DNA of 64,000 nucleotides from Roseiflexus sp. (GTDB lineage: Bacteria; Chloroflexota; Chloroflexia; Chloroflexales; Roseiflexaceae), in NCBI GenBank assembly GCA_025062325.1, contig JANXAL010000009.1, positions 62,001 through 126,000 of the forward strand, given 5' to 3'. The position numbers and the translations under genes were made by a program. Shown here one piece after another: positions 1-64,000 of the stretch (the first letter of the stretch is position 1; each line of letters starts with the position of its first letter). The notes beneath the pieces were generated by a model. The model saw only the letters and a list, made by a program, of their open reading frames with translations, made no database searches and was not told the DNA's origin.

Positions 1-1
1 C

Positions 2-2392
2 TCTTTTACCGATGCTGGCGGCGTGCCGGAAGCAGACTACATCGCGCGCTGGGACGGAACCCGCTGGCACGCGCTTGGCAGTGGACTGAACGGATCGGTC
101 ACCGCCATTGCAATAAGCGGAAATAACGTCTTCGTCGGCGGTACATTTCTGAATGCTGGCGGCGTACCAGAGGCGGATTACATCGCGCGCTGGGACGGCA
201 GCCAGTGGCACGCGCTCGGCGGCAGCAGCGGCAGCGGTCCGCTTCAGATCGGTTCTCCAAATCCGCCGGTCGCTGCTATTGCCATCAGCGGCGCCGATGT
301 CTACGTCGGCGGCAGCTTTGTAAATGCTGGCGGCGTTCCAGAGGCGGACTATATCGCGCGCTGGAACACCGCAACCCAATCCTGGCACGCGCTCGGCGGC
401 AGCGGCGGCAGCGGTCCAATCATCCCTCCCGACTCGTTCATCTATCCGATAGTCCGCGCTATCGCGGTCAGCGGGAATGATGTGTACATCGGCGGTCACT
501 TCACCGACGCGGGCGGGTTAGCAAACGCCGACAATATTGCGCGCTGGGATCGCGCTGCTCAGTCCTGGAACGCCCTTGGCGGCGGTCTCAACGCTGGCGT
601 GTATGCCATTGCAGTAAGTGGAAGCGATGTGTATGTCGGCGGCGACTTCACCAATGCCGGCGGCACGATCAGCGCCAATATCGCCCGCTGGGACGGTGCG
701 ACCTGGAACGCCCTCGGAGAGAAATTGCCGCAGGGTCCCGTTTTCGCAATAGCGGTCACGCCAGACAGCGTATACGCAGGCGGAAGTTTCCCACAGATCG
801 GCAACCTGGAGACAGCGAGTTATGTTGCGCGCTGGAATCCAGCGACGGCAAGCTGGTCGAGTTTAGGAACCACGATCAAGAACGCGCTCAATGAGCGCGT
901 CAATGCAATTGTCGTTCATCGCACGGGCGTCTACGTCGGCGGTGATTTCACCAACGCAGGCGGCGTGCCGGAGGCGGATTACGTTGCCCGCTGGGACGGA
1001 ACTCGCTGGCATGCCCTTGGCGGCAGCAATGGCAGGGGACCGCTGCAACGTCTGTGGTGGATTAATCAGACGCCAGTATCAGCACTCGCCATGATTGGCG
1101 ACGATCTCTACGTCGGCGGTATGTTCAACAATGCAGGAGACGTGGCAGAAGCCGATCACATTGCGCGCTGGAACGTTGCAACCCAGTCATGGCATGCGCT
1201 CGGCGGCAGCAGCGGTAACGGACCTCTGCAACCGCCGTCATCGTTCACTCCGCCGTCGGTATCAGCGCTGGCTGTGAGCGGAAATGATCTCTACGTCGGC
1301 GGTGACTTCCTCGATGCTGGCGGCGCACCCGAAGCGGATTACATCGCGCGCTGGAACACTGCAACCCAGTCCTGGCACGCGCTTGGCGGCAGCGGCGGCA
1401 ACGGTCCGCTTACGCTTCACCGATTCACACCTGCGGTTGCCGCGATTGCGATCAGCGGGAATGATGTGTACATTGGCGGTAATTTTATTAATGCGGGCGG
1501 CGTACCAGAGGCGGATTACGTCGCACGCTGGAATGCGGCAACCCAATCGTGGCACGCTCTGGGAAGCGGGCTTCGCGGACCGGTCTTCGCTATTGCCGCC
1601 AGCGGCAGTGATGTCTATGTCGGCGGCGGCTTCACCGATGCTGGCGGTGTGCCCGAAGCGGATTACATTACGCGCTGGGACGGAACCCGCTGGCACGCCC
1701 TCGGCGGCAGCAACGGCAATGGTCCGCTCCAGCCGTTTGGCGGTCCCATAGTGCGTGTCCACGCCATTGCCATCAGCGGGAATGACGTGTACATTGGAGG
1801 AATTTTCGGCAATGCTGGCGGTGTGCCAGAGGCAGACTGCATTGCACGCTGGGATGGAACCCGCTGGCACGCCCTCGGCGGCACGAGCGAACACGGGCCG
1901 CTCCTGCCTATGCTCGATTTCCCCCGATCACCAGTGCAGACACTAGTGATCAACGAGAATGATCTGTACATCGGCGGTTTATTCAGGGACGCTGGCGGCG
2001 TGGCGCTGGCGGATTATGCGGCAGTCTATGCGACGCCACCGACGGTTGCCGCCATCACTCGTCTCGGCGCCAGTCCCACCAGCGCCGCAACGGTCGCTTA
2101 CCGGGTCACGTTCTCGGAAGCGGTCACCGGCGTCGAGGCGAGCGATTTCAGCCTGACCACAACTGGCGTCATCAGCGGCGCAGAGGTTGCCAGTGTGATC
2201 GGCGCCGGAACGACGTACACGGTCACAGTGAACACCGGCGTCGGCAATGGCACGCTGCGCCTCGACATCCCCGCCAGCGCCAGCATTACTGACTTGCCCG
2301 GCTTGACCCTCATCGGTCTGCCCTACACCAGCGGGGAGACGTATGACATTCTGAAGGAGCGGCGGGTGTATCTGCCAGTGGTGGTGCGGTAG
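2..2392 (+). CDS. Tandem-repeat, propeller-like surface protein (5' end outside window)
   Basis: The reading frame is already open at base 2, so the N terminus lies left of the window; the GTG at 23 is an ordinary valine codon inside a repeat. Twelve full units of roughly 48-62 residues and half of a thirteenth are visible. Each has an ARWD/ARWN...WHALG half followed by an NDVYVGGxFxNAGG half. This is a beta-propeller-like pattern, common in exported proteins of unknown ligand. About 115 residues after the repeats look like a bacterial Ig-like/cadherin-like module (VTFSEAVTGVEASDF), and the protein ends in RRVYLPVVVR, a tail seen on many Chloroflexota exported proteins. Export and a binding or adhesive role are inferred; no catalytic motif is seen. 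Repeats are similar at DNA level, so copy number may vary by recombination. Confidence 0.8.
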   Translation, partial: SFTDAGGVPEADYIARWDGTRWHALGSGLNGSVTAIAISGNNVFVGGTFLNAGGVPEADYIARWDGSQWHALGGSSGSGPLQIGSPNPPVAAIAISGADVYVGGSFVNAGGVPEADYIARWNTATQSWHALGGSGGSGPIIPPDSFIYPIVRAIAVSGNDVYIGGHFTDAGGLANADNIARWDRAAQSWNALGGGLNAGVYAIAVSGSDVYVGGDFTNAGGTISANIARWDGATWNALGEKLPQGPVFAIAVTPDSVYAGGSFPQIGNLETASYVARWNPATASWSSLGTTIKNALNERVNAIVVHRTGVYVGGDFTNAGGVPEADYVARWDGTRWHALGGSNGRGPLQRLWWINQTPVSALAMIGDDLYVGGMFNNAGDVAEADHIARWNVATQSWHALGGSSGNGPLQPPSSFTPPSVSALAVSGNDLYVGGDFLDAGGAPEADYIARWNTATQSWHALGGSGGNGPLTLHRFTPAVAAIAISGNDVYIGGNFINAGGVPEADYVARWNAATQSWHALGSGLRGPVFAIAASGSDVYVGGGFTDAGGVPEADYITRWDGTRWHALGGSNGNGPLQPFGGPIVRVHAIAISGNDVYIGGIFGNAGGVPEADCIARWDGTRWHALGGTSEHGPLLPMLDFPRSPVQTLVINENDLYIGGLFRDAGGVALADYAAVYATPPTVAAITRLGASPTSAATVAYRVTFSEAVTGVEASDFSLTTTGVISGAEVASVIGAGTTYTVTVNTGVGNGTLRLDIPASASITDLPGLTLIGLPYTSGETYDILKERRVYLPVVVR

Positions 2393-2450
2393 GAGAGGTC
2401 CAAGCACGATATGGTATGGTATAGCAGAGAAGCGGATCTAGACGGATGCG

Positions 2451-2505
2451 ACGGACTCCCACGGATCTGCGTATGGTGGAAGGCCATCGATCCGTGGGAG
2501 TCCGT
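2451..2505. terminator. 17-bp perfect inverted repeat between convergent genes
   Basis: Arms 2451-2467 and 2489-2505 (ACGGACTCCCACGGATC and its exact complement) enclose a 21-nt loop. It lies between convergent genes, so it may end both transcripts. There is no T-run, so a repeat-family palindrome is an alternative. Confidence 0.5.
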
Positions 2506-2589
2506 TGCTCCCACGCACCACACGAGCATGCATTGTTGCATCGTCTCTTCGCGCCTTTGCGGTACCTTGCTGCGAACCTCTCCCAACTA

Positions 2590-3561
2590 TCAGTGCATTT
2601 CTTTCGCCCCTCTAGGGGCATCGCGCGGGTTGAGCAGGCGACTCCAGTGGATCTCATCGAGCGTCGCCGGACCGGAGAGCGCCTTTGCAATGCACAAATC
2701 CGCCATCTTTGTGACCGCCCAGCGGAAGAATTTCTCCTTGAGCGACCAGTAATCCAGATCTGGCGCCGGGTTGGTGAAATCGATCGCATAAGGTACGCCA
2801 TCCTTAATGGCGAATTCGACTGTGTTCATATCGTAGCCGAGCGCGCGGCAGAGGGTCAGTGCATCGCGCACTACTCGCTCATGCTCTTCCGGCGTCAGGT
2901 AATCCGGTTCATCGAAGTAGCGGTGCGGATACGGCGCGTTTACATCGAACTTCATTACCAGCACGTGTTCCCGCCCAATGACCAGGCAGCGCACATACTT
3001 ATCCCAGTGAATGAACTCCTGCATCATCATGCATTCGGTGCCGCTCTCGTTGTACGCCGCCCACAGCCCCTGCATATCGTACACTTTGTAGACCTGCTTG
3101 AACCCGCCGCCAGCATGCGGTTTCAGAATGAGCGGAAAGCCGCCGACATATTCAACGTGCTTTTCCCACGGAATGCGCGGCTCCAGATTGCGCAGCGACT
3201 CGACCGGATGAATGGCGGGAATGTAGGAATGTGACGGCAGTGCGACCGTTCGTGGGTGGGCAATGCCAAGGCGCGTCGCAATCGTGGCGCCGGTAAACTT
3301 CTCATCGGCGCTCCACCAGAAGGGATTGTTGATCACGTGTGTGCCGCCGATCGCCGCCGTTTTGAGAAACGTCCGGTAGTACGGCACCTCGTGTGAAATG
3401 CGATCAACGATAACCGCATAGCGCGGCTCTTCCGCCATACGGGTGCCGCTCAGCTTGACGAACTCAGCCGTGACGCCTGCATTACGCCGGTTGACTTCTT
3501 CAATAAATGCGGGAGGCCAGGTATTTTCCCGCCCGACCAGAACGCCGATTTTCAGGGTCAC
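2590..3561 (-). CDS. ATP-grasp ligase-like protein
   Basis: 323 residues with an ATP-grasp layout: an N-terminal Rossmann-like part (KIGVLVGRENTWPP), a central nucleotide-binding part (GGFPLILKPHAGGGFKQVY, with MMMQEFI after it) and a C-terminal metal-binding part (NTVEFAIKDGVPYAIDFTNPAPD, where E, D and N fit the Mg-binding positions). Known family members ligate a carboxylate to an amine or thiol using ATP; the substrate here cannot be told. It follows the esterase gene by 30 bp on the same strand, so the two probably form an operon. That pairing suggests one makes or modifies, and the other hydrolyses or transfers, the same small molecule; this is inference. The stop lies 84 bp right of the inverted repeat. 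Confidence 0.75.
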   Translation of the reverse strand: MTLKIGVLVGRENTWPPAFIEEVNRRNAGVTAEFVKLSGTRMAEEPRYAVIVDRISHEVPYYRTFLKTAAIGGTHVINNPFWWSADEKFTGATIATRLGIAHPRTVALPSHSYIPAIHPVESLRNLEPRIPWEKHVEYVGGFPLILKPHAGGGFKQVYKVYDMQGLWAAYNESGTECMMMQEFIHWDKYVRCLVIGREHVLVMKFDVNAPYPHRYFDEPDYLTPEEHERVVRDALTLCRALGYDMNTVEFAIKDGVPYAIDFTNPAPDLDYWSLKEKFFRWAVTKMADLCIAKALSGPATLDEIHWSRLLNPRDAPRGAKEMH

Positions 3562-3591
3562 GTCTCACTCCTTGGGCATATGCGCGGAGCC

Positions 3592-4311
3592 TCAGTCTGC
3601 ACCATTAATATAAATACGGATCATCTGCTGCCAGTAGGGCCAGTCATGCGCCCAACCGTCCCACCAGCGCATGGCGTGCCAGATGCCCTTGCGCCAGAGC
3701 GCCTCGGAGAGCGCGGCATTGCTCGGCGCCAGCTCATCATCGCGCCCGATCGCCATAATAATATCCAGCCGCCGCAGGTCGTCGGCGTACTGGCCCGGTT
3801 GCAGTCCGCCAATAAAATCGACCGGGTTATGAAAGTATACTTCCTGGTCGTAGTAGCCATCCATAAACGAGCGAATGTCCATCAGGCCGGAGAACGCCAG
3901 AATACGGCTGAAGCGCGTCGGATGGCGCAGACCGAAGAGCATGGCGTGGGTTGCGCCGAATGAACAGCCGTGCACCATGATGAAGGGATTCGGGTTCTGA
4001 GTGTGGATGAACGGCAACACCTCTTCGAGGATGTAGCGTTCATACTGATCGTGACGGCGCAACCGGTCGCGCGGATGGATCCAGCCGCAGTACCAGCTTT
4101 CCGCATCCACGCTATCGACACAGTACAACTGAATCCATCCCTGTTCGATGTGATGACCGAGCGTGGCGACCATGCCACGATCTTCGTATTCAAAAAACCG
4201 ACCGCACGAGGTCGGAAAGACGATAACTGGCGCGCCCGCATGACCGAAGACCAGCAATTCCATCGGTCTGCCAAGCGCCGGACTTTCCCAGCGATAATAT
4301 GCGCGATGCAT
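3592..4311 (-). CDS. Alpha/beta-hydrolase, putative esterase family
   Basis: An alpha/beta-hydrolase of the putative esterase (esterase D-like, COG4947-type) group. The nucleophile elbow is HGCSFGA (Ser in GxSxG), an acidic residue is in AIGRDDELAP and the His in WAHDWPYW, giving a plausible Ser-Asp-His triad in the right order. There is no signal peptide, so it is probably cytoplasmic. The longest frame starts at 4341, but ATG at 4311 (MHRAYYRWES) has a GGCGGGG sequence 5 nt upstream and a usual family N terminus, so it is preferred. It is the first gene of a pair with the ATP-grasp gene 30 bp downstream. The substrate is unknown. Confidence 0.75.
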   Translation of the reverse strand: MHRAYYRWESPALGRPMELLVFGHAGAPVIVFPTSCGRFFEYEDRGMVATLGHHIEQGWIQLYCVDSVDAESWYCGWIHPRDRLRRHDQYERYILEEVLPFIHTQNPNPFIMVHGCSFGATHAMLFGLRHPTRFSRILAFSGLMDIRSFMDGYYDQEVYFHNPVDFIGGLQPGQYADDLRRLDIIMAIGRDDELAPSNAALSEALWRKGIWHAMRWWDGWAHDWPYWQQMIRIYINGAD

Positions 4312-4417
4312 GAAGACCCCGCCGTGTGAGGGAACACGCATGCCATCCCGGCTTGATCAACATCGACGGATGGCGTCAGAGATGCGCTCGCTCTGTGTAT
4401 GCGTTGTGCGGTTCGCA

Positions 4418-4447
4418 ATGATACTGTAATCGCGCGCTGTCTGTCAA
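4418..4447 (-). promoter_or_regulatory. Sigma70-type promoter for the esterase/ATP-grasp pair
   Basis: On the minus strand TTGACA (4447-4442) is followed after 18 nt by TATCAT (4423-4418). It points to the esterase start about 105 nt away and is divergent from the methyltransferase promoter. Confidence 0.6.
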
Positions 4448-4465
4448 TTCTTCGTGCATGCATGG

Positions 4466-4471
4466 TACAAT
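4466..4471 (+). promoter_or_regulatory. Extended -10 promoter for the O-methyltransferase
   Basis: TGGTACAAT (TACAAT at 4466-4471) lies about 110 nt before the ATG at 4580 and has the TGn extension seen upstream of many genes in this window. No convincing -35 hexamer is present. Confidence 0.5.
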
Positions 4472-4579
4472 TTTCGTACTGCCATGCAGCGCGTTCTCGC
4501 GGTAGGCAATGGCGACGACCGCTGTCGCGCTCATCGACAGGCAATGGAGATCACGTCTAGTGTACAAGGAGGGCGCAGG

Positions 4580-5233
4580 ATGCGTGACGATATCACAAAC
4601 ATCGCAGTCGAGGATTATCTGGTCGAATTGATGCCGCCGCGACCGCAGGCGCTGGCAGAACTGGAGCGTCAGGCGCGCGAACACGGCTGGCCCCTGGTGG
4701 GACCGGTCGAGGGGCAGTTGCTCTACCTGCTGGCGAAAATGCATGGCGCGCGCGAAGCGCTGGAGATCGGCGTGGCGACCGGTTACGCCGCTATCTGGCT
4801 GCTACGCGCAATTGCGCCGAATGGCGGTCGCCTGACAGCGATCGAGCGCAACCCGGAACGAATCGCCCTGGCGCGCACCTATGTGGCGCACGCGGGCTAC
4901 AGCGACCATTTCAACATTATTGAAGGGGAGTGGTTCAGCACCCTCGAGCAGATGGAGGGCCCCTACGATCTTATCTTTCTTGACATTCTCCGCCATTTGA
5001 CCGGCGAACGCGAGTCGCTGCGCGCGCTCGACCTCTGCGTCTCCCGCCTGCGACCTGGCGGGCTGCTGATTGCCGACAATGTTCTGTGTAACGCACTGGT
5101 GCTGGAGGACGACGCGGCGCCGATTGTGCGCGGCATTCAGGAGTTCAACCGCGCGATCATGACCCATCCGCAACTCGAGGCGGTTATCGTGCCGTTGCGC
5201 GACGGCGTAGGCATTTGCCGCAAACGCGATTGA
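4580..5233 (+). CDS. SAM-dependent O-methyltransferase (family 3 type)
   Basis: 217 residues. The start is ATG 4580 because AAGGAGGG sits at the correct distance; a longer frame to 4454 has no such site. The SAM-binding motif is ALEIGVATGYAAIWLL, followed by an acidic RLTAIERNP and DLIFLDI, then LRPGGLLIADNVL. This is the order of the caffeoyl-CoA/catechol O-methyltransferase-like family 3, in which a divalent metal helps position a catechol-like hydroxyl. The acceptor here is unknown. It is cytoplasmic and stands alone, convergent with the membrane protein gene whose stop is 2 bp beyond its own. Confidence 0.85.
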   Translation: MRDDITNIAVEDYLVELMPPRPQALAELERQAREHGWPLVGPVEGQLLYLLAKMHGAREALEIGVATGYAAIWLLRAIAPNGGRLTAIERNPERIALARTYVAHAGYSDHFNIIEGEWFSTLEQMEGPYDLIFLDILRHLTGERESLRALDLCVSRLRPGGLLIADNVLCNALVLEDDAAPIVRGIQEFNRAIMTHPQLEAVIVPLRDGVGICRKRD

Positions 5234-5235
5234 TG

Positions 5236-5973
5236 TCACATCGTCATGCGATCAGCGACCGGGGCGCCGATGATCGGACGGCGCCCCAATTCGCTGGCGA
5301 TAATGTGCGCCCCCCAGAGGATCAACCCCAGGGTTCCGATCAGACCAATCGCAGCAGCCCACGATTGCGCGCGGAGCAGCAGGACGGTGTATAGCGGTGC
5401 GCCAAGCAGACCGTGCACCAGGGCGCTCATCAGAAGCGGAGTAGGCAGAACGACTGCCAGCAGCATAGGCCAGGCGTAGTGGCGCGTAATCAGCAGCACC
5501 GCCAGACCTCCTAGCGACACCAGACCATTCATCAACCCGGCAAGCAGGGTAATGCTAACGTCGAATGGCAGCACGCTGCCATTGGCATACTGCCACCACC
5601 CGGCGCGCACACCAATGGTTTCAATCAGAATGTGGTAGAGTGTAAAGAGCGCAAACGTCAACGCACCTGTCAAATAACCAGAGAGCCACCAGCGACGCTG
5701 ATAGAGGAAGAAGATTGTCAGCGGCGGCAGCATAAGAGTCCATCCCGCCAAAAAGATCGCTGTCGGCAGCGAACGATCCAGCGCACGAAACAACGGATCG
5801 AGCGATGGATCATAGGAAAACCCGTACAGACGTTGCCAGAGCGGTGAAAGGAGCGTAGCGATCTGCCCGGACGCCAGCGCGATCAGATAGTGCGGATGGC
5901 GGTCACGCCAGGCAAGCACACCCGCGACGCCGAACGCACCGATGGTGAACAACAGCATGCCGAGTTCCATCAC
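5236..5973 (-). CDS. Membrane protein of unknown function (about 7 TM)
   Basis: 245 residues, very hydrophobic, with about seven transmembrane segments (near residues 3-20, 28-45, 70-90, 95-117, 135-160, 165-190 and 198-222). A conserved-looking polar stretch, ETIGVRAGWWQYANG, lies between segments four and five. It distantly recalls the polar loop of membrane carotenoid hydratases, but the match is too weak to assign. Its start overlaps the DUF1444 stop by 4 bp (ATGA), so translation is probably coupled. It is the last gene of the SDR-purL-DUF1444 operon. I do not recognise the family. Confidence 0.7.
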   Translation of the reverse strand: MMELGMLLFTIGAFGVAGVLAWRDRHPHYLIALASGQIATLLSPLWQRLYGFSYDPSLDPLFRALDRSLPTAIFLAGWTLMLPPLTIFFLYQRRWWLSGYLTGALTFALFTLYHILIETIGVRAGWWQYANGSVLPFDVSITLLAGLMNGLVSLGGLAVLLITRHYAWPMLLAVVLPTPLLMSALVHGLLGAPLYTVLLLRAQSWAAAIGLIGTLGLILWGAHIIASELGRRPIIGAPVADRMTM

Positions 5974-6788
5974 GCCATCTCGTATTCGCGGATCTGACCG
6001 CCAACCAGGGTAAAGAGGCGATCAGTCAGCCCATGATCGCGCTGGATCGAGTCGACCTGAATCTGCGCTGCCACACTGCGCAGAATATCGGGATTAGCGT
6101 CCCCCAGAGCAATTAGGAAATCGCGGTTGGGAACGCCGATCACCAGTTGACCGCATACCCGCTTCGCCCAATCCGCCAGAATGTCGGTCAGCAGCAGGCG
6201 CGTGGCATCGTATCCGTCGTTACTGTTGAAGATGAAGAGCCGTTGTTCACCCTCGCCAATCATCAGATATCGCGCGCGCTCGTCGGTGCGCCGCCGCAGA
6301 TTGCGCAGCGCCAGTTTGTGAATCTCGCGCTCGCTCACTCCCCACTGCTTAAGGTGATGCTCGTTGATGTAGGCGACGCTTTGCGGCTCATCCACCACAT
6401 ACGTAATGATGAGATCCGCCAGAAAAGGACGGTAGACGATCATCGGCAGGTTGCGCTCGCGCACGAACGCCACCAAGTCAATCGGCTTGAGCATAGGGAA
6501 GATACGGTCACGCAGCGAGGCAAAATCTCTCTGATCACGCGCCGGAATATCATGGGTTAGAGCGCTGACAACGGTTTGGACAACGGTGTCAAGCCGCTCA
6601 GGGTTCTGCACATAGGCGTGATAGAAGCGGTCAAGATTGATGGTAACATCGCGGCCTCGCACGCGCACGATCAGGACGGACCCTCGGCGCTCACGCACGT
6701 TGATCACGTCATCGTGCAGGCTCAGGCGTCGCTCAACATACGCCGCGAACTGATCGGCCTCCATGAGTGGCGTATCGCCGTTTCGCAT
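5970..6788 (-). CDS. DUF1444 (YtpQ-like) protein
   Basis: 272 soluble residues matching the DUF1444/COG4848 family by order of motifs: an N-terminal helical part (LSLHDDVINVRERRGSVLIVRVRGRDVTINLDRF), LPMIVYRPFLADLIITYVVDE in the middle, and a C-terminal part with FNSNDGYDATRLLL and VIGVPNRDFLIAL. Members, such as YtpQ of Bacillus, have no settled biochemical role. The gene starts 22 bp after the purL stop and overlaps the following membrane protein gene by 4 bp. The operon position does not define its function. No transmembrane segment or catalytic motif is seen. Confidence 0.8.
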   Translation of the reverse strand: MRNGDTPLMEADQFAAYVERRLSLHDDVINVRERRGSVLIVRVRGRDVTINLDRFYHAYVQNPERLDTVVQTVVSALTHDIPARDQRDFASLRDRIFPMLKPIDLVAFVRERNLPMIVYRPFLADLIITYVVDEPQSVAYINEHHLKQWGVSEREIHKLALRNLRRRTDERARYLMIGEGEQRLFIFNSNDGYDATRLLLTDILADWAKRVCGQLVIGVPNRDFLIALGDANPDILRSVAAQIQVDSIQRDHGLTDRLFTLVGGQIREYEMA

Positions 6789-6810
6789 TCCTGCCTCCTG
6801 TATCGCTGCG

Positions 6811-9759
6811 TTAGACGACGGTTGCGCCCTGCCATGCCGATTGAATGGCGGACAGCGGTAGATGAACCGTCGCAGCGCCAGTCAATCCAATAACCTGGAG
6901 ATCTGTGTCAGTGACTACGCCCACTCGGGCATACGCACATCCTGCGAGCGCCGCCTCGAGTGCCGCAGCATCCGCCGGACGCACTTCCACCAGAAAGCGA
7001 GTCGGCGTCTCGCTGAACAGCAGCGTCAAATCATCATCAATGTCAGGTTCACGTGGTACAGCGCGCAGATCCAGAGTCAGCCCCAGGTTGCCAGCCAGCG
7101 CCATTTCCGCTGCCGCAACCCCCAACCCTCCTTCGCTTAAGTCATGGCAGGCGCGCACCAGACCAGCGGCGATTGCTCGATGCAGCGCTGCCATCAGACG
7201 CGGCGCCTGCACCAGGTCAACCCGAGGTAATCGCTTGTGCGCACGCGATAGAGCAGGCGAAATGAACGAGTGCGGCAACACATCGAACAGATGCGCACCT
7301 CCCAACTCCGCCTTCGTCACGCCGACCAGATAGACGTAATTGCCTGCTTCCTTGAGATCCGACGTCACAGCGTATCGAATATCAGGAACCAGCGCCAGCG
7401 CCGAGATGAGCAGCGTCGGCGGAATCGGCGTGCGGCGTCCCTCGACGTCGCGGTACTCGTTGTTGAGCGAGTCTTTGCCGGAGATGAACGGCGTACCGAA
7501 TGCAACAGCCGCATCGTAGCACCCTGCAGCGGCGCGCACCAGCCCGGCCATGCGGTCCGGCATGCGCGGATCGCCCCAGCAGAAATTGTCAAGAATGGCG
7601 GCATGGGTTGGATCAGCGCCCACGGCGACCACATTGCGCAATGCCTCATCGACGCACGCCAGCGCCATCCAGTATGGATCGATCCGCCCGTAGCGCGGGT
7701 TGATGCCGCACCCAATCGCGATCCCGCGCATGGACGATGGCAGCGGTTGCAACACGGCGGCATCGCTGGGCCCGTTGCCGATGAGCGGCTTCACCACCGT
7801 GCGTCCGCCGACTTCGTGATCGTAGGTGCGAACGATAGGCTCTTTGGAGGCGATGTTGGGATGCGCCAGCAACGTTAGCAGCAGGGATGCGGCATCTGTG
7901 CTGGCACGCTCATCGCTATCGCATATGTGTTGCAGTTCAGGGTACGCTGCGCCCTGCCAGTGCGCCTCTAGCACCCGCTGCGGTCGTCCCTCGTGGAGAA
8001 ACGACATGGCCAGATCGACAACCAGCATGTCGTTGTAGCGCACTACCAGACGACCGGTATCGGTGTAGCGCCCTATGACGGTCGCCTCCACATCTTCGCT
8101 GGCGCAAAGCGCCAGCAGGTCCGACAGGCGCTGCTGCGGCACCGCAAGCACCATACGCTCCTGCGCTTCAGAGAGCCAGATCTCCCAAGGTTGCAGACCG
8201 GCGTACTTCAGCGGCACGTGCGCCAGATCCACCTCAGCGCCGCACTCTGCGCCCATTTCGCCGACTGCTGACGACAATCCTCCGGCGCCGCAGTCGGTGA
8301 TCGCGCTGTAGAGTTTCCGGTCACGCGCCTGGAGAATAACGTCCATCATCTTCTTTTCCGTGATCGGATCGCCGATCTGCACGGCGCTGCCCACCTCCTC
8401 CGCCGAAGTGTGGGTCAACTCCGCTGATGAGAACGTCGCGCCATGAATGCCATCGCGCCCGGTGCGCCCGCCAATCACGACAATAGCATCGCCGGGACGG
8501 ACTGCGCGCGGATGCGCATCGCGCGGCGCCAGACCGACGGTGCCGCAGTAAACGAGAGGATTCGCCACATACCCGCGGTCGTAGATCACCGCACCATTCA
8601 CGGTCGGGATGCCAAGTTTATTGCCGTAATCGCGCACGCCAGCGACCACGCCAGCCGCAATGCGCCGCGGATGCAACACGCCAGGGCTGAGATCGGTTGC
8701 TGGCAGGTCGAGCGGACCGAAGCACAACACATCGGTATTAGCGATAGGTTGCGCAGAGACGCCGAGCACATCGCGCACTACGCCACCGACGCCGGTATTG
8801 GCGCCGCCGAACGGTTCGAGCGCCGAGGGATGATTGTGCGTCTCGACCTTGAACGAGATCTCGAAATGATCATCGAATGCCACAATGCCTGCATTATCAA
8901 CGAACGCAGAAATCACGGCAAAATCGCGATCTTTCCGCTGTTCGAGCACGCGTTGGGTGGCCGCCATCAGAAACGTGCGGATGAGGCTATCAATCTCGCC
9001 GTTGCGCATCAACCGGTGCAGCGCTGGATACGCCTCGGCGGGCAGGGAGGCATCGCGGGCGTCCGGCGGGACGAGATTTTTGTAGAGAATGCGACCTTTG
9101 AAGGTCTTATGGCTGCAATGCTCACTCCACGTCTGCGCCAGCGTTTCGAGTTCGCCATCGGTCGGTTCGCGCCCTTCGTTGCGGTAGTACGCCTGGATGG
9201 CGCGCATTTCATCGAGATCGAGCGACAGGATCCCTTCCTGGCTGATGCGCAGCAGCTCGTCGTCCGACGCAGTGGTGATCGGCACGCGCGCCACGAACGG
9301 CTCGTGATCGGCAGGCGATTGAAGCAGATGCGCATACCAGGCGCGCCGTTCAGCCGCGCCTGAACCGGCAGAGTAGCGCAACACCGTCTGGATCAGATCG
9401 TTGTACAGGTCGCGCTCATCACCTGGCTGCGCCACTCGATAGCGGCGCAATGTCTTGACCGTATGCAGACCGCCAATACCGAGGCGGGCAGCGCCAACGC
9501 GCACACTTTCCGCCTCGTTATCGGTCACGCCGGGGCGGTACGCGATCTCGACCAGAAGCGTCCTCTCAGCGCCTGTGGCTGGCTCGTCGGCGAGGTTATC
9601 GAGCAGCGTCCAGGACGCCTCCTGCACGACCGGATCGTGGAGCAGGTCGGTTGTCAGGCGCGCAACCGCAGCGTGATCGAGATCGCCGTCAAGCAGGAAG
9701 AGATGATCCGGCGCAGCAGGATCGTAGCGTGAACGAACCGTAACAAGGTAGGCAGGCAT
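6811..9759 (-). CDS. purL: FGAM synthase with fused PurS and PurL parts
   Basis: 982 residues; the fourth step of purine synthesis, ATP-dependent conversion of FGAR to FGAM in the cytoplasm. Residues 1 to about 90 resemble PurS (VEIAYRPGVTDNEAESV). The PurL core follows: the Gln/FGAR region WSEHCSHKTFKGRI near residue 212, KVETHNHPSALEPFGGANTG near 302 for nucleotide binding, DCGAGGLSSAVGEMG, and the second half with GKDSLNNEY and CHDLSEGGLGVAAAEMALA. There is no C-terminal glutaminase, so a separate PurQ elsewhere must supply ammonia. PurS and PurL are separate genes in many bacteria; here they are one chain. It sits 5 bp after the SDR gene and 22 bp before the DUF1444 gene. Confidence 0.95.
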   Translation of the reverse strand: MPAYLVTVRSRYDPAAPDHLFLLDGDLDHAAVARLTTDLLHDPVVQEASWTLLDNLADEPATGAERTLLVEIAYRPGVTDNEAESVRVGAARLGIGGLHTVKTLRRYRVAQPGDERDLYNDLIQTVLRYSAGSGAAERRAWYAHLLQSPADHEPFVARVPITTASDDELLRISQEGILSLDLDEMRAIQAYYRNEGREPTDGELETLAQTWSEHCSHKTFKGRILYKNLVPPDARDASLPAEAYPALHRLMRNGEIDSLIRTFLMAATQRVLEQRKDRDFAVISAFVDNAGIVAFDDHFEISFKVETHNHPSALEPFGGANTGVGGVVRDVLGVSAQPIANTDVLCFGPLDLPATDLSPGVLHPRRIAAGVVAGVRDYGNKLGIPTVNGAVIYDRGYVANPLVYCGTVGLAPRDAHPRAVRPGDAIVVIGGRTGRDGIHGATFSSAELTHTSAEEVGSAVQIGDPITEKKMMDVILQARDRKLYSAITDCGAGGLSSAVGEMGAECGAEVDLAHVPLKYAGLQPWEIWLSEAQERMVLAVPQQRLSDLLALCASEDVEATVIGRYTDTGRLVVRYNDMLVVDLAMSFLHEGRPQRVLEAHWQGAAYPELQHICDSDERASTDAASLLLTLLAHPNIASKEPIVRTYDHEVGGRTVVKPLIGNGPSDAAVLQPLPSSMRGIAIGCGINPRYGRIDPYWMALACVDEALRNVVAVGADPTHAAILDNFCWGDPRMPDRMAGLVRAAAGCYDAAVAFGTPFISGKDSLNNEYRDVEGRRTPIPPTLLISALALVPDIRYAVTSDLKEAGNYVYLVGVTKAELGGAHLFDVLPHSFISPALSRAHKRLPRVDLVQAPRLMAALHRAIAAGLVRACHDLSEGGLGVAAAEMALAGNLGLTLDLRAVPREPDIDDDLTLLFSETPTRFLVEVRPADAAALEAALAGCAYARVGVVTDTDLQVIGLTGAATVHLPLSAIQSAWQGATVV

Positions 9760-9764
9760 ACGAC

Positions 9765-10526
9765 TCAGTGCAGCACAATCGCCTCGCCGGTCGTGGATGC
9801 GCCTTCAGGACCGGCGAGACGCAGGGCGGTAATTGCGACTTCCTCGGGCGACATTGCACGTTGCTGACCGCCGCGCGACAACAGCGCCTCACGCGCCTCT
9901 TCCGGCGTGCGACCAGTCTTTGCCGCCAGCGCGTTGATGGCCTCTTTCATCATGTCAGTCTCGACCCAAGCAGGGCAAATGGCATTCGCGGTAATATGGT
10001 ACCGCTGCAATTCAAGCGCTAGCGAGCGCGTCAAGCCGAGCAATCCGTGCTTGGCGGCGCTATAGGCGGCTGAGAACGGCATCCCGACCAACGCTGCCAT
10101 CGACGCAATATTAATAATCCGCCCGCCGCCGCGCGCTATCATATCGGGAACGATTGCCTTGCAGCAGTAATACGCTCCATTGAGATTCACCTGAATGACC
10201 CGCTCCCAAAGCGCATCGTCAGTATCGGTCAATTTGGCGCTGTAGGTGATGCCTGCATTGTTCACCAGAATGTCAAACGGACCGAGCACTGCACGCGCCG
10301 TACTAACGGCGGTGTAGACCTGCATCGCATCGGCAACATCGCAGGTGACGGCAACAGCACGCCCGCCACGCTGTTCGATAAGCGCGCACACCTCGTCGAG
10401 CGCCTCCCGATTGCGCCCGGCGACCGCCACAGCAGCGCCAGCGCCAGCGAAGGTCAGCGCGATCGCACGCCCGATCCCGCGCCCGCCGCCCGTAATAAAA
10501 GCTGTCTTCTCATTCAGTGTGCTCAT
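9765..10526 (-). CDS. Short-chain dehydrogenase/reductase (3-oxoacyl or 3-hydroxybutyrate type)
   Basis: 253 residues, classical SDR. NAD(P) binding is shown by TGGGRGIG near residue 12 and the NNAG motif; the catalytic set is Ser in NIASMAAL, Tyr and Lys in YSAAKHG. The C-terminal part with NAICPAWVETDMM and GRTPEEAREALLS resembles 3-hydroxybutyrate dehydrogenases and acetoacetyl-CoA reductases of polyhydroxyalkanoate metabolism, but 3-oxoacyl-ACP reductase is also possible. A phasin-like gene lies elsewhere in the window (30753), which makes a polyester role thinkable but not shown. It is the first gene of the purL operon, with purL starting 5 bp after its stop. Confidence 0.85.
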   Translation of the reverse strand: MSTLNEKTAFITGGGRGIGRAIALTFAGAGAAVAVAGRNREALDEVCALIEQRGGRAVAVTCDVADAMQVYTAVSTARAVLGPFDILVNNAGITYSAKLTDTDDALWERVIQVNLNGAYYCCKAIVPDMIARGGGRIINIASMAALVGMPFSAAYSAAKHGLLGLTRSLALELQRYHITANAICPAWVETDMMKEAINALAAKTGRTPEEAREALLSRGGQQRAMSPEEVAITALRLAGPEGASTTGEAIVLH

Positions 10527-10630
10527 CAGCGAACCTCACCACACTCGTCGTTCACGCAGGAACTGTTATCGATGGCGCCTGTAGTCTACCGCAGCGTTCG
10601 TATGCGGTCAAACCGCCTGGCAATGCTCAT

Positions 10631-10636
10631 ATTGTA
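10631..10636 (-). promoter_or_regulatory. Extended -10 promoter for the SDR-purL operon
   Basis: On the minus strand TGGTACAAT (TACAAT at 10636-10631) lies about 105 nt before the SDR start codon. The -35 region is not recognisable. Confidence 0.5.
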
Positions 10637-10696
10637 CCATTCTTTGGGCACATCTTTTGCACAGCAAACTGCATCGAATTGCATTATATTAAGGTC

Positions 10697-10850
10697 TTGT
10701 AAAACCTTCGGATATAGAGTATACTGTCCGTAGCGCCCTGACAGAGTACCTCGGTAAAGGGCTCGCACTTGAACAACCCGACGCACCCGCACCTGGCAAG
10801 CGATAGTGCTGCAAAAGGCTGTCGTAAGCTGAGGGAAACGAGAGATTCTT
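10697..10850 (+). promoter_or_regulatory. Orphan promoter with a structured downstream stretch
   Basis: TTGTAA (10697-10702), a 17-nt spacer and TATACT (10720-10725) form a good promoter. The nearest rightward gene starts about 800 bp away. Around 10783-10842 the RNA could fold as a long hairpin: CGATAG pairs with CTGTCG, extended by a GC pair and a CCT/AGG pair across symmetric internal loops. No known RNA family was recognised. The rest of 10527-11511 holds no gene I can support. Confidence 0.35.
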
Positions 10851-11087
10851 GGATCTGCTCGGGGAGACCAGCAAATACGCGCGGTTGTCAGAAAACCGTT
10901 GCGCTATGAGTCGGGTGCGGCGCTTCGAGATGACTACGGTAACGTGCCAACGTACCGCGTCATCTCACAGATCAGCGATGTTGTTATGTCTCGGAAACGG
11001 GCATACGAAGCAGCTGATCGAAGCAGTCGGGTTAAGTAAAGGTGAGCTACACTGAGTGGAAAAGTCAGGGCGTACTGTTTGTTTTCG

Positions 11088-11290
11088 CTGTCAGCGAATG
11101 GACGGCGGTGAGAGAGAATAAGTATCGAAGATACGAATGCGGTCAACAAATGCGGCGTCGAATAAGCGAATGCGGGCGGCGAAGGTGGTCAACGAATGCG
11201 ACACTGAATAAGTGAATGTGGTCGGCGAATGCCGCAGTGAACGCAGTAGCGAATAAATGCATACGGCGGCGAATGAGCGAATAAACGAGC
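11088..11290. repeat. Degenerate GCGAAT repeat array A
   Basis: Many imperfect copies of GCGAATAAGCGAATG, GTCAACGAATGCG and GTGAATGTGGTC follow each other. A pyrimidine-rich tract with CTCGCGCCTCGCGCCTC (about 11393-11425) and then a gene start come next. The same order occurs in three other spacers of this window. Confidence 0.7.
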
Positions 11291-11507
11291 AGCTTCCTGT
11301 AGGTCGCGCCCCTTTGGTTATACTGGCTTGCTGTCAGTCATATTGGTTCATGCCTGATACCCCCTCTATCCGACTTGCAAGCGCCCTTCCGCTCCTCGCG
11401 CCTCGCGCCTCCCACTCCTCGCCTAGTGTCATCCGCCTATAATCTTTATGCCTTCCACCGTACCACCCATCCTCGCACAGCGCCTTCGAGCCGCTAGCGC
11501 ACCATGC

Positions 11508-11513
11508 TAGAAT
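11508..11513 (+). promoter_or_regulatory. Extended -10 element abutting the start codon
   Basis: TGCTAGAAT (TAGAAT at 11508-11513) lies 7 nt before the ATG at 11521, so transcription would begin at or next to that ATG. This would give a leaderless mRNA. A second TATAAT at 11438-11443 is an alternative that would give a normal leader. Confidence 0.4.
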
Positions 11514-11520
11514 GGTAGCG

Positions 11521-14500
11521 ATGGCAACGCTACGTGCTACGACAACCCCGGACTCTGGACGAACCGAAGCCTCTTCCCGTCCGATCCCCGGCGGCATCTG
11601 GGCTGCGGTGCGGCGGCGTGCTGCCGCACTGCCTGCCGCCCATATCCGAACGTATTCCCTTTTGCAAGAACGGATCGCTCATCAATCAGGGTCGGTATCT
11701 CTGTGGAAAATCCTGTGCGATCGCACCGATCCGTCACGATACCGTCCCCATGCCATTCCCGATGTCGCTGCCGATCCGGTGCGCGAAGGAGATCAGACCC
11801 TCTACATTGTGCGCAGTCCGCGCGGCAATTACCTTCGGCTGACCGAAGCGCAGCACGAGGTCTGGCGTGCGATGGATGGCACACGCACGGTCTCCGAACT
11901 GGGCCTCGCCGCCTTTCGTCAGCGTGGACTCATCCTGCCAATTGGCGAACTGGTTGCAGGTCTCAAGAGCGAGGGGTTGCTGGTCGACCAGCCTGTCGGC
12001 ATTTACCGCGCAATCAATGAAGCGCTCACCCGAGGCACGACTAGCGCGTGGGGGCGCCGCCTGCGCCGCATTCTGACCGGCGCCGTCCTTTCGCTGCCCG
12101 GCATCGACGGCTTCTACGGCGCGCTCTACCGCTGGGGCGGCAGGTTACTCTTTACCCGCATTTTTGCACTTGTCGCTGGTGTTATCGCTATCGTTGGCGT
12201 TATCGCCTTTGGGCTGGCGATGCGCAGCGGTTTGGACACATATGAAGTCATTCGACTGAATGACTCGGTGACACTGGGACTAGCTGCGCTCTGGGCCGTC
12301 ACCCTTCTGTCGTTTGTGGTGCATGAGAGCGCCCATGCGCTGGCAGTCAAACATTTTGGGCGCACCCTGACCAATGGCGGTGTGATGCTATATTATGGCT
12401 TGCCCGCCGCATTTGTCGATACCAGCGACATCTGGCGCTCGCCACGACGCGCGCGCATTATCGTGTCGGCCGTCGGTCCTGCAGCAGACCTGCTGGTTGG
12501 CAGTCTGGCAGCAGTTGCTGCTTACCTGTTGCCAGAGACCGCCGTCGGCGCGATCGCCTACAAACTGGCATTCACCAGTTTTGTGTCAAGCGTGTTCAAC
12601 CTGAATCCGCTCCTCGAACTCGACGGCTACTACATTCTTGTTGATCTGCTGCGGATGCCGGACCTTCGGCGTTCGGCACTGGCGTATGTGCGCGGTCCGC
12701 TGTGGGAGAAACTTAGTGCGTATCTGCGTATGCGCTATGCGCGCTGGATGCAACGTACAGGCAAACGTCGGTTGGCAGCGACGCCTAACCTCGATGGATT
12801 GCCGTTCAGTCGCGAAGAGCGCATCTTTACGATCTACGGGGCAGCGACAGCGCTCTACACCCTGCTGGCGACCATCGGTGCGGTATGGTTCTGGCGGCAG
12901 CAGATCTTTGAGCCAGCCCTGGAGTTGCTGGGAGGCGCATGGTGGCAGCGTCTGATCGGCGCGGCATTGATTCTGGTCGTTGTTCTGCCCGCAGTGGCAG
13001 CCGTCTTACTCGCGCTCTGGGAAGCCGGGCACACCATCGTCGGCTGGCTGGTTCGGCGCGGATATGGGCGTCGACCCGGTCTGCTCTCGACAGTTGGCGT
13101 GCTGCTGACGCTCATTGCAGCACTGACAGTCAACGCCACCGAGTACGGTGACTGGAGATGGATGGCCCTGGCGATCGGACCGGCGCTCTGGATCGTGGCG
13201 CTCAACGTGTTGCTGGCCGTTCGTCCATACTATCGCGGCGCGGCTATCTACCCGGCAGTGCTGGCGCTGGTCGCAACCACAGCGCTTGCCGGACTCGCCG
13301 GTATCGCGCGAGCGCTTTTGCTGCCGCCTGGTGTCTGGGTGACACTGGACAGTCTGGCGTTTGTCGGGTTGCTAGTCGCCGGGTTTGCGGTGCTGCTCGA
13401 TGTTGACCTGCGCACAACGCCGCTGCGGGAATTGCTGGGCGCGGCTATGCTGATCATGGGAGCGTTCCCTGTCGGCGTGGCGGCGCTCTTCATTGCTCAG
13501 GCCGCCTATCCTTCGGCGGGCGCATTTGCATGGCTGGCAATGGCGGCGCCGGCTTACTTTGGCGCACTGGCGCTGGCGCTGCTGCTGCAACATATGTTTG
13601 GGCTGGCAGACTCGCGGTTAGTCTGGGCGTGGGCATTGCTCTGGGCAGGCGCGCTGGTGAAGACAGCAGGCTACATCACCGATTTGCGCGGAAGTGGTCT
13701 GACGCTCGATGTGCTGGGATCGGGATTGTGGGCGACGGCGTGGCTGGTGCATCTCACAACGCTTCGCCACCTGACGCTGCGCGAGTTCCGTTGGGAACAC
13801 ATTCCGAGCATGAACGAAAGCGACCGTCTGGCGCGCGCATTTCAACTGACGTATCGCGGATGCTATCAACTGCTGCACTCGGTGTATGGCGAGCGCCGCG
13901 CACGCGCCCTTGATGATCGCATGGATATTCTGGCGGCTACGGCGAACTGGGAAATCACCCTCGATCACGAGGAGGCCCGCATCGGGCAGCAGATCAAAAT
14001 GCTGCCGATCGCCGAGCAGGGAGCGCGTTTTGCCGAAGTGTTGCGCTATACCGTTGCTGAGATTGAGCAGATTGCAGGCGCAGCATTTGCACGGCGCTGC
14101 ATTCAGGCGGCATATGACGCACTGCCCTGGCCCGAACGTGAAACAGCCAGCCGACTCTGTTTCCCCGACACGCCGTGGGCGCGTGAGTTGTCGCGTTCGT
14201 TCGGCGACATCCACGCTGCACGTCTGAGGTTGTTGCGACAGGTCGACATTTTCCTGAGCTGCGACGACGATGAACTGGAGGCGCTGGTCGCCAGCGCTGT
14301 CGAGCAAACCTTCCCCACTGGCGCAACGGTGCTGCGCGCTGGCGCCCCGGCGCCGGGCATCTGGATCATCGAAGCGGGAGAAATTGTCGCCCGGCGCGGC
14401 GGTCGGATCGTCGCCGAGCTTCACCGCGGCGACACGATTGGCGCTGAAGAGGTGCTGGGCGATGCGCCCAGTACGCACACCTATCGCGCGACCGTGACAT

Positions 14501-15018
14501 CCAGCCTGCTCTATCTGCCAGCGGACGAGCTCTTCCGACTCGCTGCCGGTCGTGTGCCGCATGCTGCAGCCGGCCTGGAGTCCGTCGAAGTGCTCCGCCT
14601 GCTGGAGCGCGTGCCGCTGTTCGCCGATCTCCCGCGCAATACGCTGCGCGGCCTGGCGGCAATCGCCGAACAGCGCACCTACCCTGCGCGCGCCGTTGTG
14701 GTGCGCCAGGGAACGCCGAGTGGCATGTTCTTCGTCATTCGCAAAGGAACGGCAGCCGTCATTCGACGCGATCTGGCAACTAATGGACCGAAGCCGCAGA
14801 TGCGACTGATCGCGCGGTTGGGACCGCAAGAGTTCTTCGGCGAACTCGAACTGCTGCGCAACGCGCCACCGGTGGCGAGCGTCATCGCTATGACCCCGCT
14901 CACCGTACTGGCGCTGCCACACGCCGCAATACAGGCGCTGGTGCATAGCGACGGCGGCGTTTCGCAACGGCTTGAACGGGTCGGGACCGGCAGGCTGAAG
15001 GCGCTGGAAAGCGCTTAG
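11521..15018 (+). CDS. PqqD-like / M50 metalloprotease / double cNMP-binding-domain membrane protein
   Basis: 1165 residues from ATG 11521; an in-frame ATG at 11512 overlaps the proposed -10 element. In order: a PqqD-like winged helix near residues 95-158 (IVRSPRGNYLRLTEAQHEVWRAM), a transmembrane region with the M50 zinc motif HESAH at 268-272 and the third zinc ligand in NPLLELDGYY near 362-371, about ten further hydrophobic segments to near 750, a soluble helical part, then two cyclic-nucleotide-binding folds near 903-1012 and 1026-1142. M50 proteases cleave within membranes; PqqD domains bind leader peptides. A regulated protease or peptide exporter-processor is inferred. The second cNMP fold has FFGELELL, but its usual phosphate-binding Arg is replaced (PPVAS), so ligand binding is doubtful. 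Confidence 0.85.
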   Translation: MATLRATTTPDSGRTEASSRPIPGGIWAAVRRRAAALPAAHIRTYSLLQERIAHQSGSVSLWKILCDRTDPSRYRPHAIPDVAADPVREGDQTLYIVRSPRGNYLRLTEAQHEVWRAMDGTRTVSELGLAAFRQRGLILPIGELVAGLKSEGLLVDQPVGIYRAINEALTRGTTSAWGRRLRRILTGAVLSLPGIDGFYGALYRWGGRLLFTRIFALVAGVIAIVGVIAFGLAMRSGLDTYEVIRLNDSVTLGLAALWAVTLLSFVVHESAHALAVKHFGRTLTNGGVMLYYGLPAAFVDTSDIWRSPRRARIIVSAVGPAADLLVGSLAAVAAYLLPETAVGAIAYKLAFTSFVSSVFNLNPLLELDGYYILVDLLRMPDLRRSALAYVRGPLWEKLSAYLRMRYARWMQRTGKRRLAATPNLDGLPFSREERIFTIYGAATALYTLLATIGAVWFWRQQIFEPALELLGGAWWQRLIGAALILVVVLPAVAAVLLALWEAGHTIVGWLVRRGYGRRPGLLSTVGVLLTLIAALTVNATEYGDWRWMALAIGPALWIVALNVLLAVRPYYRGAAIYPAVLALVATTALAGLAGIARALLLPPGVWVTLDSLAFVGLLVAGFAVLLDVDLRTTPLRELLGAAMLIMGAFPVGVAALFIAQAAYPSAGAFAWLAMAAPAYFGALALALLLQHMFGLADSRLVWAWALLWAGALVKTAGYITDLRGSGLTLDVLGSGLWATAWLVHLTTLRHLTLREFRWEHIPSMNESDRLARAFQLTYRGCYQLLHSVYGERRARALDDRMDILAATANWEITLDHEEARIGQQIKMLPIAEQGARFAEVLRYTVAEIEQIAGAAFARRCIQAAYDALPWPERETASRLCFPDTPWARELSRSFGDIHAARLRLLRQVDIFLSCDDDELEALVASAVEQTFPTGATVLRAGAPAPGIWIIEAGEIVARRGGRIVAELHRGDTIGAEEVLGDAPSTHTYRATVTSSLLYLPADELFRLAAGRVPHAAAGLESVEVLRLLERVPLFADLPRNTLRGLAAIAEQRTYPARAVVVRQGTPSGMFFVIRKGTAAVIRRDLATNGPKPQMRLIARLGPQEFFGELELLRNAPPVASVIAMTPLTVLALPHAAIQALVHSDGGVSQRLERVGTGRLKALESA

Positions 15019-15330
15019 TGCGCGCTAGACGCTTTGAGGCGTGAACCGCCCTGAGCGAATAAACGCCGAACAGGTCATGTGGAAGAGGATGGATTGTTTG
15101 ACCTGCTACGCATATGCTTCTTCGGTTCGGATCGAGTAGTGTTTCAGGCGAATGGCGCGATGCGCCTGGTCGAGGAACTTGGGGGAGCGCACGGCAAATG
15201 GCCTCATTGACAGCAGTGATGGCAAAGGGATACAATCAGCGGAAAAGTAGACAATGCCTGACCAGCGCTGGCATTCCGTAATCTATCCCTCGAAGGGGAA
15301 GGAGGATGATACGGAATGTTTCCATATAGC

Positions 15331-15389
15331 ACAACGTTTCAGGCGCATAGACGGACTCTGTCTAAACGCGCCGGGCGGGGCATTAGGCG
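15331..15389 (+). repeat. attC-like inverted repeat, left of the methyltransferase
   Basis: GCACAAC near 15330-15336 and ATTAGGC (15382-15388) flank an imperfect hairpin (GGCGC...TAGAC, loop, GTCTA...GCGCC at about 15342-15372). The outer boxes are close to, but not exact matches of, integron RYYYAAC and GTTRRRY boxes. Apart from this, 15019-15442 holds no gene I can support. Confidence 0.25.
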
Positions 15390-15442
15390 GAAGCCGTCTC
15401 ATGAGTAGTTGGGCGACAACGCGCCCGTGGGAGTAGATTCAG

Positions 15443-16198
15443 ATGCAAGCATATAATAAAGGTTTCGCCTACGTGTACAACTGGCGATGGGCTGGATTCG
15501 CCAGACAGGTTGCCCCGCTTCTTCTTGATTTTTACGCTTCAACGCCTATTGGTCAGACGAACAAGTCCGTTCTTGATCTTTGCTGCGGAACCGGGCATTT
15601 AGCAGTGCATTTTCTTGAAAAGGGATATCGGGTCGTTGGTCTTGACCTGTCAGAACATATGCTCCGCTATGCTCAAGAAAATGCTCGCCAGTATGTTGAT
15701 TCTGGTCAAGCCAGGTTCGTGCAGGGCGATGCGAGCGACTTCACGCTGGATGAGCGTTTTGGATTAGTTGTTTCTACCTATGACTCGCTCAACCATCTTG
15801 AAAGTGAACAGGCTCTTCGCCGATGTTTCGAGTGCGTCTACGCAGTCAGTGATGGATACTTCATTTTCGACCTGAACACACGGTTCGGCTTGAGACGCTG
15901 GAACAACATTTTTATAGATGACAGCGATGACGACGCCTTTGTTATTACTCGTGGCGTTTATGATGGACAAAGCGATAAAGCCTGGATGAAGATCAGCGGA
16001 TTTCTTCGATTGCCCGATGGACTCTACGAGCGATTTGACGAGACGCCGTTCAACACCGTTTTTGAAATGGAGAAGGTGAAAGAAGCCCTACTCGATGTTG
16101 GTTGGAAGAACCCCTACTTTGCCCGGATACAGGATTTGAAAACACCATTAGATGACCCCGAAAGGGAAGGACGGGTGTTTATCGTTGCAAGCAAGTAG
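15443..16198 (+). CDS. Class I SAM-dependent methyltransferase, compositionally atypical
   Basis: 251 residues. SAM binding is shown by VLDLCCGTGHLAVHF, the acidic GLDLSEHMLRYA and GDASDFTLDE; motif IV is LVVSTYDSLNHL and the C-terminal half has the small-molecule methyltransferase look (FDLNTRFGLRRWNN). The acceptor is unknown. A GGGAG sequence lies about 10 nt upstream of ATG 15443. The gene is visibly more A+T-rich than its neighbours, uses codons such as TTT, CTT and GTT freely, stands alone in about 2 kb of otherwise non-coding DNA, and has attC-like inverted repeats on both sides. Lateral acquisition is likely; capture as an integron cassette is a weaker inference. Confidence 0.85.
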   Translation: MQAYNKGFAYVYNWRWAGFARQVAPLLLDFYASTPIGQTNKSVLDLCCGTGHLAVHFLEKGYRVVGLDLSEHMLRYAQENARQYVDSGQARFVQGDASDFTLDERFGLVVSTYDSLNHLESEQALRRCFECVYAVSDGYFIFDLNTRFGLRRWNNIFIDDSDDDAFVITRGVYDGQSDKAWMKISGFLRLPDGLYERFDETPFNTVFEMEKVKEALLDVGWKNPYFARIQDLKTPLDDPEREGRVFIVASK

Positions 16199-16335
16199 GG
16201 TTTTTTACAGACAAAGCCACCTGGCTGCCTCGTCTCGGATGGGTTGTAGTTGCTGTGATATTTGCCTTGTAGCATATTCCAAATTTCTTGTTCACAGAAG
16301 GCGTAGTTGATATTGGGGTTCTCAGCCTCAGGCAT
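16114..16335 (-). CDS. Possible small ORF antisense to the methyltransferase end
   Basis: 73 residues from ATG 16335 (MPEAENPNINYAFCEQEIWN). The composition is protein-like up to about residue 45, then the frame runs into the antisense of the methyltransferase gene. An upstream frame (MFLVRLMDRLKARPLARIAI) would join it with one frameshift near 16335, so this may be a broken gene. No ribosome-binding site and no recognised family. Low confidence. Confidence 0.2.
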   Translation of the reverse strand: MPEAENPNINYAFCEQEIWNMLQGKYHSNYNPSETRQPGGFVCKKPYLLATINTRPSLSGSSNGVFKSCIRAK

Positions 16336-16453
16336 ATGGCAATTCTGGCGAGCGGTCTGGCTTTCAGACGGTCCATGAGGCGCACTAGGAACATGGTCGG
16401 TTTATCTCTATTGCATGCAGTGGGGAGTGTTGCAAGTTAGCGTTTAGTTGCCA

Positions 16454-16541
16454 CACTAACCCGCTGCTCCAACCGACAGCCGCTCTGCGGCTCGCTACGC
16501 TCGCCACTTGCAGCTGCGGCTGAAACGCGCGCCGTCGGGTG
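16454..16541 (+). repeat. attC-like inverted repeat, right of the methyltransferase
   Basis: ACTAACCCGCTGCTCC (from 16454), a CAGCCGC...GCGGCTG stem with an inner CTGC/GCAG stem, and GTCGGGT (16534-16540) reproduce the layout of integron attC sites; the last box differs from GTTRRRY at one base. The outer ACCCG pairs with CGGGT. Confidence 0.4.
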
Positions 16542-16744
16542 CCGCAACCTCGCAGGAACCGGTGATAAGCAAGGAGTAAAAGCCTTTGGAAGAGATACGG
16601 GTAGAAAAGCTGGGGCAATCCAACAAACGCGAGATACTCGACGTGTTCACCAGGCATTTGCAGAGCATCCGCTGACTCCAGCCATTGGCGCACGAACGGA
16701 GAACATCAAAGGTGTGATGAACGCCTTTCTTGATTTCTTTGGCA

Positions 16745-17015
16745 GCACGAAGAAGGCCCAGCGGTATGGGAGTCGGAAGGACAGGCGGCTTGTTTGCCCC
16801 TCTTGGGGTGCGATGACCGTTTTCCGCATCCTGACGCCCTTTGTCCCCTCGTCCCCCCTCACCCCCTGCCTACAACGTTGAGGCGCCCTGATGCCGTACG
16901 CAGGCATGCAACACGAGGGCGTGTCGGAGAAATCTATCCTTGCGAGCATCTCCCCTGTCCCCCTTTTCCTACAAGGTGAGAAGGGGGAGTTAAGGCATCC
17001 TGATGCCTGAAACAG
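16745..17015. repeat. Degenerate copies of the C/G-run spacer repeat
   Basis: Stretches such as GACGCCCTTTGTCCCC, CTCCCCTGTCCCCC and GAAGGGGGAGTTAAGGCATC alternate with GCATCCTGATGCCTG-like pieces. They resemble worn forms of the 71-bp unit at 30326. No supportable gene lies in 16336-17059. Confidence 0.4.
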
Positions 17016-17059
17016 ACGGTCAGCGCGGAGGATTGCCAGAACAACCTCCACTTGTGAGC

Positions 17060-19471
17060 CTACCTCCTCCCGGTCGTCTCGCGCCCCAGCAATCCAAGCA
17101 GGACCACATACGGCGTTCCCCGATTTTCCGGGTGGTATTCGAAGCGCGCCCGCTCGAAGTACTGCGTCAAGTACATTTTGCCGTCGGTTGGGTTGATTTC
17201 CATGAGCGGCGGCGAGAGCGGCAACCCGAAGAGCGCCAGGCTTTCCTCCAGGGTATACCCCGGTCGCCCGTCCAGGTTCAGCCCGCGGGACGACCAGTAC
17301 TGGCGAAACTCTGGCGCAATCGCCTGCCCGGTTTGCGGGAAGTAGAATGGCGCGCGCGGGTCACTCTTCGGGAAGTCAAACCAGTTGCGTCCGCTTGCCT
17401 CTAACCGCTCAGCGCCCAGTCGCCCCAGCAGCACATCGTAGGGCGGCGCGTTCTGCGGGTGCAGTTCGAGACGGTTGCGCTCGAACCATTGCGCCCGCAC
17501 CGTTCTGCCCTCGATCACCATGTCTTCTTCCGGACCAATGGGGAAACCGAATACCGGAAGCCCGCCGTTCCGCTCCCAGTATTCGAGCAGCCGACCACAG
17601 ACCGCGAAACCAGTCTCCGGGAACTGCCGGCACCGTCCAGAGGTCGGCTGCGGCGCCGGTTGCGCGGGCGGCGGCGCGGGCGCAGGCTGCGGCGCCGCAG
17701 CCTGCGCAGCGCGATGGATCAGGAAGATCGGCGATGGACCCAGGCTCAACCCGAAGGCGCCGTTCGCGGCATCGACCTGCGAGGCGTTGCCCCATCGGTC
17801 AACCACCGTTCCCAGGGGAGATGCGGTAGGCAGGTTGACAAATGCGCCTCCAGGCGACCAGAGCATGTCAATCGTGTCGCTGCCGCGCGCAAAGCGCACG
17901 CCATACACTTCGGGACCGCTGATCGCCGTCAGATCGTCGAGCCAGATCGAGCCTGCGCCGCTACGACTGTCTGGTTCATCATCGAGCACAATCGCAACCA
18001 GCGTCGCCGGGAAATCGAGGCGCAGATTGCCGCCGCCGCTGATGCGGTTGTATGGCTCAACCGGACCATTGATCGGCGTAGAGAGGAACGACCACCCTGC
18101 GCCGCCAGCGAACCCAAGGCGGAACTGGAGCGTTTCGCCCTCAGCGTCGCGGAGCCAGACCTTGAGCGCATGGCCGCTGCCGTCGCCGTAGACCCAGACG
18201 CCTAATTGTCCCGGCGAACCGGGGATTGCAATCGCCGGACGCGGCGTGAAGACCACGAAATCGTTGCCGCTGCCGGGGAAGGTGTAGTCGAGACGACCGG
18301 CGACGGCGCCGCTGTAGCGTTGTGAACCGTCGGCGGAGAATGAGCCGTTCGGCTGATCGCCGCGCCGCCATGTGCCAAACTGCTCGAAGTTGATCACCAC
18401 CTGCCGCGCGCCCAGGTCAATCAATCCGACAGGCGATGCGCCAGCGAGTTGCTGGTTCAGCGTGCGGAACGCCGCTAGCGACGGCTTCGGCTGGCTCAGA
18501 TCAGCAGGACCGCCTGCCCCGCGCAGCAAGCCGTACAGATTGCGCGACTCGGTATCTTTCAGGTTATACCAGATGACTTTCTCGATACCCGCTGCACGCA
18601 GCAGCGTCGAAGCGCGCACCAGGAAATTCGCCTGCGTCTCCTCGTCCACGCCGCGCGGGTCGCGGTCAGCGGGACCGGTGGACCACCCGAACTCAGTTGC
18701 CCAGATCGGCTTGCGCCCCAGATTCTCGACCAGCGTCTTCACGGCGCTGACATCGCCCGCGCCGATCTGCCCATTCTCCGGGCTGAACGGATCAACATAC
18801 GGATGCAGCGCAAGAATATCGAACGAACCCCAGGCGCCATTCTCGGCGATAGCGCGGATGAACCCGATATTCGTCGGAACGACCCCTGCACTCAACACAA
18901 CCGCATTGGGATCGGCGGCCTTGATGGCGGGATACGCGGCGCGCAGCAGCGCGGCGTAGGCGGCAGGGTCGGGCTGCGGCTGCCAGTAGCGCACATTCTC
19001 CGGTTCATTCCAGACCTGCCAGAAACGCACCCGGTCGCGGTAGCGCGTCACGACTGCCGATGCAAAACGGGCGAATGCCGCAGGATCGGGCGCATAGTAG
19101 GACGGACGGCCAGGCGCATCGCCGGGAAACGGCGTCGCCCAGGCAGGCGCCGCGTTGAGCACGCCGATAATGTTGACGCCGCTCCCTGCCAGGCGTGAGA
19201 TTGCACGGTCGTAGATCGACCAATCGAAACGCCCCTGCTCCGGTTCGAGCCAGTACCAGTGAAAATCCTCCCGCGCCCATCCGGCGGACGTTCCGGCGAC
19301 CAGATCGACCGGACCATCGAACCCGGCCTGCACCGGATAGCGCGATGCGATATGGGTATTGACGCCGAAATCGGATCGCCCTGGCGCTACCTGCGCTCCC
19401 GCAGGCGCGGGAAACAGCCAGGCAATCAGGAGAGCCAGCGCCAGCAGTGGGGAAAGCAGACGATAATGCAT
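17060..19471 (-). CDS. Exported clan-A glycoside hydrolase with C-terminal tandem module
   Basis: 803 residues from ATG 19471, chosen because GAGAGGAG precedes it and a clear signal peptide follows (LLSPLLALALLIAWLFPAPAGAQ). The catalytic part, about residues 33-375, is a TIM-barrel glycosidase of the clan A type: the acid/base Glu is in WNEPEN near 154-159 and the nucleophile Glu in WATEFGWS near 258. A jelly-roll-like part follows (about 385-560), then a Pro/Ala-rich linker and two copies of a module with YWERNGGLPVFGFPI and QWFERNRLELHPQN (second copy QYFERARFEYHPEN). Substrate and exact GH family cannot be told; a cell-surface or secreted polysaccharidase is inferred. It is followed rightward by the kinase operon on the same strand. 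Confidence 0.8.
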   Translation of the reverse strand: MHYRLLSPLLALALLIAWLFPAPAGAQVAPGRSDFGVNTHIASRYPVQAGFDGPVDLVAGTSAGWAREDFHWYWLEPEQGRFDWSIYDRAISRLAGSGVNIIGVLNAAPAWATPFPGDAPGRPSYYAPDPAAFARFASAVVTRYRDRVRFWQVWNEPENVRYWQPQPDPAAYAALLRAAYPAIKAADPNAVVLSAGVVPTNIGFIRAIAENGAWGSFDILALHPYVDPFSPENGQIGAGDVSAVKTLVENLGRKPIWATEFGWSTGPADRDPRGVDEETQANFLVRASTLLRAAGIEKVIWYNLKDTESRNLYGLLRGAGGPADLSQPKPSLAAFRTLNQQLAGASPVGLIDLGARQVVINFEQFGTWRRGDQPNGSFSADGSQRYSGAVAGRLDYTFPGSGNDFVVFTPRPAIAIPGSPGQLGVWVYGDGSGHALKVWLRDAEGETLQFRLGFAGGAGWSFLSTPINGPVEPYNRISGGGNLRLDFPATLVAIVLDDEPDSRSGAGSIWLDDLTAISGPEVYGVRFARGSDTIDMLWSPGGAFVNLPTASPLGTVVDRWGNASQVDAANGAFGLSLGPSPIFLIHRAAQAAAPQPAPAPPPAQPAPQPTSGRCRQFPETGFAVCGRLLEYWERNGGLPVFGFPIGPEEDMVIEGRTVRAQWFERNRLELHPQNAPPYDVLLGRLGAERLEASGRNWFDFPKSDPRAPFYFPQTGQAIAPEFRQYWSSRGLNLDGRPGYTLEESLALFGLPLSPPLMEINPTDGKMYLTQYFERARFEYHPENRGTPYVVLLGLLGRETTGRR

Positions 19472-19577
19472 GCCGCGACTCCTCTCGAGAAATGCTACCG
19501 CGAGAAGTCTAGCAACGTTCGCGCCCGCGTGCAATCCGCACGTAGTGCAGTTTGATGACAATTTGATCGCAATCGAG

Positions 19578-21353
19578 TTATGGAGCGCGCACTCCCAGCG
19601 TCACCGGCGTTCCGCGATCAACCAGTTCACCGCCGCGCGGGATGGAGCTAACGACCACGCCGGGAGCGTACCGGTCGCACAGATCGCCGAGTTTATCGCA
19701 TCCCTGATAGTCGGAGTACGACCAGGTCAACCCGGCGGCCACAACTTGCTGGATCGCTTCCTTCTCTGGAAGCCCGGTGACGTCTGGCATCCGCACCTTG
19801 TCGCCAATGCTGACGAAGATCGTCACTGTGTCGCCGCGTCGCAGCGGCGTTCCGGCTGGCGGTTCGGTGCGGAAGACGAACCCTGCGCTGAGACGATCCG
19901 GTGCGCTGACGACCTGCACCTGAAACCCCAGGCTGCGCAACTGAAATTCAGCATCGACGCCGCGCATCGTCACAACTTCAGGCAGCGGGATTGTCTCTGG
20001 ACCAGTGCTGACCACATACGTGACGACAGTAGAGGCGGTCACAACGGTAGTCGCCGGGGGGAACTGATCGAACACCAGCCCGGCTGAGACGACATCGGAG
20101 GCGCGAGGCAGTTCGGCATACGGCAGCAGGCCAGCGGCTTCAATTGCTGCAATTGCCGAGCGCTCATCTAGCCCAATGACGTTCGGAACGACCGCCATCT
20201 GCGGCGCGGGGGTCACTGTCGGTTCAATCGTTGGTTCAGGAAGAACGACCGGCGGACGGGTTCCGCCGCTAAAATGGAACAGATTGTCGAATGCGCCGGT
20301 AGCCGCCAGATAGACCACGCCGAGGATGAGACCAATGAACATCATCCCCAGCAGAAAGATGCCAAGATCACGGCTGGCGCTCGCCTGTGGCGCCTGCGTA
20401 ACCACTGGCGAGCGTGGCGGCGGTAACGCGGTTCGACCGGCGACATTTCCGGCTGGCGCTGCGGCTATTGGTCCGGGCGCTGGTCGCGGTTGCAACGGGT
20501 GCGGCATCGCCGGACGCACGATGGTCGCCTCCTGGCTTGCCATGCGATATGCGCGCAGCATCTGCGCAAACTCTCGCGCCGATGCGGGGCGTTCGTCAGG
20601 ATTCTTTCTGAGCGCAGCAAGCACCAATTCTTCCAGGCGCGGCGGAATCTGCGGATTGAACATTCGCGGCGGCGGCGGATCGACGCTCACGTGCTGCATT
20701 GCCACGGCAACCGCATTTTCGCCGGTAAACGGCAGGCGACCGGTCAGCATTTCGTACAGCGTCACGCCGAGCGCATAGATGTCGGAGCGCGGCGTCGCTG
20801 CCAGACCGCGCGCCTGTTCCGGCGAAAGGTAATCCGCCGTACCAAACGTTACGCCAGTTTCGGTCAGCGCCGTCGAGAGCGAACTTTTGGCAATGCCGAA
20901 GTCAGTAATTTTCACCTCGCCGGAAGGGCTGACCAGAATGTTTTGCGGCTTGATATCGCGGTGAACCATGCCGAGCCGGTGAGCCGCTTCCAAACCCTCT
21001 GCAACGTCTTCAGCAATCGCAACAGCGCGATCAATCGGCAGCGGACCATTCCGCACGATCAGACTCTTCAGATCACTGCCCTCGACGTACTCCATCACAA
21101 TGTAGTGAATATCGCCATCCTGCCCGACATCGTACACGTTAACGATGCATGGATGACGCAGACCGGCGGCAGCCTGCGCCTCGTGATGGAAGCGCTGGAG
21201 AAACATGGTATCGGAGGCATAATGCTCATGCAGCGCCTTGATCGCCACCCGCCGATTGAGGCGCAGATCGCGACCGAGGTAGACGCGCGCCATGCCGCCT
21301 TCGCCAATCTTTTGTTCGAGTTCGTAGCGATTGTTGAGGATTCGCTTCTGCAT
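19578..21353 (-). CDS. Transmembrane Ser/Thr protein kinase with PASTA domains
   Basis: 591 residues. The kinase domain spans about 10-270, with GEGGMARV at 17-24, Lys39 in VAIK, catalytic Asp133 in HRDIKPQN and Mg-binding Asp151 in DFG. A Pro-rich juxtamembrane part and one transmembrane helix (about 331-353) follow. Outside the membrane are three PASTA repeats (PNVIGLDERSAIAAI..., PEVVTMRGVDAEFQL..., PDVTGLPEKEAIQQV...), which in known PknB/PrkC kinases sense peptidoglycan fragments or lipid II. It is inferred to link wall state to cytoplasmic phosphorylation. It starts 6 bp after the stop of the RNase H-like gene and is probably cotranscribed with it. A partner phosphatase is not in the window; a phosphothreonine-reading FHA protein is at 29231. 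Confidence 0.95.
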   Translation of the reverse strand: MQKRILNNRYELEQKIGEGGMARVYLGRDLRLNRRVAIKALHEHYASDTMFLQRFHHEAQAAAGLRHPCIVNVYDVGQDGDIHYIVMEYVEGSDLKSLIVRNGPLPIDRAVAIAEDVAEGLEAAHRLGMVHRDIKPQNILVSPSGEVKITDFGIAKSSLSTALTETGVTFGTADYLSPEQARGLAATPRSDIYALGVTLYEMLTGRLPFTGENAVAVAMQHVSVDPPPPRMFNPQIPPRLEELVLAALRKNPDERPASAREFAQMLRAYRMASQEATIVRPAMPHPLQPRPAPGPIAAAPAGNVAGRTALPPPRSPVVTQAPQASASRDLGIFLLGMMFIGLILGVVYLAATGAFDNLFHFSGGTRPPVVLPEPTIEPTVTPAPQMAVVPNVIGLDERSAIAAIEAAGLLPYAELPRASDVVSAGLVFDQFPPATTVVTASTVVTYVVSTGPETIPLPEVVTMRGVDAEFQLRSLGFQVQVVSAPDRLSAGFVFRTEPPAGTPLRRGDTVTIFVSIGDKVRMPDVTGLPEKEAIQQVVAAGLTWSYSDYQGCDKLGDLCDRYAPGVVVSSIPRGGELVDRGTPVTLGVRAP

Positions 21354-21359
21354 AGCGCA

Positions 21360-21866
21360 TCAGGCGAAGATGTGGCGCACAACCTGGCACAGATCGCCAG
21401 GCGGCGTCAAACCGAGACGTTCGTCAAGTATCGCCAGGTTGATCACATCCTCGTAGTTGTAGGTGAGCAGGGTGCGCAGCGCCAGCCGATCGCCCTGAGT
21501 CTTGTAGCGTTCCCACAGGTGCAGTGCGTCCCGTCCATCGAGACCGCGAGTGACCCGGTGAATGCCCAAACGTTCCTCAACAGCTTTGAGACCGCCGCGC
21601 AACCCACGCTTCCGGCAAACATGCATCAGATCACAATGCGCAAAATCGCGCTGGAGATCAACAAAGAGGCGCTTGCGGATAACTGGCAGATCAAAAGAAG
21701 AGCCATTGAAGGTCACCAGCGTGGCCACGCCTTCCAGCGCATCGTACAAGGCGGTATCCCGCACGCCGCTGCCGATCAACTGAATAGCGCCAAGATCAGC
21801 GCGATAGATGCCAATTACGCTGATTGCGCCATCAAATGTTGTTTCAATGTCAAGATAGGCGCGCAC
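21360..21866 (-). CDS. RNase H-like exonuclease-fold protein (YprB type)
   Basis: 168 residues of the RNase H-like (predicted exonuclease, PF13482/YprB) fold. Acidic motifs are AYLDIETTFDG at the N terminus, LVTFNGSSFDLPVIRKRL in the middle, and LLTYNYEDVINLAIL near the end, which give the DEDD-type arrangement for two metals. Nuclease activity is inferred from family. The gene is first in a pair with the PASTA kinase, 6 bp apart, and has its own TGCTATAAT promoter about 25 nt upstream. Why it travels with the kinase is not known. The start at 21866 is the only one that keeps the first acidic strand. Confidence 0.8.
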   Translation of the reverse strand: MRAYLDIETTFDGAISVIGIYRADLGAIQLIGSGVRDTALYDALEGVATLVTFNGSSFDLPVIRKRLFVDLQRDFAHCDLMHVCRKRGLRGGLKAVEERLGIHRVTRGLDGRDALHLWERYKTQGDRLALRTLLTYNYEDVINLAILDERLGLTPPGDLCQVVRHIFA

Positions 21867-21897
21867 CCTTCATCCTGATCATCTGCGTCTCTCCGCC

Positions 21898-21903
21898 ATT
21901 ATA
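21898..21903 (-). promoter_or_regulatory. Extended -10 promoter for the RNase H-like/kinase pair
   Basis: Minus-strand TGCTATAAT, TATAAT at 21903-21898, about 32 nt before the start codon at 21866. Confidence 0.65.
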
Positions 21904-21941
21904 GCACGCTGCGGCAGCGCGGGCGGGCAGTCAACGCATGG

Positions 21942-21947
21942 TATAAT
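21942..21947 (+). promoter_or_regulatory. Extended -10 promoter for the nucleoside hydrolase
   Basis: TGGTATAAT with TATAAT at 21942-21947, divergent from the element at 21898. The start codon at 21984 is 36 nt downstream. Confidence 0.65.
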
Positions 21948-21983
21948 GGTTGACCCGTTCAGCCCTGAATGGAAGATGATTGT

Positions 21984-23009
21984 ATGACCACGCGCGTCAT
22001 TCTCGACACCGACCCTGGCATTGACGACTCACTGGCGATTCTGCTCGCGGTTGCATCCCCAGAGGTCGAACTTGCGGGCGTTACCGTGACCAGCGGCAAT
22101 TGTCCGCTTGCGAATGGCATCCGCAACGCACGCAATGTTCTGGCGCTCGCCGGTCGCCCTGATATTCCGGCATGCAGGGGCGTGGCGCTGCCGCTTATTC
22201 GTCCGCTCTACACTGCTCCCGAAACCCATGGCGAAAGCGGCATCGGGTTTGCTCAGTTGCCAGAATCACCTGCACCCCCTAGCACGGAGCACGGCGTTGA
22301 CCTGATCATCCGTGAAATCCTGGCACGTCCCGGCGAGGTGACGCTCGTAGCAGTCGCGCCGTTGACGAATATCGCCATTGCGCTGCGCAAGGAGCCGCGC
22401 ATCGTTGATGCAGTGCGACAGGTCATCATTATGGGAGGTGCGCTACGCACTGATGGCAATACTACCTCGCTGGCGGAGTTCAATTTTTTTGTCGATCCGC
22501 ACGCAGCGCATATTGTGCTTGAAAGCGGCATGCCGATCACGCTGCTGCCGTGGGATATCACTCAGCGCATTATTCTCACGCAGGCGGATGTTGAACGCCT
22601 GAGCCGAATCGCATCGCCGATCACTCGCTTTATTGCCGACGCTACCCGGTTTTACATCGAATTTCATCTGGCAGCATTCGGATACGCCGGATGCTCAATC
22701 AATGACCCTGCGGCGCTCGCACTGGCGTTTATGCCCGACCTGGCGCGTACCGAACCGATGCACGTGGCAGTCGAGTACACGAGCGAGCTAACTGCCGGGA
22801 AGAGCGTGATCAGTTATATCGGTCCGGCGACCCGTGAACCGGACGCCCACGACCTGGCCGGGTATGACACTGCCCGATGGCCTCCTCGGTGGCGTCGCGC
22901 TTTTCGCCCTGCGCCGAATGTGCGCGCAGTTGTGGACTTTGACACGCAACGCTTCATTAGTCTCTTTGTCGAACGCATGGAACGCCTGGCGCTGGCCCTA
23001 TCCGTATGA
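21984..23009 (+). CDS. Inosine/uridine-preferring nucleoside hydrolase
   Basis: 341 residues from ATG 21984, with GGAAG about 9 nt upstream; an upstream in-frame ATG at 21969 lacks this. The family signature DTDPGIDDSLAILLA binds calcium and positions the catalytic Asp; VTVTSGNCPLANGIRNA and NFFVDPHAAHIVL are also typical, the last supplying ribose-binding residues. The enzyme hydrolyses the N-glycosidic bond of ribonucleosides in salvage, giving base and ribose, in the cytoplasm. Which nucleoside is preferred cannot be read from the sequence. The stop is 67 bp before the large membrane protein, on the same strand. Confidence 0.92.
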   Translation: MTTRVILDTDPGIDDSLAILLAVASPEVELAGVTVTSGNCPLANGIRNARNVLALAGRPDIPACRGVALPLIRPLYTAPETHGESGIGFAQLPESPAPPSTEHGVDLIIREILARPGEVTLVAVAPLTNIAIALRKEPRIVDAVRQVIIMGGALRTDGNTTSLAEFNFFVDPHAAHIVLESGMPITLLPWDITQRIILTQADVERLSRIASPITRFIADATRFYIEFHLAAFGYAGCSINDPAALALAFMPDLARTEPMHVAVEYTSELTAGKSVISYIGPATREPDAHDLAGYDTARWPPRWRRAFRPAPNVRAVVDFDTQRFISLFVERMERLALALSV

Positions 23010-23076
23010 ATCCGTCTCAATCTGCGTATATCCGTGTTCTATTACCCATCGCGCAGTCGCTCTCACAAACAAGGTG

Positions 23077-25863
23077 ATGTGGAGAAATCGTTCCATCTCC
23101 GCCTTGCTCCCGCCGCTAGCGTATCTGCTGCTCGCCGCCGTCTTCACCTGGCCCCTGGCCACCCATCTGACGACTGCGCTCGGCAGCGGTCTCGATCCGT
23201 TGCTGCAAACCTGGGTGCTCGCCTGGAATGCGCATGCCCTGACTACCGATCCGCTTGCAGTCTGGCACGCGCCGATCTTCTTCCCTTACCCCGATACCCT
23301 GGCATACAGCGATCACCACCTGCTGATAACAGTCGTCGCTTTGCCGATCATTGCAACCGGCGGTCCAGTGCTGGCACACAATCTGCTCGTGCTGACGAGC
23401 TATGCGTTGACGGGGTGGGCCGTCTATCTACTGGCATATGAGATGTCTGCCGGTGGCCAGAAGCCCTGGATCCGCGCAGCTAGCGCGTTTGTGGCTGGAA
23501 CGGTGTTCGCATTTGGCACATACCGCATGACGCATGTCGTGCATCTGCAACTCTTGCAGACCGCCTGGCTGCCACTGGCGCTACTGTTTCTGCGGCGGCT
23601 GTTGCGCGCTTCTGAAGACGGCGGACGCTGGCGCGATGCAGCGCTCTTCGGATTGTTCGCAGGTGTTCAATGCGTGACTGCGCTCTACTACGCTTATTTT
23701 ACGGCGCTGACGCTTGGGTTGTACACGGCGCTCTGGCTGTGGGAAGCAATCCGTCAACCGGCGCGCACCGGTCTTTTGCGATGCATCGGCGGTTTGACGC
23801 TCGGCACAGGGCTGGCAGCGCTCATCACTGTGCCGCTGACGCTTCCGTATCTGCGCATTTACGAGTATCTGGGGGTTGTGCGCTCGCTACGCGAACTCGA
23901 CAACTGGTCGGCGCCGCTCCAGGCGTATCTGGCGGTTCTGCCGACCAACTGGCTGTACGGCGGTCACGGATGGTCTGCTGCCAGCGGCGGTGAATTCGCC
24001 CTTTTCCCCGGTTTCGTGACGATCGGACTGGCAGTGTCAGGCGTGGCGCTGACTCTCTGGAAGCGAGCTGGTGACCGGAGAACCACGCCAGACAACGCGC
24101 CTCTCGCGCGAGACGTTATCTTTCTCGTTTTGCTGGGAATTAGCGCATTCGTACTATCCCTTGGAACTGGCATCCGCCTGGAGCGCGGCGGCGATGTGGT
24201 ACCAATTCCACTGCCATACCCGCTGCTCTATGAGCGCATTCCTGGTTTCGGCGCGTTGCGCGTCCCGGTGCGCTGGGCAATGCTGACGCACCTGGCGCTG
24301 GCGTTGCTCACTGGCATTGCGATCACCCACTTAGGGCGCTGGCTTGTATCAGTCAGGCAGCGCAACCGACTGGCTGTCGCGGCTCTGACAGCGGTTGGAA
24401 CCGTTGCACTGGTTGAGCATGCCGCATTCCCTGTACCGCTGGCGGCGCCTCCTTCCTCGCCGCCGGTCTATGCCTGGCTCGGTGCGCAACCCGACATTCG
24501 CGCCATCCTGGAGTTGCCAGTCGGTCCAACGCCGCGCGGCGCCGAACTCGAACGCATCACCATCCGGCAGTTCCATCAGATGCAGCACTGGAAGCCGCTG
24601 GCGACCGGGTACAGCGGCATCATTCCGTTCGGCACGACCGACCTGCTGCGTCGGGTGCAGCGCCTGCCCGACGATGACACCCTGCGCTACCTGGCGCTGA
24701 CGGGCATCGATACGCTGGTCATCCATCGCAACGAGTATGATGCTGAGAAATTGGCTCGCCTGCTGGCATGGGCTGATACGACCCCCCTGCTGCAACGCCG
24801 GGGTGAAGTCGGTCATGCGCTGGTCTACACTATCACGCCTGAGGCGGATATGCCATTGCCGGAGATGGCGAGCGTGTCGGTGTTTGTGTCATCGGATGAG
24901 CGCGTACCAGGGGTGCTGGCGCTTGGACTGATCCGGCGCTGGGAAGCAGAGGGGGCGATCCTGTACGGCGCCGGACGCACCCGCTACTACCCCGATCTGC
25001 AGCCGCTCCGCCCTGGTCAGGTATGCGATTATGGGTTGCTGGCCGACGGTGAGGATCCGGTCGCTGCCGGATACAGCATCGATGGTTTGCGCTGGCGCTC
25101 AAATGGTCTGGCATTCTATGCCCGCGATCCGCGCCTGATCGCTGCGCTCGACCTGGCGCAGCCGGTCGCCGGACAGTTCCACCCGGCATACCCTTCAATG
25201 CTCACTGTCATGATCGAAGAGCAGCGCGTTCGCATCGCCGACGTACTCATCCCGCTGGAAACGTCACTGACCGAAGCGCACATCGAACTGGACATCGCCA
25301 GTCTGTCGGAGCAAGCCATCGTCATCGACAATACAGCCTACGCCATTTCACCGGGCGCAGCCACTGTCACAGCGCCCATTCCGCTTCAACAACCTGTGTT
25401 CATTGCCGGAGATCCTGGCGCTGTCGCCATTCAGCGCATTCGGGTCCTCTCCGCGCCGCGCGCGCCCGCGCCGCCGCCGGAAGGCGCGCTGGCGTTGAGC
25501 GCCGATAGTCGTTTCCACGGATCACGTCTGTTTGTCACAGCGCACATCGGCGGCGCGGGCGCGCTGGTGATCGATGTGCGCGGCGCGGCAGCACGCGACG
25601 ACCGACCGATCCATCTGCTCGAAGGCGTGCTGCCAGTTCCGTCAGATGGCAATACACTGGTGTTCAGCATCGATCTGCTGGCGCCGAACGAACCCTGGGT
25701 GACCCATCGCGGAGAGGCGGAGGACGGACGCTACATTGTCTATCTCAAACCCGCTGCACGCCCTGGAGCGCTGGGAGCGCCGATTGCCACCTTTTTCATT
25801 CGCAATGGCGCGATTAGCGACTCCCAGCCAGCACCGCTGCCGTTGCGAATAGTCGGGGATTAG
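23077..25863 (+). CDS. Large GT-C-like membrane protein of unknown function
   Basis: 928 residues from ATG 23077 (MWRNRSISALLPP); the frame extends further up, but that part overlaps the nucleoside hydrolase gene. The first half has about ten to twelve transmembrane segments. Between the first two is an external loop with GLDPLLQTWVLAWN and PYPDTLAYSDHHLL, which fits the acidic loop of GT-C-type glycosyltransferases that use lipid-linked sugars. From about residue 480 the protein is soluble, beta-rich and probably extracytoplasmic. Transfer of a sugar to an envelope component is inferred from fold only. A start codon with a strong ribosome-binding site was not found; AAGGTG directly abuts the ATG, so the exact start is unsure. 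Confidence 0.7.
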   Translation: MWRNRSISALLPPLAYLLLAAVFTWPLATHLTTALGSGLDPLLQTWVLAWNAHALTTDPLAVWHAPIFFPYPDTLAYSDHHLLITVVALPIIATGGPVLAHNLLVLTSYALTGWAVYLLAYEMSAGGQKPWIRAASAFVAGTVFAFGTYRMTHVVHLQLLQTAWLPLALLFLRRLLRASEDGGRWRDAALFGLFAGVQCVTALYYAYFTALTLGLYTALWLWEAIRQPARTGLLRCIGGLTLGTGLAALITVPLTLPYLRIYEYLGVVRSLRELDNWSAPLQAYLAVLPTNWLYGGHGWSAASGGEFALFPGFVTIGLAVSGVALTLWKRAGDRRTTPDNAPLARDVIFLVLLGISAFVLSLGTGIRLERGGDVVPIPLPYPLLYERIPGFGALRVPVRWAMLTHLALALLTGIAITHLGRWLVSVRQRNRLAVAALTAVGTVALVEHAAFPVPLAAPPSSPPVYAWLGAQPDIRAILELPVGPTPRGAELERITIRQFHQMQHWKPLATGYSGIIPFGTTDLLRRVQRLPDDDTLRYLALTGIDTLVIHRNEYDAEKLARLLAWADTTPLLQRRGEVGHALVYTITPEADMPLPEMASVSVFVSSDERVPGVLALGLIRRWEAEGAILYGAGRTRYYPDLQPLRPGQVCDYGLLADGEDPVAAGYSIDGLRWRSNGLAFYARDPRLIAALDLAQPVAGQFHPAYPSMLTVMIEEQRVRIADVLIPLETSLTEAHIELDIASLSEQAIVIDNTAYAISPGAATVTAPIPLQQPVFIAGDPGAVAIQRIRVLSAPRAPAPPPEGALALSADSRFHGSRLFVTAHIGGAGALVIDVRGAAARDDRPIHLLEGVLPVPSDGNTLVFSIDLLAPNEPWVTHRGEAEDGRYIVYLKPAARPGALGAPIATFFIRNGAISDSQPAPLPLRIVGD

Positions 25864-26148
25864 GGGTTGGCGTGTTCAACCTTCACACTTGTGACCTGCA
25901 ACCTTTGCACCAGCAATCCTCACACTTACAACCTTCTCGTGTTCGATCAAGTTTAACGTGCACCATGCACCTTGCGCATAGGCGCGCCGACGGCATACAG
26001 GCGCGCCAGCGACGTGCGGACGCACCATCGGCATACGGGTGCGTCAACGGCACATGGGCGCGCCGACGGTACACGGGCGCGCCAGCGGTGCGCCCCTACT
26101 TGTGTTCGATGTTCAATCTTCAACCTGCCCATCCCCGACCTTCCACCT
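25864..26148. repeat. Spacer with degenerate CAACCTTC-like text
   Basis: Outside the 19-bp array this spacer consists of near-repeats such as TCAACCTTCACACTT, CAACCTTTGCACC and TTCAATCTTCAACC (25870-25970 and 26100-26160). No gene is supported. Confidence 0.4.
25981..26094. repeat. Six exact-period 19-bp tandem units
   Basis: Units start at 25981, 26000, 26019, 26038, 26057 and 26076, each 19 bp with no indel. The type is GGCGCGCCGACGGYAYACG; units one and five are near-identical, and units two and six share GGCGCGCCAGCG. Constant length with drifting sequence suggests old, spacing-preserving duplication. Confidence 0.75.
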
Positions 26149-26868
26149 TCAACGCACTGGCACATCTTCTTCCACCAGCCGCCCTTCAACGATGCGGAAG
26201 AGGCGATCTGCCAGACCGACAACTTCCAGGCTGTGCGTAACCATAAGCAGATTTTTCCCAGCGCGGCGAGTGAGGGTATCGAGCAAATCAAGCACCTGCT
26301 GGCTGGTTTCGCTATCAAGGTTGCCGGTTGGCTCGTCCGCCAGCACAATCAGCGGGTCGTGCACCAGCGCGCGCGCGACTGCCACGCGCTGCTGCTCGCC
26401 GCCGGAAAGCCGATCAGGATAAGCGTTCCGACGGTCGGCGAGTCCCACCTGCGCCAGCAGATCGAGCGCGACGTTGCGGTCACGCGCTGTCACCCGGCCA
26501 TTCAATTCGAGCGGCAGCAGCAGATTTTCCAGGACCGTCAGCGTCGGCACGAGATTGTAGAACTGAAAAATGAAGCCAATCGACCGGCGACGAAATAAGG
26601 TGCGGTCACGCTCCGACAGGCGCGTCAGCGGTTGCCCGGCAACGATGATCTCGCCGGAGGTCGGCAGGTCAATGCCGCTGACCAGGTTCAGCAACGTACT
26701 CTTGCCCGAACCGCTCTTGCCAACGAGCACCACGAATTCGCCGCGTGCAAATGACGCACTGACGTTGTGCAGCACGACGCGATCGCGCCCGGCTTCTTCG
26801 TAACTCTTCGATACGCAGTCAAGGATAATGAGCGGTTCATCGTTATGTGCAGGAGTATGCCATGACAT
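26149..26868 (-). CDS. ABC transporter ATPase, LolD/MacB type
   Basis: 239 residues. Walker A is GKSGSGKST, the Q-loop is [10 protein letters not shown], the ABC signature LSGGEQQR, Walker [13 protein letters not shown] and the switch His is in MVTHS. The combination of [17 protein letters not shown] and [11 protein letters not shown] is typical of the LolD/FtsE/MacB branch, which works with FtsX-like permeases in lipoprotein release or mechanotransmission rather than solute pumping. No permease gene lies next to it, which is unusual for this branch, so the partner must be encoded elsewhere. Upstream is GCGAAT array B. Confidence 0.88.
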
Positions 26869-26877
26869 AGTGACATA

Positions 26878-26990
26878 GTGGTAAGCGAATTGGTCAGCGA
26901 ATGCGCGAATGTATCAGCGAATAGGTCAGCGGGTAAGCAAATGGGTCAACGAATGCGCGAATGGGTCAGCGAATAAACAAATGTCCCTCT
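26878..26990. repeat. Degenerate GCGAAT repeat array B
   Basis: Units such as GGTCAGCGAATGCGCGAATG, GTCAGCGAATAGGTCAGCGG and GTCAACGAATGCGCGAATG follow each other directly upstream of the ABC ATPase start. The rest of 26991-27258 holds a second low-complexity tract (TTGTCACTCGTCATTTGTC near 27165-27195) and no gene. Confidence 0.7.
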
Positions 26991-27258
26991 GTGATCTCGG
27001 CGTCTCTGTGGTAAGATCAGCAAAGAGTCGAATAGAAAACGAATGATAAGGGTTCGTATAACGTTCTTTCCACTAAGATCGTTGAAGTCGGGTCTTACGC
27101 CTCGCCTTCCGGATCGCTCATACCAGGGTGCAAAGTCACAGGGTTCTCCTTGCTACTCGTCGCTTGTCACTCGTCATTTGTCACTTATCACTTATCCCAT
27201 CTCTCGCTTTACACCTGATACGTCCCCACCCACGCCTCTGGATGCGATGGCGGCGTGC

Positions 27259-27287
27259 AAAAAGGAGCGCCTGACGCGCTCCTTTTT
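27259..27287. terminator. Strong intrinsic terminator after the Yip1 gene
   Basis: AAAAAGGAGCGC (27259-27270) and GCGCTCCTTTTT (27276-27287) form a 12-bp perfect stem with a 5-nt loop. A and T runs at both ends allow termination in either direction. It lies 24 bp past the Yip1-family stop codon. Confidence 0.85.
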
Positions 27288-27310
27288 GGGGTCATACTCA
27301 ACCAGTTCTG

Positions 27311-27925
27311 TTACTGACCTAGATTGATATTGAAGCCGCTGCCTGCTGCTCCCAGAGCTACACTGATAGCTGCAAACAGCGCACCGATGATGAAGCTGAT
27401 GATGAATTGCGCGATGAACGCCAGCACCAGCGTAATGATCGCGGGGGTCCGTTCCAGGTTCATGCTGGAGCGCACGCCCAGGTAACCGAGGTAGATCTGG
27501 TAGATGCCCAGCGCCAGCATCGCTGGCAATGCCAGACAATTAATGATGGGTATTGCGTTCACCGCGCCGGTCACTGCCTGTATCGGCGCGACGAACAGCC
27601 CCATTGTGTAGAATACTTCGTCCTGCGTACCGGTTCCGCCCTGCTGTTTCCCGATAAAATAGACCAGGAAGACGAACAGGTAGAAGCTCACGACCGGAAG
27701 GATGAAACCTAAGACTCCAGCAAGTAGCGCCGCAGCAACGCTATCCAATAGACCAAAGATCAGCGAGACTGCCGCACTGATTGCGGATGCCAGCATGATG
27801 TAGATCGTCGCCTCGCGCTGACCGCCGTGCCGCTCGAAGCGCTCGAACGTTTCGACGCTCGGCTTCGTCAGCACCTGGATGCTCTGGTTGAGCATCTCGC
27901 CGATTGAGACGCCTTGAACCATCAT
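27311..27925 (-). CDS. Yip1-family membrane protein
   Basis: 204 residues. A soluble N terminus of about 40 residues precedes five transmembrane segments, roughly 42-65, 68-92, 108-130, 135-155 and 165-192. Gly- and Ala-rich helices with YLGYLGVR after segment four fit the bacterial Yip1 family, whose role is mostly undefined. The start is ATG 27925, with GAGGAGG about 8 nt upstream; a second ATG follows at once. It has a private terminator 24 bp downstream, so it is probably a single-gene unit. No enzymatic motif. Confidence 0.75.
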   Translation of the reverse strand: MMVQGVSIGEMLNQSIQVLTKPSVETFERFERHGGQREATIYIMLASAISAAVSLIFGLLDSVAAALLAGVLGFILPVVSFYLFVFLVYFIGKQQGGTGTQDEVFYTMGLFVAPIQAVTGAVNAIPIINCLALPAMLALGIYQIYLGYLGVRSSMNLERTPAIITLVLAFIAQFIISFIIGALFAAISVALGAAGSGFNINLGQ

Positions 27926-28110
27926 CGTCGGTTCCTCCTCATTGTTGCAAGAATTGAACGACAGACCGACACGTCACGAACAGACTATCGCTTTCTCAGA
28001 TGCTGCAAGGCTACAGCGTACTGCGCATCGATGAAGCGTTTCTCGGATACGTATACGCCTCTCTGCGTGAAAAGTTTCAGGCGGGCATCGTGCGTCGTTG
28101 CGAGGCACGA

Positions 28111-28136
28111 CCCGGCGATGAGCGGAGATCGCCGGG
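28111..28136. terminator. Hairpin between the broken J-like gene and the Yip1 gene
   Basis: CCCGGCGAT (28111-28119) and ATCGCCGGG (28128-28136) form a 9-bp stem with an 8-nt loop, without a T-run. The surrounding GTCGTTGCGAGGCACGA is a repeat-like context. 27926-28233 holds no gene. Confidence 0.4.
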
Positions 28137-28233
28137 CGCGGCGATGAAGGACGCCGCAGTCCGCCATCGAGTATATCACAGGATGAGGTTTGCGCAACTG
28201 TCGGATTGTGATTTCTGAAGCGGCTCAAGCGCC

Positions 28234-29228
28234 TCACGCGGCAACTCGGCAGTAAGCGGGCCACGACCCCGCTGAAGCAGCGCTTCTGCTTCCTTCGCCA
28301 GGGTCGCGTCGCTCGCATGTCGTCGTCTCTTCGGTGCGCACCTCGACGATCAATGCGCGCAACCTTTCCAGGTGTCCGTGGTCGAAGCGTCCCTGACGCA
28401 ACCCCTGCCAGAAGGCGTCGTAGCGACTGCGGAGTCGTTCACAACGCGGGATGTGTCGGGCAGTTTCCCGTTCCTCTACCCGCGCCTCACACCCATCGGG
28501 CGACAACCCGGGACGAAGCAGCGTCTGTCGCTGGAGATCTCATAGGAAGCAGCATCGACCTCTTCCGGCGTCGGTGGCTGCAACAGACGCAGCGCCTCTG
28601 CAGCGTTCATCGACGCCGACAGACGGACGGGCGCGTCGTCATCTTCGCTGAATGACTGCTGCGTCGCTGGAGGACGAATGAGATGCACCAGGATCAATCC
28701 CAAAAGCGTATAAAAATCAACTGGCTCGGCGGCCGGCGGTCCAGCGCCAGACGGCATCGCAGGCAGAGTTCGGTTCCACCAGACGCAGTAAACCGCAGTA
28801 CAGGCAGCAAGGCTCACCAACCTGAAGCGGAGCGCCACAGGATGCGCAGCGCACCACACCTTTCTGCATGCTGGCTGTGGCAGAGGCGTGCAATTCGTTA
28901 TAGATCGCCCGGAGTGACGGGTCGGTCAGGATGCGTCCAGCCACCTGAAGCAGTTCGAATCTACGCCATGGTTCTGGCGCGAGTGCAGACGGATCATCGG
29001 GAAAGAGCGCTCGCAACCGGCGATACTGACGCGCTATCGTGATCGCTTCGGCGTGCTGATCGACTACAAGCAGACGGTAGAGATCGAGACCGTGCACCAC
29101 GGCAGCCGCCGCCTGGAGCGCGCCCGGGTGAGACCCTAAAAAGCCGCGCGCTGGCGAGCCATAGCCGGGCAGACCCTATCGCTGCCCGGTGGCGCACTGC
29201 ATGATGGACACGTCTGGTCAAGCAACAT
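28234..29228 (-). pseudogene. Frameshifted zinc-ribbon / J-domain-like / zinc-ribbon gene
   Basis: An ATG at 29228, two bases after the FHA gene stop, begins MLLDQTCPSCSAPPG (a zinc-ribbon start) and stops at 29136 in the sequence GCTTTTTAG. Shifting back one base at that T5 run opens FLGSHPGALQAAAAVVHGLDLYRLLVVDQHAEAI..., with a J-like layout (IARQYRRLRALFPDD, RAIYNEL; HPD is not kept) and a second zinc ribbon CASCGAPLQVGEPCCLYCG, to a stop at 28717. A third piece in another frame (VDFYTLLGLILVHLIRPP..., 28720-28560) and a fourth back in the J frame (RSRYDAFWQGLRQGRFD..., to 28234) look like the rest. Several shifts argue for a decayed gene. Each piece is protein-like, so some may still be made. 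Confidence 0.5.
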
Positions 29229-29230
29229 CG

Positions 29231-29992
29231 TTATGCCTGAAAGCGGAGAAGCATGCGACCCAGCGCGATCTGATCACCGTCGGACAGTGCGCGCGACTGG
29301 TGCGGGAGCACTCTTTGTCCATTCACCAGTGTGCCATTCACGCTATCGAGGTCCTCGATCATCACCTGTCCGCCCTGCACAAAGATCCGCGCATGTCGCC
29401 GCCCGACTCCCTGGTCAAGTGCGCCATACGGGCCAAGATCAATATCGGGATAGAACTTGCTCACCGGGTCGCTGCGCCCGACAAGCGCCTGAGATGCGGC
29501 AGGCAGTGGCAGCACGGCGCCGGTTCCTACCACAACCAGTGCAGACGGCGCCAGCGATGTGCGCCCGCTCACTGCCGCTGAACCGACTGGCGGCGCCTGA
29601 TAGGATGGAGGAGCAGATGGCGCTGCTGGAGGTGGCGTGACTGACGGCGCGGATGGCGCTGGTGAAACAGGCGGCGCTGCCGGAGGCGCCACAACCGGTG
29701 TAGGCGGCGGATAGACCGGTTGCGGCGCCATCCTCTGCGGTGGGGCCGGAACCGAAGTAGCCGGTCGCGCTGGCGCACTGAGCGGTGCGCCGCAATTGTC
29801 GCAGAACGCCTCGCCGGGAATCGCAGCCTGACCGCACTGTGGGCACACCGTAGGACCAAGGGCAGGTATGGCGGCTGTGGGAGCAGCAGGCGGCGCTGCC
29901 TGAGCAGGAACCGGTATCAACATCGCTCCGCACTGATCGCAATAGCGCGCACTTGTAGGATTATCGATGCCACACTGGGGACAGAACGGCAT
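29231..29992 (-). CDS. Zinc-ribbon FHA-domain protein
   Basis: 253 residues. Two zinc ribbons open the protein, CPQCGIDNPTSARYCDQCG near 4-22 and CPQCGQAAIPGEAFCDNCG near 50-68. A Pro/Ala-rich linker runs to about 145. A C-terminal FHA domain has LVGRSD, GVGRRHARI and SVNGTLVNG, the Arg, Ser-like/His and Asn positions that bind phosphothreonine; the usual Ser before RRH is Gly here. It probably reads phosphorylation by Hanks-type kinases such as the PASTA kinase at 19578; that link is inference. No membrane segment is seen. A broken zinc-ribbon/J-like gene starts 2 bp after its stop. Confidence 0.85.
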   Translation of the reverse strand: MPFCPQCGIDNPTSARYCDQCGAMLIPVPAQAAPPAAPTAAIPALGPTVCPQCGQAAIPGEAFCDNCGAPLSAPARPATSVPAPPQRMAPQPVYPPPTPVVAPPAAPPVSPAPSAPSVTPPPAAPSAPPSYQAPPVGSAAVSGRTSLAPSALVVVGTGAVLPLPAASQALVGRSDPVSKFYPDIDLGPYGALDQGVGRRHARIFVQGGQVMIEDLDSVNGTLVNGQRVLPHQSRALSDGDQIALGRMLLRFQA

Positions 29993-30109
29993 AGCTATGC
30001 TCCTCTGCGGGTTGCAACCCGTACCTTGTTATTAGGAAGTATACCATCGTTGCAGTTGTGCCACATCACTGCTGATGCTACCCTGCAATCTCGATGAAAG
30101 TTTCGCCTT

Positions 30110-30300
30110 TTGAGACGCCAGGACGCCCCGACTTCCCCTTCTCCCCTTGTAAAAGAGAAGGGGGCAGCTCACAAGGGTAGATTATTTCGACGCGCTCTCG
30201 TATTGCATCGCCTGCTTGAGGCATCGGGACGCCCCAACTCTCCCCTTGTGGAAGAAGAGGGCAGGAGGGATGCTCACGGGGGTAGATGTTATTGACAAGC
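30110..30300. repeat. Two worn copies of the 71-bp repeat
   Basis: Near 30115-30178 and 30225-30290 the order GACGCC, CCCCTTCTCCCC, AGAAGGGGGCAG, CTCACRRGGGTAGAT recurs with gaps. These resemble the exact units that follow. No gene is supported in 30000-30752. Confidence 0.5.
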
Positions 30301-30325
30301 CCCTATGTTATATCGCCCGTTTTGG

Positions 30326-30538
30326 GCGTCAGGACGTGCAATCTCACCTTCTCCCCCGGTGGGAGAAGGAGGTTGGGGGGATGAGGGGGAAAACGGGCGC
30401 CAGGACGTGCAACCTTCCCCTTCTCCCCCGGTGGGAGAAGGGGGTAGGGGGATGAGGGGGAAAACGGGCGCCAGGACGTGCAACCTCCCCCTTCTCCCCC
30501 GGTGGGAGAAGGGGGTAGGGGGATGAGGGGGAAAACGG
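30326..30538. repeat. Three exact 71-bp tandem units, each with a hairpin
   Basis: Units start at 30326, 30397 and 30468, and the first bases of a fourth at 30539. Units two and three are almost identical. Each begins GCGCCAGGACGTGCAACC, holds a palindrome CCTTCTCCC-CCGGT-GGGAGAAGG and ends GGGGGATGAGGGGGAAAACGG. No spacer-like variable part is present. Confidence 0.85.
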
Positions 30539-30752
30539 GCGTCGGGATGCGTAACACGCCTTCTGCGCCTGAAACACTCTACCCCTGCAAGGAAGGAAAC
30601 AAAGGGGGATAAGGACAAAAAAGATGTCTGTTGCAGGAACTTTGCGTAACTGTGAGCAATCTTCACGGGTGTATACTGAGGGTGCATTTGGATGACCGGA
30701 CCATACCGGGGCGTACTAACATACAGTGCTGATACACAAAAGGAGACATTCC

Positions 30753-31241
30753 ATGGCAAGCAATGACTGGCTCACGCAGACCCAGGAACTGCTGCAGACC
30801 TGGACGAAGGCGCAGCAATCGTTGTGGGAAAACTGGCGCTCGCTGATGCCGACGATGAGCGCGCAGCCCGCCAGTGAAGAATGGAAGCAGGCAGTAGCGG
30901 CGTGGAAAGACATCATGCAGCGCTCGCTCAATGCCCAGGCCGACTTCATCAAGTTCTGGTCGGAGAGCATGACCGCCATGCCGCTCATGGGCAAGCAGAT
31001 GGAGGAAATGTCGTCGCTGATCGTCGAAACCACACAGCGCTGGACGAATGTGCAGAGTGAGATCTGGAGCAACTGGCTGGATGCAGTCGCAAAGGCTGAT
31101 GCTGCTGCCATGGCTCAGAACTGGGACGAAGGCACGCGTAAGGCATTCGACGCTTGGCGCGAAACAGTCAATAGCGCGATTGAGGCGCAGCGCAAAATGA
31201 TGGAAAGCTGGATTTCCAGCAGTGGCGAAAAGAAGGAGTAA
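30753..31241 (+). CDS. Phasin / PhaE-like polyhydroxyalkanoate granule protein
   Basis: 162 residues from ATG 30753, with AAAGGAGAC upstream. Almost entirely helical and amphipathic, with regularly placed Trp (WLTQTQELLQTWTKAQQSLWENW), Gln and Met and no membrane segment. This fits phasins and the PhaE subunit of class III PHA synthase, which coat or organise polyester granules. It is too short for a full PhaE of about 350 residues, so phasin is preferred. No PhaC gene is nearby; an SDR that could make 3-hydroxybutyryl-CoA is at 9765. A TATACT element at 30672 may drive it, giving a leader of about 70 nt. Confidence 0.65.
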   Translation: MASNDWLTQTQELLQTWTKAQQSLWENWRSLMPTMSAQPASEEWKQAVAAWKDIMQRSLNAQADFIKFWSESMTAMPLMGKQMEEMSSLIVETTQRWTNVQSEIWSNWLDAVAKADAAAMAQNWDEGTRKAFDAWRETVNSAIEAQRKMMESWISSSGEKKE

Positions 31242-31475
31242 TTCCTTCAGAGTACGCTCTCCTCACTCCCACCGCCGGTAGCAGTGTCTCCGCATATGCT
31301 AGCTTAGGCGGTGGACAGCACGATGCAACGCTGCAGCAATTCCGTTCCAACCCTGGCGTCGTGACGTGAGGGGAAGGCGGGTTATGTGCTTTACGCCGTT
31401 ACGGAGGTGCAGGTCTACGACTGTACGCATTCATAGAGGCGCTCGTCCAAGGACGTAGAGCAGTTCTTGAATTGC

Positions 31476-31525
31476 CGCGAAGACGCAAAGCCCTGCAATC
31501 GACATAACTCCTTTGCGTCTTCGCG
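31476..31525. terminator. 15-bp perfect inverted repeat between convergent genes
   Basis: CGCGAAGACGCAAAG (31476-31490) and its complement (31511-31525) enclose a 20-nt loop between the phasin-like gene and the NUDIX gene. It may end both transcripts or be a dispersed palindrome. The rest of 31242-31554 shows nothing else. Confidence 0.55.
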
Positions 31526-31554
31526 CTTCTGTGTCCGTCCTGAAGTGGAACCTG

Positions 31555-32103
31555 CTAAAGCCCTAGACGACGCGCGGCGTGCAACACCGCCGTCACCGTC
31601 ATACTGTCGCGGATCTCGCTACGCAGCACCATATCTAGGACACGCTCAAATGGCATGACTTCGATCTCCAGAAACTCGGTTTCGTCTGGCGGCAGACTCG
31701 CTGGCGTTAGATCAAAGCCCAGAAACAGATGAGCCGTTTCTTCCACCACGCTCTTGGATGTGTAGTATGTGCTGATCCACTCGAAGCGTCCAGCACGGTA
31801 GCCGATCTCCTCCTGCAATTCGCGCTGCGCGGCTTCTTCGGGCGTTTCGCCTTCGCGCATTCCGCCGGTTGGCATTTCCCAGCGATGTCCTTCACCATAA
31901 ATGTAGCGATACTGCCGGATCATCACTACTCGTCTGTCGTCCAGAAATGGCAGGACGCCGACGCACTGACCGGTGCCAGGCGTCACGACGCAATAGAGCG
32001 TGGTGCGACCATCGGGCAATTCTGCAATATCTTCGCGCAGCCGCAACCATTTGTTACGGTAGATTTCACGGCTGACACGGGTGCGCCAGGGAAGAGGGGA
32101 CAT
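31555..32103 (-). CDS. NUDIX hydrolase, ADP-ribose pyrophosphatase type
   Basis: 182 residues. The Nudix box is complete (GGMREGETPEEAAQRELQEE followed by IG), with the Mg-binding Glu residues in RELQEE. The N-terminal KWLRLREDIAELPDGRTTLYCVV and the C-terminal VVEETAHLFLGFDL place it with the ADP-ribose/sugar-nucleotide pyrophosphatase branch. It would cleave a nucleoside diphosphate linked to a sugar into two monophosphates; the actual substrate is unknown. A single-gene unit with 223 bp upstream to the GNAT gene, on the same strand; I see no gene in that gap. Confidence 0.88.
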   Translation of the reverse strand: MSPLPWRTRVSREIYRNKWLRLREDIAELPDGRTTLYCVVTPGTGQCVGVLPFLDDRRVVMIRQYRYIYGEGHRWEMPTGGMREGETPEEAAQRELQEEIGYRAGRFEWISTYYTSKSVVEETAHLFLGFDLTPASLPPDETEFLEIEVMPFERVLDMVLRSEIRDSMTVTAVLHAARRLGL

Positions 32104-32326
32104 GCGTGCTCCTTCTCGTTGATGTCACTGATGGCATGATGCCGTCCGCTGCGCCATGACTGATTGCCGTCGGTTGAGCGCCAGATAGCGTGATTGCAAC
32201 CATCGAGAGCGCCAATCGTCACTTCCTGACTCAGGGTGCAGGCTATGCTGAATCGAATTACCGCAGGTCAAGACCAATCCACGCTAGCGCACGCTCTTCC
32301 GCCGCTTCATCGGGCGTACATTTGTT

Positions 32327-33205
32327 TCAAAGATCGTGCCGCAGAATGATCTGCCGATCACCAGTGCGCCGAAAGCCGAACCACTCATAGAGACGACGGG
32401 CGCTGCGGTTGTATGCCTGTGTGTTCAGGGTGATCGTTTCAGCGCCAATGGCAGCGGCATAAGCGACCACCTCGTATAGCAGGCGTGCGCCGATACCCTG
32501 CCGTTGGCGGTCAGGCAACACGGCGATGCGCACCAGATGAACCAGCCGCCCGCCACGATGTATTGTCACAAATGCGTATCCAATAATGCCGGTATCGTCT
32601 TCGACGACGAAAAAGCGGGGCGTTTCGCGCAGCGCCGTCCCGATGTGAACGGCGTCCTTGCGCCACTCGACAGTGAAGCACCGTGCATCTACTGCCAGGA
32701 TCGCCGATATGTCTCCCATTGTCGCCGTGCGCACTCGCACTGCCGGATTGCCGTGCGTCGGAACGCTCATGCGCGTCTTTTCGTAGACAATAACATCGGT
32801 GTCGTGGACATATCCCCCACGACGCAGCTCCACGGTCAACCACATGTCGGCGGGTTCATGACAGGCAACGTAAGCTTTTGCGACGTTTCTGGCGCGCAGC
32901 GTCGCGTGGAACGGCGGCAACAACGCACCGAGCGCCTGCGTTGTTGATAGCCCGCTGCTCAGCGCCAGCACGCGCATCCACGTTACTCCATCATTGACCC
33001 AATCGGCAATGATCACGCCGCACGGTCTGCCGCTGGCAAGGAGCAGCAGCGCGGGGGCGCCAGCGAGCAACCCCGCAGCCTCATCGACGCTGACTGTCAG
33101 AAACCAGCGGTCAGCATCATCAATCAGGCGCAGCACGGTTTGCTGATCGTCGAGCGACGCCGGGCGCACGGTCAGCAACTCGGAAGGCGAGGTTTGTCGC
33201 AGCAC
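32327..33205 (-). CDS. GNAT acetyltransferase with a degenerate N-terminal second domain
   Basis: 292 residues, about twice a single GNAT domain. The C-terminal half (about 155-292) is a clear RimI-like GNAT fold with the acetyl-CoA-binding loop VHLVRIAVLPDRQRQGIGARLL, followed by AETITLNTQAYNRSARRLYEWFGF. The N-terminal half has a similar order of strands (TWMRVLALSSGLSTTQALGALL) but no intact R/QxxGxG/A loop, so it is probably a worn duplicate or acceptor-binding part. The acceptor may be a protein N terminus or a small amine. It starts 18 bp after the amidohydrolase stop, so it is probably in that transcript. Confidence 0.8.
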   Translation of the reverse strand: MLRQTSPSELLTVRPASLDDQQTVLRLIDDADRWFLTVSVDEAAGLLAGAPALLLLASGRPCGVIIADWVNDGVTWMRVLALSSGLSTTQALGALLPPFHATLRARNVAKAYVACHEPADMWLTVELRRGGYVHDTDVIVYEKTRMSVPTHGNPAVRVRTATMGDISAILAVDARCFTVEWRKDAVHIGTALRETPRFFVVEDDTGIIGYAFVTIHRGGRLVHLVRIAVLPDRQRQGIGARLLYEVVAYAAAIGAETITLNTQAYNRSARRLYEWFGFRRTGDRQIILRHDL

Positions 33206-33223
33206 CGCTATCTCCTGGCGCCA

Positions 33224-34864
33224 TCAGGCGCGTTGATAGGCCACTCGTCCATCGATGACCGTCATCTCCACCTGGATCTCCTTGATCTCCTCCTCGGGAC
33301 AGGTGAAGTAGTCACGGTCGAGCACCGCCATGTCCGCCAGAAAACCGGGCGATAGCCGTCCTTTGATCTGCTCTTCGCGGGTTAGCCAGGCGCCAGCAGC
33401 AGTGCAGGCATACAGGGCTTCTTCGCGGGTGATCGCTTCCTGCGGCGCAATCAGCGTGCCTTTCCAGGTTTTGCGCGTCACCAGGCTATAGAGGCTGATC
33501 ATCGGGTTGTAGTGCACTGTGCTAGGAATGTCGCTCGTTGCGACCACCGGAATGCCGCGATCCAGGTAGGTGCGCGCTGGCTTGTACTGATGCGCCAGGC
33601 GTTCGCCGACGTCACGGAAGAGATCATCGCCTTCGTAGTAGATGAAGGTCGGCTGGATGACTGCGGCAATCCGATGCTTTGCCATATGCTGCAGGCTTTC
33701 TTCAGTTGCAAAGTAGGCATGGATCAGATTGTGACGGTGATCCTTGCGCGGCGAGGCTTCGATCACCTCGGCGAAAGCTCGTGCCGCCTCGTGATGCGCC
33801 CGGTCGCCGATGGCATGAATGCCAATGTCCCATCCTAGCGCATGCCCGCGGGCAAAAAACTCGCGCAGGTCTTTCGGGTCAAGCCGGTTATAGTCGTAAA
33901 CCCGGTCCTCGCCGACGAACGGCTGAAACATCCAGGCGGTGCGGCTGGTCGTGCCGCCGTCAATAGCCATTTTCAGCGCCCCGAGACGGAGCCAGTGATC
34001 GCCCAATCCGCTGTACACGCCCAATGCTGCGGCGCGCGCATCGAGCTGCTCGGCAGTCTCGTCCTCGCGGAAGCCATGCCAGGACGGCATGAGATTGACG
34101 CGCACCGGCAACCGGCCCGCGCGCCGGGCATCCAGGTAGGCGCGCATTTCCCAGGGACGCAGCCCCGGATCGAGAATGCTGGTGATGCCAACCGCCAGAT
34201 ACGCGCGACCGGCGGCTTCCAATGCGTCAACTGCTTGTTCAGGAGTCGGATCGGCGATCAGGCGACGACAGAACAGCTTGGCGGAGGCGCGCAAGACGCC
34301 GCTCGGCGAACCGTCGGCGAACCGTTCGATTCTGCCTCCCCGTGGATCGGGAGTTGACGCGTGCACTCCTGCCAGTTCGAGCGCCCGGCTGTTCACGACA
34401 TCCATATTGAAGAAGCGTTTCAGCAGCACTGGATGATCGGTCGTTGCGGCGTCGAGATCGCGGCGGTTGGGCAGACGTCCCTCGACAAAGAGCGACTCAT
34501 TCCACCCTTCGCCGATGATCCACTCGCCCCGTGGTGTGCGCGTCGCCGCTTCACGCACCATGGCGACCATTTCTGCAATTGAGGTGCAGTGTTCGAGTTG
34601 CAGGCGGGTAAACTTGATCCCCAGTTCGAGCATGTGGTTATGCGCGTCATTAAAGCCGGGAACCACGGTGCGCCCGCCAAGATCGATCTGCTCTGTGCGC
34701 GGACCGGCAAGCGCCCGCACGTCAGCGTCGTCGCCAATCGCAACAACCCGGCCATCCTTGCAGGCAATCGCGGAACAACGGGGCATTTCGCGGTCAAACG
34801 TCGTGATGGCGCCATTGAACAGGATCAGGTCCGGCGCAAGATCGCGTGCGCGCAGGTTGGGCAT
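33224..34864 (-). CDS. Amidohydrolase, YtcJ-like (metal-dependent)
   Basis: 546 residues from ATG 34864, set by GGAGG 7 nt upstream and by the divergent ruvB promoter. Metal ligands of the amidohydrolase superfamily are seen: HxH in PGFNDAHNHMLELG near 75, a His in HAIGDRAHHEA and an Asp in ATSDIPST. The sequence follows the amidohydrolase-3/YtcJ type, a TIM barrel with a small beta-sandwich formed by both ends. It would hydrolyse an amide or related bond on a small molecule; the substrate is not known. It heads a likely two-gene unit with the GNAT gene. Confidence 0.85.
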   Translation of the reverse strand: MPNLRARDLAPDLILFNGAITTFDREMPRCSAIACKDGRVVAIGDDADVRALAGPRTEQIDLGGRTVVPGFNDAHNHMLELGIKFTRLQLEHCTSIAEMVAMVREAATRTPRGEWIIGEGWNESLFVEGRLPNRRDLDAATTDHPVLLKRFFNMDVVNSRALELAGVHASTPDPRGGRIERFADGSPSGVLRASAKLFCRRLIADPTPEQAVDALEAAGRAYLAVGITSILDPGLRPWEMRAYLDARRAGRLPVRVNLMPSWHGFREDETAEQLDARAAALGVYSGLGDHWLRLGALKMAIDGGTTSRTAWMFQPFVGEDRVYDYNRLDPKDLREFFARGHALGWDIGIHAIGDRAHHEAARAFAEVIEASPRKDHRHNLIHAYFATEESLQHMAKHRIAAVIQPTFIYYEGDDLFRDVGERLAHQYKPARTYLDRGIPVVATSDIPSTVHYNPMISLYSLVTRKTWKGTLIAPQEAITREEALYACTAAGAWLTREEQIKGRLSPGFLADMAVLDRDYFTCPEEEIKEIQVEMTVIDGRVAYQRA

Positions 34865-34897
34865 GGTTGTCCTCCAGAAGGCAAGCGGACGCGGGGT

Positions 34898-34903
34898 ATT
34901 ATA
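34898..34903 (-). promoter_or_regulatory. Extended -10 promoter for the amidohydrolase
   Basis: Minus-strand TGCTATAAT, TATAAT at 34903-34898, 33 nt before the start codon and divergent from the ruvB promoter. Confidence 0.65.
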
Positions 34904-34934
34904 GCATATGCCCTTCGCGCAGAGCGTGATGTGG

Positions 34935-34940
34935 TATAAT
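34935..34940 (+). promoter_or_regulatory. Extended -10 promoter for ruvB
   Basis: TGGTATAAT with TATAAT at 34935-34940; the expected transcription start falls inside the palindrome at 34943. Confidence 0.7.
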
Positions 34941-34942
34941 GA

Positions 34943-34958
34943 CCGCACACGTGTGCGG
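34943..34958. promoter_or_regulatory. 16-bp perfect palindrome at the ruvB transcription start
   Basis: CCGCACACGTGTGCGG spans the expected start of the transcript, 3 bp after the -10 hexamer and just before the ribosome-binding site GGAG and the ATG at 34967. It could be a dimeric repressor operator or a leader hairpin. Confidence 0.55.
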
Positions 34959-34966
34959 AGGCGCCT

Positions 34967-36010
34967 ATGAGCGACGAGCGGGTCGTCACCCCCAGAGCAG
35001 TCGAAGAGGATCAGCGGATCGAGAAGAGTCTGCGTCCACGCCGTCTCGCTGAATTTATCGGCCAGGAGAAGGTTGTCGAACAGTTGCGCATTGCGATTGC
35101 CGCTGCCAAAGGGCGCGGCGAACCGCTCGATCACATCCTGCTCTACGGTCCGCCAGGGCTGGGGAAGACGAGTCTGGCAGGCGTACTCGCCAACGAAATG
35201 GGGGTCAATATCAAACTGACGTCGGGACCCGCCATCGAGCGCGCTGGCGACCTTGCCGCGTTGCTAACCAATCTCCAAAAGGACGATATTCTGTTCATCG
35301 ACGAGATTCATCGCCTGAATCGAGCGATCGAGGAAGTGCTCTACCCGGCGATGGAAGATTTTGCGCTCGATCTCATGGTCGGGAAGGGACCAGGAGCGCG
35401 CAGCCTGCGCCTAAAACTGCCGCGCTTTACGGTCATCGGCGCCACGACGCGCCTGGCGCTGCTGACCTCGCCGCTGCGCGACCGCTTCGGGGCGGTACAC
35501 CGGCTCGAGTTTTACTCGGTCGATGCGCTCTACGAGATTGTAATGCGCTCGGCGCGCATCCTGGGGGTGGTGTGCACGCCGGAAGGAGCGCGCGAAATTG
35601 CAGCGCGGGCGCGCGGTACGCCTCGCATCGTCAACCGGCTGCTGCGCCGCGTGCGCGACTACGCCCAGGTCGTCGGCGACGGAGTGATTACGCTTGAGGT
35701 GGCGCGCGAGGCGCTGGCGAAACTGGAAGTTGACCACCTGGGACTCGATGAGAATGACCGACGGTTGTTGCGCGCCATCATTGAACTGTTTGACGGCGGA
35801 CCGGTCGGGCTTTCGACACTGGCTGCGTCGCTTGCCGAAGAAGTCGATGCCATCGAAGACGTGTACGAGCCGTTCCTGCTGCAAATTGGGTTCCTGCAAC
35901 GCACGCCGCGCGGTCGGATTGCCACGCGGCGCGCTTATGAACATCTAGGTATTCCCTACCTTGAGCGCACAGTCGATGATGGCGCCGAGCAGGGACGCTT
36001 GTGGACGTAA
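34967..36010 (+). CDS. ruvB: Holliday junction branch-migration ATPase RuvB
   Basis: 347 residues, full length for the family. AAA+ motifs are Walker [10 protein letters not shown] near 61, Walker [11 protein letters not shown] near 110 and the arginine finger region TSPLRDRFG near 165. The C-terminal winged helix ([32 protein letters not shown]) contacts DNA. With RuvA it forms the motor that moves Holliday junctions during recombinational repair. RuvA and RuvC are not in the window, so the operon is split from them. A single promoter with a palindrome at the start site precedes it. The stop directly abuts the msrB stop on the other strand, with no base between. Confidence 0.97.
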
Positions 36011-36487
36011 CTACTGGCCTGCTTTATCACCCTTCTTCACCACGCCCTCGAAGAGCGGCAGATACTCGCCGTACCCTTCTTCCTCCAGTTTTTCAACCGG
36101 AATGAAGCGTAGTGCGGCTGAATTGATGCAGTAGCGCAGACCGGTGGGCGCGGGACCGTCGTTGAACACATGTCCCAGGTGCGAGTCGCCATGTTTTGAG
36201 CGCACCTCGGTGCGCACCATCCCGAATTTGCGGTCCTCGCGTGTGACGATATTATCCGGCTCGAGCGGCTTCGTAAAACTAGGCCAGCCGGTGCCTGAGT
36301 CATACTTGTCGAGCGAACTGAACAATGGCTCGCCCGACACAATATCCACATAAATGCCATGCGCTTTATTATTCCAGTAGGCATTCTGGAACGGCGGCTC
36401 GGTGCCTTCGTGCTGCGTCACTTCGTACTGCTCAGGCGTCAACCGCCGTCGCAGCTCTTCGTCCGATGGTTTCGTGTATCGCTTCAC
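36011..36487 (-). CDS. msrB: Peptide-methionine (R)-S-oxide reductase MsrB
   Basis: 158 residues from GTG 36487, preferred over a longer frame because GGGAGG lies 5-6 nt upstream and the promoter TGGTACACT at 36532-36527 would leave the longer start untranscribed. The family core is intact: [44 protein letters not shown], and the catalytic Cys in [11 protein letters not shown]. The two CxxC zinc pairs of many MsrB proteins are missing; only one Cys remains, so it is a zinc-free type that must be regenerated through a sulfenic acid by an external thiol. It repairs oxidised methionine in cytoplasmic proteins. Confidence 0.95.
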
Positions 36488-36526
36488 AGAGGCCTCCCAT
36501 GCGCGATCAGCAAATGGTTCCTTTTC

Positions 36527-36532
36527 AGTGTA
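36527..36532 (-). promoter_or_regulatory. Extended -10 promoter for msrB
   Basis: Minus-strand TGGTACACT, TACACT at 36532-36527, about 40 nt before the GTG start. Confidence 0.5.
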
Positions 36533-36768
36533 CCATGAAGCTGGCGTTTGTCGGCGGGACGTTGACAGATGAGATGGCGGCAACGCAGCTCCTGGCGCGC
36601 TATCAGGCGGCTCACCGCCGGGCATTTCTCCGACAAGCGCGCGGCGTGCGGCAGGATCGCACTGATTTGTCATCATTTGCTGATTTCGACGTGAAATGGA
36701 CCGCTAGGAGCTTCAACAATGACGAATGAATCCGGTAAACCCGTGTTGCCGAGCCGCGCGTCCTTTGA

Positions 36769-36849
36769 GCTGCGGGCTAAAGCCCTTGCTCAGGACGTAG
36801 AAGCCCCGAAGGGGCTTTTACGATCTCAGCCAGGGCTTCAGCCCACAGC
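36769..36849. repeat. Nested inverted-repeat element
   Basis: Outer arms 36769-36786 and 36832-36849 (GCTGCGGGCTAAAGCCCT against its complement, two mismatches) enclose an inner hairpin AAGCCCC-GAA-GGGGCTT (36801-36817). The remainder of 36488-37003 contains no gene; a weak TGGTAAACT at 36962-36970 may be the promoter of the next gene. Confidence 0.6.
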
Positions 36850-37003
36850 GCCCAGGAATACCAGACTATTTTCTTAATCTTCATAACAAAAAGCATGTTC
36901 CGATGGTGAAGATGCTCCTCGTTCCGTAGTGATCGACCTGCTTGCATACCCTCACCCCTTCTGGTAAACTATTCTGACTTTGCTCGACAGGCGGGCAAGA
37001 GGC

Positions 37004-37756
37004 ATGGAGCGCACGGAATACGAGGTGATGGCGGCAGTTGAGAGCTGCCACTGGTGGTACGGCGGCATGCGCGCGATTGCGGCGGCGCTGCTTGATGAGG
37101 TCTATGCCGGGCGACGCGACCTGCGCATTCTCGATGCTGGTTGCGGCACCGGGGGAAACGTGGTCTTTTTGCGGCGGTATGGTTCGGTCGCTGCGGTCGA
37201 TCTGGCGCCGGAAGCGGCGCTCTTCGGCGCAGAGCGGCTGCGCGGCGCCTTTGTGCGGGCGAACGTTCTAGCATTGCCATTTGTTGATGAATGCTTCGAT
37301 CTGGTGACCTCGTTCGAGGTGCTGTACCACCGCGGTGTTCCCGACGAAGCCGTTGCACTGCGTGAGATGTGGCGCGTCCTTCGTCCTGGTGGCCGAGTAT
37401 TGCTGCGGCTCCCCGCCTTTGAGTGGCTGCGTGGCAGGCACGATTGCGCTGTTCACGGACGACGACGCTACACTGCGGCAGAGGTTCGTGGGCTGCTTCA
37501 GCAGCAGAGGTTTGAGATCGAGCGGATATCGTATGTTAACACGCTCCTGCTGCCGATCCCGCTGACGCAGCGGTTCATCGAGCGCGTACTGCCCGCTGTT
37601 GATCGCAATGGCTCTGATCTCCAGTTGCCGCCCGCACCGTTGAACGAAGCGCTGCGCTGGCCCCTCGCCGCCGAAGCCGCCTGGATCGCGCGCGGAGGTT
37701 CGTTTCCGGTTGGTCTCTCCGTGATCTGCCGGGCGCGGAAGGGGGTCAGGGGTTAG
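37004..37756 (+). CDS. Class I SAM-dependent methyltransferase (type 11)
   Basis: 250 residues from ATG 37004 (MERTEYEVMAAVESCHWWYGG), chosen as it starts a typical family N terminus and follows GCAAGAGGC. SAM binding: LRILDAGCGTGGNVVFL, the acidic VAAVDLAPEA, and FDLVTSFEVLYH; then LREMWRVLRPGGRVLLRLPAFEWL. This is the type-11 group acting on small molecules or lipids. CHWWYGGMR at the N terminus occurs in methyltransferases linked to polysaccharide or glycolipid clusters; the acceptor is not known. A second methyltransferase follows 130 bp later on the same strand. Confidence 0.85.
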   Translation: MERTEYEVMAAVESCHWWYGGMRAIAAALLDEVYAGRRDLRILDAGCGTGGNVVFLRRYGSVAAVDLAPEAALFGAERLRGAFVRANVLALPFVDECFDLVTSFEVLYHRGVPDEAVALREMWRVLRPGGRVLLRLPAFEWLRGRHDCAVHGRRRYTAAEVRGLLQQQRFEIERISYVNTLLLPIPLTQRFIERVLPAVDRNGSDLQLPPAPLNEALRWPLAAEAAWIARGGSFPVGLSVICRARKGVRG

Positions 37757-37769
37757 GGACAGTTTCTGG

Positions 37770-37866
37770 TCTATCGCCTGATGCCTAGCGCCTATCGCCC
37801 GATGCCTGTCGCCTAAGCCTGTTGCCGATTGCCTATCGCCTGATGCCTAGCGCCTATCGCCTATTC
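37770..37866. repeat. Direct repeats of GCCTATCGCCTGATGCCTAGC
   Basis: A 29-bp segment (37771-37799) recurs exactly at 37833-37861; between and around them are looser CCTGTCGCCTAAGCC-like units. The array fills the spacer between the two methyltransferase genes. Confidence 0.75.
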
Positions 37867-37886
37867 CAAATTTCCTACTGCCCGCC

Positions 37887-38558
37887 ATGTTTCAGACACT
37901 GCTCAACAAAATTTCCGCCCACCCAGGACTCTGGGGTTTTCTGCGCCGGGTGGTTGAGGATGGGTTTGACGCCGAAAAAGATGTTATTGCCCGAGAACTC
38001 CAGCCCTGGCATGATCCGGGGCGACGCCGATTTCTCGATTTTGGCTGCGGCACCGGCGAATTTTCCATCTGTTTTCCGCCAGAGTCATATGTTGGCATCG
38101 ATATCGCCCGGCATTATATTCGGTACGCCGGACGCCGCCGCCCCGGGCGCTACGCTGTGATGAGCGGCGCTAGGCTTGGTTTTGCCCCAGGCAGTTTCGA
38201 TGGCGGGCTTGTGCTCGGCGTGTTCCACCACCTTCCTGATGACCTGGTGCGCACCGCCATCGCCGACCTGCATCGCGTTCTGCGCCCCGGAGCGACGCTG
38301 CTGGTGATGGAAGACATTCCTTCCCCGCGTCCGTGGAATGTGTTGGGGCATCTGATGCACTGGCTGGATCGTGGCGATTATATCCGCGAGGATGAAGCCT
38401 ACCGCACATTGATGCAACCATTCTTTTCACTGCGCCGCCAGTATCATATCAAAAGCGGAATCTGCGATCTGGCAGTCTATGTGCTGGATCGCACCGACGA
38501 CCCTGATATTACGCTCGTGGAAGAAGTCGTTGCTCGCCAACTCAATGCCGGAGCGTAG
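37887..38558 (+). CDS. Class I SAM-dependent methyltransferase
   Basis: 223 residues. SAM-binding FLDFGCGTGEFSICF, acidic YVGIDIARHY, GGLVLGVFHHLPDDL and LHRVLRPGATLLVMEDIPSPRPWN. The C terminus (SLRRQYHIKSGICDLAVYVLDR) is compatible with a membrane-proximal acceptor site, and the family contains ubiquinone/lipid-type methyltransferases. No close functional match can be stated. It is upstream of and overlaps by 14 bp the TVP38/DedA-like gene if that starts at 38545, so the two are probably coexpressed. Start ATG 37887 has no strong ribosome-binding site. Confidence 0.82.
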   Translation: MFQTLLNKISAHPGLWGFLRRVVEDGFDAEKDVIARELQPWHDPGRRRFLDFGCGTGEFSICFPPESYVGIDIARHYIRYAGRRRPGRYAVMSGARLGFAPGSFDGGLVLGVFHHLPDDLVRTAIADLHRVLRPGATLLVMEDIPSPRPWNVLGHLMHWLDRGDYIREDEAYRTLMQPFFSLRRQYHIKSGICDLAVYVLDRTDDPDITLVEEVVARQLNAGA

Positions 38559-39237
38559 CGTGGAACGTTTCCCCGCGCAATTCCAGCCATTTTTGAGTCC
38601 GCGTCGTCTGATCATTGGCGTGCTGCTGGTGATCGTCGCCGGTGCAGGACTCTGGCTGTTCCGTACATCCAGCACGCTGCTGAACCCCGCTGTCGTCCGC
38701 GATACGGCGCTCTCCCTTGGTCCCTTCGGTCCGCTGGCATTGATCGGCGTGCTGGCGTTCCTGCTCGTAGCGCCTGTCGCGCCAGCCGCTGTGTTGCAAA
38801 TTGGTGCAGGACTGGCGTTCGGACCGGTTGCAGGGTTCCTGTGCACCCTTACCGCCGACCTGATCGGCGCCAGCGCCGGTTTCTGGCTCGCCAGGCGCTG
38901 GGGACGATTAGTGCTCGATCCGCGCCTCTCGCCTGCTATGCGAGAGCAGATCGACCGCCTGGCGCAGCGAGTGACCTGGCGCACTATTCTGCTGTTACGC
39001 CTGCTGCCCGGACCTGCCTATCCGCTGGTCTCATTTGCAGCCGGCTATTCGCGCCTGGGGTTCGGCGCCTACACGTTGGCATCCCTCGCCGGAGTCGCCC
39101 CGGCGCTGGCATTACTGGCATTCGCCGGTGATCTAGCAACGCATTCACCGCTGCTGGCGTTTGGATTGGCCGCGTTTGTGGTCGGCGCCCTGGCGATTGT
39201 CGGACGCTGGTTGAGCCGTCGCATACCTCCGGCGTAA
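38545..39237 (+). CDS. TVP38/TMEM64-type (DedA superfamily) membrane protein
   Basis: 230 residues from ATG 38545; GTG 38560, with GGAG nearby, is an equally possible start. About five to six transmembrane segments with the SNARE-associated/VTT signature: GPLALIGVLAFLLVAPVAPAAVLQIGAGLAFGPVAGFL, then a re-entrant region near WRTILLLRLLPGPAYPLVSFAAGYSRLGFGAYTLAS. DedA-superfamily proteins flip or scramble phospholipids such as undecaprenyl phosphate and phosphatidylserine. The gene overlaps the upstream methyltransferase by 14 bp and its 3' end overlaps the opposite-strand gene by 93 bp. Confidence 0.85.
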   Translation: MPERSVERFPAQFQPFLSPRRLIIGVLLVIVAGAGLWLFRTSSTLLNPAVVRDTALSLGPFGPLALIGVLAFLLVAPVAPAAVLQIGAGLAFGPVAGFLCTLTADLIGASAGFWLARRWGRLVLDPRLSPAMREQIDRLAQRVTWRTILLLRLLPGPAYPLVSFAAGYSRLGFGAYTLASLAGVAPALALLAFAGDLATHSPLLAFGLAAFVVGALAIVGRWLSRRIPPA

Positions 39238-40218
39238 CCAGAGGATCAGCGCGATCAGCCACCCCAGCCAGGCAAGCGCTTTCTTTCCGTAGCGAGCAAC
39301 GATCAGGCCGATGAGCACCATCAACCGCGCGCTCCGCAGCACAGCATAGGGCAGTGGCGCGATCCGAACCGACTCGCCCCAATTGAGCGCGGCGATGCGT
39401 TCAAGCAATCCGTCGGCGACGCACTGTTCCAGTGTGGCAACATAAATGATGTCGGTGTATGCGGCTGCCAGGAGCAGATCACGCCGCAGATCCTCCCATC
39501 GTAGGATCGCCTCGCTGCCGCTTAAGCTCCCAACGGCAAGCGCATCGGCGGACGGTCCGTAGACCGCGATCAGCGCGCCGCCGAACCGTCCGGGCGCGGT
39601 TTCGCTCAGACACATCAACACTTCAACGTCAGCAGGCAGATCAACAATATCGAGCGCGCGCTGGAGGATGGTCGTCCCGATGCGACGATCATCGGCGATC
39701 AGGGGGATCTGATAGGCATGCACCTCATAGCCATCGCGCCGCACTGCTGCCGTCAACTCGAGATATGCCGCGCGCGCTGCCGGGAAGAGCGCATTATCGC
39801 GCGCCAGCCAGAGGCGCCGCATCATTTCGCGTGCACTGCCCCATCCCGCCAACAACGCAGCGCGCGATGGCGGCTCCATATTGAAGCCAACAGCGGCAAA
39901 ACGCAGGCCATTCGCCCGCGCCCAGGCGTGAAACGCCTGGTAGCACGCTATTGCGCGCGGATAGTTCTGAAGGTTGAATGCCGGTCCCTCATTGGGGGGC
40001 AGGGTCAACCAGGCGACCACCGGAATGCCGTGTGCATTCAGCATGCGCGTCGCTGCGGCATATTCATCGTTGAATACGGGTAATGCGAGTGCAACGCTGT
40101 AAGTGTGTCTCGCCAGCAGGTTCAGCACGTCCGGGCGATCCAGCAAGCGCATAAGCGCTGTTCCACTCAATGTGCAGAAGAAAAAGAGTTGCGGCTCATC
40201 GTGCGGCGTCGGAGTCAT
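39145..40218 (-). CDS. Protein of unknown function with a C-terminal membrane anchor
   Basis: 357 residues, soluble except for one hydrophobic stretch near 310-335 (KKALAWLGWLIALILWLRRR), after which it is basic and Gln-rich. The N-terminal 290 residues look like an alpha/beta barrel (ARHTYSVALALPVFNDEYAAATRMLNAHGIPVVAWLTLPPNEG, AVGFNMEPP). The Asn-Met-Glu in this stretch resembles the acid/base region of some glycosidases, but the nucleophile cannot be placed, so no enzyme is assigned. No signal peptide. It would be a tail-anchored protein. Its 3' end overlaps the DedA-like gene by 93 bp in antisense. Confidence 0.7.
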   Translation of the reverse strand: MTPTPHDEPQLFFFCTLSGTALMRLLDRPDVLNLLARHTYSVALALPVFNDEYAAATRMLNAHGIPVVAWLTLPPNEGPAFNLQNYPRAIACYQAFHAWARANGLRFAAVGFNMEPPSRAALLAGWGSAREMMRRLWLARDNALFPAARAAYLELTAAVRRDGYEVHAYQIPLIADDRRIGTTILQRALDIVDLPADVEVLMCLSETAPGRFGGALIAVYGPSADALAVGSLSGSEAILRWEDLRRDLLLAAAYTDIIYVATLEQCVADGLLERIAALNWGESVRIAPLPYAVLRSARLMVLIGLIVARYGKKALAWLGWLIALILWLRRRYATAQPASDNRQGADHKRGQSKRQQR

Positions 40219-40252
40219 AGGCGGCTCATTAGAGCATAGTTGGCAAAACTGG

Positions 40253-40258
40253 TATCAT
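40253..40258 (+). promoter_or_regulatory. Extended -10 promoter for the ABC exporter genes
   Basis: TGGTATCAT with TATCAT at 40253-40258, about 35 nt before ATG 40294. Confidence 0.5.
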
Positions 40259-40293
40259 GATGAGTGGAGATATTGATTTCAGAAAGCAGTCTG

Positions 40294-41280
40294 ATGGCCT
40301 CTATTGTCGAAACCTGCGACCTGACGCACCGGTATGGGTCAAATCTTGCGCTGGACCATCTGAACCTCACTATTCCGGAGGGCGCTATCTTCGGATTCAT
40401 TGGACCAAACGGCGCTGGTAAGACGACGACCATGCGCATCTTGACGACGCTACTACTGCCAACCTCGGGCGAGGCGCGCGTCGCAGGCGTCTCCGTCACC
40501 CGTGAACCGCGCGTCGTCCGGCGGCTCGTTGGCTTTATGCCCGACTTCTTCGGCGTCTACGACAATATGAAGTCGTGGGAATACCTCGACTTTTTCGGAC
40601 GCTCCTATGGCATACCGGCGCAACAGCGTCGGCGGTTGATTGGCGAACTGCTGGACCTGGTCGATCTGGGGCACAAGCGCGATGAACCGGTAATGTCGCT
40701 GTCACGCGGCATGAAACAGCGGTTGAGCCTGGCGCGTGCCATGATGCATGATCCCCGCCTGCTCATCCTGGACGAACCGGCGAGCGGTCTCGATCCACGG
40801 GCGCGCATCGAACTGCGCGAGCTGCTGAGAGAATTGCGGGCGATGGGGAAGACGATCATGATCAGTTCCCATATCTTGTCCGAACTGGCGGAAATGTGCA
40901 CCCACATTGGGATTATCGAGCGGGGCAAATTGCTTGCTGCCGGTGAGGTGCAGGAGATTCTGCGCACCATGCGCCCGCACCGGATTATCGAAATCCGGGT
41001 TGTTTCGGGAGCAGCGCGCGCTGAGGAGCTGCTGCGCACCCATCCCGACGTGCTGGAGCTGCGACGGGAAGGCGCCCGCGCTAGCACAGAAGCGGAAGCA
41101 GAACCGCTTGATGACGAGACCGGACCACATACCCTCCTGGTTGATTTTGCCGGTGACGAGCATGCGCTTGGCGACCTGCTGGCGCTGCTTATTGCCGGGG
41201 GGGTGCGGATTTCCCATTTTGCCGAACAATCCAGCGATCTCGAAGACATTTTTCTGCACGTCACAAAAGGCATCGTCTGA
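40294..41280 (+). CDS. ABC-2-type exporter ATPase
   Basis: 328 residues from ATG 40294. Walker A is GPNGAGKTTT, the signature motif SLSRGMKQRLS (SRG in place of SGG), Walker B LLILDEPASGLDP and the switch His in MISSHI. The C-terminal 80 residues, including a DVLELRREGARASTEAEAEP stretch, form the regulatory extension typical of the CcmA/NatA group. With the permease encoded 10 bp downstream it forms an export system, probably for a lipid, peptide or drug-like compound; the cargo is not shown. The longer frame to GTG 40264 overlaps the likely transcription start. Confidence 0.9.
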   Translation: MASIVETCDLTHRYGSNLALDHLNLTIPEGAIFGFIGPNGAGKTTTMRILTTLLLPTSGEARVAGVSVTREPRVVRRLVGFMPDFFGVYDNMKSWEYLDFFGRSYGIPAQQRRRLIGELLDLVDLGHKRDEPVMSLSRGMKQRLSLARAMMHDPRLLILDEPASGLDPRARIELRELLRELRAMGKTIMISSHILSELAEMCTHIGIIERGKLLAAGEVQEILRTMRPHRIIEIRVVSGAARAEELLRTHPDVLELRREGARASTEAEAEPLDDETGPHTLLVDFAGDEHALGDLLALLIAGGVRISHFAEQSSDLEDIFLHVTKGIV

Positions 41281-41290
41281 AGGAATGCGC

Positions 41291-42184
41291 ATGCTTGAAC
41301 TCAATCCGATCCTGGTCAAAGATCTGCGCAGCCGGATGCGTGGCGCACGCGCATACATTCTGCTCACGATCTATCTGCTTATTCTGGCGGGTGTGACACT
41401 CCTGCTCTATGCAGCAATTTCGGGAGATGTCGGCAACGACCTCAACGCTGGACGGCGGATTGGTCAGACGCTGTTTTTCACCATCGCAACTGTTGCCCTG
41501 ATCGAAGTTTGCCTGATCACGCCGGTGTTAACGTCGGGAAGCATTGCGGGCGAGAAAGAACGGCAGACGTATGATCTCCTTGTAGCATCGCTGCTCACGC
41601 CGTGGCAGATTGTATGGGGCAAACTAGTGTCGGCGCTCGCATTCGCCTCACTTCTGATCGTAGCGATTGTGCCGATGATGAGTCTGTCGTTTCTGTTTGG
41701 CGGCGTCGGGCTGACTGAAGTACTGATTGCAATTGCCGGACTCTTCGTGACAGCGGTGCTCTATGCGACGATCGGGCTGTTCTGGTCTGCCATGCTGCAA
41801 AGCTCCCTCGGAGCGACCGGTTTCGCCATTGGCACTGTTATTGTTCTGCTCCTGGGCATTCCCTTTGTGATTGTGATTGCCAGCTTGATACTGGGATCCA
41901 GTGCACTGTCGAATCTGCTGGACTCGGTCTGGTTCATCTATCTCAGCCGGTTTGTTGCTGCGCTGCATCCCTTCATTGCCCTCGGAACCACGGCATCGCA
42001 CCTCTCAAGCGGAGGCAATCCTTTCTTCGAGATCGTTCGGACAGGCACGGCGAACGTCATCGTGCCAAGTCCATGGGTGCTCTTCACCATATTGGCGCTC
42101 ATCTTTTCCGCTGTGCTCCTAGCAGCAAGCGTACGACTCGTTCAGCCAGCGCCATCGGGTGCCGACCGCAGGAAACGCCCATGA
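41291..42184 (+). CDS. ABC-2-type permease
   Basis: 297 residues from ATG 41291 (MLELNPILVKDLRSRMRG), favoured over ATG 41285 by GAAGGA spacing. Six transmembrane segments, near 27-48, 70-95, 115-140, 148-175, 185-212 and 262-285. The ABC-2 landmark TSGSIAGEKERQTYDLLVASLLTPWQIVWGK precedes the third helix. It partners the ATPase immediately upstream as a homodimer or with another permease. A GSSALSNLLDSVWFIY segment may be the external loop. Operon of two genes. Confidence 0.9.
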   Translation: MLELNPILVKDLRSRMRGARAYILLTIYLLILAGVTLLLYAAISGDVGNDLNAGRRIGQTLFFTIATVALIEVCLITPVLTSGSIAGEKERQTYDLLVASLLTPWQIVWGKLVSALAFASLLIVAIVPMMSLSFLFGGVGLTEVLIAIAGLFVTAVLYATIGLFWSAMLQSSLGATGFAIGTVIVLLLGIPFVIVIASLILGSSALSNLLDSVWFIYLSRFVAALHPFIALGTTASHLSSGGNPFFEIVRTGTANVIVPSPWVLFTILALIFSAVLLAASVRLVQPAPSGADRRKRP

Positions 42185-42214
42185 AGGCAAGTTCGGATGG
42201 TAGAGGTCATCACA

Positions 42215-43222
42215 CTAGGACTTGCCGGGAGATCGGGTGAGCAGGCGGTAGCAGAGCATGCCAATGGGAAGCATCATCCAGAAGCTGATCAGGCGAAACA
42301 GAATAGCGGCGCCCAATGCGGCTTCAAGTGGCACGCCCTGAGCATGGAGCGCGACGGTTAGTGCGGCTTCGACCGTCCCGCCGCCGCCGGGGAGCAACGT
42401 GAAGACACTGACGATCAGCGCCAGACCATACGCAGCGAACATGGCGGCAACTGGCGGATTGGCGCCGAGACTGTGGAGGATTGCCAGCAATGCCAAACTG
42501 TGACAGCAAAAGACCAGCAACTGCAAGCCGACCAGCATCACAATGCGGCGAGGTTGTTCAAGGATCAAGCGGCGGCTGGCAATAATTTCATCGACCGCTT
42601 GCGTGACCTGAGCAGCCGTCAGCACCGGCCCGAACACGCGGTTGACCAGGCGTTTCAAACGCAGCGCCCATGCTTGAAGCGTAGCGTCGGGACGCGATGC
42701 AACATAGATGGCGCCGCTCATCACGCCGAGCGCAACCGCCAGTGCGCCGTAGCTGACCGAAGCGCCGCTCAGTCCGGTCGTGATGAGCAGGTAAAGCAAC
42801 CCATAACTGAAGGCCACCAGCACTGCGCCGTTCCAGCTCAACAGTTCCATCCCCGCGACCATAGCCACGCTGCCGACAGGAAAACCGCGTCGCCGCAGAC
42901 TGGCGACCAGGAATGCATAGGCGCCAACGCTTCCTGCGGGAATGGCCTGATTGATGAGAATGGTCACCATCGCGGCTGCAGTCAACCACCAGAGCTGCGC
43001 ACGGTGTCCGAGAATCGCCAGCACCCGACCGTAAATCTGCCCGGCGCACACAAACCCCAGCACCACCGCGCCGAACGCCAGCAGCAGGTATTCTGGACGA
43101 ACGTTACGCAGCAGGATGAAGGCCTTAATAACCTCTTCGCGGTTGAGATAAGCGACCGCGATAATGACCGCAAGCAGGAGCAACCCAATGATGGCGCTCC
43201 AGGGAGTACGTCGGAGCTGCAC
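42215..43222 (-). CDS. Lysylphosphatidylglycerol-synthase TM-region / UPF0104 flippase-like protein
   Basis: 335 residues with about eight transmembrane helices, of the MprF-N/AglD-like family (PF03706). Landmarks are QAIPAGSVGAYAFLVASLRRRG and LLPGGGGTVEAALTVAL with RLISFWMMLPIGMLCYRLL at the end. Relatives translocate lipids or take part in glycolipid assembly. No cytoplasmic lysyl-transferase domain is attached. The gene starts 39 bp after E1 beta. A strong GGAGGT lies 20 nt upstream of GTG 43222, too far, while an in-frame ATC at 43237 has ideal spacing, so the true start may be non-AUG. Confidence 0.82.
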   Translation of the reverse strand: MQLRRTPWSAIIGLLLLAVIIAVAYLNREEVIKAFILLRNVRPEYLLLAFGAVVLGFVCAGQIYGRVLAILGHRAQLWWLTAAAMVTILINQAIPAGSVGAYAFLVASLRRRGFPVGSVAMVAGMELLSWNGAVLVAFSYGLLYLLITTGLSGASVSYGALAVALGVMSGAIYVASRPDATLQAWALRLKRLVNRVFGPVLTAAQVTQAVDEIIASRRLILEQPRRIVMLVGLQLLVFCCHSLALLAILHSLGANPPVAAMFAAYGLALIVSVFTLLPGGGGTVEAALTVALHAQGVPLEAALGAAILFRLISFWMMLPIGMLCYRLLTRSPGKS

Positions 43223-43261
43223 TGTCTTTGTACTGATATGCCACCTCCGAATGCGAAATGG

Positions 43262-44245
43262 TCAGTAGCGCGCCAGATCACGCATCGCTGCCGCAATTTT
43301 CTGTGGGTTGAGCATAAAATGCTCTTCGAGCGGATCGGCAAACGGTGTGGCAAACAGATCGGGTGACGCCAGGCGACGCACTGGCGCATCCAGGTATTCG
43401 AACGCATGCTCGGCGATCAGTGCGGCGATCTCCCCGCCGATCCCGCCGGTCAACACATCTTCGTGCACAATCAACGCGCGACCGGTCTTCTTGACGGACG
43501 ACAGGATGGCCTCGCGATCAAGCGGCGCCAGGGTGCGCAGATCGATGACCTCGACATCAATCCCCTCGGCCGCCAGTTCTTCCGCCGCCGTCAGGGAATG
43601 GTGCACCATCAACCCGTAACTGAACACGCTCATATCACTGCCGCTGCGCCGTACTGCCGCCTTGCCAATCGGTTCACGGTAGATTCCTTCGGGAACATCG
43701 CCGCGCACCAAACGATAAAGCTGCTTATGCTCGAAGAAGATCACCGGATCCGGATCGTGAATTGCAGCGATCAGCAATCCTTTGGCATCAAACGGCGTTG
43801 ATGGCATAACCACCTTAATGCCCGGCGTGCTGATAAACAGGCGCTCGACGCTCTGTGAATGGTAGAGCGCACCGTGGATGCCAGCGCCACATGGCGCACG
43901 CACCACGATCGGGCAGCTCCAGTCGCCGTTCGAGCGGTAGCGAAACCGCGCCGCTTCGTTGAGAATCTGATCGATCGCTGGGTAAATGTAGTCGGCGAAC
44001 TGAATCTCGGCGACCGGCAGGAGACCATGCAGGGATGCGCCAATGGCGGCGCCGACAATGCCGCACTCAGCGATCGGCATGTCGATCACCCGGTGTTCGC
44101 CAAAGCGGGCCAGCAACCCTTCGGTTGCCAGAAAGACCCCGCCCTTGACAGCGACGTCTTCGCCGAGCACCATGATACGGTCATCAGCGGCCATTGCATC
44201 GTGCAATGCCGACCGGATCGCTTCAATAAACGTCATGACGGGCAT
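43262..44245 (-). CDS. 2-oxoacid dehydrogenase E1 component, beta subunit
   Basis: 327 residues. The N-terminal pyrimidine-binding domain (MTFIEAIRSALHDAMAADDRIMVLGEDVAVKGGVFLATEGL) has the conserved Glu for thiamine diphosphate activation, and AECGIVGAAIGASLHGLLPVAEIQFADYIYPAIDQI follows. C-terminal HEDVLTGGIGGEIAALI closes the transketolase-C fold. With the alpha subunit encoded 84 bp upstream it decarboxylates pyruvate or a branched-chain 2-oxoacid and passes the acyl group to lipoyl-E2. Substrate preference cannot be told and no E2 or E3 gene is in the window. Confidence 0.93.
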   Translation of the reverse strand: MPVMTFIEAIRSALHDAMAADDRIMVLGEDVAVKGGVFLATEGLLARFGEHRVIDMPIAECGIVGAAIGASLHGLLPVAEIQFADYIYPAIDQILNEAARFRYRSNGDWSCPIVVRAPCGAGIHGALYHSQSVERLFISTPGIKVVMPSTPFDAKGLLIAAIHDPDPVIFFEHKQLYRLVRGDVPEGIYREPIGKAAVRRSGSDMSVFSYGLMVHHSLTAAEELAAEGIDVEVIDLRTLAPLDREAILSSVKKTGRALIVHEDVLTGGIGGEIAALIAEHAFEYLDAPVRRLASPDLFATPFADPLEEHFMLNPQKIAAAMRDLARY

Positions 44246-44329
44246 AGGTTTGGTCGTCTGTTCTCTGAGCCGATTGCTGCCACACTGCAGACGTGTCTGC
44301 TCGACTATCCGGAAACGTGCATTCCCGCG

Positions 44330-45331
44330 TCACCCGTACAGATGATCGGCGATGCTTTCGACGGAAGGCCAGGGCGCTGCGATGGCAGCATCGGTCGCCG
44401 CATCGACTTCAGCGCGCACCTCGCGTCGCAAGGCTTCGATCTCCTCAGGGGTGATGATCCCGTGCTCCACCAGATAATGCTCAAAGCGTTTGATCGGATC
44501 GCGCGCACGCCAGGACTCAACCTCCTCGCGCGAACGGTATTTACGGTCGTCATCAGCGCTTGAGTGCGGACGCAGACGGTACGTCTTGCATTCGAGCAGC
44601 GTAGGGCCGCCGCCATTACGCGCCCGCTCCATTGCCTGGTGTGCGGCTTCGTACACTGCAAACACATCGTTGCCGTCGACAACGACCCCCTGCATGCCAT
44701 ACCCTGCCGCTTTCATGGCGACATCGGGCACCGGCACTTCCCGGTGAAGCGGAACCGAAATTGAGTATTGATTGTTCTCACACACAAAAACCACCGGCAG
44801 TTGGTGGATGCCAGCAATCGTCAACCCTTCATGCCAGGCGCCCTCAGCCGTGGCGCCTTCGCCGAACAATCCCATCACGGCAATGCCTTGCTCGCCTCTG
44901 GCGCGGAAGGCCAGACCAAGACCAGCGGCATGCACCAGGTGGCTTCCCACCGAACTAGAGCCGCTGACAATACGGAGACGGCGACTGCTATAATGTCCGA
45001 ACATCTGCCGTCCGCCGCTAGAGGGATCATCACGCCGCGCCATAGCGTGCAGCAGGATGTCGAGCACCGATTGACCGAGCGCCATCACCAGCGTCATATC
45101 GCGGTAGTACGGGATCACGTAGTCGTGCCCGACACGGATTGCCCAGGCGCAGCCGAGCTGCGTCGCCTCGTGACCGGCAGCGGTCACCACGAAGTGTGCA
45201 AGTCCCTGACGGTTCAGCAACCAGAGCCGATCATCAGTCTCACGCGAGGCGATCATAATGCGCAGACCGGCGATCAACCGCTGGCGACTCAGACCCAGAC
45301 GAATATGCGGAGGAGTGTCGTTCGGTTCCAT
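44330..45331 (-). CDS. 2-oxoacid dehydrogenase E1 component, alpha subunit
   Basis: 333 residues from ATG 45331, with GGTGG about 8 nt upstream; a longer frame to 45376 overlaps the histidine kinase gene. The thiamine diphosphate motif is present as MGLFGEGATAEGAWHEG ending in CENNQYS, and HLVHAAGLGLAFRAR and TYRLRPHSSADDDRKYRSREE are the phosphorylation-loop equivalents. It pairs with E1 beta as alpha2beta2. Its promoter would be that of the histidine kinase, whose stop is 28 bp upstream, so kinase and dehydrogenase are probably on one mRNA. Confidence 0.93.
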   Translation of the reverse strand: MEPNDTPPHIRLGLSRQRLIAGLRIMIASRETDDRLWLLNRQGLAHFVVTAAGHEATQLGCAWAIRVGHDYVIPYYRDMTLVMALGQSVLDILLHAMARRDDPSSGGRQMFGHYSSRRLRIVSGSSSVGSHLVHAAGLGLAFRARGEQGIAVMGLFGEGATAEGAWHEGLTIAGIHQLPVVFVCENNQYSISVPLHREVPVPDVAMKAAGYGMQGVVVDGNDVFAVYEAAHQAMERARNGGGPTLLECKTYRLRPHSSADDDRKYRSREEVESWRARDPIKRFEHYLVEHGIITPEEIEALRREVRAEVDAATDAAIAAPWPSVESIADHLYG

Positions 45332-45359
45332 ATGCTTGCCACCAGCATCTCCAGTAACG

Positions 45360-46994
45360 TCAGGCAAGCGGCACACGCAGTTCGACCGTGGTGCCTTCGC
45401 CTTCCACCGAGCGGATGTGGCACTCGCCGCCGATCAGGCGCGCGCGCTCGCGCATATTGAGCAGCCCCAGTGATCCGCGCGTATTGTAACCCGACTCGAT
45501 TGCGGCGAGGTTAAATCCGCGCCCGCGATCCCGCACACTGGCGACCAGATACCCTTCTTCCAGATAGAGGTAAATCACCACCTCATCAGTGCGTGCATGT
45601 TTGCGTGCATTGTTGACTGCTTCCTGAATAATGATGAAAATGGCGCCTTCGACCTCGACCGGCAATCGTGGAATGCTGGACGGCGCTTCGAGGCGAAGTT
45701 TCACGACGCCTGCAGGATCGCGGAAGCGGGCTACGTACTGCTGCAATGTCGCCAGTAATCCCTGGGTTTCCAGTCCGAGCGGGCGCAGTTCAAAGAGCAG
45801 GGTGCGAATATCGTAGGCAGTTTTATGCACCAACTCGGCAAGCACGTCCAGTTCGCTTTCCACCCGCTCCGGCATAGCGCGCAGCAATTTTTTGATGAAC
45901 TCAATATTCATGGCAATCGCTGCGATGCTCTGGGTCGGCCCATCGTGCAGATCGCGCGCAATCGCCGCTCGCACTTCCGCTTCCTTGGCGAGCAATCGGT
46001 CGCGCTCCTCTTTCAGGCTGCGCACTAGGCGTGCATTTTCTACCGCAATCGCTGCCTGGGTCGCCAGCGTTGTCAGGAGGCGCAGGTCCTGATCGTTGAA
46101 AGGTGTTCCGTCACGTTTATTGAGCACCTGCATCACGCCGACAACACGATCGCCAATACGCATCGGCGCACAGAGGATCTGGCGCGTCTCAAAATCGACA
46201 TCGCGCGCAATCCCATCAAACCAGCGCGGATCGTGCTCGACATCATTAACGATCTGGCCAATCCCATTGGTCGCCACCCAGCCAGCAATGCCGCGATCGA
46301 GCGGGATGCGAAATTCGCGCTGTTCGCCAGTGTGCGGATCAGGCAGTTCTAGAACCAGCTCGCGGGTCTGCTCGTCGAGCAGCATGATCGAGCAGCGTTC
46401 AGCGCCCATCGCCTGTGGCACTTGATTGCGAATGTCATTCAGCAGGCTGGAGAGATCGAGATTGCTCGCCAGCGCCTGCCCTACCTGATAGAGCAGATGG
46501 AGCTCGCGCAGGTCCTGCTCGGCGCGGCGCAGGCGCGCCAGTTTGTCGGCTTCTCCGCCAATGGCGCGCACCAGCAGCATGGCGAGATCCTCATCGAGAG
46601 CAGGAGATGGCCGCTCCGCCTCGGCATCGAGGACGACCAGGTGCAGTAATCCGACCGTTTGCGACCCGCTCGATAGGGGAAGTTCAAGCAGTTTGCGTTC
46701 ATCGTCGAGGGTATAGTAGCCAATAGTCGGTTCGCGCCCTTCCTCGCGGCGTGCGAAGGTTTCGCGCGCCTCTGCGATCAGTGCGCCTGCCTCGCTGTCG
46801 ATCATCCCGTAATGTAAGCGAATAACTTCGCCGTGCGGCGCATGGTAGAGCAATGCGCCTCCCTGCGCGGGCCAGAGAGCCACTAACTGCTCTAGCGACG
46901 CCTGAAGCAATTCGCGGACATCCTGGTGTCCTCCAGCAGAGATCAGCTGGGCCAGGGTTTGTAACTGACGCTGATCGACGAGCAGTGGCGCCAT
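45360..46994 (-). CDS. GAF-domain histidine kinase of the NarL/DegS type
   Basis: 544 residues from ATG 46994, with GAGG upstream. Two GAF-like regions, about 30-150 and 195-335, the second with SIMLLDEQTRELVLELPDP and FRIPLDRGIAGWVATNG typical of signal-binding GAF folds. The phosphoacceptor His is in AIARDLHDGPTQSIAAIAMN near 345, the HisKA_3 type, and the HATPase part has QEAVNNARKHA and GRGFN. No transmembrane helix, so cytoplasmic. A partner response regulator is not adjacent. It heads a tight four-gene unit with E1 alpha, E1 beta and the flippase-like gene, an unusual association. Confidence 0.92.
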   Translation of the reverse strand: MAPLLVDQRQLQTLAQLISAGGHQDVRELLQASLEQLVALWPAQGGALLYHAPHGEVIRLHYGMIDSEAGALIAEARETFARREEGREPTIGYYTLDDERKLLELPLSSGSQTVGLLHLVVLDAEAERPSPALDEDLAMLLVRAIGGEADKLARLRRAEQDLRELHLLYQVGQALASNLDLSSLLNDIRNQVPQAMGAERCSIMLLDEQTRELVLELPDPHTGEQREFRIPLDRGIAGWVATNGIGQIVNDVEHDPRWFDGIARDVDFETRQILCAPMRIGDRVVGVMQVLNKRDGTPFNDQDLRLLTTLATQAAIAVENARLVRSLKEERDRLLAKEAEVRAAIARDLHDGPTQSIAAIAMNIEFIKKLLRAMPERVESELDVLAELVHKTAYDIRTLLFELRPLGLETQGLLATLQQYVARFRDPAGVVKLRLEAPSSIPRLPVEVEGAIFIIIQEAVNNARKHARTDEVVIYLYLEEGYLVASVRDRGRGFNLAAIESGYNTRGSLGLLNMRERARLIGGECHIRSVEGEGTTVELRVPLA

Positions 46995-47149
46995 GGCGAA
47001 CCTCACAACAGTGGAATTATGCGTACTGTACGGCATTGCACGCTCTCTGTCAATGCAACGCCAGCCTAATATATATCATACAGCATATCGGAAGGGTACG
47101 GCGGTGCGTCGTCGCTGCCATCGAGTGAGCGCCTGCGTCAGCGCATCAG

Positions 47150-47275
47150 GAAGCGACCAAGCGAATGCATCGGCGAATAGGAAAGCGAATGCGAATGACC
47201 GGTTGCTGGCCCTTGCGCCTCAGGTTGCTGTCAGCGAATCAGGAAGCGAATACCGAACGACCAAGCGATTGCCGT
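47150..47275. repeat. Degenerate GCGAAT repeat array C
   Basis: CAAGCGAATGCATCGGCGAATAG, AAGCGAATGCGAATG, GTCAGCGAATCAGGAAGCG and related units; followed by TTTGCCTCGCGCCCCTCACC and then the promoter at 47317. Otherwise 46995-47316 holds no gene. Confidence 0.7.
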
Positions 47276-47316
47276 TTGCCTCGCGCCCCTCACCTTTTGC
47301 CTCTCGTCTCTCATGG

Positions 47317-47322
47317 TATACT
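47317..47322 (+). promoter_or_regulatory. Extended -10 promoter for the monooxygenase-SDR pair
   Basis: TGGTATACT with TATACT at 47317-47322, leaving a leader of about 52 nt that contains the hairpin at 47354. Confidence 0.6.
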
Positions 47323-47353
47323 GTTTTGCACAACTTTTTCCGCTTCCCCTATG

Positions 47354-47373
47354 CTAGCGGAATGCTCCGCTAG
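47354..47373 (+). promoter_or_regulatory. Leader hairpin just before the monooxygenase start
   Basis: CTAGCGGA (47354-47361) pairs perfectly with TCCGCTAG (47366-47373) over a 4-nt loop, 8 nt before ATG 47382. It occupies the place where a Shine-Dalgarno would be; only a weak GGTG follows it. It may control translation. Confidence 0.5.
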
Positions 47374-47381
47374 GTGATACG

Positions 47382-48884
47382 ATGTCATTCCAAACCTCTA
47401 TCCACAAAGATGTTCTCATTGTTGGCGCCGGCCTTTCTGGCATTTGTGCTGCATACTATCTGCAAACGCGCTGCCCGACAAGAAGCTATGCCATCCTAGA
47501 GAGCCGTAATGCCATCGGCGGCACGTGGGACCTCTTTCGCTATCCGGGGGTTCGCTCAGACTCAGACATGCATACGCTGGGCTATAGTTTTCGCCCATGG
47601 CGCGGCTTGAAATCCATGGCGGACGGTCCCTCAATCCGGCGCTATATAGAAGAAACAGCGCGAGCGTATGGCATCGATCAGAAGATATGTTTTGGCTATC
47701 GCGTCCAGCGTGCTGCCTGGTCATCCGCTGAGGCGCGCTGGACTGTGGACGCCCTCCGAGCGCTAGATGGCGCACTGGCGCGGTTCACCTGCTCCTTCCT
47801 CTTTATGTGCACAGGGTACTATGACTATGAGCGCGGGTACACACCCAACTGGCCCAACATCGATCATTTTCGCGGACTTGTGGTGCATCCGCAAGAGTGG
47901 CCCGGCGATCTCGACTATGCGGGGAAGCGGATCATTGTGATTGGCAGTGGCGCCACGGCCGTAACGCTGGCGCCTGCCCTGGCGGAGCGCGCAGCGCATG
48001 TGACTATCCTTCAGCGCTCACCCAGCTATGTCGTTGCATTGCCTGCTGAAGACCCTGTCATGCGCCGCTTCTACCGAAGATTGCCGCCTGGCATTGCCTA
48101 TCGCCTGTCGCGCTGGTGGTCAATTGGGGTCGGGATGTATTTCTACACCCTGGCGCGCCGCCTGCCCGATGCCACGCGACGTACCATTCTCAATCAGGTT
48201 CGAGCGTATCTCGGTCCTGATTTCGATGTCGAGACCCATTTCAATCCCCGCTACAACCCGTGGGATCAGCGGCTGTGCGTGGCGCCTGATGGTGACCTTT
48301 TCCGGGCGATCAAAGCTGGCAAAATCTCGATGGTTACCGATCAGATCGAACGCTTTACCGAAACCGGCATTCGACTTGTCTCCGGCGCTGAGCTTGACGC
48401 GGATATTATCGTGACGGCTACGGGTCTGGTTCTCAAGGTGATGGGCGGCGCGCAGATCATTGTCGATAACATGCCGGTCGATCTTGGAAAAACCCTGACC
48501 TACCGGGGAGCAATGTTCAGTGATATACCAAATCTGGCGCTGGCATTCGGGTACACCAATGCATCATGGACCCTAAAGTGCGAGCTGATTGCCCAGTATG
48601 TCTGTCGTCTGCTGAACTATATGGAGAAACATGGGTACGTTCAGTGCACGCCGCGACGTCCAGATGCTCCGCTTCCGACGAGACCAGCGGTGTCGCTCAC
48701 CTCAGGCTACATCCAGCGCGCCCTCGCTATGATTCCGCGCCAGGCGGAGCGCGCTCCCTGGAAGGCGCATCAGAACTACCTCCGTGACGTGTTGAGTTTG
48801 CGGTTCAGTCGCCTGAACGACGGCTCGCTGGAATTCGTCCGACCGGAACGCCTCCAGGCGCCCGCGGTGCGAGGAGCGCGATAG
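47382..48884 (+). CDS. Flavin monooxygenase of the Baeyer-Villiger type
   Basis: 500 residues. FAD binding is shown by VLIVGAGLSGICAAYYL and GGTWDLFRYPGVRSDSD; NADPH binding by IIVIGSGATAVTLAPAL; the Baeyer-Villiger fingerprint FxGxxxHxxxW is complete in FRGLVVHPQEWP. Members insert oxygen into ketones or oxidise sulfur and nitrogen compounds. The gene is preceded by a leader hairpin. Its stop overlaps the GTG of the next SDR by one base (TAGTG), so the two are translationally coupled. The pair recalls mycobacterial mymA-type clusters, where a similar monooxygenase and dehydrogenases act on long lipids. The actual substrate is unknown. Confidence 0.88.
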   Translation: MSFQTSIHKDVLIVGAGLSGICAAYYLQTRCPTRSYAILESRNAIGGTWDLFRYPGVRSDSDMHTLGYSFRPWRGLKSMADGPSIRRYIEETARAYGIDQKICFGYRVQRAAWSSAEARWTVDALRALDGALARFTCSFLFMCTGYYDYERGYTPNWPNIDHFRGLVVHPQEWPGDLDYAGKRIIVIGSGATAVTLAPALAERAAHVTILQRSPSYVVALPAEDPVMRRFYRRLPPGIAYRLSRWWSIGVGMYFYTLARRLPDATRRTILNQVRAYLGPDFDVETHFNPRYNPWDQRLCVAPDGDLFRAIKAGKISMVTDQIERFTETGIRLVSGAELDADIIVTATGLVLKVMGGAQIIVDNMPVDLGKTLTYRGAMFSDIPNLALAFGYTNASWTLKCELIAQYVCRLLNYMEKHGYVQCTPRRPDAPLPTRPAVSLTSGYIQRALAMIPRQAERAPWKAHQNYLRDVLSLRFSRLNDGSLEFVRPERLQAPAVRGAR

Positions 48885-49705
48885 TGGCACGTCCAATGCG
48901 ACTGGCAAACCGGACGGCGGTTGTCACTGGCGCGGCGAGCGGCATTGGGCGAGCGATCGCCATCTCGCTGGCGCGCCGCCACTGCCACCTTGCGCTGGTA
49001 GACATCGATGAAGCGGGTATGACGCACACCGCGGCCTTGCTTGCGCCGTACGGGGTGCGCGTCAGTTGCCATTGCATCGACGTGTCTGACGCCGCAGCGG
49101 TCGCTGCGCTGCCGGAGGCCGTGTGTCGCATGCACGGCGGGGTGGACCTGCTGTTCAACAATGCTGGCGTAGCGATGTGGGGAAACTTCGATCAGGTTAG
49201 CGACGCCGATTTTGAATGGCTGTTCAACATCAACTTCCACGGTCTCGTGCGCATGACGCGCGCCTTCTTGCCGCTGCTGAAGGCGAGCGATGATGCACGG
49301 TTAGTGAACATTTCCAGCGTCTTCGGGTTGGCGGCGCCATCGGGTCAGGCAGCATACGCTGCCAGCAAATTCGCAGTGCGCGGTTTCTCCGAGGCGCTTC
49401 GGCACGAACTCGAGCATACATCGGTTGGCGTGACAGTCGTCTTTCCCGGCGGCGTAGCAACGTCCATCTCCGAGCGAGCGCGCCGACCGGCAGCGCTCTC
49501 CCGTGACGAGATCGAACAGGGGCTGGCACGCTCGCGACGACTCCTGAAACTGCCCCCTGACATTGCCGGCGAAACTATTGTCAAAGGTGTTGAGCAGCGC
49601 AAAGCGCGAGTACTGGTCGGCTCCGACGCCCGTATGGTCGACCTGCTGGTACGCCTGGCGCCAGCATCGTACTGGAGCATCATGCGGCGCGTCATGAGGC
49701 GGTGA
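48884..49705 (+). CDS. Short-chain dehydrogenase, partner of the monooxygenase
   Basis: 273 residues from GTG 48884, with GAGGAG 8 nt upstream. TGAASGIGRA, NNAG in LLFNNAGVAMWG, Ser in NISSVFGL and Tyr-Lys in YAASKFAVRG are intact. The longer C-terminal tail (KGVEQRKARVLVGSDARMVDLLVRLAP) is typical of SDRs found beside Baeyer-Villiger enzymes. It would interconvert an alcohol and the ketone used by the monooxygenase with NAD(P). Direction and substrate are inferred. The unit ends in the spacer before 49793. Confidence 0.88.
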   Translation: MARPMRLANRTAVVTGAASGIGRAIAISLARRHCHLALVDIDEAGMTHTAALLAPYGVRVSCHCIDVSDAAAVAALPEAVCRMHGGVDLLFNNAGVAMWGNFDQVSDADFEWLFNINFHGLVRMTRAFLPLLKASDDARLVNISSVFGLAAPSGQAAYAASKFAVRGFSEALRHELEHTSVGVTVVFPGGVATSISERARRPAALSRDEIEQGLARSRRLLKLPPDIAGETIVKGVEQRKARVLVGSDARMVDLLVRLAPASYWSIMRRVMRR

Positions 49706-49769
49706 GGAGGTACGCGAACCTGCAAGGGCTCTCCCGCCATACGGGTTGACGATTCTTAACACACGCCTC

Positions 49770-49798
49770 TTGCGCCGCTCCTGTTCGCGTAGTACAAT
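49770..49798 (+). promoter_or_regulatory. Promoter of the hibernation-factor leader
   Basis: TTGCGC (49770-49775), a 17-nt spacer and TACAAT (49793-49798). The transcript would carry a leader of about 255 nt before the ATG at 50060. Confidence 0.5.
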
Positions 49799-49866
49799 GG
49801 AACAACAGCGCGCATCGATGTCAACCGCCTCTGCTTGTGACTCGTAGCCTGGAAAGGACGACAAAC

Positions 49867-49932
49867 GTGACACAGACCGTTTGCGCCCCGCACGGTTACG
49901 GAGACTCAAAAGTTGCGACTGTCGTTCGTTGA
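49867..49932 (+). CDS. 21-codon leader ORF before hpf
   Basis: GTG 49867 to TGA 49930-49932, preceded by GGAAAGGAC at about 9 nt. The peptide is unremarkable (begins MTQTVCAPHGYGDSK, ends in Arg) and has no run of one regulatory amino acid. It ends 9 nt before the terminator hairpin, the position expected of a leader peptide that couples ribosome progress to termination. Whether it is translated is unknown. Confidence 0.4.
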   Translation: MTQTVCAPHGYGDSKVATVVR

Positions 49933-49941
49933 TGACAAACG

Positions 49942-49979
49942 AAGCCCTCACCCGCCTGACTGGCGGTTGGGGGCTTTTT
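49942..49979 (+). terminator. Intrinsic terminator (possible attenuator) in the hpf leader
   Basis: AAGCCCTCACCCGCC (49942-49956) pairs with GGCGGTTGGGGGCTT (49962-49976) with one mismatch, then TTT. Two further hairpins follow: TCCGTAGC/GCTACGGA (49986-50007) and GCTCTC/GAGAGC (50023-50036). Confidence 0.65.
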
Positions 49980-50059
49980 GCATCCTCCGTAGCGCTGTTG
50001 CTACGGATCGAACGTATCGTCTGCTCTCGTGAGAGCGGGCAGTGATGCAGGAGGCCAGT

Positions 50060-50641
50060 ATGAACCTGATCGTGAACAGCCGCAATGGCAAACTCTCGGA
50101 GCGCCAGCGCCAGCACATTGAGCAAAAACTCTCGCGCCTCGACCGGTATCTCGATCGGATCGACAAAGTGACGGTTGAGCATATGGAGGAAATGCGGCGC
50201 GATGAGGGGAATGTCCATCGCGTGCAGGTGACGGTGGTCGGTGATCATGGGGTTCTGGTGCGCGCCGAGCGCCGCGCGCCGGAACTGTATGCGGCGATTG
50301 ATGAAGTCTATGACACGCTCCAGCGCCAGATCGAGCGTTACAAGGATAAACATTGGCGGCGCGGCAAGCTTCGCCGCCAGGGGGGGCAGATCGTCGAGGC
50401 TCTGCCCGACATGACCGCTGCTACATCTTCCGCTGCCGACGAGGAGGAGCAGCATCCGCGCATCGTTCGCACAAAGGAGTTCCAGGTCAAGCCAATGTAT
50501 AGCGATGAAGCCATCGAGCAGATGGAACTCCTCGGACACAGTTTCTTTATTTTCCAGGATGCTGAAACCGGAAAACTGAACGTGCTCTATCGCCGTCAGG
50601 ACGGGAACTACGGTCTGATCATCCCGGAGGTGACTGGTTGA
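50060..50641 (+). CDS. hpf: Ribosome hibernation promoting factor, long form
   Basis: 193 residues from ATG 50060, with AGGAGG upstream. The N-terminal 100 residues are the HPF/RaiA domain, a beta-alpha fold with many basic helix residues (RQRQHIEQKLSRLDRYLDR) that sits in the decoding centre. An acidic linker of about 20 residues follows. The C-terminal domain (IVRTKEFQVKPMYSDEAIEQMELLGHSFFIFQDAETGKLNVLYRRQDGNYGLI) dimerises two ribosomes into inactive 100S particles. It acts when growth slows. The structured leader with a terminator suggests that expression is gated after transcription starts. Confidence 0.95.
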   Translation: MNLIVNSRNGKLSERQRQHIEQKLSRLDRYLDRIDKVTVEHMEEMRRDEGNVHRVQVTVVGDHGVLVRAERRAPELYAAIDEVYDTLQRQIERYKDKHWRRGKLRRQGGQIVEALPDMTAATSSAADEEEQHPRIVRTKEFQVKPMYSDEAIEQMELLGHSFFIFQDAETGKLNVLYRRQDGNYGLIIPEVTG

Positions 50642-50670
50642 CGGTGCAGCAGCGGCGGAGTTGCGGATTG

Positions 50671-50695
50671 GAGGGCGGGTCTCGGACCCGCCCTC
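50671..50695. terminator. Terminator-like hairpin after hpf
   Basis: GAGGGCGGGTC (50671-50681) and GACCCGCCCTC (50685-50695), 11-bp perfect stem, 3-nt loop, no T-run. It lies between convergent genes. Confidence 0.6.
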
Positions 50696-50713
50696 ACGCC
50701 GTCTAATACCGGC

Positions 50714-50902
50714 GGCGCCGGTTGTCCGCGAGACGCGCCTCTACCCGCGCCGGTGACGGTCATGAGCGACCCGCCATGCGTTGGCGGATAGAGCACACCC
50801 TGGGCAAGATGACTCTCATCCTCGCCTCACGTCCCGCGGACGGACGGTTCCCAACGGCGCCGGTTGCCCGTGCAGCGCGCCTCTACCCGTGCTGGTGACG
50901 GT
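50714..50902. repeat. Two direct 47-bp repeats
   Basis: 50714-50760 and 50856-50902 share GGCGCCGGTTG, GCGCGCCTCTACCCG and GGTGACGGT with a few substitutions, 142 bp apart from start to start. Confidence 0.65.
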
Positions 50903-50907
50903 CGTCT

Positions 50908-51741
50908 TCACGCAGCCTGCCAGATCGCCGCCGCTCCATACCCGACGACCCATGGTGCATGGGGCTCAACATCGCCAGACGTTCCGTAATGCAAAAGAGT
51001 GACCTGGTTGGCGCCAAGAGCGCGGCACGCCCACAGCACAGCCGCAATCGCGCCACTGCCGCAGGCGTACCCAGCGCCTTCCGACTCAGCGGCGATCACG
51101 GCATCGGGGTCAAATGCTGCAACTCGACGCAACAGTTCGGCATCGAGTCGGCGCGCAACAGGCTCGGGCTCGTAGTGCGACAGATCGGAACTGGCGATCA
51201 GCAGAACATTGCGCCCCTGCACCGTTTCTGCCAGTGCTGCGCCAAGCGCTGCGGCTGTTGTCGCGCGTTGATCCGCCAGCATGACCGGTAGCAGGCGGAA
51301 TGGACCAAGCACGCACTGCAGGAATGGCAACTCGATTTCGACGGCATGTTCATCGTCGTAACGCCGCCGTGCCAGACCAAATCCTGCCCGTGCGCGCAGT
51401 ATGGCATCGAGACGTGCGATCGCATCGGTATCGACTTCAACAATGCCCAATGGCGTCTCATACGCTGCGTGCCCGGTGGTGATCAGCGGTATTTCGCCGC
51501 CGCGGTGCCATGGCGAGGCAATGACGACGATGTCCGGCGCGCTGCCGCGCACGCACGCAAATGCCCATGCTGCCACCGGACCGGAGTAGCGTAATCCGGC
51601 ATGCGGCGCCAGCGTCCCCCACACCCTGCCCGGCAATGCCGGTGGGTGCGCCTGTTCTAGATAGCGCTCGATCTCACGCTGCAGACGCATTGGGTTCGAC
51701 GGATACCAGCTTCCAGCGATTGGTGATGGACGGACGTCCAT
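50908..51741 (-). CDS. MEMO1-family protein (AmmeMemoRadiSam protein B)
   Basis: 277 residues of the MEMO family. Landmarks are SPIAGSWYPSNP at the N terminus, LAPHAGLRYSGPVAAWAF, VVIASPWHRGG, the central RRYDDEHAVEIELPFLQ and SSDLSHYEP. The His residues in APHAG, SPWHR and DDEHAVE, with Cys in YACGSGAI, form the metal site related to extradiol dioxygenases. In many genomes it travels with AMMECR1 and a radical-SAM protein; neither is in the window. It is last in the argF-TrkA-TrkA-corA operon, 16 bp after corA. Its reaction is not settled. Confidence 0.88.
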   Translation of the reverse strand: MDVRPSPIAGSWYPSNPMRLQREIERYLEQAHPPALPGRVWGTLAPHAGLRYSGPVAAWAFACVRGSAPDIVVIASPWHRGGEIPLITTGHAAYETPLGIVEVDTDAIARLDAILRARAGFGLARRRYDDEHAVEIELPFLQCVLGPFRLLPVMLADQRATTAAALGAALAETVQGRNVLLIASSDLSHYEPEPVARRLDAELLRRVAAFDPDAVIAAESEGAGYACGSGAIAAVLWACRALGANQVTLLHYGTSGDVEPHAPWVVGYGAAAIWQAA

Positions 51742-51757
51742 ATGTCACCTCCCGTCT

Positions 51758-52777
51758 CTACAACCACCCGCGCCGCTTGAAGATCGCAATCAGCAGCAGA
51801 CTGACCGTCGCCATCAGACCAAGTGCGAAAGGATAGCCCCAGGGCCAGCTCAACTCAGGCATAAACTCGAAATTCATTCCATACACTCCGGCGATCAGGG
51901 CTGCCGACATGAGAATGATCGAGGCGATGGTTAATGTTTTGACAACTTCGTTCAATTGATTCGACTGAAGCGATAGGAAAGCGTCGAGGGCGCTCGAGAG
52001 GAGATCGCGATAGGTGTCGATGCTGTCGGTAATACGGATCAGATGGTCGTACACATCCTGGAAATAAGCCGTCATTTCGCGCGGATAGATCGGCGCTTCC
52101 CGCCGAATGAGCACATTCAGCACATCGCGCTCTGAGGCGACAATCCTGCGCATCAGCAGCAATTCACGCTTGAGCGCAAATATCTCCTGAAGCGCTTCGG
52201 GACGAAAATGATTGAAAATCTGCGCCTCGACCTCCTCGACCCGTTCGATCAGGGCGTCCAGGATCGGAAAGTATTCATCAACGATAGTGTCAAGCAGATG
52301 ATAGAGAAGTTCGGCGACATCCTCGCCAAAATCGTGCTCGTATCGCTGCCAGCGACGGATGGTTTCATCAATGGCGGCGATGGGTTCCTGATGGATGCAC
52401 ACCAGATAGTTTGATCCGATGAACAGACTAACCTGCTGAGCCAGGACTTTCCTGCGTGACTCATCATAGCGCAGCGCATAGAAGATCAGGAAGTAGTATC
52501 CGTTGTATGAGTCGATTTTCGGTCGTTCGTGCGCCTGGGTTGCGTCTTCGATGGCGAGCGGATGGAAGCCAAACTCCTCTGAGAGCAGCGCTACGTCCTC
52601 TGCGCGTGGATTGAGGAGATCGACCCAGACGATCTGATCCTTCTGCTGGATCAGATCGCTGATTGCAGCAGCCTCGACCGTGCTGTCAAAACGTCCGTCG
52701 TGTTGACAGACGACCAAATGGCGAGCCGGGGCGCGAGGCGCCGCTCGCTGTCGCACATTGCGAATGAGACGCGCCAT
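51758..52777 (-). CDS. corA: CorA-type magnesium/divalent-cation channel
   Basis: 339 residues from ATG 52777, one base after the TrkA stop. A long cytoplasmic alpha/beta and coiled part (HERPKIDSYNGYYFLIFYALRYDE, VEEVEAQIFNHFRPEALQEIFALKRELLLMRR) leads to two C-terminal transmembrane helices. The first ends with the selectivity motif YGMNFEFMP, and the second is followed by a short basic tail (KRRGWL). Pentameric CorA channels pass Mg2+, Co2+ or Ni2+. It lies among K+-channel regulators and argF, one polycistronic unit. Confidence 0.93.
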   Translation of the reverse strand: MARLIRNVRQRAAPRAPARHLVVCQHDGRFDSTVEAAAISDLIQQKDQIVWVDLLNPRAEDVALLSEEFGFHPLAIEDATQAHERPKIDSYNGYYFLIFYALRYDESRRKVLAQQVSLFIGSNYLVCIHQEPIAAIDETIRRWQRYEHDFGEDVAELLYHLLDTIVDEYFPILDALIERVEEVEAQIFNHFRPEALQEIFALKRELLLMRRIVASERDVLNVLIRREAPIYPREMTAYFQDVYDHLIRITDSIDTYRDLLSSALDAFLSLQSNQLNEVVKTLTIASIILMSAALIAGVYGMNFEFMPELSWPWGYPFALGLMATVSLLLIAIFKRRGWL

Positions 52778-52778
52778 A

Positions 52779-53441
52779 TTACTGGAATCGCTCCGAGAGC
52801 AACGCCTCACGGTCGCGGTATGCCAGGGCAATCACTTGATCCCCCGCCTGAATGATCGTTTCGCCCGAAGGCAGAATGACGTCATCACCGCGCAAAATAG
52901 CTGCTAGCAGACAGTCGGGCGGAAGACGCAGCGCGGCGACGGTCTTGCCCACAGCGCTCGACTCAGGGGAGACTGTGAATTCAATCAGCGAGATTCGCCC
53001 TTCCCGCAAGCGAGTAAGCTGGACGATTGCGCCAAGGTTGATGTCGGCTTCAAGCCCGCGCCCAATGGTCTGCGCCGTATCGATGGGCAGGTCTACCCCC
53101 ATGCGACGGGTGAAGAGCCAGGCGTTCTTTGGATTATTGATGCGCGCAGCGACGCGATTGACGCGAAACTCACGTTTGCACAGCACCGCAATCACCAAGT
53201 TGTCCTCGTCATCGCCAGTGACCGCTGCGACCGCATCGGCAAACTCGGCGCCCGCTTCACGCAGCACTGAAGGGTCGCATCCATCTCCCTCAATCACCCG
53301 AATATCCGGCAGAATGCGCATAAGAGAGTGCACTACTTGCTCTTGCTTTTCAACTAGGGTGATCGAGTGGCGTCCCTCGGCCTTGAGGAACATTGCCAGG
53401 TTTCGCCCGATTTTGCCGCCGCCAACAATCAGAATGTTCAT
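52779..53441 (-). CDS. TrkA/KtrA-type RCK protein 1
   Basis: 220 residues. The N-terminal Rossmann fold binds NAD/ATP (MNILIVGGGKIGRNLAMFL, with Glu in HSITLVEKQEQVV), and the C-terminal TrkA-C domain (SLIEFTVSPESSAVGKTVAALRLPPDCLLAAILRGDDVILPSGETIIQAGDQVIAL) follows. Such proteins form rings that gate K+ transporters of the TrkH/KtrB type; the membrane partner is not in the window. It starts 14 bp after the second TrkA-like gene and is followed by corA after 1 bp. Confidence 0.92.
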   Translation of the reverse strand: MNILIVGGGKIGRNLAMFLKAEGRHSITLVEKQEQVVHSLMRILPDIRVIEGDGCDPSVLREAGAEFADAVAAVTGDDEDNLVIAVLCKREFRVNRVAARINNPKNAWLFTRRMGVDLPIDTAQTIGRGLEADINLGAIVQLTRLREGRISLIEFTVSPESSAVGKTVAALRLPPDCLLAAILRGDDVILPSGETIIQAGDQVIALAYRDREALLSERFQ

Positions 53442-53455
53442 GGCGCTCGATGAGC

Positions 53456-54100
53456 CTATTTAATCATAGAATCAAGCAGGCCTATCGCTGTCGCCAGCAC
53501 TGCGACATGCACCACATCGCCATCTTCGAGTAGCACGCCAGGGGTCGGCAGAAATGCGCGCCCGCGCCGCACGATAACCACCGGCATGATCTCTCCGGGA
53601 ACCGACAGATCGCGCACAAAGTGACCGACAAGCCGTCCGCTGATGGTTACTTCCGCGATTTCCACCTCCCCGCTGCCGAACTGGATTGATGAGACTGTTT
53701 CATCGCCATGGAGAATCCGACGAATGGTGTGAACCGCCCAACTGGTCGAACTAATGGTGCGAATGCCGAGTTCGCGGTAGATTGCTTCGCGCTGCGGGTC
53801 GTAAATGCGTGCCACGACATTCGGTACACGGAAGACATCGCGTGCGACCGTCGCCGTGATATAGTTCGAGTTGTCGCCGTTTGTCACCGCCACCAGCGCA
53901 TCGGCGCGCTCAACACCCGCCTCGCGCAGCGTATCCCGGTCGAACCCCACACCGAGCACCGTCTGCCCGCGGAACTCGCGTCCCAGGCGCTTGAACGCCT
54001 GGGGATTCTTGTCGACGACCGCAACTGAATGCCCTTCAGCAGCCATCTGTTGCGCCAGCACACTCCCGACACGACCGCATCCGACGACAATCAAGTGCAT
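53456..54100 (-). CDS. TrkA/KtrA-type RCK protein 2
   Basis: 214 residues, paralogous to the downstream gene. Nucleotide-binding MHLIVVGCGRVGSVLAQQM, the acidic SVAVVDKNPQAFKRLG, ADALVAVTNGDNSNYI, and a TrkA-C part ending VLLEDGDVVHVAVL. Two RCK proteins in a row probably form hetero-oligomers, or regulate one K+ transporter together. It starts 9 bp after argF. Confidence 0.92.
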   Translation of the reverse strand: MHLIVVGCGRVGSVLAQQMAAEGHSVAVVDKNPQAFKRLGREFRGQTVLGVGFDRDTLREAGVERADALVAVTNGDNSNYITATVARDVFRVPNVVARIYDPQREAIYRELGIRTISSTSWAVHTIRRILHGDETVSSIQFGSGEVEIAEVTISGRLVGHFVRDLSVPGEIMPVVIVRRGRAFLPTPGVLLEDGDVVHVAVLATAIGLLDSMIK

Positions 54101-54109
54101 AGGATCCCT

Positions 54110-55051
54110 CTACAATCCAAGGAGAGTCAGAATCAGCGCCTTCTGGACGTGCAGCCGGTTCTCCGCCTGCTCAAATACGACGGACTGCGGACCATCAATG
54201 ATATCAGATGTCACTTCCTCGCCGCGATGCGCCGGGAGACAGTGCATAAACAGCGCGCTGGATCGGGCGTGCGCCATGAGTGCTGCGTTGACCTGATACG
54301 GTTGGAAGACCGGACGCCGTCGCGCCGCTTCGTGTTCTTGCCCCATCGACGCCCACACATCTGTGTAGACTGCGTCCGCGCCAATGACCGCTTCAACCGG
54401 CGATGGCATCACCTGCACCGAAGCCTTATGTTCAGCGGCGCGCTGCTCGGCGAGCGCCAGAATCTCGGGATCAGGGCGGTAATCGAGCGGGCAGCCGATA
54501 CGGATGTTCATCCCTAATGTCGCGCCCATGAGCATCAGCGAGTGCGCCACATTGTTGCCATCGCCGACATAGGCCAGCGTCAATCCTTCGAGTCGCCCGT
54601 AATGTTCGCGCAACGTCAGCATATCTGCCAGCGCCTGACAGGGATGCTCACGATCGGACAGCGCATTAATGACCGGCACGGTCGCATAGCGCGCCAGGGT
54701 CTCGACGGTGGAGTGGCGAAAGACGCGCGCTGCAATCGCATGCACCCAGCGACTAAGATTGCGCGCCACGTCAGGAACGCTTTCGCGCCCGCCCATGTCG
54801 ATATCGTTCGCCGACAGGTAGCTGCCATGACCGCCAAGCTGGGTCATACCGGCTTCAAAGGCGACACGCGTGCGCAGTGACGGTTTCTCGAACACCAGCG
54901 CCAGCGTTTTGCCCTGGAGCGGCAACGCGCCGTTGGCATCGCGCGGATGCCCGCCATTGCGCCATTCCGCCTTCAGCGCCTGCGCCCGATCAAGCAACGC
55001 CTCGACTTCAGCGCGCGTCAGATCAGCAGCGGAAAGAAAGTGTCGGACCAT
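54110..55051 (-). CDS. argF: Ornithine carbamoyltransferase
   Basis: 313 residues, usual length. Carbamoyl-phosphate site FEKPSLRTRVAFEAGM, HPCQALADM, ornithine-side residues in VWASMGQE, and HCLPAHRGEEV with the catalytic Cys. It makes citrulline from ornithine and carbamoyl phosphate in arginine synthesis. It is the first gene of a five-gene leftward unit with two TrkA-like proteins, corA and the MEMO gene, separated by 9, 14, 1 and 16 bp. argH lies about 1.2 kb to the right, on the other strand. argG is not in the window. Confidence 0.95.
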   Translation of the reverse strand: MVRHFLSAADLTRAEVEALLDRAQALKAEWRNGGHPRDANGALPLQGKTLALVFEKPSLRTRVAFEAGMTQLGGHGSYLSANDIDMGGRESVPDVARNLSRWVHAIAARVFRHSTVETLARYATVPVINALSDREHPCQALADMLTLREHYGRLEGLTLAYVGDGNNVAHSLMLMGATLGMNIRIGCPLDYRPDPEILALAEQRAAEHKASVQVMPSPVEAVIGADAVYTDVWASMGQEHEAARRRPVFQPYQVNAALMAHARSSALFMHCLPAHRGEEVTSDIIDGPQSVVFEQAENRLHVQKALILTLLGL

Positions 55052-55109
55052 ATCGCTCCTCGTCTACTCCGCGTCAAAGACAGCGTCAACACCGACAGCA
55101 AAACAATCA

Positions 55110-55682
55110 TCACGCCAATGTCGCCTGCGCACCGCGCCTAAAGACCCCGTATTCGACATAGGCATCACCCGCTAGCTGTAAGACTGTGATGGTTTCATTG
55201 AGCGGATTGACGATCCAGTATTCAGGGATGCCCCCCTCAGCGTAATCGCCGCGTTTTTCAACCAGATCACGTTCGGGTTTATCGGGGCCGACCACTTCCA
55301 GCACAAGATCAGCGCCAATCCAAAACTGATCCTGCCGTCGCACGTCGTGCGCCGAACGCACCAGCAGCAGATCGGGCTCACGATACTTTCCCGGACGAAT
55401 GCGGAGACGCATTGGCGCAATCAGCGCTTTGCTGCCAAGCAATTCGACAGCAGTGAAGAGCAGGCGATAGAGGAAGAGGAGGATTGATTGATGACGATTT
55501 GTTGGTATCGGTAGAACTTCGATATATCCGTCGGTGAACTCAACCAGCACGCTTGCGCAATCACTCTGCCACAGACAATCCTCCTCGCTCCAGCGCCCCT
55601 GACGCGGCACAGCGCTAAGCGCTAATGACTCAAGTTCCTCCTGAGACGTAGCAATCGTCGAATGGTGTGAGCTATATGTCAT
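55110..55682 (-). CDS. Uma2-family (DUF820) putative restriction-like endonuclease
   Basis: 190 residues from ATG 55682, with GAGAG upstream. The PD-(D/E)xK-like core of the DUF820/Uma2 family is seen: IEVLPIPTNRHQSILLFLYRLL, YREPDLLLVRSAHD, LVLEVVGPDKPERDLVEKRGDYAEGGIPEYWIVNP, where Asp, Glu and Lys take the usual nuclease positions. These proteins are abundant in Cyanobacteria and Chloroflexota, often in many copies; biochemical function is poorly known. It stands 58 bp upstream of argF on the same strand. Confidence 0.85.
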   Translation of the reverse strand: MTYSSHHSTIATSQEELESLALSAVPRQGRWSEEDCLWQSDCASVLVEFTDGYIEVLPIPTNRHQSILLFLYRLLFTAVELLGSKALIAPMRLRIRPGKYREPDLLLVRSAHDVRRQDQFWIGADLVLEVVGPDKPERDLVEKRGDYAEGGIPEYWIVNPLNETITVLQLAGDAYVEYGVFRRGAQATLA

Positions 55683-55824
55683 TTTACGCTCTCGAATGCG
55701 GGTATTGTGGCGCGTTTTTAGTGACATACGCATTGTACCACAGGGTCAGGGGGTTAGGAGAACCGAGAACTGAGAATGAGGAACCAATGCACACTGCACA
55801 ACGTGCTTGCCTTGCTGTAGTTGG

Positions 55825-56075
55825 CGAATAAATGGGTAGAGCAAGTAAGCAAACGGAAACGAATAATCGGATGTGCGTCTCCTCGCTCCTGCCGCACGCC
55901 TTGCGCCGCGTGCGATGTCAGCGAATAGGGCAGCGAATAAGCGAATGGGTCAACGAATGGGGAAACGAATAAGTGAATGAAAGCGCATAGCGAATGTGCG
56001 CCTTCTCGCCCCTGCCGCGCGCCTTGCGCCGCGTGCGATGGTCAGCGAATAGGGCAGCGAATAAACTGAATAACG
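55825..56075. repeat. Degenerate GCGAAT repeat array D with a 71-bp direct repeat
   Basis: Two blocks of GTCAGCGAATAGGGCAGCGA-type units. A longer segment of about 71 bp (from 55871 and from 55994), which opens GTGCGYCTYCTCGCYCCTGCC, is repeated 123 bp apart. Then TCTTGCCTCGCGCCTCCTCC (56103-56135) and a short TTCTCAGTTCTCG-like tract (56178-56240) lead to argH. No gene in 55683-56257. Confidence 0.75.
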
Positions 56076-56257
56076 AACGCGCGCTGCCTGCCGCTCACTT
56101 CTTGCCTCTTGCCTCGCGCCTCCTCCAATTTCGTGTACCATGACCGCACTATTCGCCAGACGCCTGTCCGAAGGCTCAAGGTTCTCAGTTCTCGTTTCTC
56201 GGTTCGCAGTTCTTGACTCTCAATTCTCAGTTCTCGGCTCTCAAGAAGGAGCAAACC

Positions 56258-57625
56258 ATGTGGGGCGGTCGCTTTGATGAACGCATCGATACGCTGATGG
56301 CGCGGTTCAACAATTCGTTTCCGTTTGATCAGCGCCTGTGGCGTGAGGATATTCGCGGGAGCATGGCCTGGACGCGCCAGCTGGCACAGGCGGGTGTCAT
56401 TTCGGCGGAAGAGCGGGATACCTTGCTGGCGGGTCTTGAAGCCGTGTTTGCCGAGTTTGCCGACGGACGATTTGAGGCGCACCCAACCGATGAGGATATT
56501 CATACTGCTGTCGAGCGGCGCTTGGGTGAAATCGTCGGCGCGGTCGCCGGAAAACTTCACACCGGGCGTAGCCGGAACGATCAGGTAGCGACCGATGTGC
56601 GGCTGTGGACAATAGGCGCGATTCAGCGTATCGACAATGGCTTGCGCACGCTGCAGCAGGCGTTGCTGGCGCAGGCTGAAGCCGCAGGCGACGCGCTGAT
56701 GCCCGGCTATACCCATCTGCAACGCGCCCAACCGGTGCTGCTGGCGCACTGGTTGCTCTCGCATTTCTGGCCTCTCCAGCGCGATCGCGAGCGTCTGGCA
56801 GACTGCGCCAAACGTACTGCCGTGCTGCCGCTTGGCTCAGGCGCTCTTGCTGGCACGTCGCTGGCAATCGACCGAATGGCGCTCGCTGCCGACCTGGGCA
56901 TGGCGACGATTTCCCCCAATAGCATCGATGCTGTCAGCGACCGCGACTTTATCGCTGAGTTTCTGTTCTGTGCAGCGCTGATCGGCGCGCACCTCAGCCG
57001 CCTGGCAGAAGACATGATCATGTATAGCAGCGCCGAGTTCGGTTTCGTGGTGCTTGCCGACGCCTACAGCACCGGGTCGAGTCTTATGCCGCAAAAGAAA
57101 AACCCCGATTCGTTCGAGCTGTTGCGCGGCAAGGCAGGTCGCCTCATTGGCGATCTGACGACCATGCTGACCGTGCTGAAAGGGCTGCCTTCCGCCTACA
57201 ATAAGGACTTGCAGGAAGACAAAGAGCCGCTGTTCGACGCTGCCGACACCCTTGAACTGGCGCTGCCGGTCGCCGCCGGGGCAGTAGCGACGGCGCGCTT
57301 CCGCCATGATCGTATGCGTGCAGCGCTTGACGATGCGATGCTGGCCACTGATGTCGCTGATTATCTGGTGGCGCGTGGCGTGCCGTTTCGCGAGGCGCAC
57401 TCCGTGGTCGGCAGACTGGTGCGGGAAGCGGAGCAACGCGGTGTTGCGCTCTCAATGCTGCCACGCGAAGTCTTTCTCACAGCGCATCCCGCCTGTGACG
57501 ACGGTGTGCTTCAGGTGTTCAACGTCGATCGCTCCGTAGCGCAGCGCCGTGTGTCTGGTGCAACCGCGCCGGAAGCCGTGCGTGAACAGATTGCTCAGGC
57601 GCGACGGTGTGTTGAGGAGTATTGA
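56258..57625 (+). CDS. argH: Argininosuccinate lyase
   Basis: 455 residues from ATG 56258, with AAGGAG upstream; a longer frame runs into repeats. The N terminus MWGGRFDERIDTLMARFNNS is typical, and the fumarase-superfamily signature GSSLMPQKKNPD near 272-284 holds the catalytic Ser. HTGRSRNDQVATD and GYTHLQRAQPVLLAHW complete the three conserved regions. It splits argininosuccinate into arginine and fumarate, the last step of arginine synthesis. It is single-gene, divergent from the argF unit. Confidence 0.96.
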   Translation: MWGGRFDERIDTLMARFNNSFPFDQRLWREDIRGSMAWTRQLAQAGVISAEERDTLLAGLEAVFAEFADGRFEAHPTDEDIHTAVERRLGEIVGAVAGKLHTGRSRNDQVATDVRLWTIGAIQRIDNGLRTLQQALLAQAEAAGDALMPGYTHLQRAQPVLLAHWLLSHFWPLQRDRERLADCAKRTAVLPLGSGALAGTSLAIDRMALAADLGMATISPNSIDAVSDRDFIAEFLFCAALIGAHLSRLAEDMIMYSSAEFGFVVLADAYSTGSSLMPQKKNPDSFELLRGKAGRLIGDLTTMLTVLKGLPSAYNKDLQEDKEPLFDAADTLELALPVAAGAVATARFRHDRMRAALDDAMLATDVADYLVARGVPFREAHSVVGRLVREAEQRGVALSMLPREVFLTAHPACDDGVLQVFNVDRSVAQRRVSGATAPEAVREQIAQARRCVEEY

Positions 57626-57763
57626 ATACGGAAGGCGCGGAGGTTGAAGGTTAACTAGGAAGGCGGAGCCGTTGAACCTTGATACGGCGTACATGCAGGC
57701 AAGCCGAAGAGTGTTCCGAATGAGGTCTGCGCCGTGGATCGATCGATAGCTGCCGCAGCGCTG

Positions 57764-59614
57764 CTAACCCTCAACCTCTGCCAGTGCAATCTGCAATGTG
57801 GGCGCCGGTAACCAGAATGTGGCTGTTGTGCCGCATCCTGGTGCGCTCTCAATGGTCAACTCGCCACCCATCAGCCGACAGTAATGTCGACTGATCGCCA
57901 GGCCTAGCCCTGCGCCACGCTGCTCGCGTCCGACATGATGTTCAGCGATGGCGAATGGTATAAATAATCGCGTTATGTGCTCGGAAGCAATCCCTGGTCC
58001 TGTATCAGACACCTGAAACTGAATGCGTGGTTGAGACTTGTCACTGATGTGTGCGACCCGCACGACCACCTCGCCATCTGTAGTAAACTTGGCAGCATTG
58101 CTCACCAGATTGAGCAGAATCTGGCGCACCTTCGTTGGATCGCCCCACAGTTCTCCCAGCTCTTCGATGCCTTCCAACCGCAGACGGTTGCGGTTGCGCC
58201 GAAGCAGCGGCTGCACCGTCATTGCGACATCCCGCACGATGCTCGACGCATCGAACATGACATAGTGCACATCAGACTGTCCTGTTTCAATCCGTGCCAT
58301 TTCCAGCACGTTGCTCACCAGATCGAGCAGGTGACTGGCAGCCAGGTGGATCGCCTCGACGTCATGGCGCGTCTGTTCCAGGCTCTGGCGCTCAATACCG
58401 TTTTCCAGCAATTGGCAATACCCGATAATCGCGGTGAGCGGCGTTCGGATTTCATGGCTCATGTGCGCCAGGAATGCGCTCTTGGCACGACTACCCGCTT
58501 CTGCTGCGTTGCGCGCCTCGATCAATGCCTGTTGCGCTTCTAGGAGGCGCTCATTATTGCGTCGCAGTTCTTCGCGGATCAGGCGCTCCTCAGTGACATC
58601 GCGCCAGACGAATAGCCGCCCGCGATACACCCGCCGCCCATCATAGATCGGCGAAATACGCACATCGAACCATCGACGCGTGGCATCAATCTCTACTTCG
58701 ATTTCTTCTGCAATCTCAGTCACGTGACGATAGCGATCAACAATGGCGGGCCACCGCGCGAGCGCTTCTCGCGCGTGTCTGCCGATAATCTGCGCACTGG
58801 GCAGTCCGATTACCGCTTGCGCCGCCCGGTTCACCTCGATGATCCGTCCCTGTTCATCGACCGCAATCACGCCATCGCTCATGCTTTGCAAAACCATGTC
58901 GCGCGCAAGGGGACGGATTTCGAGCATGCGAAAACCGAGCACGCTCCAGGCGACGGCGATGAGCGACGCAGTGAACGTGAACGGTGTCAGGTCGAGTTTT
59001 CCCCAGGGACTCAGGCCCGCGAGATAGATGACGTTGCCGATCCAGGGAGCGGCAACCGCGAGCAGAAGAGCGCCGGTTTGCCTACGAAACAGACTCGGAG
59101 TGCGACGGATGAAATTGACAATCAGGTATGTTCCGCAAAGCAGACAAACGTAGGAATATCCGGTATGCACCCAGAACCAGAAGCCGCGCCTCGAATCAAA
59201 GATCGTGAAGGGGCCATCGGTCATCAGGGCGATTGACTGCCAGAACTGATGGTGGAACTCGTTTGTCAGGATGACAATGATGGTAATGAGTGGAACAACG
59301 CCCAGCAACCATATCCGGCGGCGGTTGAGCCATGACCACGAGCTGGTATATTCCGCCGCAAACCACAGCCAGGCGACTGGCGCCGTAACAATGCCGACAA
59401 ACTCGAGCCTGACCCACCACATAACTACGGGAAGCGTCTGGCTGCTCAATTCCATCGCATACCCGATCAACCAGACAAATAGTGCAAAGGCGAGCAGGCT
59501 CAACGGCAACGCTCCTGGCAGCGCCCGTTTGTGCCATGCATATCCGGCAACGCTCAGCGCAACAATACTGAGCGTCAGCAAGACGCCGTTGTAGGGGGTG
59601 AGCGTGACGTTCAT
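57764..59614 (-). CDS. 7TM-sensor histidine kinase with PAS domain
   Basis: 616 residues from ATG 59614. An N-terminal seven-helix sensor region (about 8-230, with TAPVAWLWFAAEYTSSWSWLNRR) of the histidine-kinase 7TM type, then a PAS domain (about 240-350, VLQSMSDGVIAVDEQGRIIEVN). The phosphoacceptor His is in FLAHMSHEIRTPLTAIIGY near 383, and HATPase motifs are LLNLVSNAAKFT, DTGPGI and GAGLGLAIS. It senses a membrane or extracellular signal and is predicted to phosphorylate a regulator. The receiver-only protein encoded 166 bp upstream on the same strand is a natural partner. Confidence 0.93.
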   Translation of the reverse strand: MNVTLTPYNGVLLTLSIVALSVAGYAWHKRALPGALPLSLLAFALFVWLIGYAMELSSQTLPVVMWWVRLEFVGIVTAPVAWLWFAAEYTSSWSWLNRRRIWLLGVVPLITIIVILTNEFHHQFWQSIALMTDGPFTIFDSRRGFWFWVHTGYSYVCLLCGTYLIVNFIRRTPSLFRRQTGALLLAVAAPWIGNVIYLAGLSPWGKLDLTPFTFTASLIAVAWSVLGFRMLEIRPLARDMVLQSMSDGVIAVDEQGRIIEVNRAAQAVIGLPSAQIIGRHAREALARWPAIVDRYRHVTEIAEEIEVEIDATRRWFDVRISPIYDGRRVYRGRLFVWRDVTEERLIREELRRNNERLLEAQQALIEARNAAEAGSRAKSAFLAHMSHEIRTPLTAIIGYCQLLENGIERQSLEQTRHDVEAIHLAASHLLDLVSNVLEMARIETGQSDVHYVMFDASSIVRDVAMTVQPLLRRNRNRLRLEGIEELGELWGDPTKVRQILLNLVSNAAKFTTDGEVVVRVAHISDKSQPRIQFQVSDTGPGIASEHITRLFIPFAIAEHHVGREQRGAGLGLAISRHYCRLMGGELTIESAPGCGTTATFWLPAPTLQIALAEVEG

Positions 59615-59780
59615 GCAGGTATCACACTTCTCGCCGGACCCGGCGGCAGGGATTGGCTGAGTGCGGCATACGTCTGTGCACAACACATCTGGCAACGACA
59701 AAACATAAGAACGATGATGTGCTTCATTATTGTCCAGACGGTAGAACGCCTGCGCCGTCTCTCCCGGTCCGCCGCTTCTG

Positions 59781-60155
59781 TTATCCCGGTGCGGAGCCGG
59801 CGGTCAGGGTGTAGATACACTGCACGAGACGTTCGAAGTCGATAGGTTTGAGTTCGTAGGCGTCACACCCGGAAGCAAGCCCTCTGATCCGGTCCTCGGG
59901 TAGTGCATAAGCGGTCAGAGCGATGATGGGAATGTGGCGCGTCGCCTCATCACTCTTGAGTTGACGGGCGACATCCCAGCCATTCTGCCCAGGCAACCCC
60001 ATATCAAGCAGAATCAGATCGGGCATCTGAGTGCGGGCAAGCTGGAGCGCTTCCGAGCCGTTAACCGCGAGCGTGATTGTGAACCCTTCCCAACGCATGC
60101 GTCGCGCAATCACGTCGCGGTTCATGGCGTCGTCTTCGGCAATGAGAATATGCAT
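59781..60155 (-). CDS. Stand-alone response-regulator receiver protein
   Basis: 124 residues, a single receiver domain. The acidic pocket is EDD at 7-9, the phosphoacceptor Asp51 in LLDMGLPG, Thr81 and Lys103 in ELKP. No output domain, so it acts as a phosphorelay intermediate or by protein contact, as in CheY/DivK types. The sequence DLILLDMGLPGQNGWDVAR is like receivers found with hybrid kinases. It lies upstream of the 7TM histidine kinase on the same strand, with 166 bp between. Confidence 0.92.
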   Translation of the reverse strand: MHILIAEDDAMNRDVIARRMRWEGFTITLAVNGSEALQLARTQMPDLILLDMGLPGQNGWDVARQLKSDEATRHIPIIALTAYALPEDRIRGLASGCDAYELKPIDFERLVQCIYTLTAGSAPG

Positions 60156-60315
60156 CGGTTCTGCTTTCTAGATACGTGCAGCGGCTTGCGTGGCTCAATG
60201 CTGTTGCATATCTTTACTCTGGCGTATTATATATTCGACGCATTTCCATTTCATTGCCGGGAAGATGACGCTCTGTTCACATTGGCGCGCATCACGAGGG
60301 TCTATCGTTACGCGT

Positions 60316-61233
60316 ATGAGCGAGCCATTGATCCTGATAGTCGGCGCTGCCGACACCGGGCGTGCGCCGCTTGCGGCTGCCATGCTTCGCCGCCACCTGA
60401 CTAATCGCGGCATCACTGCACGCGTCGAGTCTGCGGGGGTGCTTGGGCACGACAACGATCCTGCCAGCCCGGACGCACTTGCTGTCGCCGATCATCTGTC
60501 GCTTGATCTTAGCGCCCACCGCGCACGTAGCCTGAGCGATCACCTGGTCGATGAAGCACTATTGCTGTTGGCTATCGACAGCGGAACCGCGCGTGTGGCG
60601 CGCCTGCGCTTTCCCCAGGCTGCTCCGCGTATTCACACCCTGGGAGAGCTTGCCGGACGCGATCGCGACATTCCTGACCCCTTCAAGATGCAGATCGGTC
60701 CCTGGCTGGTCTATGCCCGTGAGATCGACCAGATGCTGCAGCGGGCGCTTCCCCAAATTATGGCGTTCCTTGCTGAACTATCGGCGTCTTCCGTAGAACC
60801 AGGAACTAAGAACGAAGAACTGACCCGCATCACGACGCTCCCTTCCGAATCATCAGCGTCTCCGCCTCGATCTGCAGCCGCTCCTGGGGCGCCGCCGCCG
60901 GTCGTGGCGGAAGAACGGCGCGCTGCCGCCGAGCGTGTTGCGCAGCTCCTCGATCTGATGGCGCATATGCCGGGCATTGTCGAATGGAACGCGGCGCGTG
61001 AGCAGATAGAAGGCGCCATTTCCGTCGTCCAGGCGCACCCTGCTGACGCAACCGACCAGATTGCTGCATACTCCGCCTTGCTCCGCGCTGCACTGGCGCT
61101 GACGCCCGCCGCTCCGGGAGCAGCGCAGCTGACGGCGCTGCACGATGCGATTGTGCGGCTTGCACGACCTATCAGCCCGGACGATGTCGGCGCACTGTCG
61201 GCGCGCCTTGGCGTATGGACATCGCTAAGTTAA
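60316..61233 (+). CDS. LMW-phosphatase-fold protein without catalytic Cys, with C-terminal helical extension
   Basis: 305 residues from ATG 60316. Residues 1 to about 155 have the order of low-molecular-weight tyrosine phosphatases / arsenate reductases: a first strand and P-loop, LAAAMLRRHLTNRG, ARVESAGVLG, LSAHRARSLSDHLVD, HTLGELAGRDRDIPDPF. The P-loop itself reads VGAADTGRAP where active enzymes have VCxxNxCRSP, so the nucleophilic Cys and the second Cys are absent while Arg and Pro remain. A non-enzymatic phosphate- or protein-binding role is likely. A low-complexity linker (60793-60900) leads to a helical region of about 110 residues. No ribosome-binding site at 60316 is convincing. Confidence 0.8.
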   Translation: MSEPLILIVGAADTGRAPLAAAMLRRHLTNRGITARVESAGVLGHDNDPASPDALAVADHLSLDLSAHRARSLSDHLVDEALLLLAIDSGTARVARLRFPQAAPRIHTLGELAGRDRDIPDPFKMQIGPWLVYAREIDQMLQRALPQIMAFLAELSASSVEPGTKNEELTRITTLPSESSASPPRSAAAPGAPPPVVAEERRAAAERVAQLLDLMAHMPGIVEWNAAREQIEGAISVVQAHPADATDQIAAYSALLRAALALTPAAPGAAQLTALHDAIVRLARPISPDDVGALSARLGVWTSLS

Positions 61234-61244
61234 GTAACCTTTCC

Positions 61245-61273
61245 TTCACAATCGTTACTCCTTAGGTTATAAT
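61245..61273 (+). promoter_or_regulatory. Sigma70-type promoter of the sdh operon
   Basis: TTCACA (61245-61250), exactly 17 nt, TATAAT (61268-61273). This is the best -35/-10 pair in the window and lies about 100 nt before the 55-codon ORF and 270 nt before sdhC. Confidence 0.8.
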
Positions 61274-61374
61274 GCAAAGCAGTTCGTGAAACTCTTCCCA
61301 GAGATTCAAGCGATTGCTTCACCGTGCGATGATGGGTCGGGCGCCCCGACTCATCTGATGAAGCGAGAGTGTCT

Positions 61375-61542
61375 ATGACTGTGCGATTCTGGCTCTTTGG
61401 TCGTCACCCGCCGTTAGCGCCGCGTCTGGCAAATGACGCCGCGCCTCTTGGCGAGTCTTCAATAGCCAACGTCTCTACGCGAGATCCGAGATATACTGCT
61501 GAGTCGTACAACGCATCAGAAACTACCCGGAAGGATTTTTAG
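61375..61542 (+). CDS. Small ORF coupled to sdhC (55 residues)
   Basis: ATG 61375 to TAG 61540-61542, preceded by GCGAGAG at about 5 nt. It ends 2 bp before the sdhC start, with sdhC's own Shine-Dalgarno (GGAAGGA) inside its last codons, as expected for translational coupling. The product begins MTVRFWLFGRHPPLAPR and becomes polar, with no transmembrane helix. No family is recognised. It could be a small SDH accessory protein or only a device that opens the sdhC start. Apart from this and the promoter, 61234-61544 holds nothing else. Confidence 0.45.
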   Translation: MTVRFWLFGRHPPLAPRLANDAAPLGESSIANVSTRDPRYTAESYNASETTRKDF

Positions 61543-61544
61543 GT

Positions 61545-62225
61545 ATGGCAGCAGCACTGACGCTCTATCGCACAACAATCGGCAAGAAGGCAGTAATGGC
61601 GATCACTGGCTTTATCGGCTATGGGTTCGTCATCCTGCATATGCTTGGTAACCTGAAGATTTTCGAGGGCGCAGAAGGTTTCAATGAATATGCGCACTTT
61701 CTACGCACGGTCGGATACCCGCTCGTGCCTGAACGTGGCCTGCTCTGGGTGGTGCGTATCATTTTGCTGACGGCAGTGATCCTGCACATTACTGCTGCTA
61801 TCCAGTTGACGCGGATCGACTGGGCGAGTCGTCCGAAAGGGTACCGCCAAATCCGTCGAAAACAGGCGACGTTCGCTGCCATGACCCTGCGCTGGGGCGG
61901 GCTGGCCATTTTCCTCTTTATCGTGTATCACCTGGCGCACCTTACGTTTGGGTTGGGCATTCCCAACTTCGGTGGCCACGAGACAGCGTACCAAAATGTT
62001 GTGGCTAGCTTCTCCAACCCGATCAATGTGGTCATTTACATTGCCGGCGTCGGCGCTCTGGGAATGCATCTGTATCATGGAGTCTGGAGCATGTTCCAGA
62101 CCCTCGGGCTGAATGGTCCGCGCACGGATGGTCTCTGGCGCGGTCTGGCGACGCTTTCGGGCATTTTGTTGTTCCTCGGTTTTTCAGCTGTGCCGGTTGC
62201 GGTTTTTACGGGATTGGTGCGGTAA
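61545..62225 (+). CDS. sdhC: Succinate dehydrogenase cytochrome b subunit (b558 type)
   Basis: 226 residues with five transmembrane helices, near 18-38, 66-88, 113-135, 155-180 and 198-222. Residues in MAITGFIGYGFVILHMLGNLKIF, ILHITAAIQL, YHLAHLTFG and LGMHLYHGVWS provide the His axial ligands for two hemes b. This matches the single-chain b558 family of type B succinate:quinone oxidoreductases/fumarate reductases. It anchors SdhA/SdhB and exchanges electrons with the quinone pool, here perhaps menaquinone; direction is not decided by sequence. It precedes sdhA by 62 bp. Confidence 0.93.
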   Translation: MAAALTLYRTTIGKKAVMAITGFIGYGFVILHMLGNLKIFEGAEGFNEYAHFLRTVGYPLVPERGLLWVVRIILLTAVILHITAAIQLTRIDWASRPKGYRQIRRKQATFAAMTLRWGGLAIFLFIVYHLAHLTFGLGIPNFGGHETAYQNVVASFSNPINVVIYIAGVGALGMHLYHGVWSMFQTLGLNGPRTDGLWRGLATLSGILLFLGFSAVPVAVFTGLVR

Positions 62226-62287
62226 TGCACCCAAAGATGGGTGCCTGCATCGCTGCACGTGAAGCACCCTAGAAAAGAGACAAAATT

Positions 62288-64000
62288 ATGACTACCATCG
62301 AGACCAGGCCGACAACAATCCGGCCCGCGACAGAATATCTCGATCCGAGGCTCAACGCGAAAATTCCGGAAGGACCGATTGAGCGCAAATGGGAGCGGCA
62401 CAAGTTTGAGATGAAACTCGTCAGCCCAACAAACCGACGACGGTATACGATCATTGTCGTCGGTACGGGTCTGGCAGGCGCCTCCGCTGCGGCAACCCTG
62501 GGCGAAGCCGGGTATAACGTCAAGTGCTATACCTACCACGACAGCCCGCGTCGCGCACACAGCATCTCTGCGCAAGGCGGCATCAACGCCGCCAAGAACT
62601 ATCGCAACGATGGCGATAGCGTCTTTCGCCTCTTCTACGACACGGTCAAGGGCGGCGACTTTCGCGCGCGTGAAGCAAACGTGTACCGCCTGGCGGAAGT
62701 GAGCATGGCGATCATCGATCAGTGTGTTGCACAGGGGGTGCCGTTCGCACGTGAGTACTCTGGCTATCTGGACAACCGCTCGTTCGGCGGTGCACTAGTG
62801 GCGCGCACCTTTTACGCCCGCGGGCAGACAGGGCAGCAGTTGCTGCTTGGCGCCTACCAGGCGCTCAGTCGCCAGATCGGACTCGGGCAGGTCAAGATGT
62901 TCTCGCGTACAGAGATGCTTGACCTGGTTGTTATCGATGGTCGAGCGCGCGGCATTGTCACGCGCGATCTGGTCACCGGCAAGATTGAATCGCACGTCGC
63001 CGACGCCGTCGTGCTGGCAACCGGCGGGTATTCGAACGTCTTTTACCTTTCGACGAATGCCAAGGCATGCAATACGACGGCGATCTGGCGCGCCTACCGG
63101 CGCGGCGCCTTTTTCGGCAATCCGTGCTTTACCCAGATCCATCCGACCTGCATTCCCGTCAGCGGCGATCACCAGAGCAAACTGACGCTCATGTCGGAGT
63201 CATTGCGCAACGATGGGCGCGTCTGGGTGCCGAAGACCCCCGGCGATAAGCGGCCGCCAAGCTCGATCCCCGAAGATGAGCGCGACTATTTTCTGGAGCG
63301 CAAGTATCCCAGCTATGGCAACCTGGCGCCACGCGATATCGCTTCGCGCGCTGCGAAAGAGGTCTGCGACGAAGGACGTGGCGTCGGTCCTGGCGGGCTC
63401 GGCGTCTACCTTGACTTCTCCGATGCGATCAAGCGCTTGGGGAAGAAGGTGATCGAAGAGCGCTATGGCAACCTCTTCGAGATGTATGAGCGCATTACCG
63501 GTGAAAACCCATACGAGACGCCAATGCGCATTTACCCGGCGCCGCACTACACGATGGGTGGTCTATGGGTTGATTACAATCTGATGAGTACGATTCCCGG
63601 CTTGTTTGTCATCGGTGAGGCGAACTTCTCGGACCACGGCGCTAACCGACTGGGAGCCTCGGCGTTGATGCAGGGGCTGGCAGACGGCTACTTCATCCTG
63701 CCGTACACCATCGCCGATTACCTGGCATCGACTAAACTGCCGAAGGTCGATACGAGTCACATCGCCTTCCGCGAAGCCGAAGCGGAGGTGGCCGACCGCA
63801 TCAAGCGCTTGCTCAATACCAAGGGCACGCGCACGGTCGATATGTTCCACCGCGAACTCGGCAGGATTATGTGGGACTATTGCGGTATGGCGCGGAATGA
63901 AGCCGGCCTGAAGCGCGCTCTTGAACTTATCCCGGAACTCCGTGAGCGCTTCTGGCGTGAGGTGAAGGTGCCCGGCGAAAGCAACGACATCAATCAGGAG
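62288..64000 (+). CDS. sdhA: Succinate dehydrogenase flavoprotein subunit (3' end outside window)
   Basis: Open to the last base, 571 residues present, starting at ATG 62288 with AAAGAGAC upstream. FAD binding is [19 protein letters not shown]; the His for covalent FAD attachment lies in [18 protein letters not shown]. Substrate and catalytic parts are [42 protein letters not shown] and [19 protein letters not shown]. It oxidises succinate to fumarate, or the reverse, in the cytoplasm-facing head of complex II. The layout sdhC-sdhA, with sdhB expected next, is usual for type B operons. The left part of the usual length of about 640 residues is present. Confidence 0.95.

Follow-up and report, generated by a model that had tools for sequence, protein, structure and literature searches.

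A conserved attenuator-like leader upstream of the hibernation promoting factor gene in Chloroflexales and its possible control by translation

The hpf gene and its upstream region

The window, a 64-kb stretch of DNA from Roseiflexus sp. (family Roseiflexaceae, order Chloroflexales; 64,000 nucleotides) to which all positions refer, carries on its plus strand an hpf gene (50060-50641, with the ATG at 50060) that encodes a protein of 193 amino acids. The product combines an S30AE domain (PF02482, E 2.5e-20) with an S30AE_C domain (PF16321, E 4e-29), both above the cut-offs, and is a long-form hibernation promoting factor (HPF). A strong hairpin on the 3' side of the gene (the GAGGGCGGGT-CTCG-GACCCGCCCT region, 50673-50694) lacks a U-tract; terminators of this genome may therefore not need one.

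The elements found upstream of hpf all lie on the plus strand. A promoter-like pair at 49770-49798 consists of a -35 box TTGCGC (49770-49775) and a -10 box TACAAT (49793-49798) separated by a 17-nt spacer, and the counterparts of its -10 region in aligned relatives read GTAGTACAAT or GTAGTAGAAT. On the 5' side of the -35 box, the alignment reveals the block TTCTTAAC (49753-49760), a possible UP element or factor site, which is kept in six of the seven leaders of the Roseiflexus group and replaced by TCCTTAAC in the seventh. The promoter is followed by a leader hairpin, in which helix P1 (49843-49900; CGTAGCC at 49843-49849 with GGTTACG at 49894-49900) encloses helix P3 (49862-49883; CAAACG at 49862-49867 with CGTTTG at 49878-49883) in the region of the leader Shine-Dalgarno (SD) sequence and start codon. 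The hairpin is nearly invariant across the seven aligned leaders, and the SD AAAGGA (49853-49858) is identical in all of them. The leader open reading frame (ORF; 49867-49932) starts with GTG, comprises 21 codons (49867-49929; MTQTVCAPHGYGDSKVATVVR) and ends with a TGA at 49930-49932, next to a second in-frame TGA at 49933-49935.

Eight nucleotides separate the stop of the leader ORF from an intrinsic terminator (49941-49979) with a stem formed by 49941-49950/49968-49977 and 49952-49956/49962-49966 and a run of five U residues (49975-49979). Two further hairpins precede the gene: hairpin A (49986-50007), with 8 perfect base pairs, and hairpin B (50019-50040), with 9 base pairs including G-U pairs, which adjoins the hpf SD AGGAGG (50049-50054) read from the sequence. 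The terminator (-27.7 kcal/mol, z -4.5), hairpin A (-13.5 kcal/mol, z -4.3) and hairpin B (-13.6 kcal/mol, z -3.4) all fold far better than shuffled sequence. The promoter, the 21-codon ORF with its SD, the terminator and the two hairpins thus lie where the initial annotation had placed them, as read directly from the sequence. Pattern matching alone would be unconvincing, because a scan for terminator-like sites returned one against 1.4 expected in shuffles and a strict sigma-70 scan did not detect the promoter at 49770-49798. The case for the layout is instead made by its conservation, by the comparison with an automatic detector and by the placement of the leader stop codon.

In the Roseiflexus group, the segment TTGCATCCT (49978-49986), directly 3' of the terminator, can pair with GATGCAGG (50044-50051) on the 5' flank of the hpf SD. 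Such pairing would enclose hairpins A and B and is a possible second control point, acting on hpf translation.

Occurrence of the leader among Chloroflexota

An hpf gene was detected in 71 of 82 Chloroflexales genomes, and the upstream DNA was read for 68 of them. The loci compared include those of a Roseiflexaceae metagenome-assembled genome (L014), Oscillochloris sp. ZM17-4 (L051), Chloroflexales bacterium ZM16-3 (L063), Candidatus Chloroploca asiatica (L065), Herpetosiphon geysericola (L040) and H. giganteus (L041). Most Chloroflexales loci share the same order of parts, namely a GTAGTA(C/G)AAT promoter, an SD, a small ORF, a GC-rich hairpin and hpf; the amount of U after the hairpin varies, and a further hairpin is often present before the gene. 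The attenuator-like layout proposed in the initial annotation recurs in 55 curated leaders from 24 genera of the order, and relatives share its ORF, its terminator and the pairing of the stem. The U-tracts of the terminator are weak in part of one family (f4), and genomes of g3 and g8, in the window's own family, have a leaderless hpf.

A blind detector, which requires a U-tailed hairpin of -15 kcal/mol or lower on the 5' side of a gene and an ORF with an SD that is open up to the hairpin, was positive at 33 of the 68 Chloroflexales hpf loci versus 1 of 54 in other Chloroflexota (Fisher p 1.5e-9). The single positive among the latter sits within an upstream coding sequence. In a mixed outgroup the detector was positive at 6 of 68 loci, and among the other genes of the window at none of 42. 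Models of the leader hairpin built from two groups find one copy per genome, at hpf, and only weak matches at other genes (E 0.004 or worse). Judged by these comparisons, the hpf leader is a real attenuator-like element that has been kept across Chloroflexales.

Outside Chloroflexales, hpf is often preceded, by visual inspection, by a tRNA gene or by an ORF for a ComF-like phosphoribosyltransferase. Many loci from other orders of the same class (L088 and L110-L127) have a tRNA gene 5' of hpf and, by eye, no leader hairpin. At one locus from another class (L094), an ORF with an SD and an ATG crosses a hairpin with a U-tail and extends as far as the SD of hpf, in a layout similar to that of the Chloroflexales leader. 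Within the order, the hpf promoters of the Chloroflexus-like genus g16 (L029-L036) share a strongly conserved GTGAACAGTTTCTCACT block (GTGA-N8-TCAC) about 20 nt 5' of the -35 box, which looks like an operator.

Reading frame and RNA structure of the leader

The leader ORFs of the relatives typically have 12-25 codons, and the encoded peptides of different families are unrelated. Substitutions in the g16 ORFs are spread evenly over the three codon positions and are mostly non-synonymous, and codon differences in the Roseiflexus group number 43 synonymous versus 154 non-synonymous. A Val-Cys pair near the N-terminus occurs in most Roseiflexaceae and in two other genera, mostly where it overlaps a hairpin arm. 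On these alignments, the sequence of the leader peptide is not conserved. In genus g12 the frame is offset by one base between L051, L053 and L063 on the one hand and L054 and L061 on the other, and is open through the terminator in both; the peptide is evidently free to change. The ORF of the window contains no run of codons for a single amino acid, as had been noted initially, and conserved regulatory codons are likewise missing from the relatives. Amino-acid-specific attenuation was therefore rejected, as there is neither a codon run nor a conserved peptide.

The frame, by contrast with the peptide, is consistently open. In all 55 leaders, the start codons of which were picked by eye, the first in-frame stop lies no more than 12 nt 5' of the core stem of the terminator or further downstream. 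Thirty leaders have this stop 0-12 nt short of the core stem and the other 25 have it within or past the stem, with the assignment of the core stem being less certain for L001, L023 and L024. In g16, the stop touches an A-U extension of the terminator stem. Earlier stops occur in the other two frames of 33 and 16 of the 55 leaders, respectively. The start of L026 was misplaced by one base; read from the true ATG, its frame ends 4 nt short of the stem, and the conclusion is unaffected. A simple shuffle estimate gives 18 of the 24 genera open by chance and a joint probability of about 6e-4.

Base pairing in the leader was analyzed by covariation. In family f4 (19 leaders), 17 pairs with compensatory changes are found over an upstream hairpin termed P0, helices P1-P3 in the region of the leader SD and start, and the terminator. 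The covariation score of this alignment is 0.222, compared with 0.163 +/- 0.010 in shuffles, none of 500 of which reaches that value. Sliding the pairing partners abolishes the signal, a control that is partly built in, since the structures were drawn from the sequences. The g16 leaders behave likewise, and three of their compensatory pairs belong to a helix that pairs the leader SD. Compensatory changes are also present in the terminator of the Roseiflexus group and, within the genus, at three pairs of hairpin A. The leader hairpin of the window's own group cannot be tested in this way because it is almost invariant there. The covariation of terminator and leader hairpin is higher than in 500 shuffles for two of the three alignments, and for all three when judged by the covariation score, bearing in mind that related sequences can exceed shuffles. 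Strong occlusion of the leader start was rejected as a general rule: across genera its z value is an unremarkable 0.47 +/- 0.29, similar to that of ordinary genes. Because start-site occlusion is not unusual overall, support for a hairpin gate is weak beyond the genera in which covariation was seen.

A structured RNA with compensatory changes, of which a block of some 60 nt is nearly invariant among Roseiflexus-group leaders, might also be expected of a leader in which a metabolite or a protein, possibly HPF, binds to P0 or P1-P3 and thereby controls termination or the translation of the leader, with the ORF contributing only part of the output. We consider this rather unlikely. The structure varies in sequence from family to family and shows no aptamer-like core in common, searches of Rfam with the window and with nine relatives returned no match to a described RNA family, and the element was not found at other genes.

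An antiterminator was sought by two approaches. Pairing of the terminator arms with the leader sequence upstream is not better than in shuffles (mean z +0.33 and -0.07), and blind helix scans of three alignments ranked no antiterminator helix near the top. None is thus detectable in the hpf leader, which is an absence of signal and not a proof of absence. This result bears on a classical stalling attenuator, in which a slowed ribosome on the leader would expose an antiterminator, so that slow translation or starvation turns hpf on. Hibernation during slow translation is physiologically sensible, the leader has the translatable ORF with an SD before an intrinsic terminator that is found in attenuators of the trp/his type, and vmlR offers a precedent that combines an upstream ORF (uORF) hairpin, a terminator and an SD-sequestering hairpin (PMC9226507). 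Nonetheless, a trp- or vmlR-like stalling scheme would lack its key part because no mutually exclusive antiterminator was detected in the hpf leaders; regulatory codons were not seen either, and the frame enters the stem in 25 of the 55, which makes this explanation unlikely. The homologous leaders thus bear out the open ORF, the terminator and the covariation of stems that the initial annotation had proposed to look for, but not a conserved peptide or antiterminator pairing, and its interpretation is partly supported.

Proposed control of hpf and comparison with known systems

The reading that we favour, and to which we would give an even chance, is that the leader attenuates transcription of hpf in a translation-coupled manner of the pyrBI/ampC kind, in which a translating ribosome blocks the terminator and hpf is transcribed. 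In all 55 leaders the frame would bring a ribosome onto the base of the terminator. The footprint of a ribosome that has reached a stop codon extends about 10 nt further downstream and prevents a stem there from closing. In E. coli, shifting an upstream stop codon closer to a terminator, from a distance of 28 bp to one of 5 bp, lowers termination from about 90% to under 10%, an effect that is abolished when translation is removed, and terminators located in the first 100 bp of an ORF are mostly not reached by the ribosome (PMC4824070).

RNA polymerase would start shortly 3' of the -10 box and produce a leader RNA that carries the small ORF, with its start region inside the conserved hairpin. 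When the leader is left untranslated, the terminator hairpin would fold and hpf would not be transcribed. A ribosome at the leader stop, or entering the hairpin in some genera, would place its footprint over the base of the terminator stem and allow read-through into hpf. The position of the ribosome would be decisive and the sequence of the peptide irrelevant. Because the distance from start to stem is only about 45-75 nt, and ribosomes rarely catch up within 100 bp, the polymerase would have to pause, perhaps at P1-P3. The weak U-tracts in part of f4, the leaderless lineages and the choice of start codons by eye also weigh against this reading. We infer that the terminator functions in vivo, that translation of the leader is the ON state, given that the stop placement fits a ribosome keeping the stem from closing, and that ribosome availability is the signal. 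Ribosomes would then probably help to decide whether their own hibernation factor is made.

Since the peptide seems not to matter, the natural signal would be the ease with which ribosomes initiate on the leader. Synthesis of HPF would be favoured when they initiate readily, for instance when many are idle, and would be damped as HPF removes ribosomes. A more specific version, in which the leader start serves as a direct gauge of idle ribosomes through a gated mini-ORF indifferent to its peptide, the suppressed terminator switches HPF on and HPF closes the loop by inactivating those same ribosomes, is doubtful. The favoured logic, whose direction and signal we likewise infer, would be nearly the reverse of the initial proposal that slow ribosomes switch hpf on. 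That proposal is disfavoured because the leader stop of each relative is located at the terminator base or past it, a configuration that in E. coli allows active translation to suppress termination (PMC4824070).

A constant partial terminator, which would lower hpf expression by a fixed factor and leave it unregulated, requires nothing but a terminator 5' of the gene, and this is present. It would leave the conserved open frame, the stop placement and the leader hairpin unexplained, and we regard it as improbable. Least probable of all is the earlier suggestion that the unit from promoter to terminator is a gene for a separate small RNA, or for a small protein, located 5' of hpf by chance: it has its own promoter-like site, its own terminator and a folded RNA, but it occurs once per genome and always 5' of hpf, its peptide is not conserved, and visual inspection of the aligned leaders shows no conserved promoter between the terminator and hpf, which would therefore depend on read-through.

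Little is understood of how cells adjust the amount of hibernation factor to the number of their idle ribosomes. In the hpf leader, transcription of the hibernation factor gene appears to be coupled to translation itself, and this layout has persisted throughout an order even as the peptide changed. Control of HPF by ribosome availability thereby becomes directly testable, and the leaders provide a natural series for the tuning of termination by stop-codon position. A gauge of idle ribosomes, if real, would amount to a homeostatic sensor of ribosome abundance made from a leader ORF.

Among known systems, the ampC attenuator of E. coli has a leader ribosome-binding site by the terminator, and its occupancy by ribosomes sets read-through with growth rate. 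The hpf leader resembles it in the location of this site, but the ampC leader is a start-stop mini-ORF, whereas 12-25 codons are the rule here. The likeness extends to the pyrBI leader of E. coli (pyrL), in which an ORF also carries the ribosome to an intrinsic terminator, tight coupling across the leader prevents termination and no antiterminator is needed (PMC5021804). That system senses UTP through a U-rich pause; the hpf leader differs from it in the gene controlled and in a stop that often lies just before the stem. The vmlR leader of Bacillus subtilis shares the uORF in the first hairpin, the terminator and the hairpin at the SD of the gene, but relies on antibiotic stalling and an antiterminator (PMC9226507). 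Within the HPF family, lrtA of Synechocystis likewise has a long structured 5' leader with post-transcriptional control; this leader differs in acting on mRNA stability and translation in light versus dark, and the word 'terminator' does not occur in the main text of the report (PMC4956104). The hpf gene of Staphylococcus aureus is controlled at promoters by CodY and SigB (PMC6256015), and the Bacillus gene is induced by (p)ppGpp, as cited in PMC9226507. Only the target gene family is shared with these cases, and an attenuator in an hpf leader is described neither in PMC6256015 nor in PMC9226507. The literature searched, the coverage of which is incomplete, yielded no paper describing an attenuator of hpf. 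Judging by its sequence features, the leader is a candidate for control of hibernation by ribosome availability, in which a known type of mechanism, translation-coupled attenuation, would act on hpf, a target new in the searchable literature.
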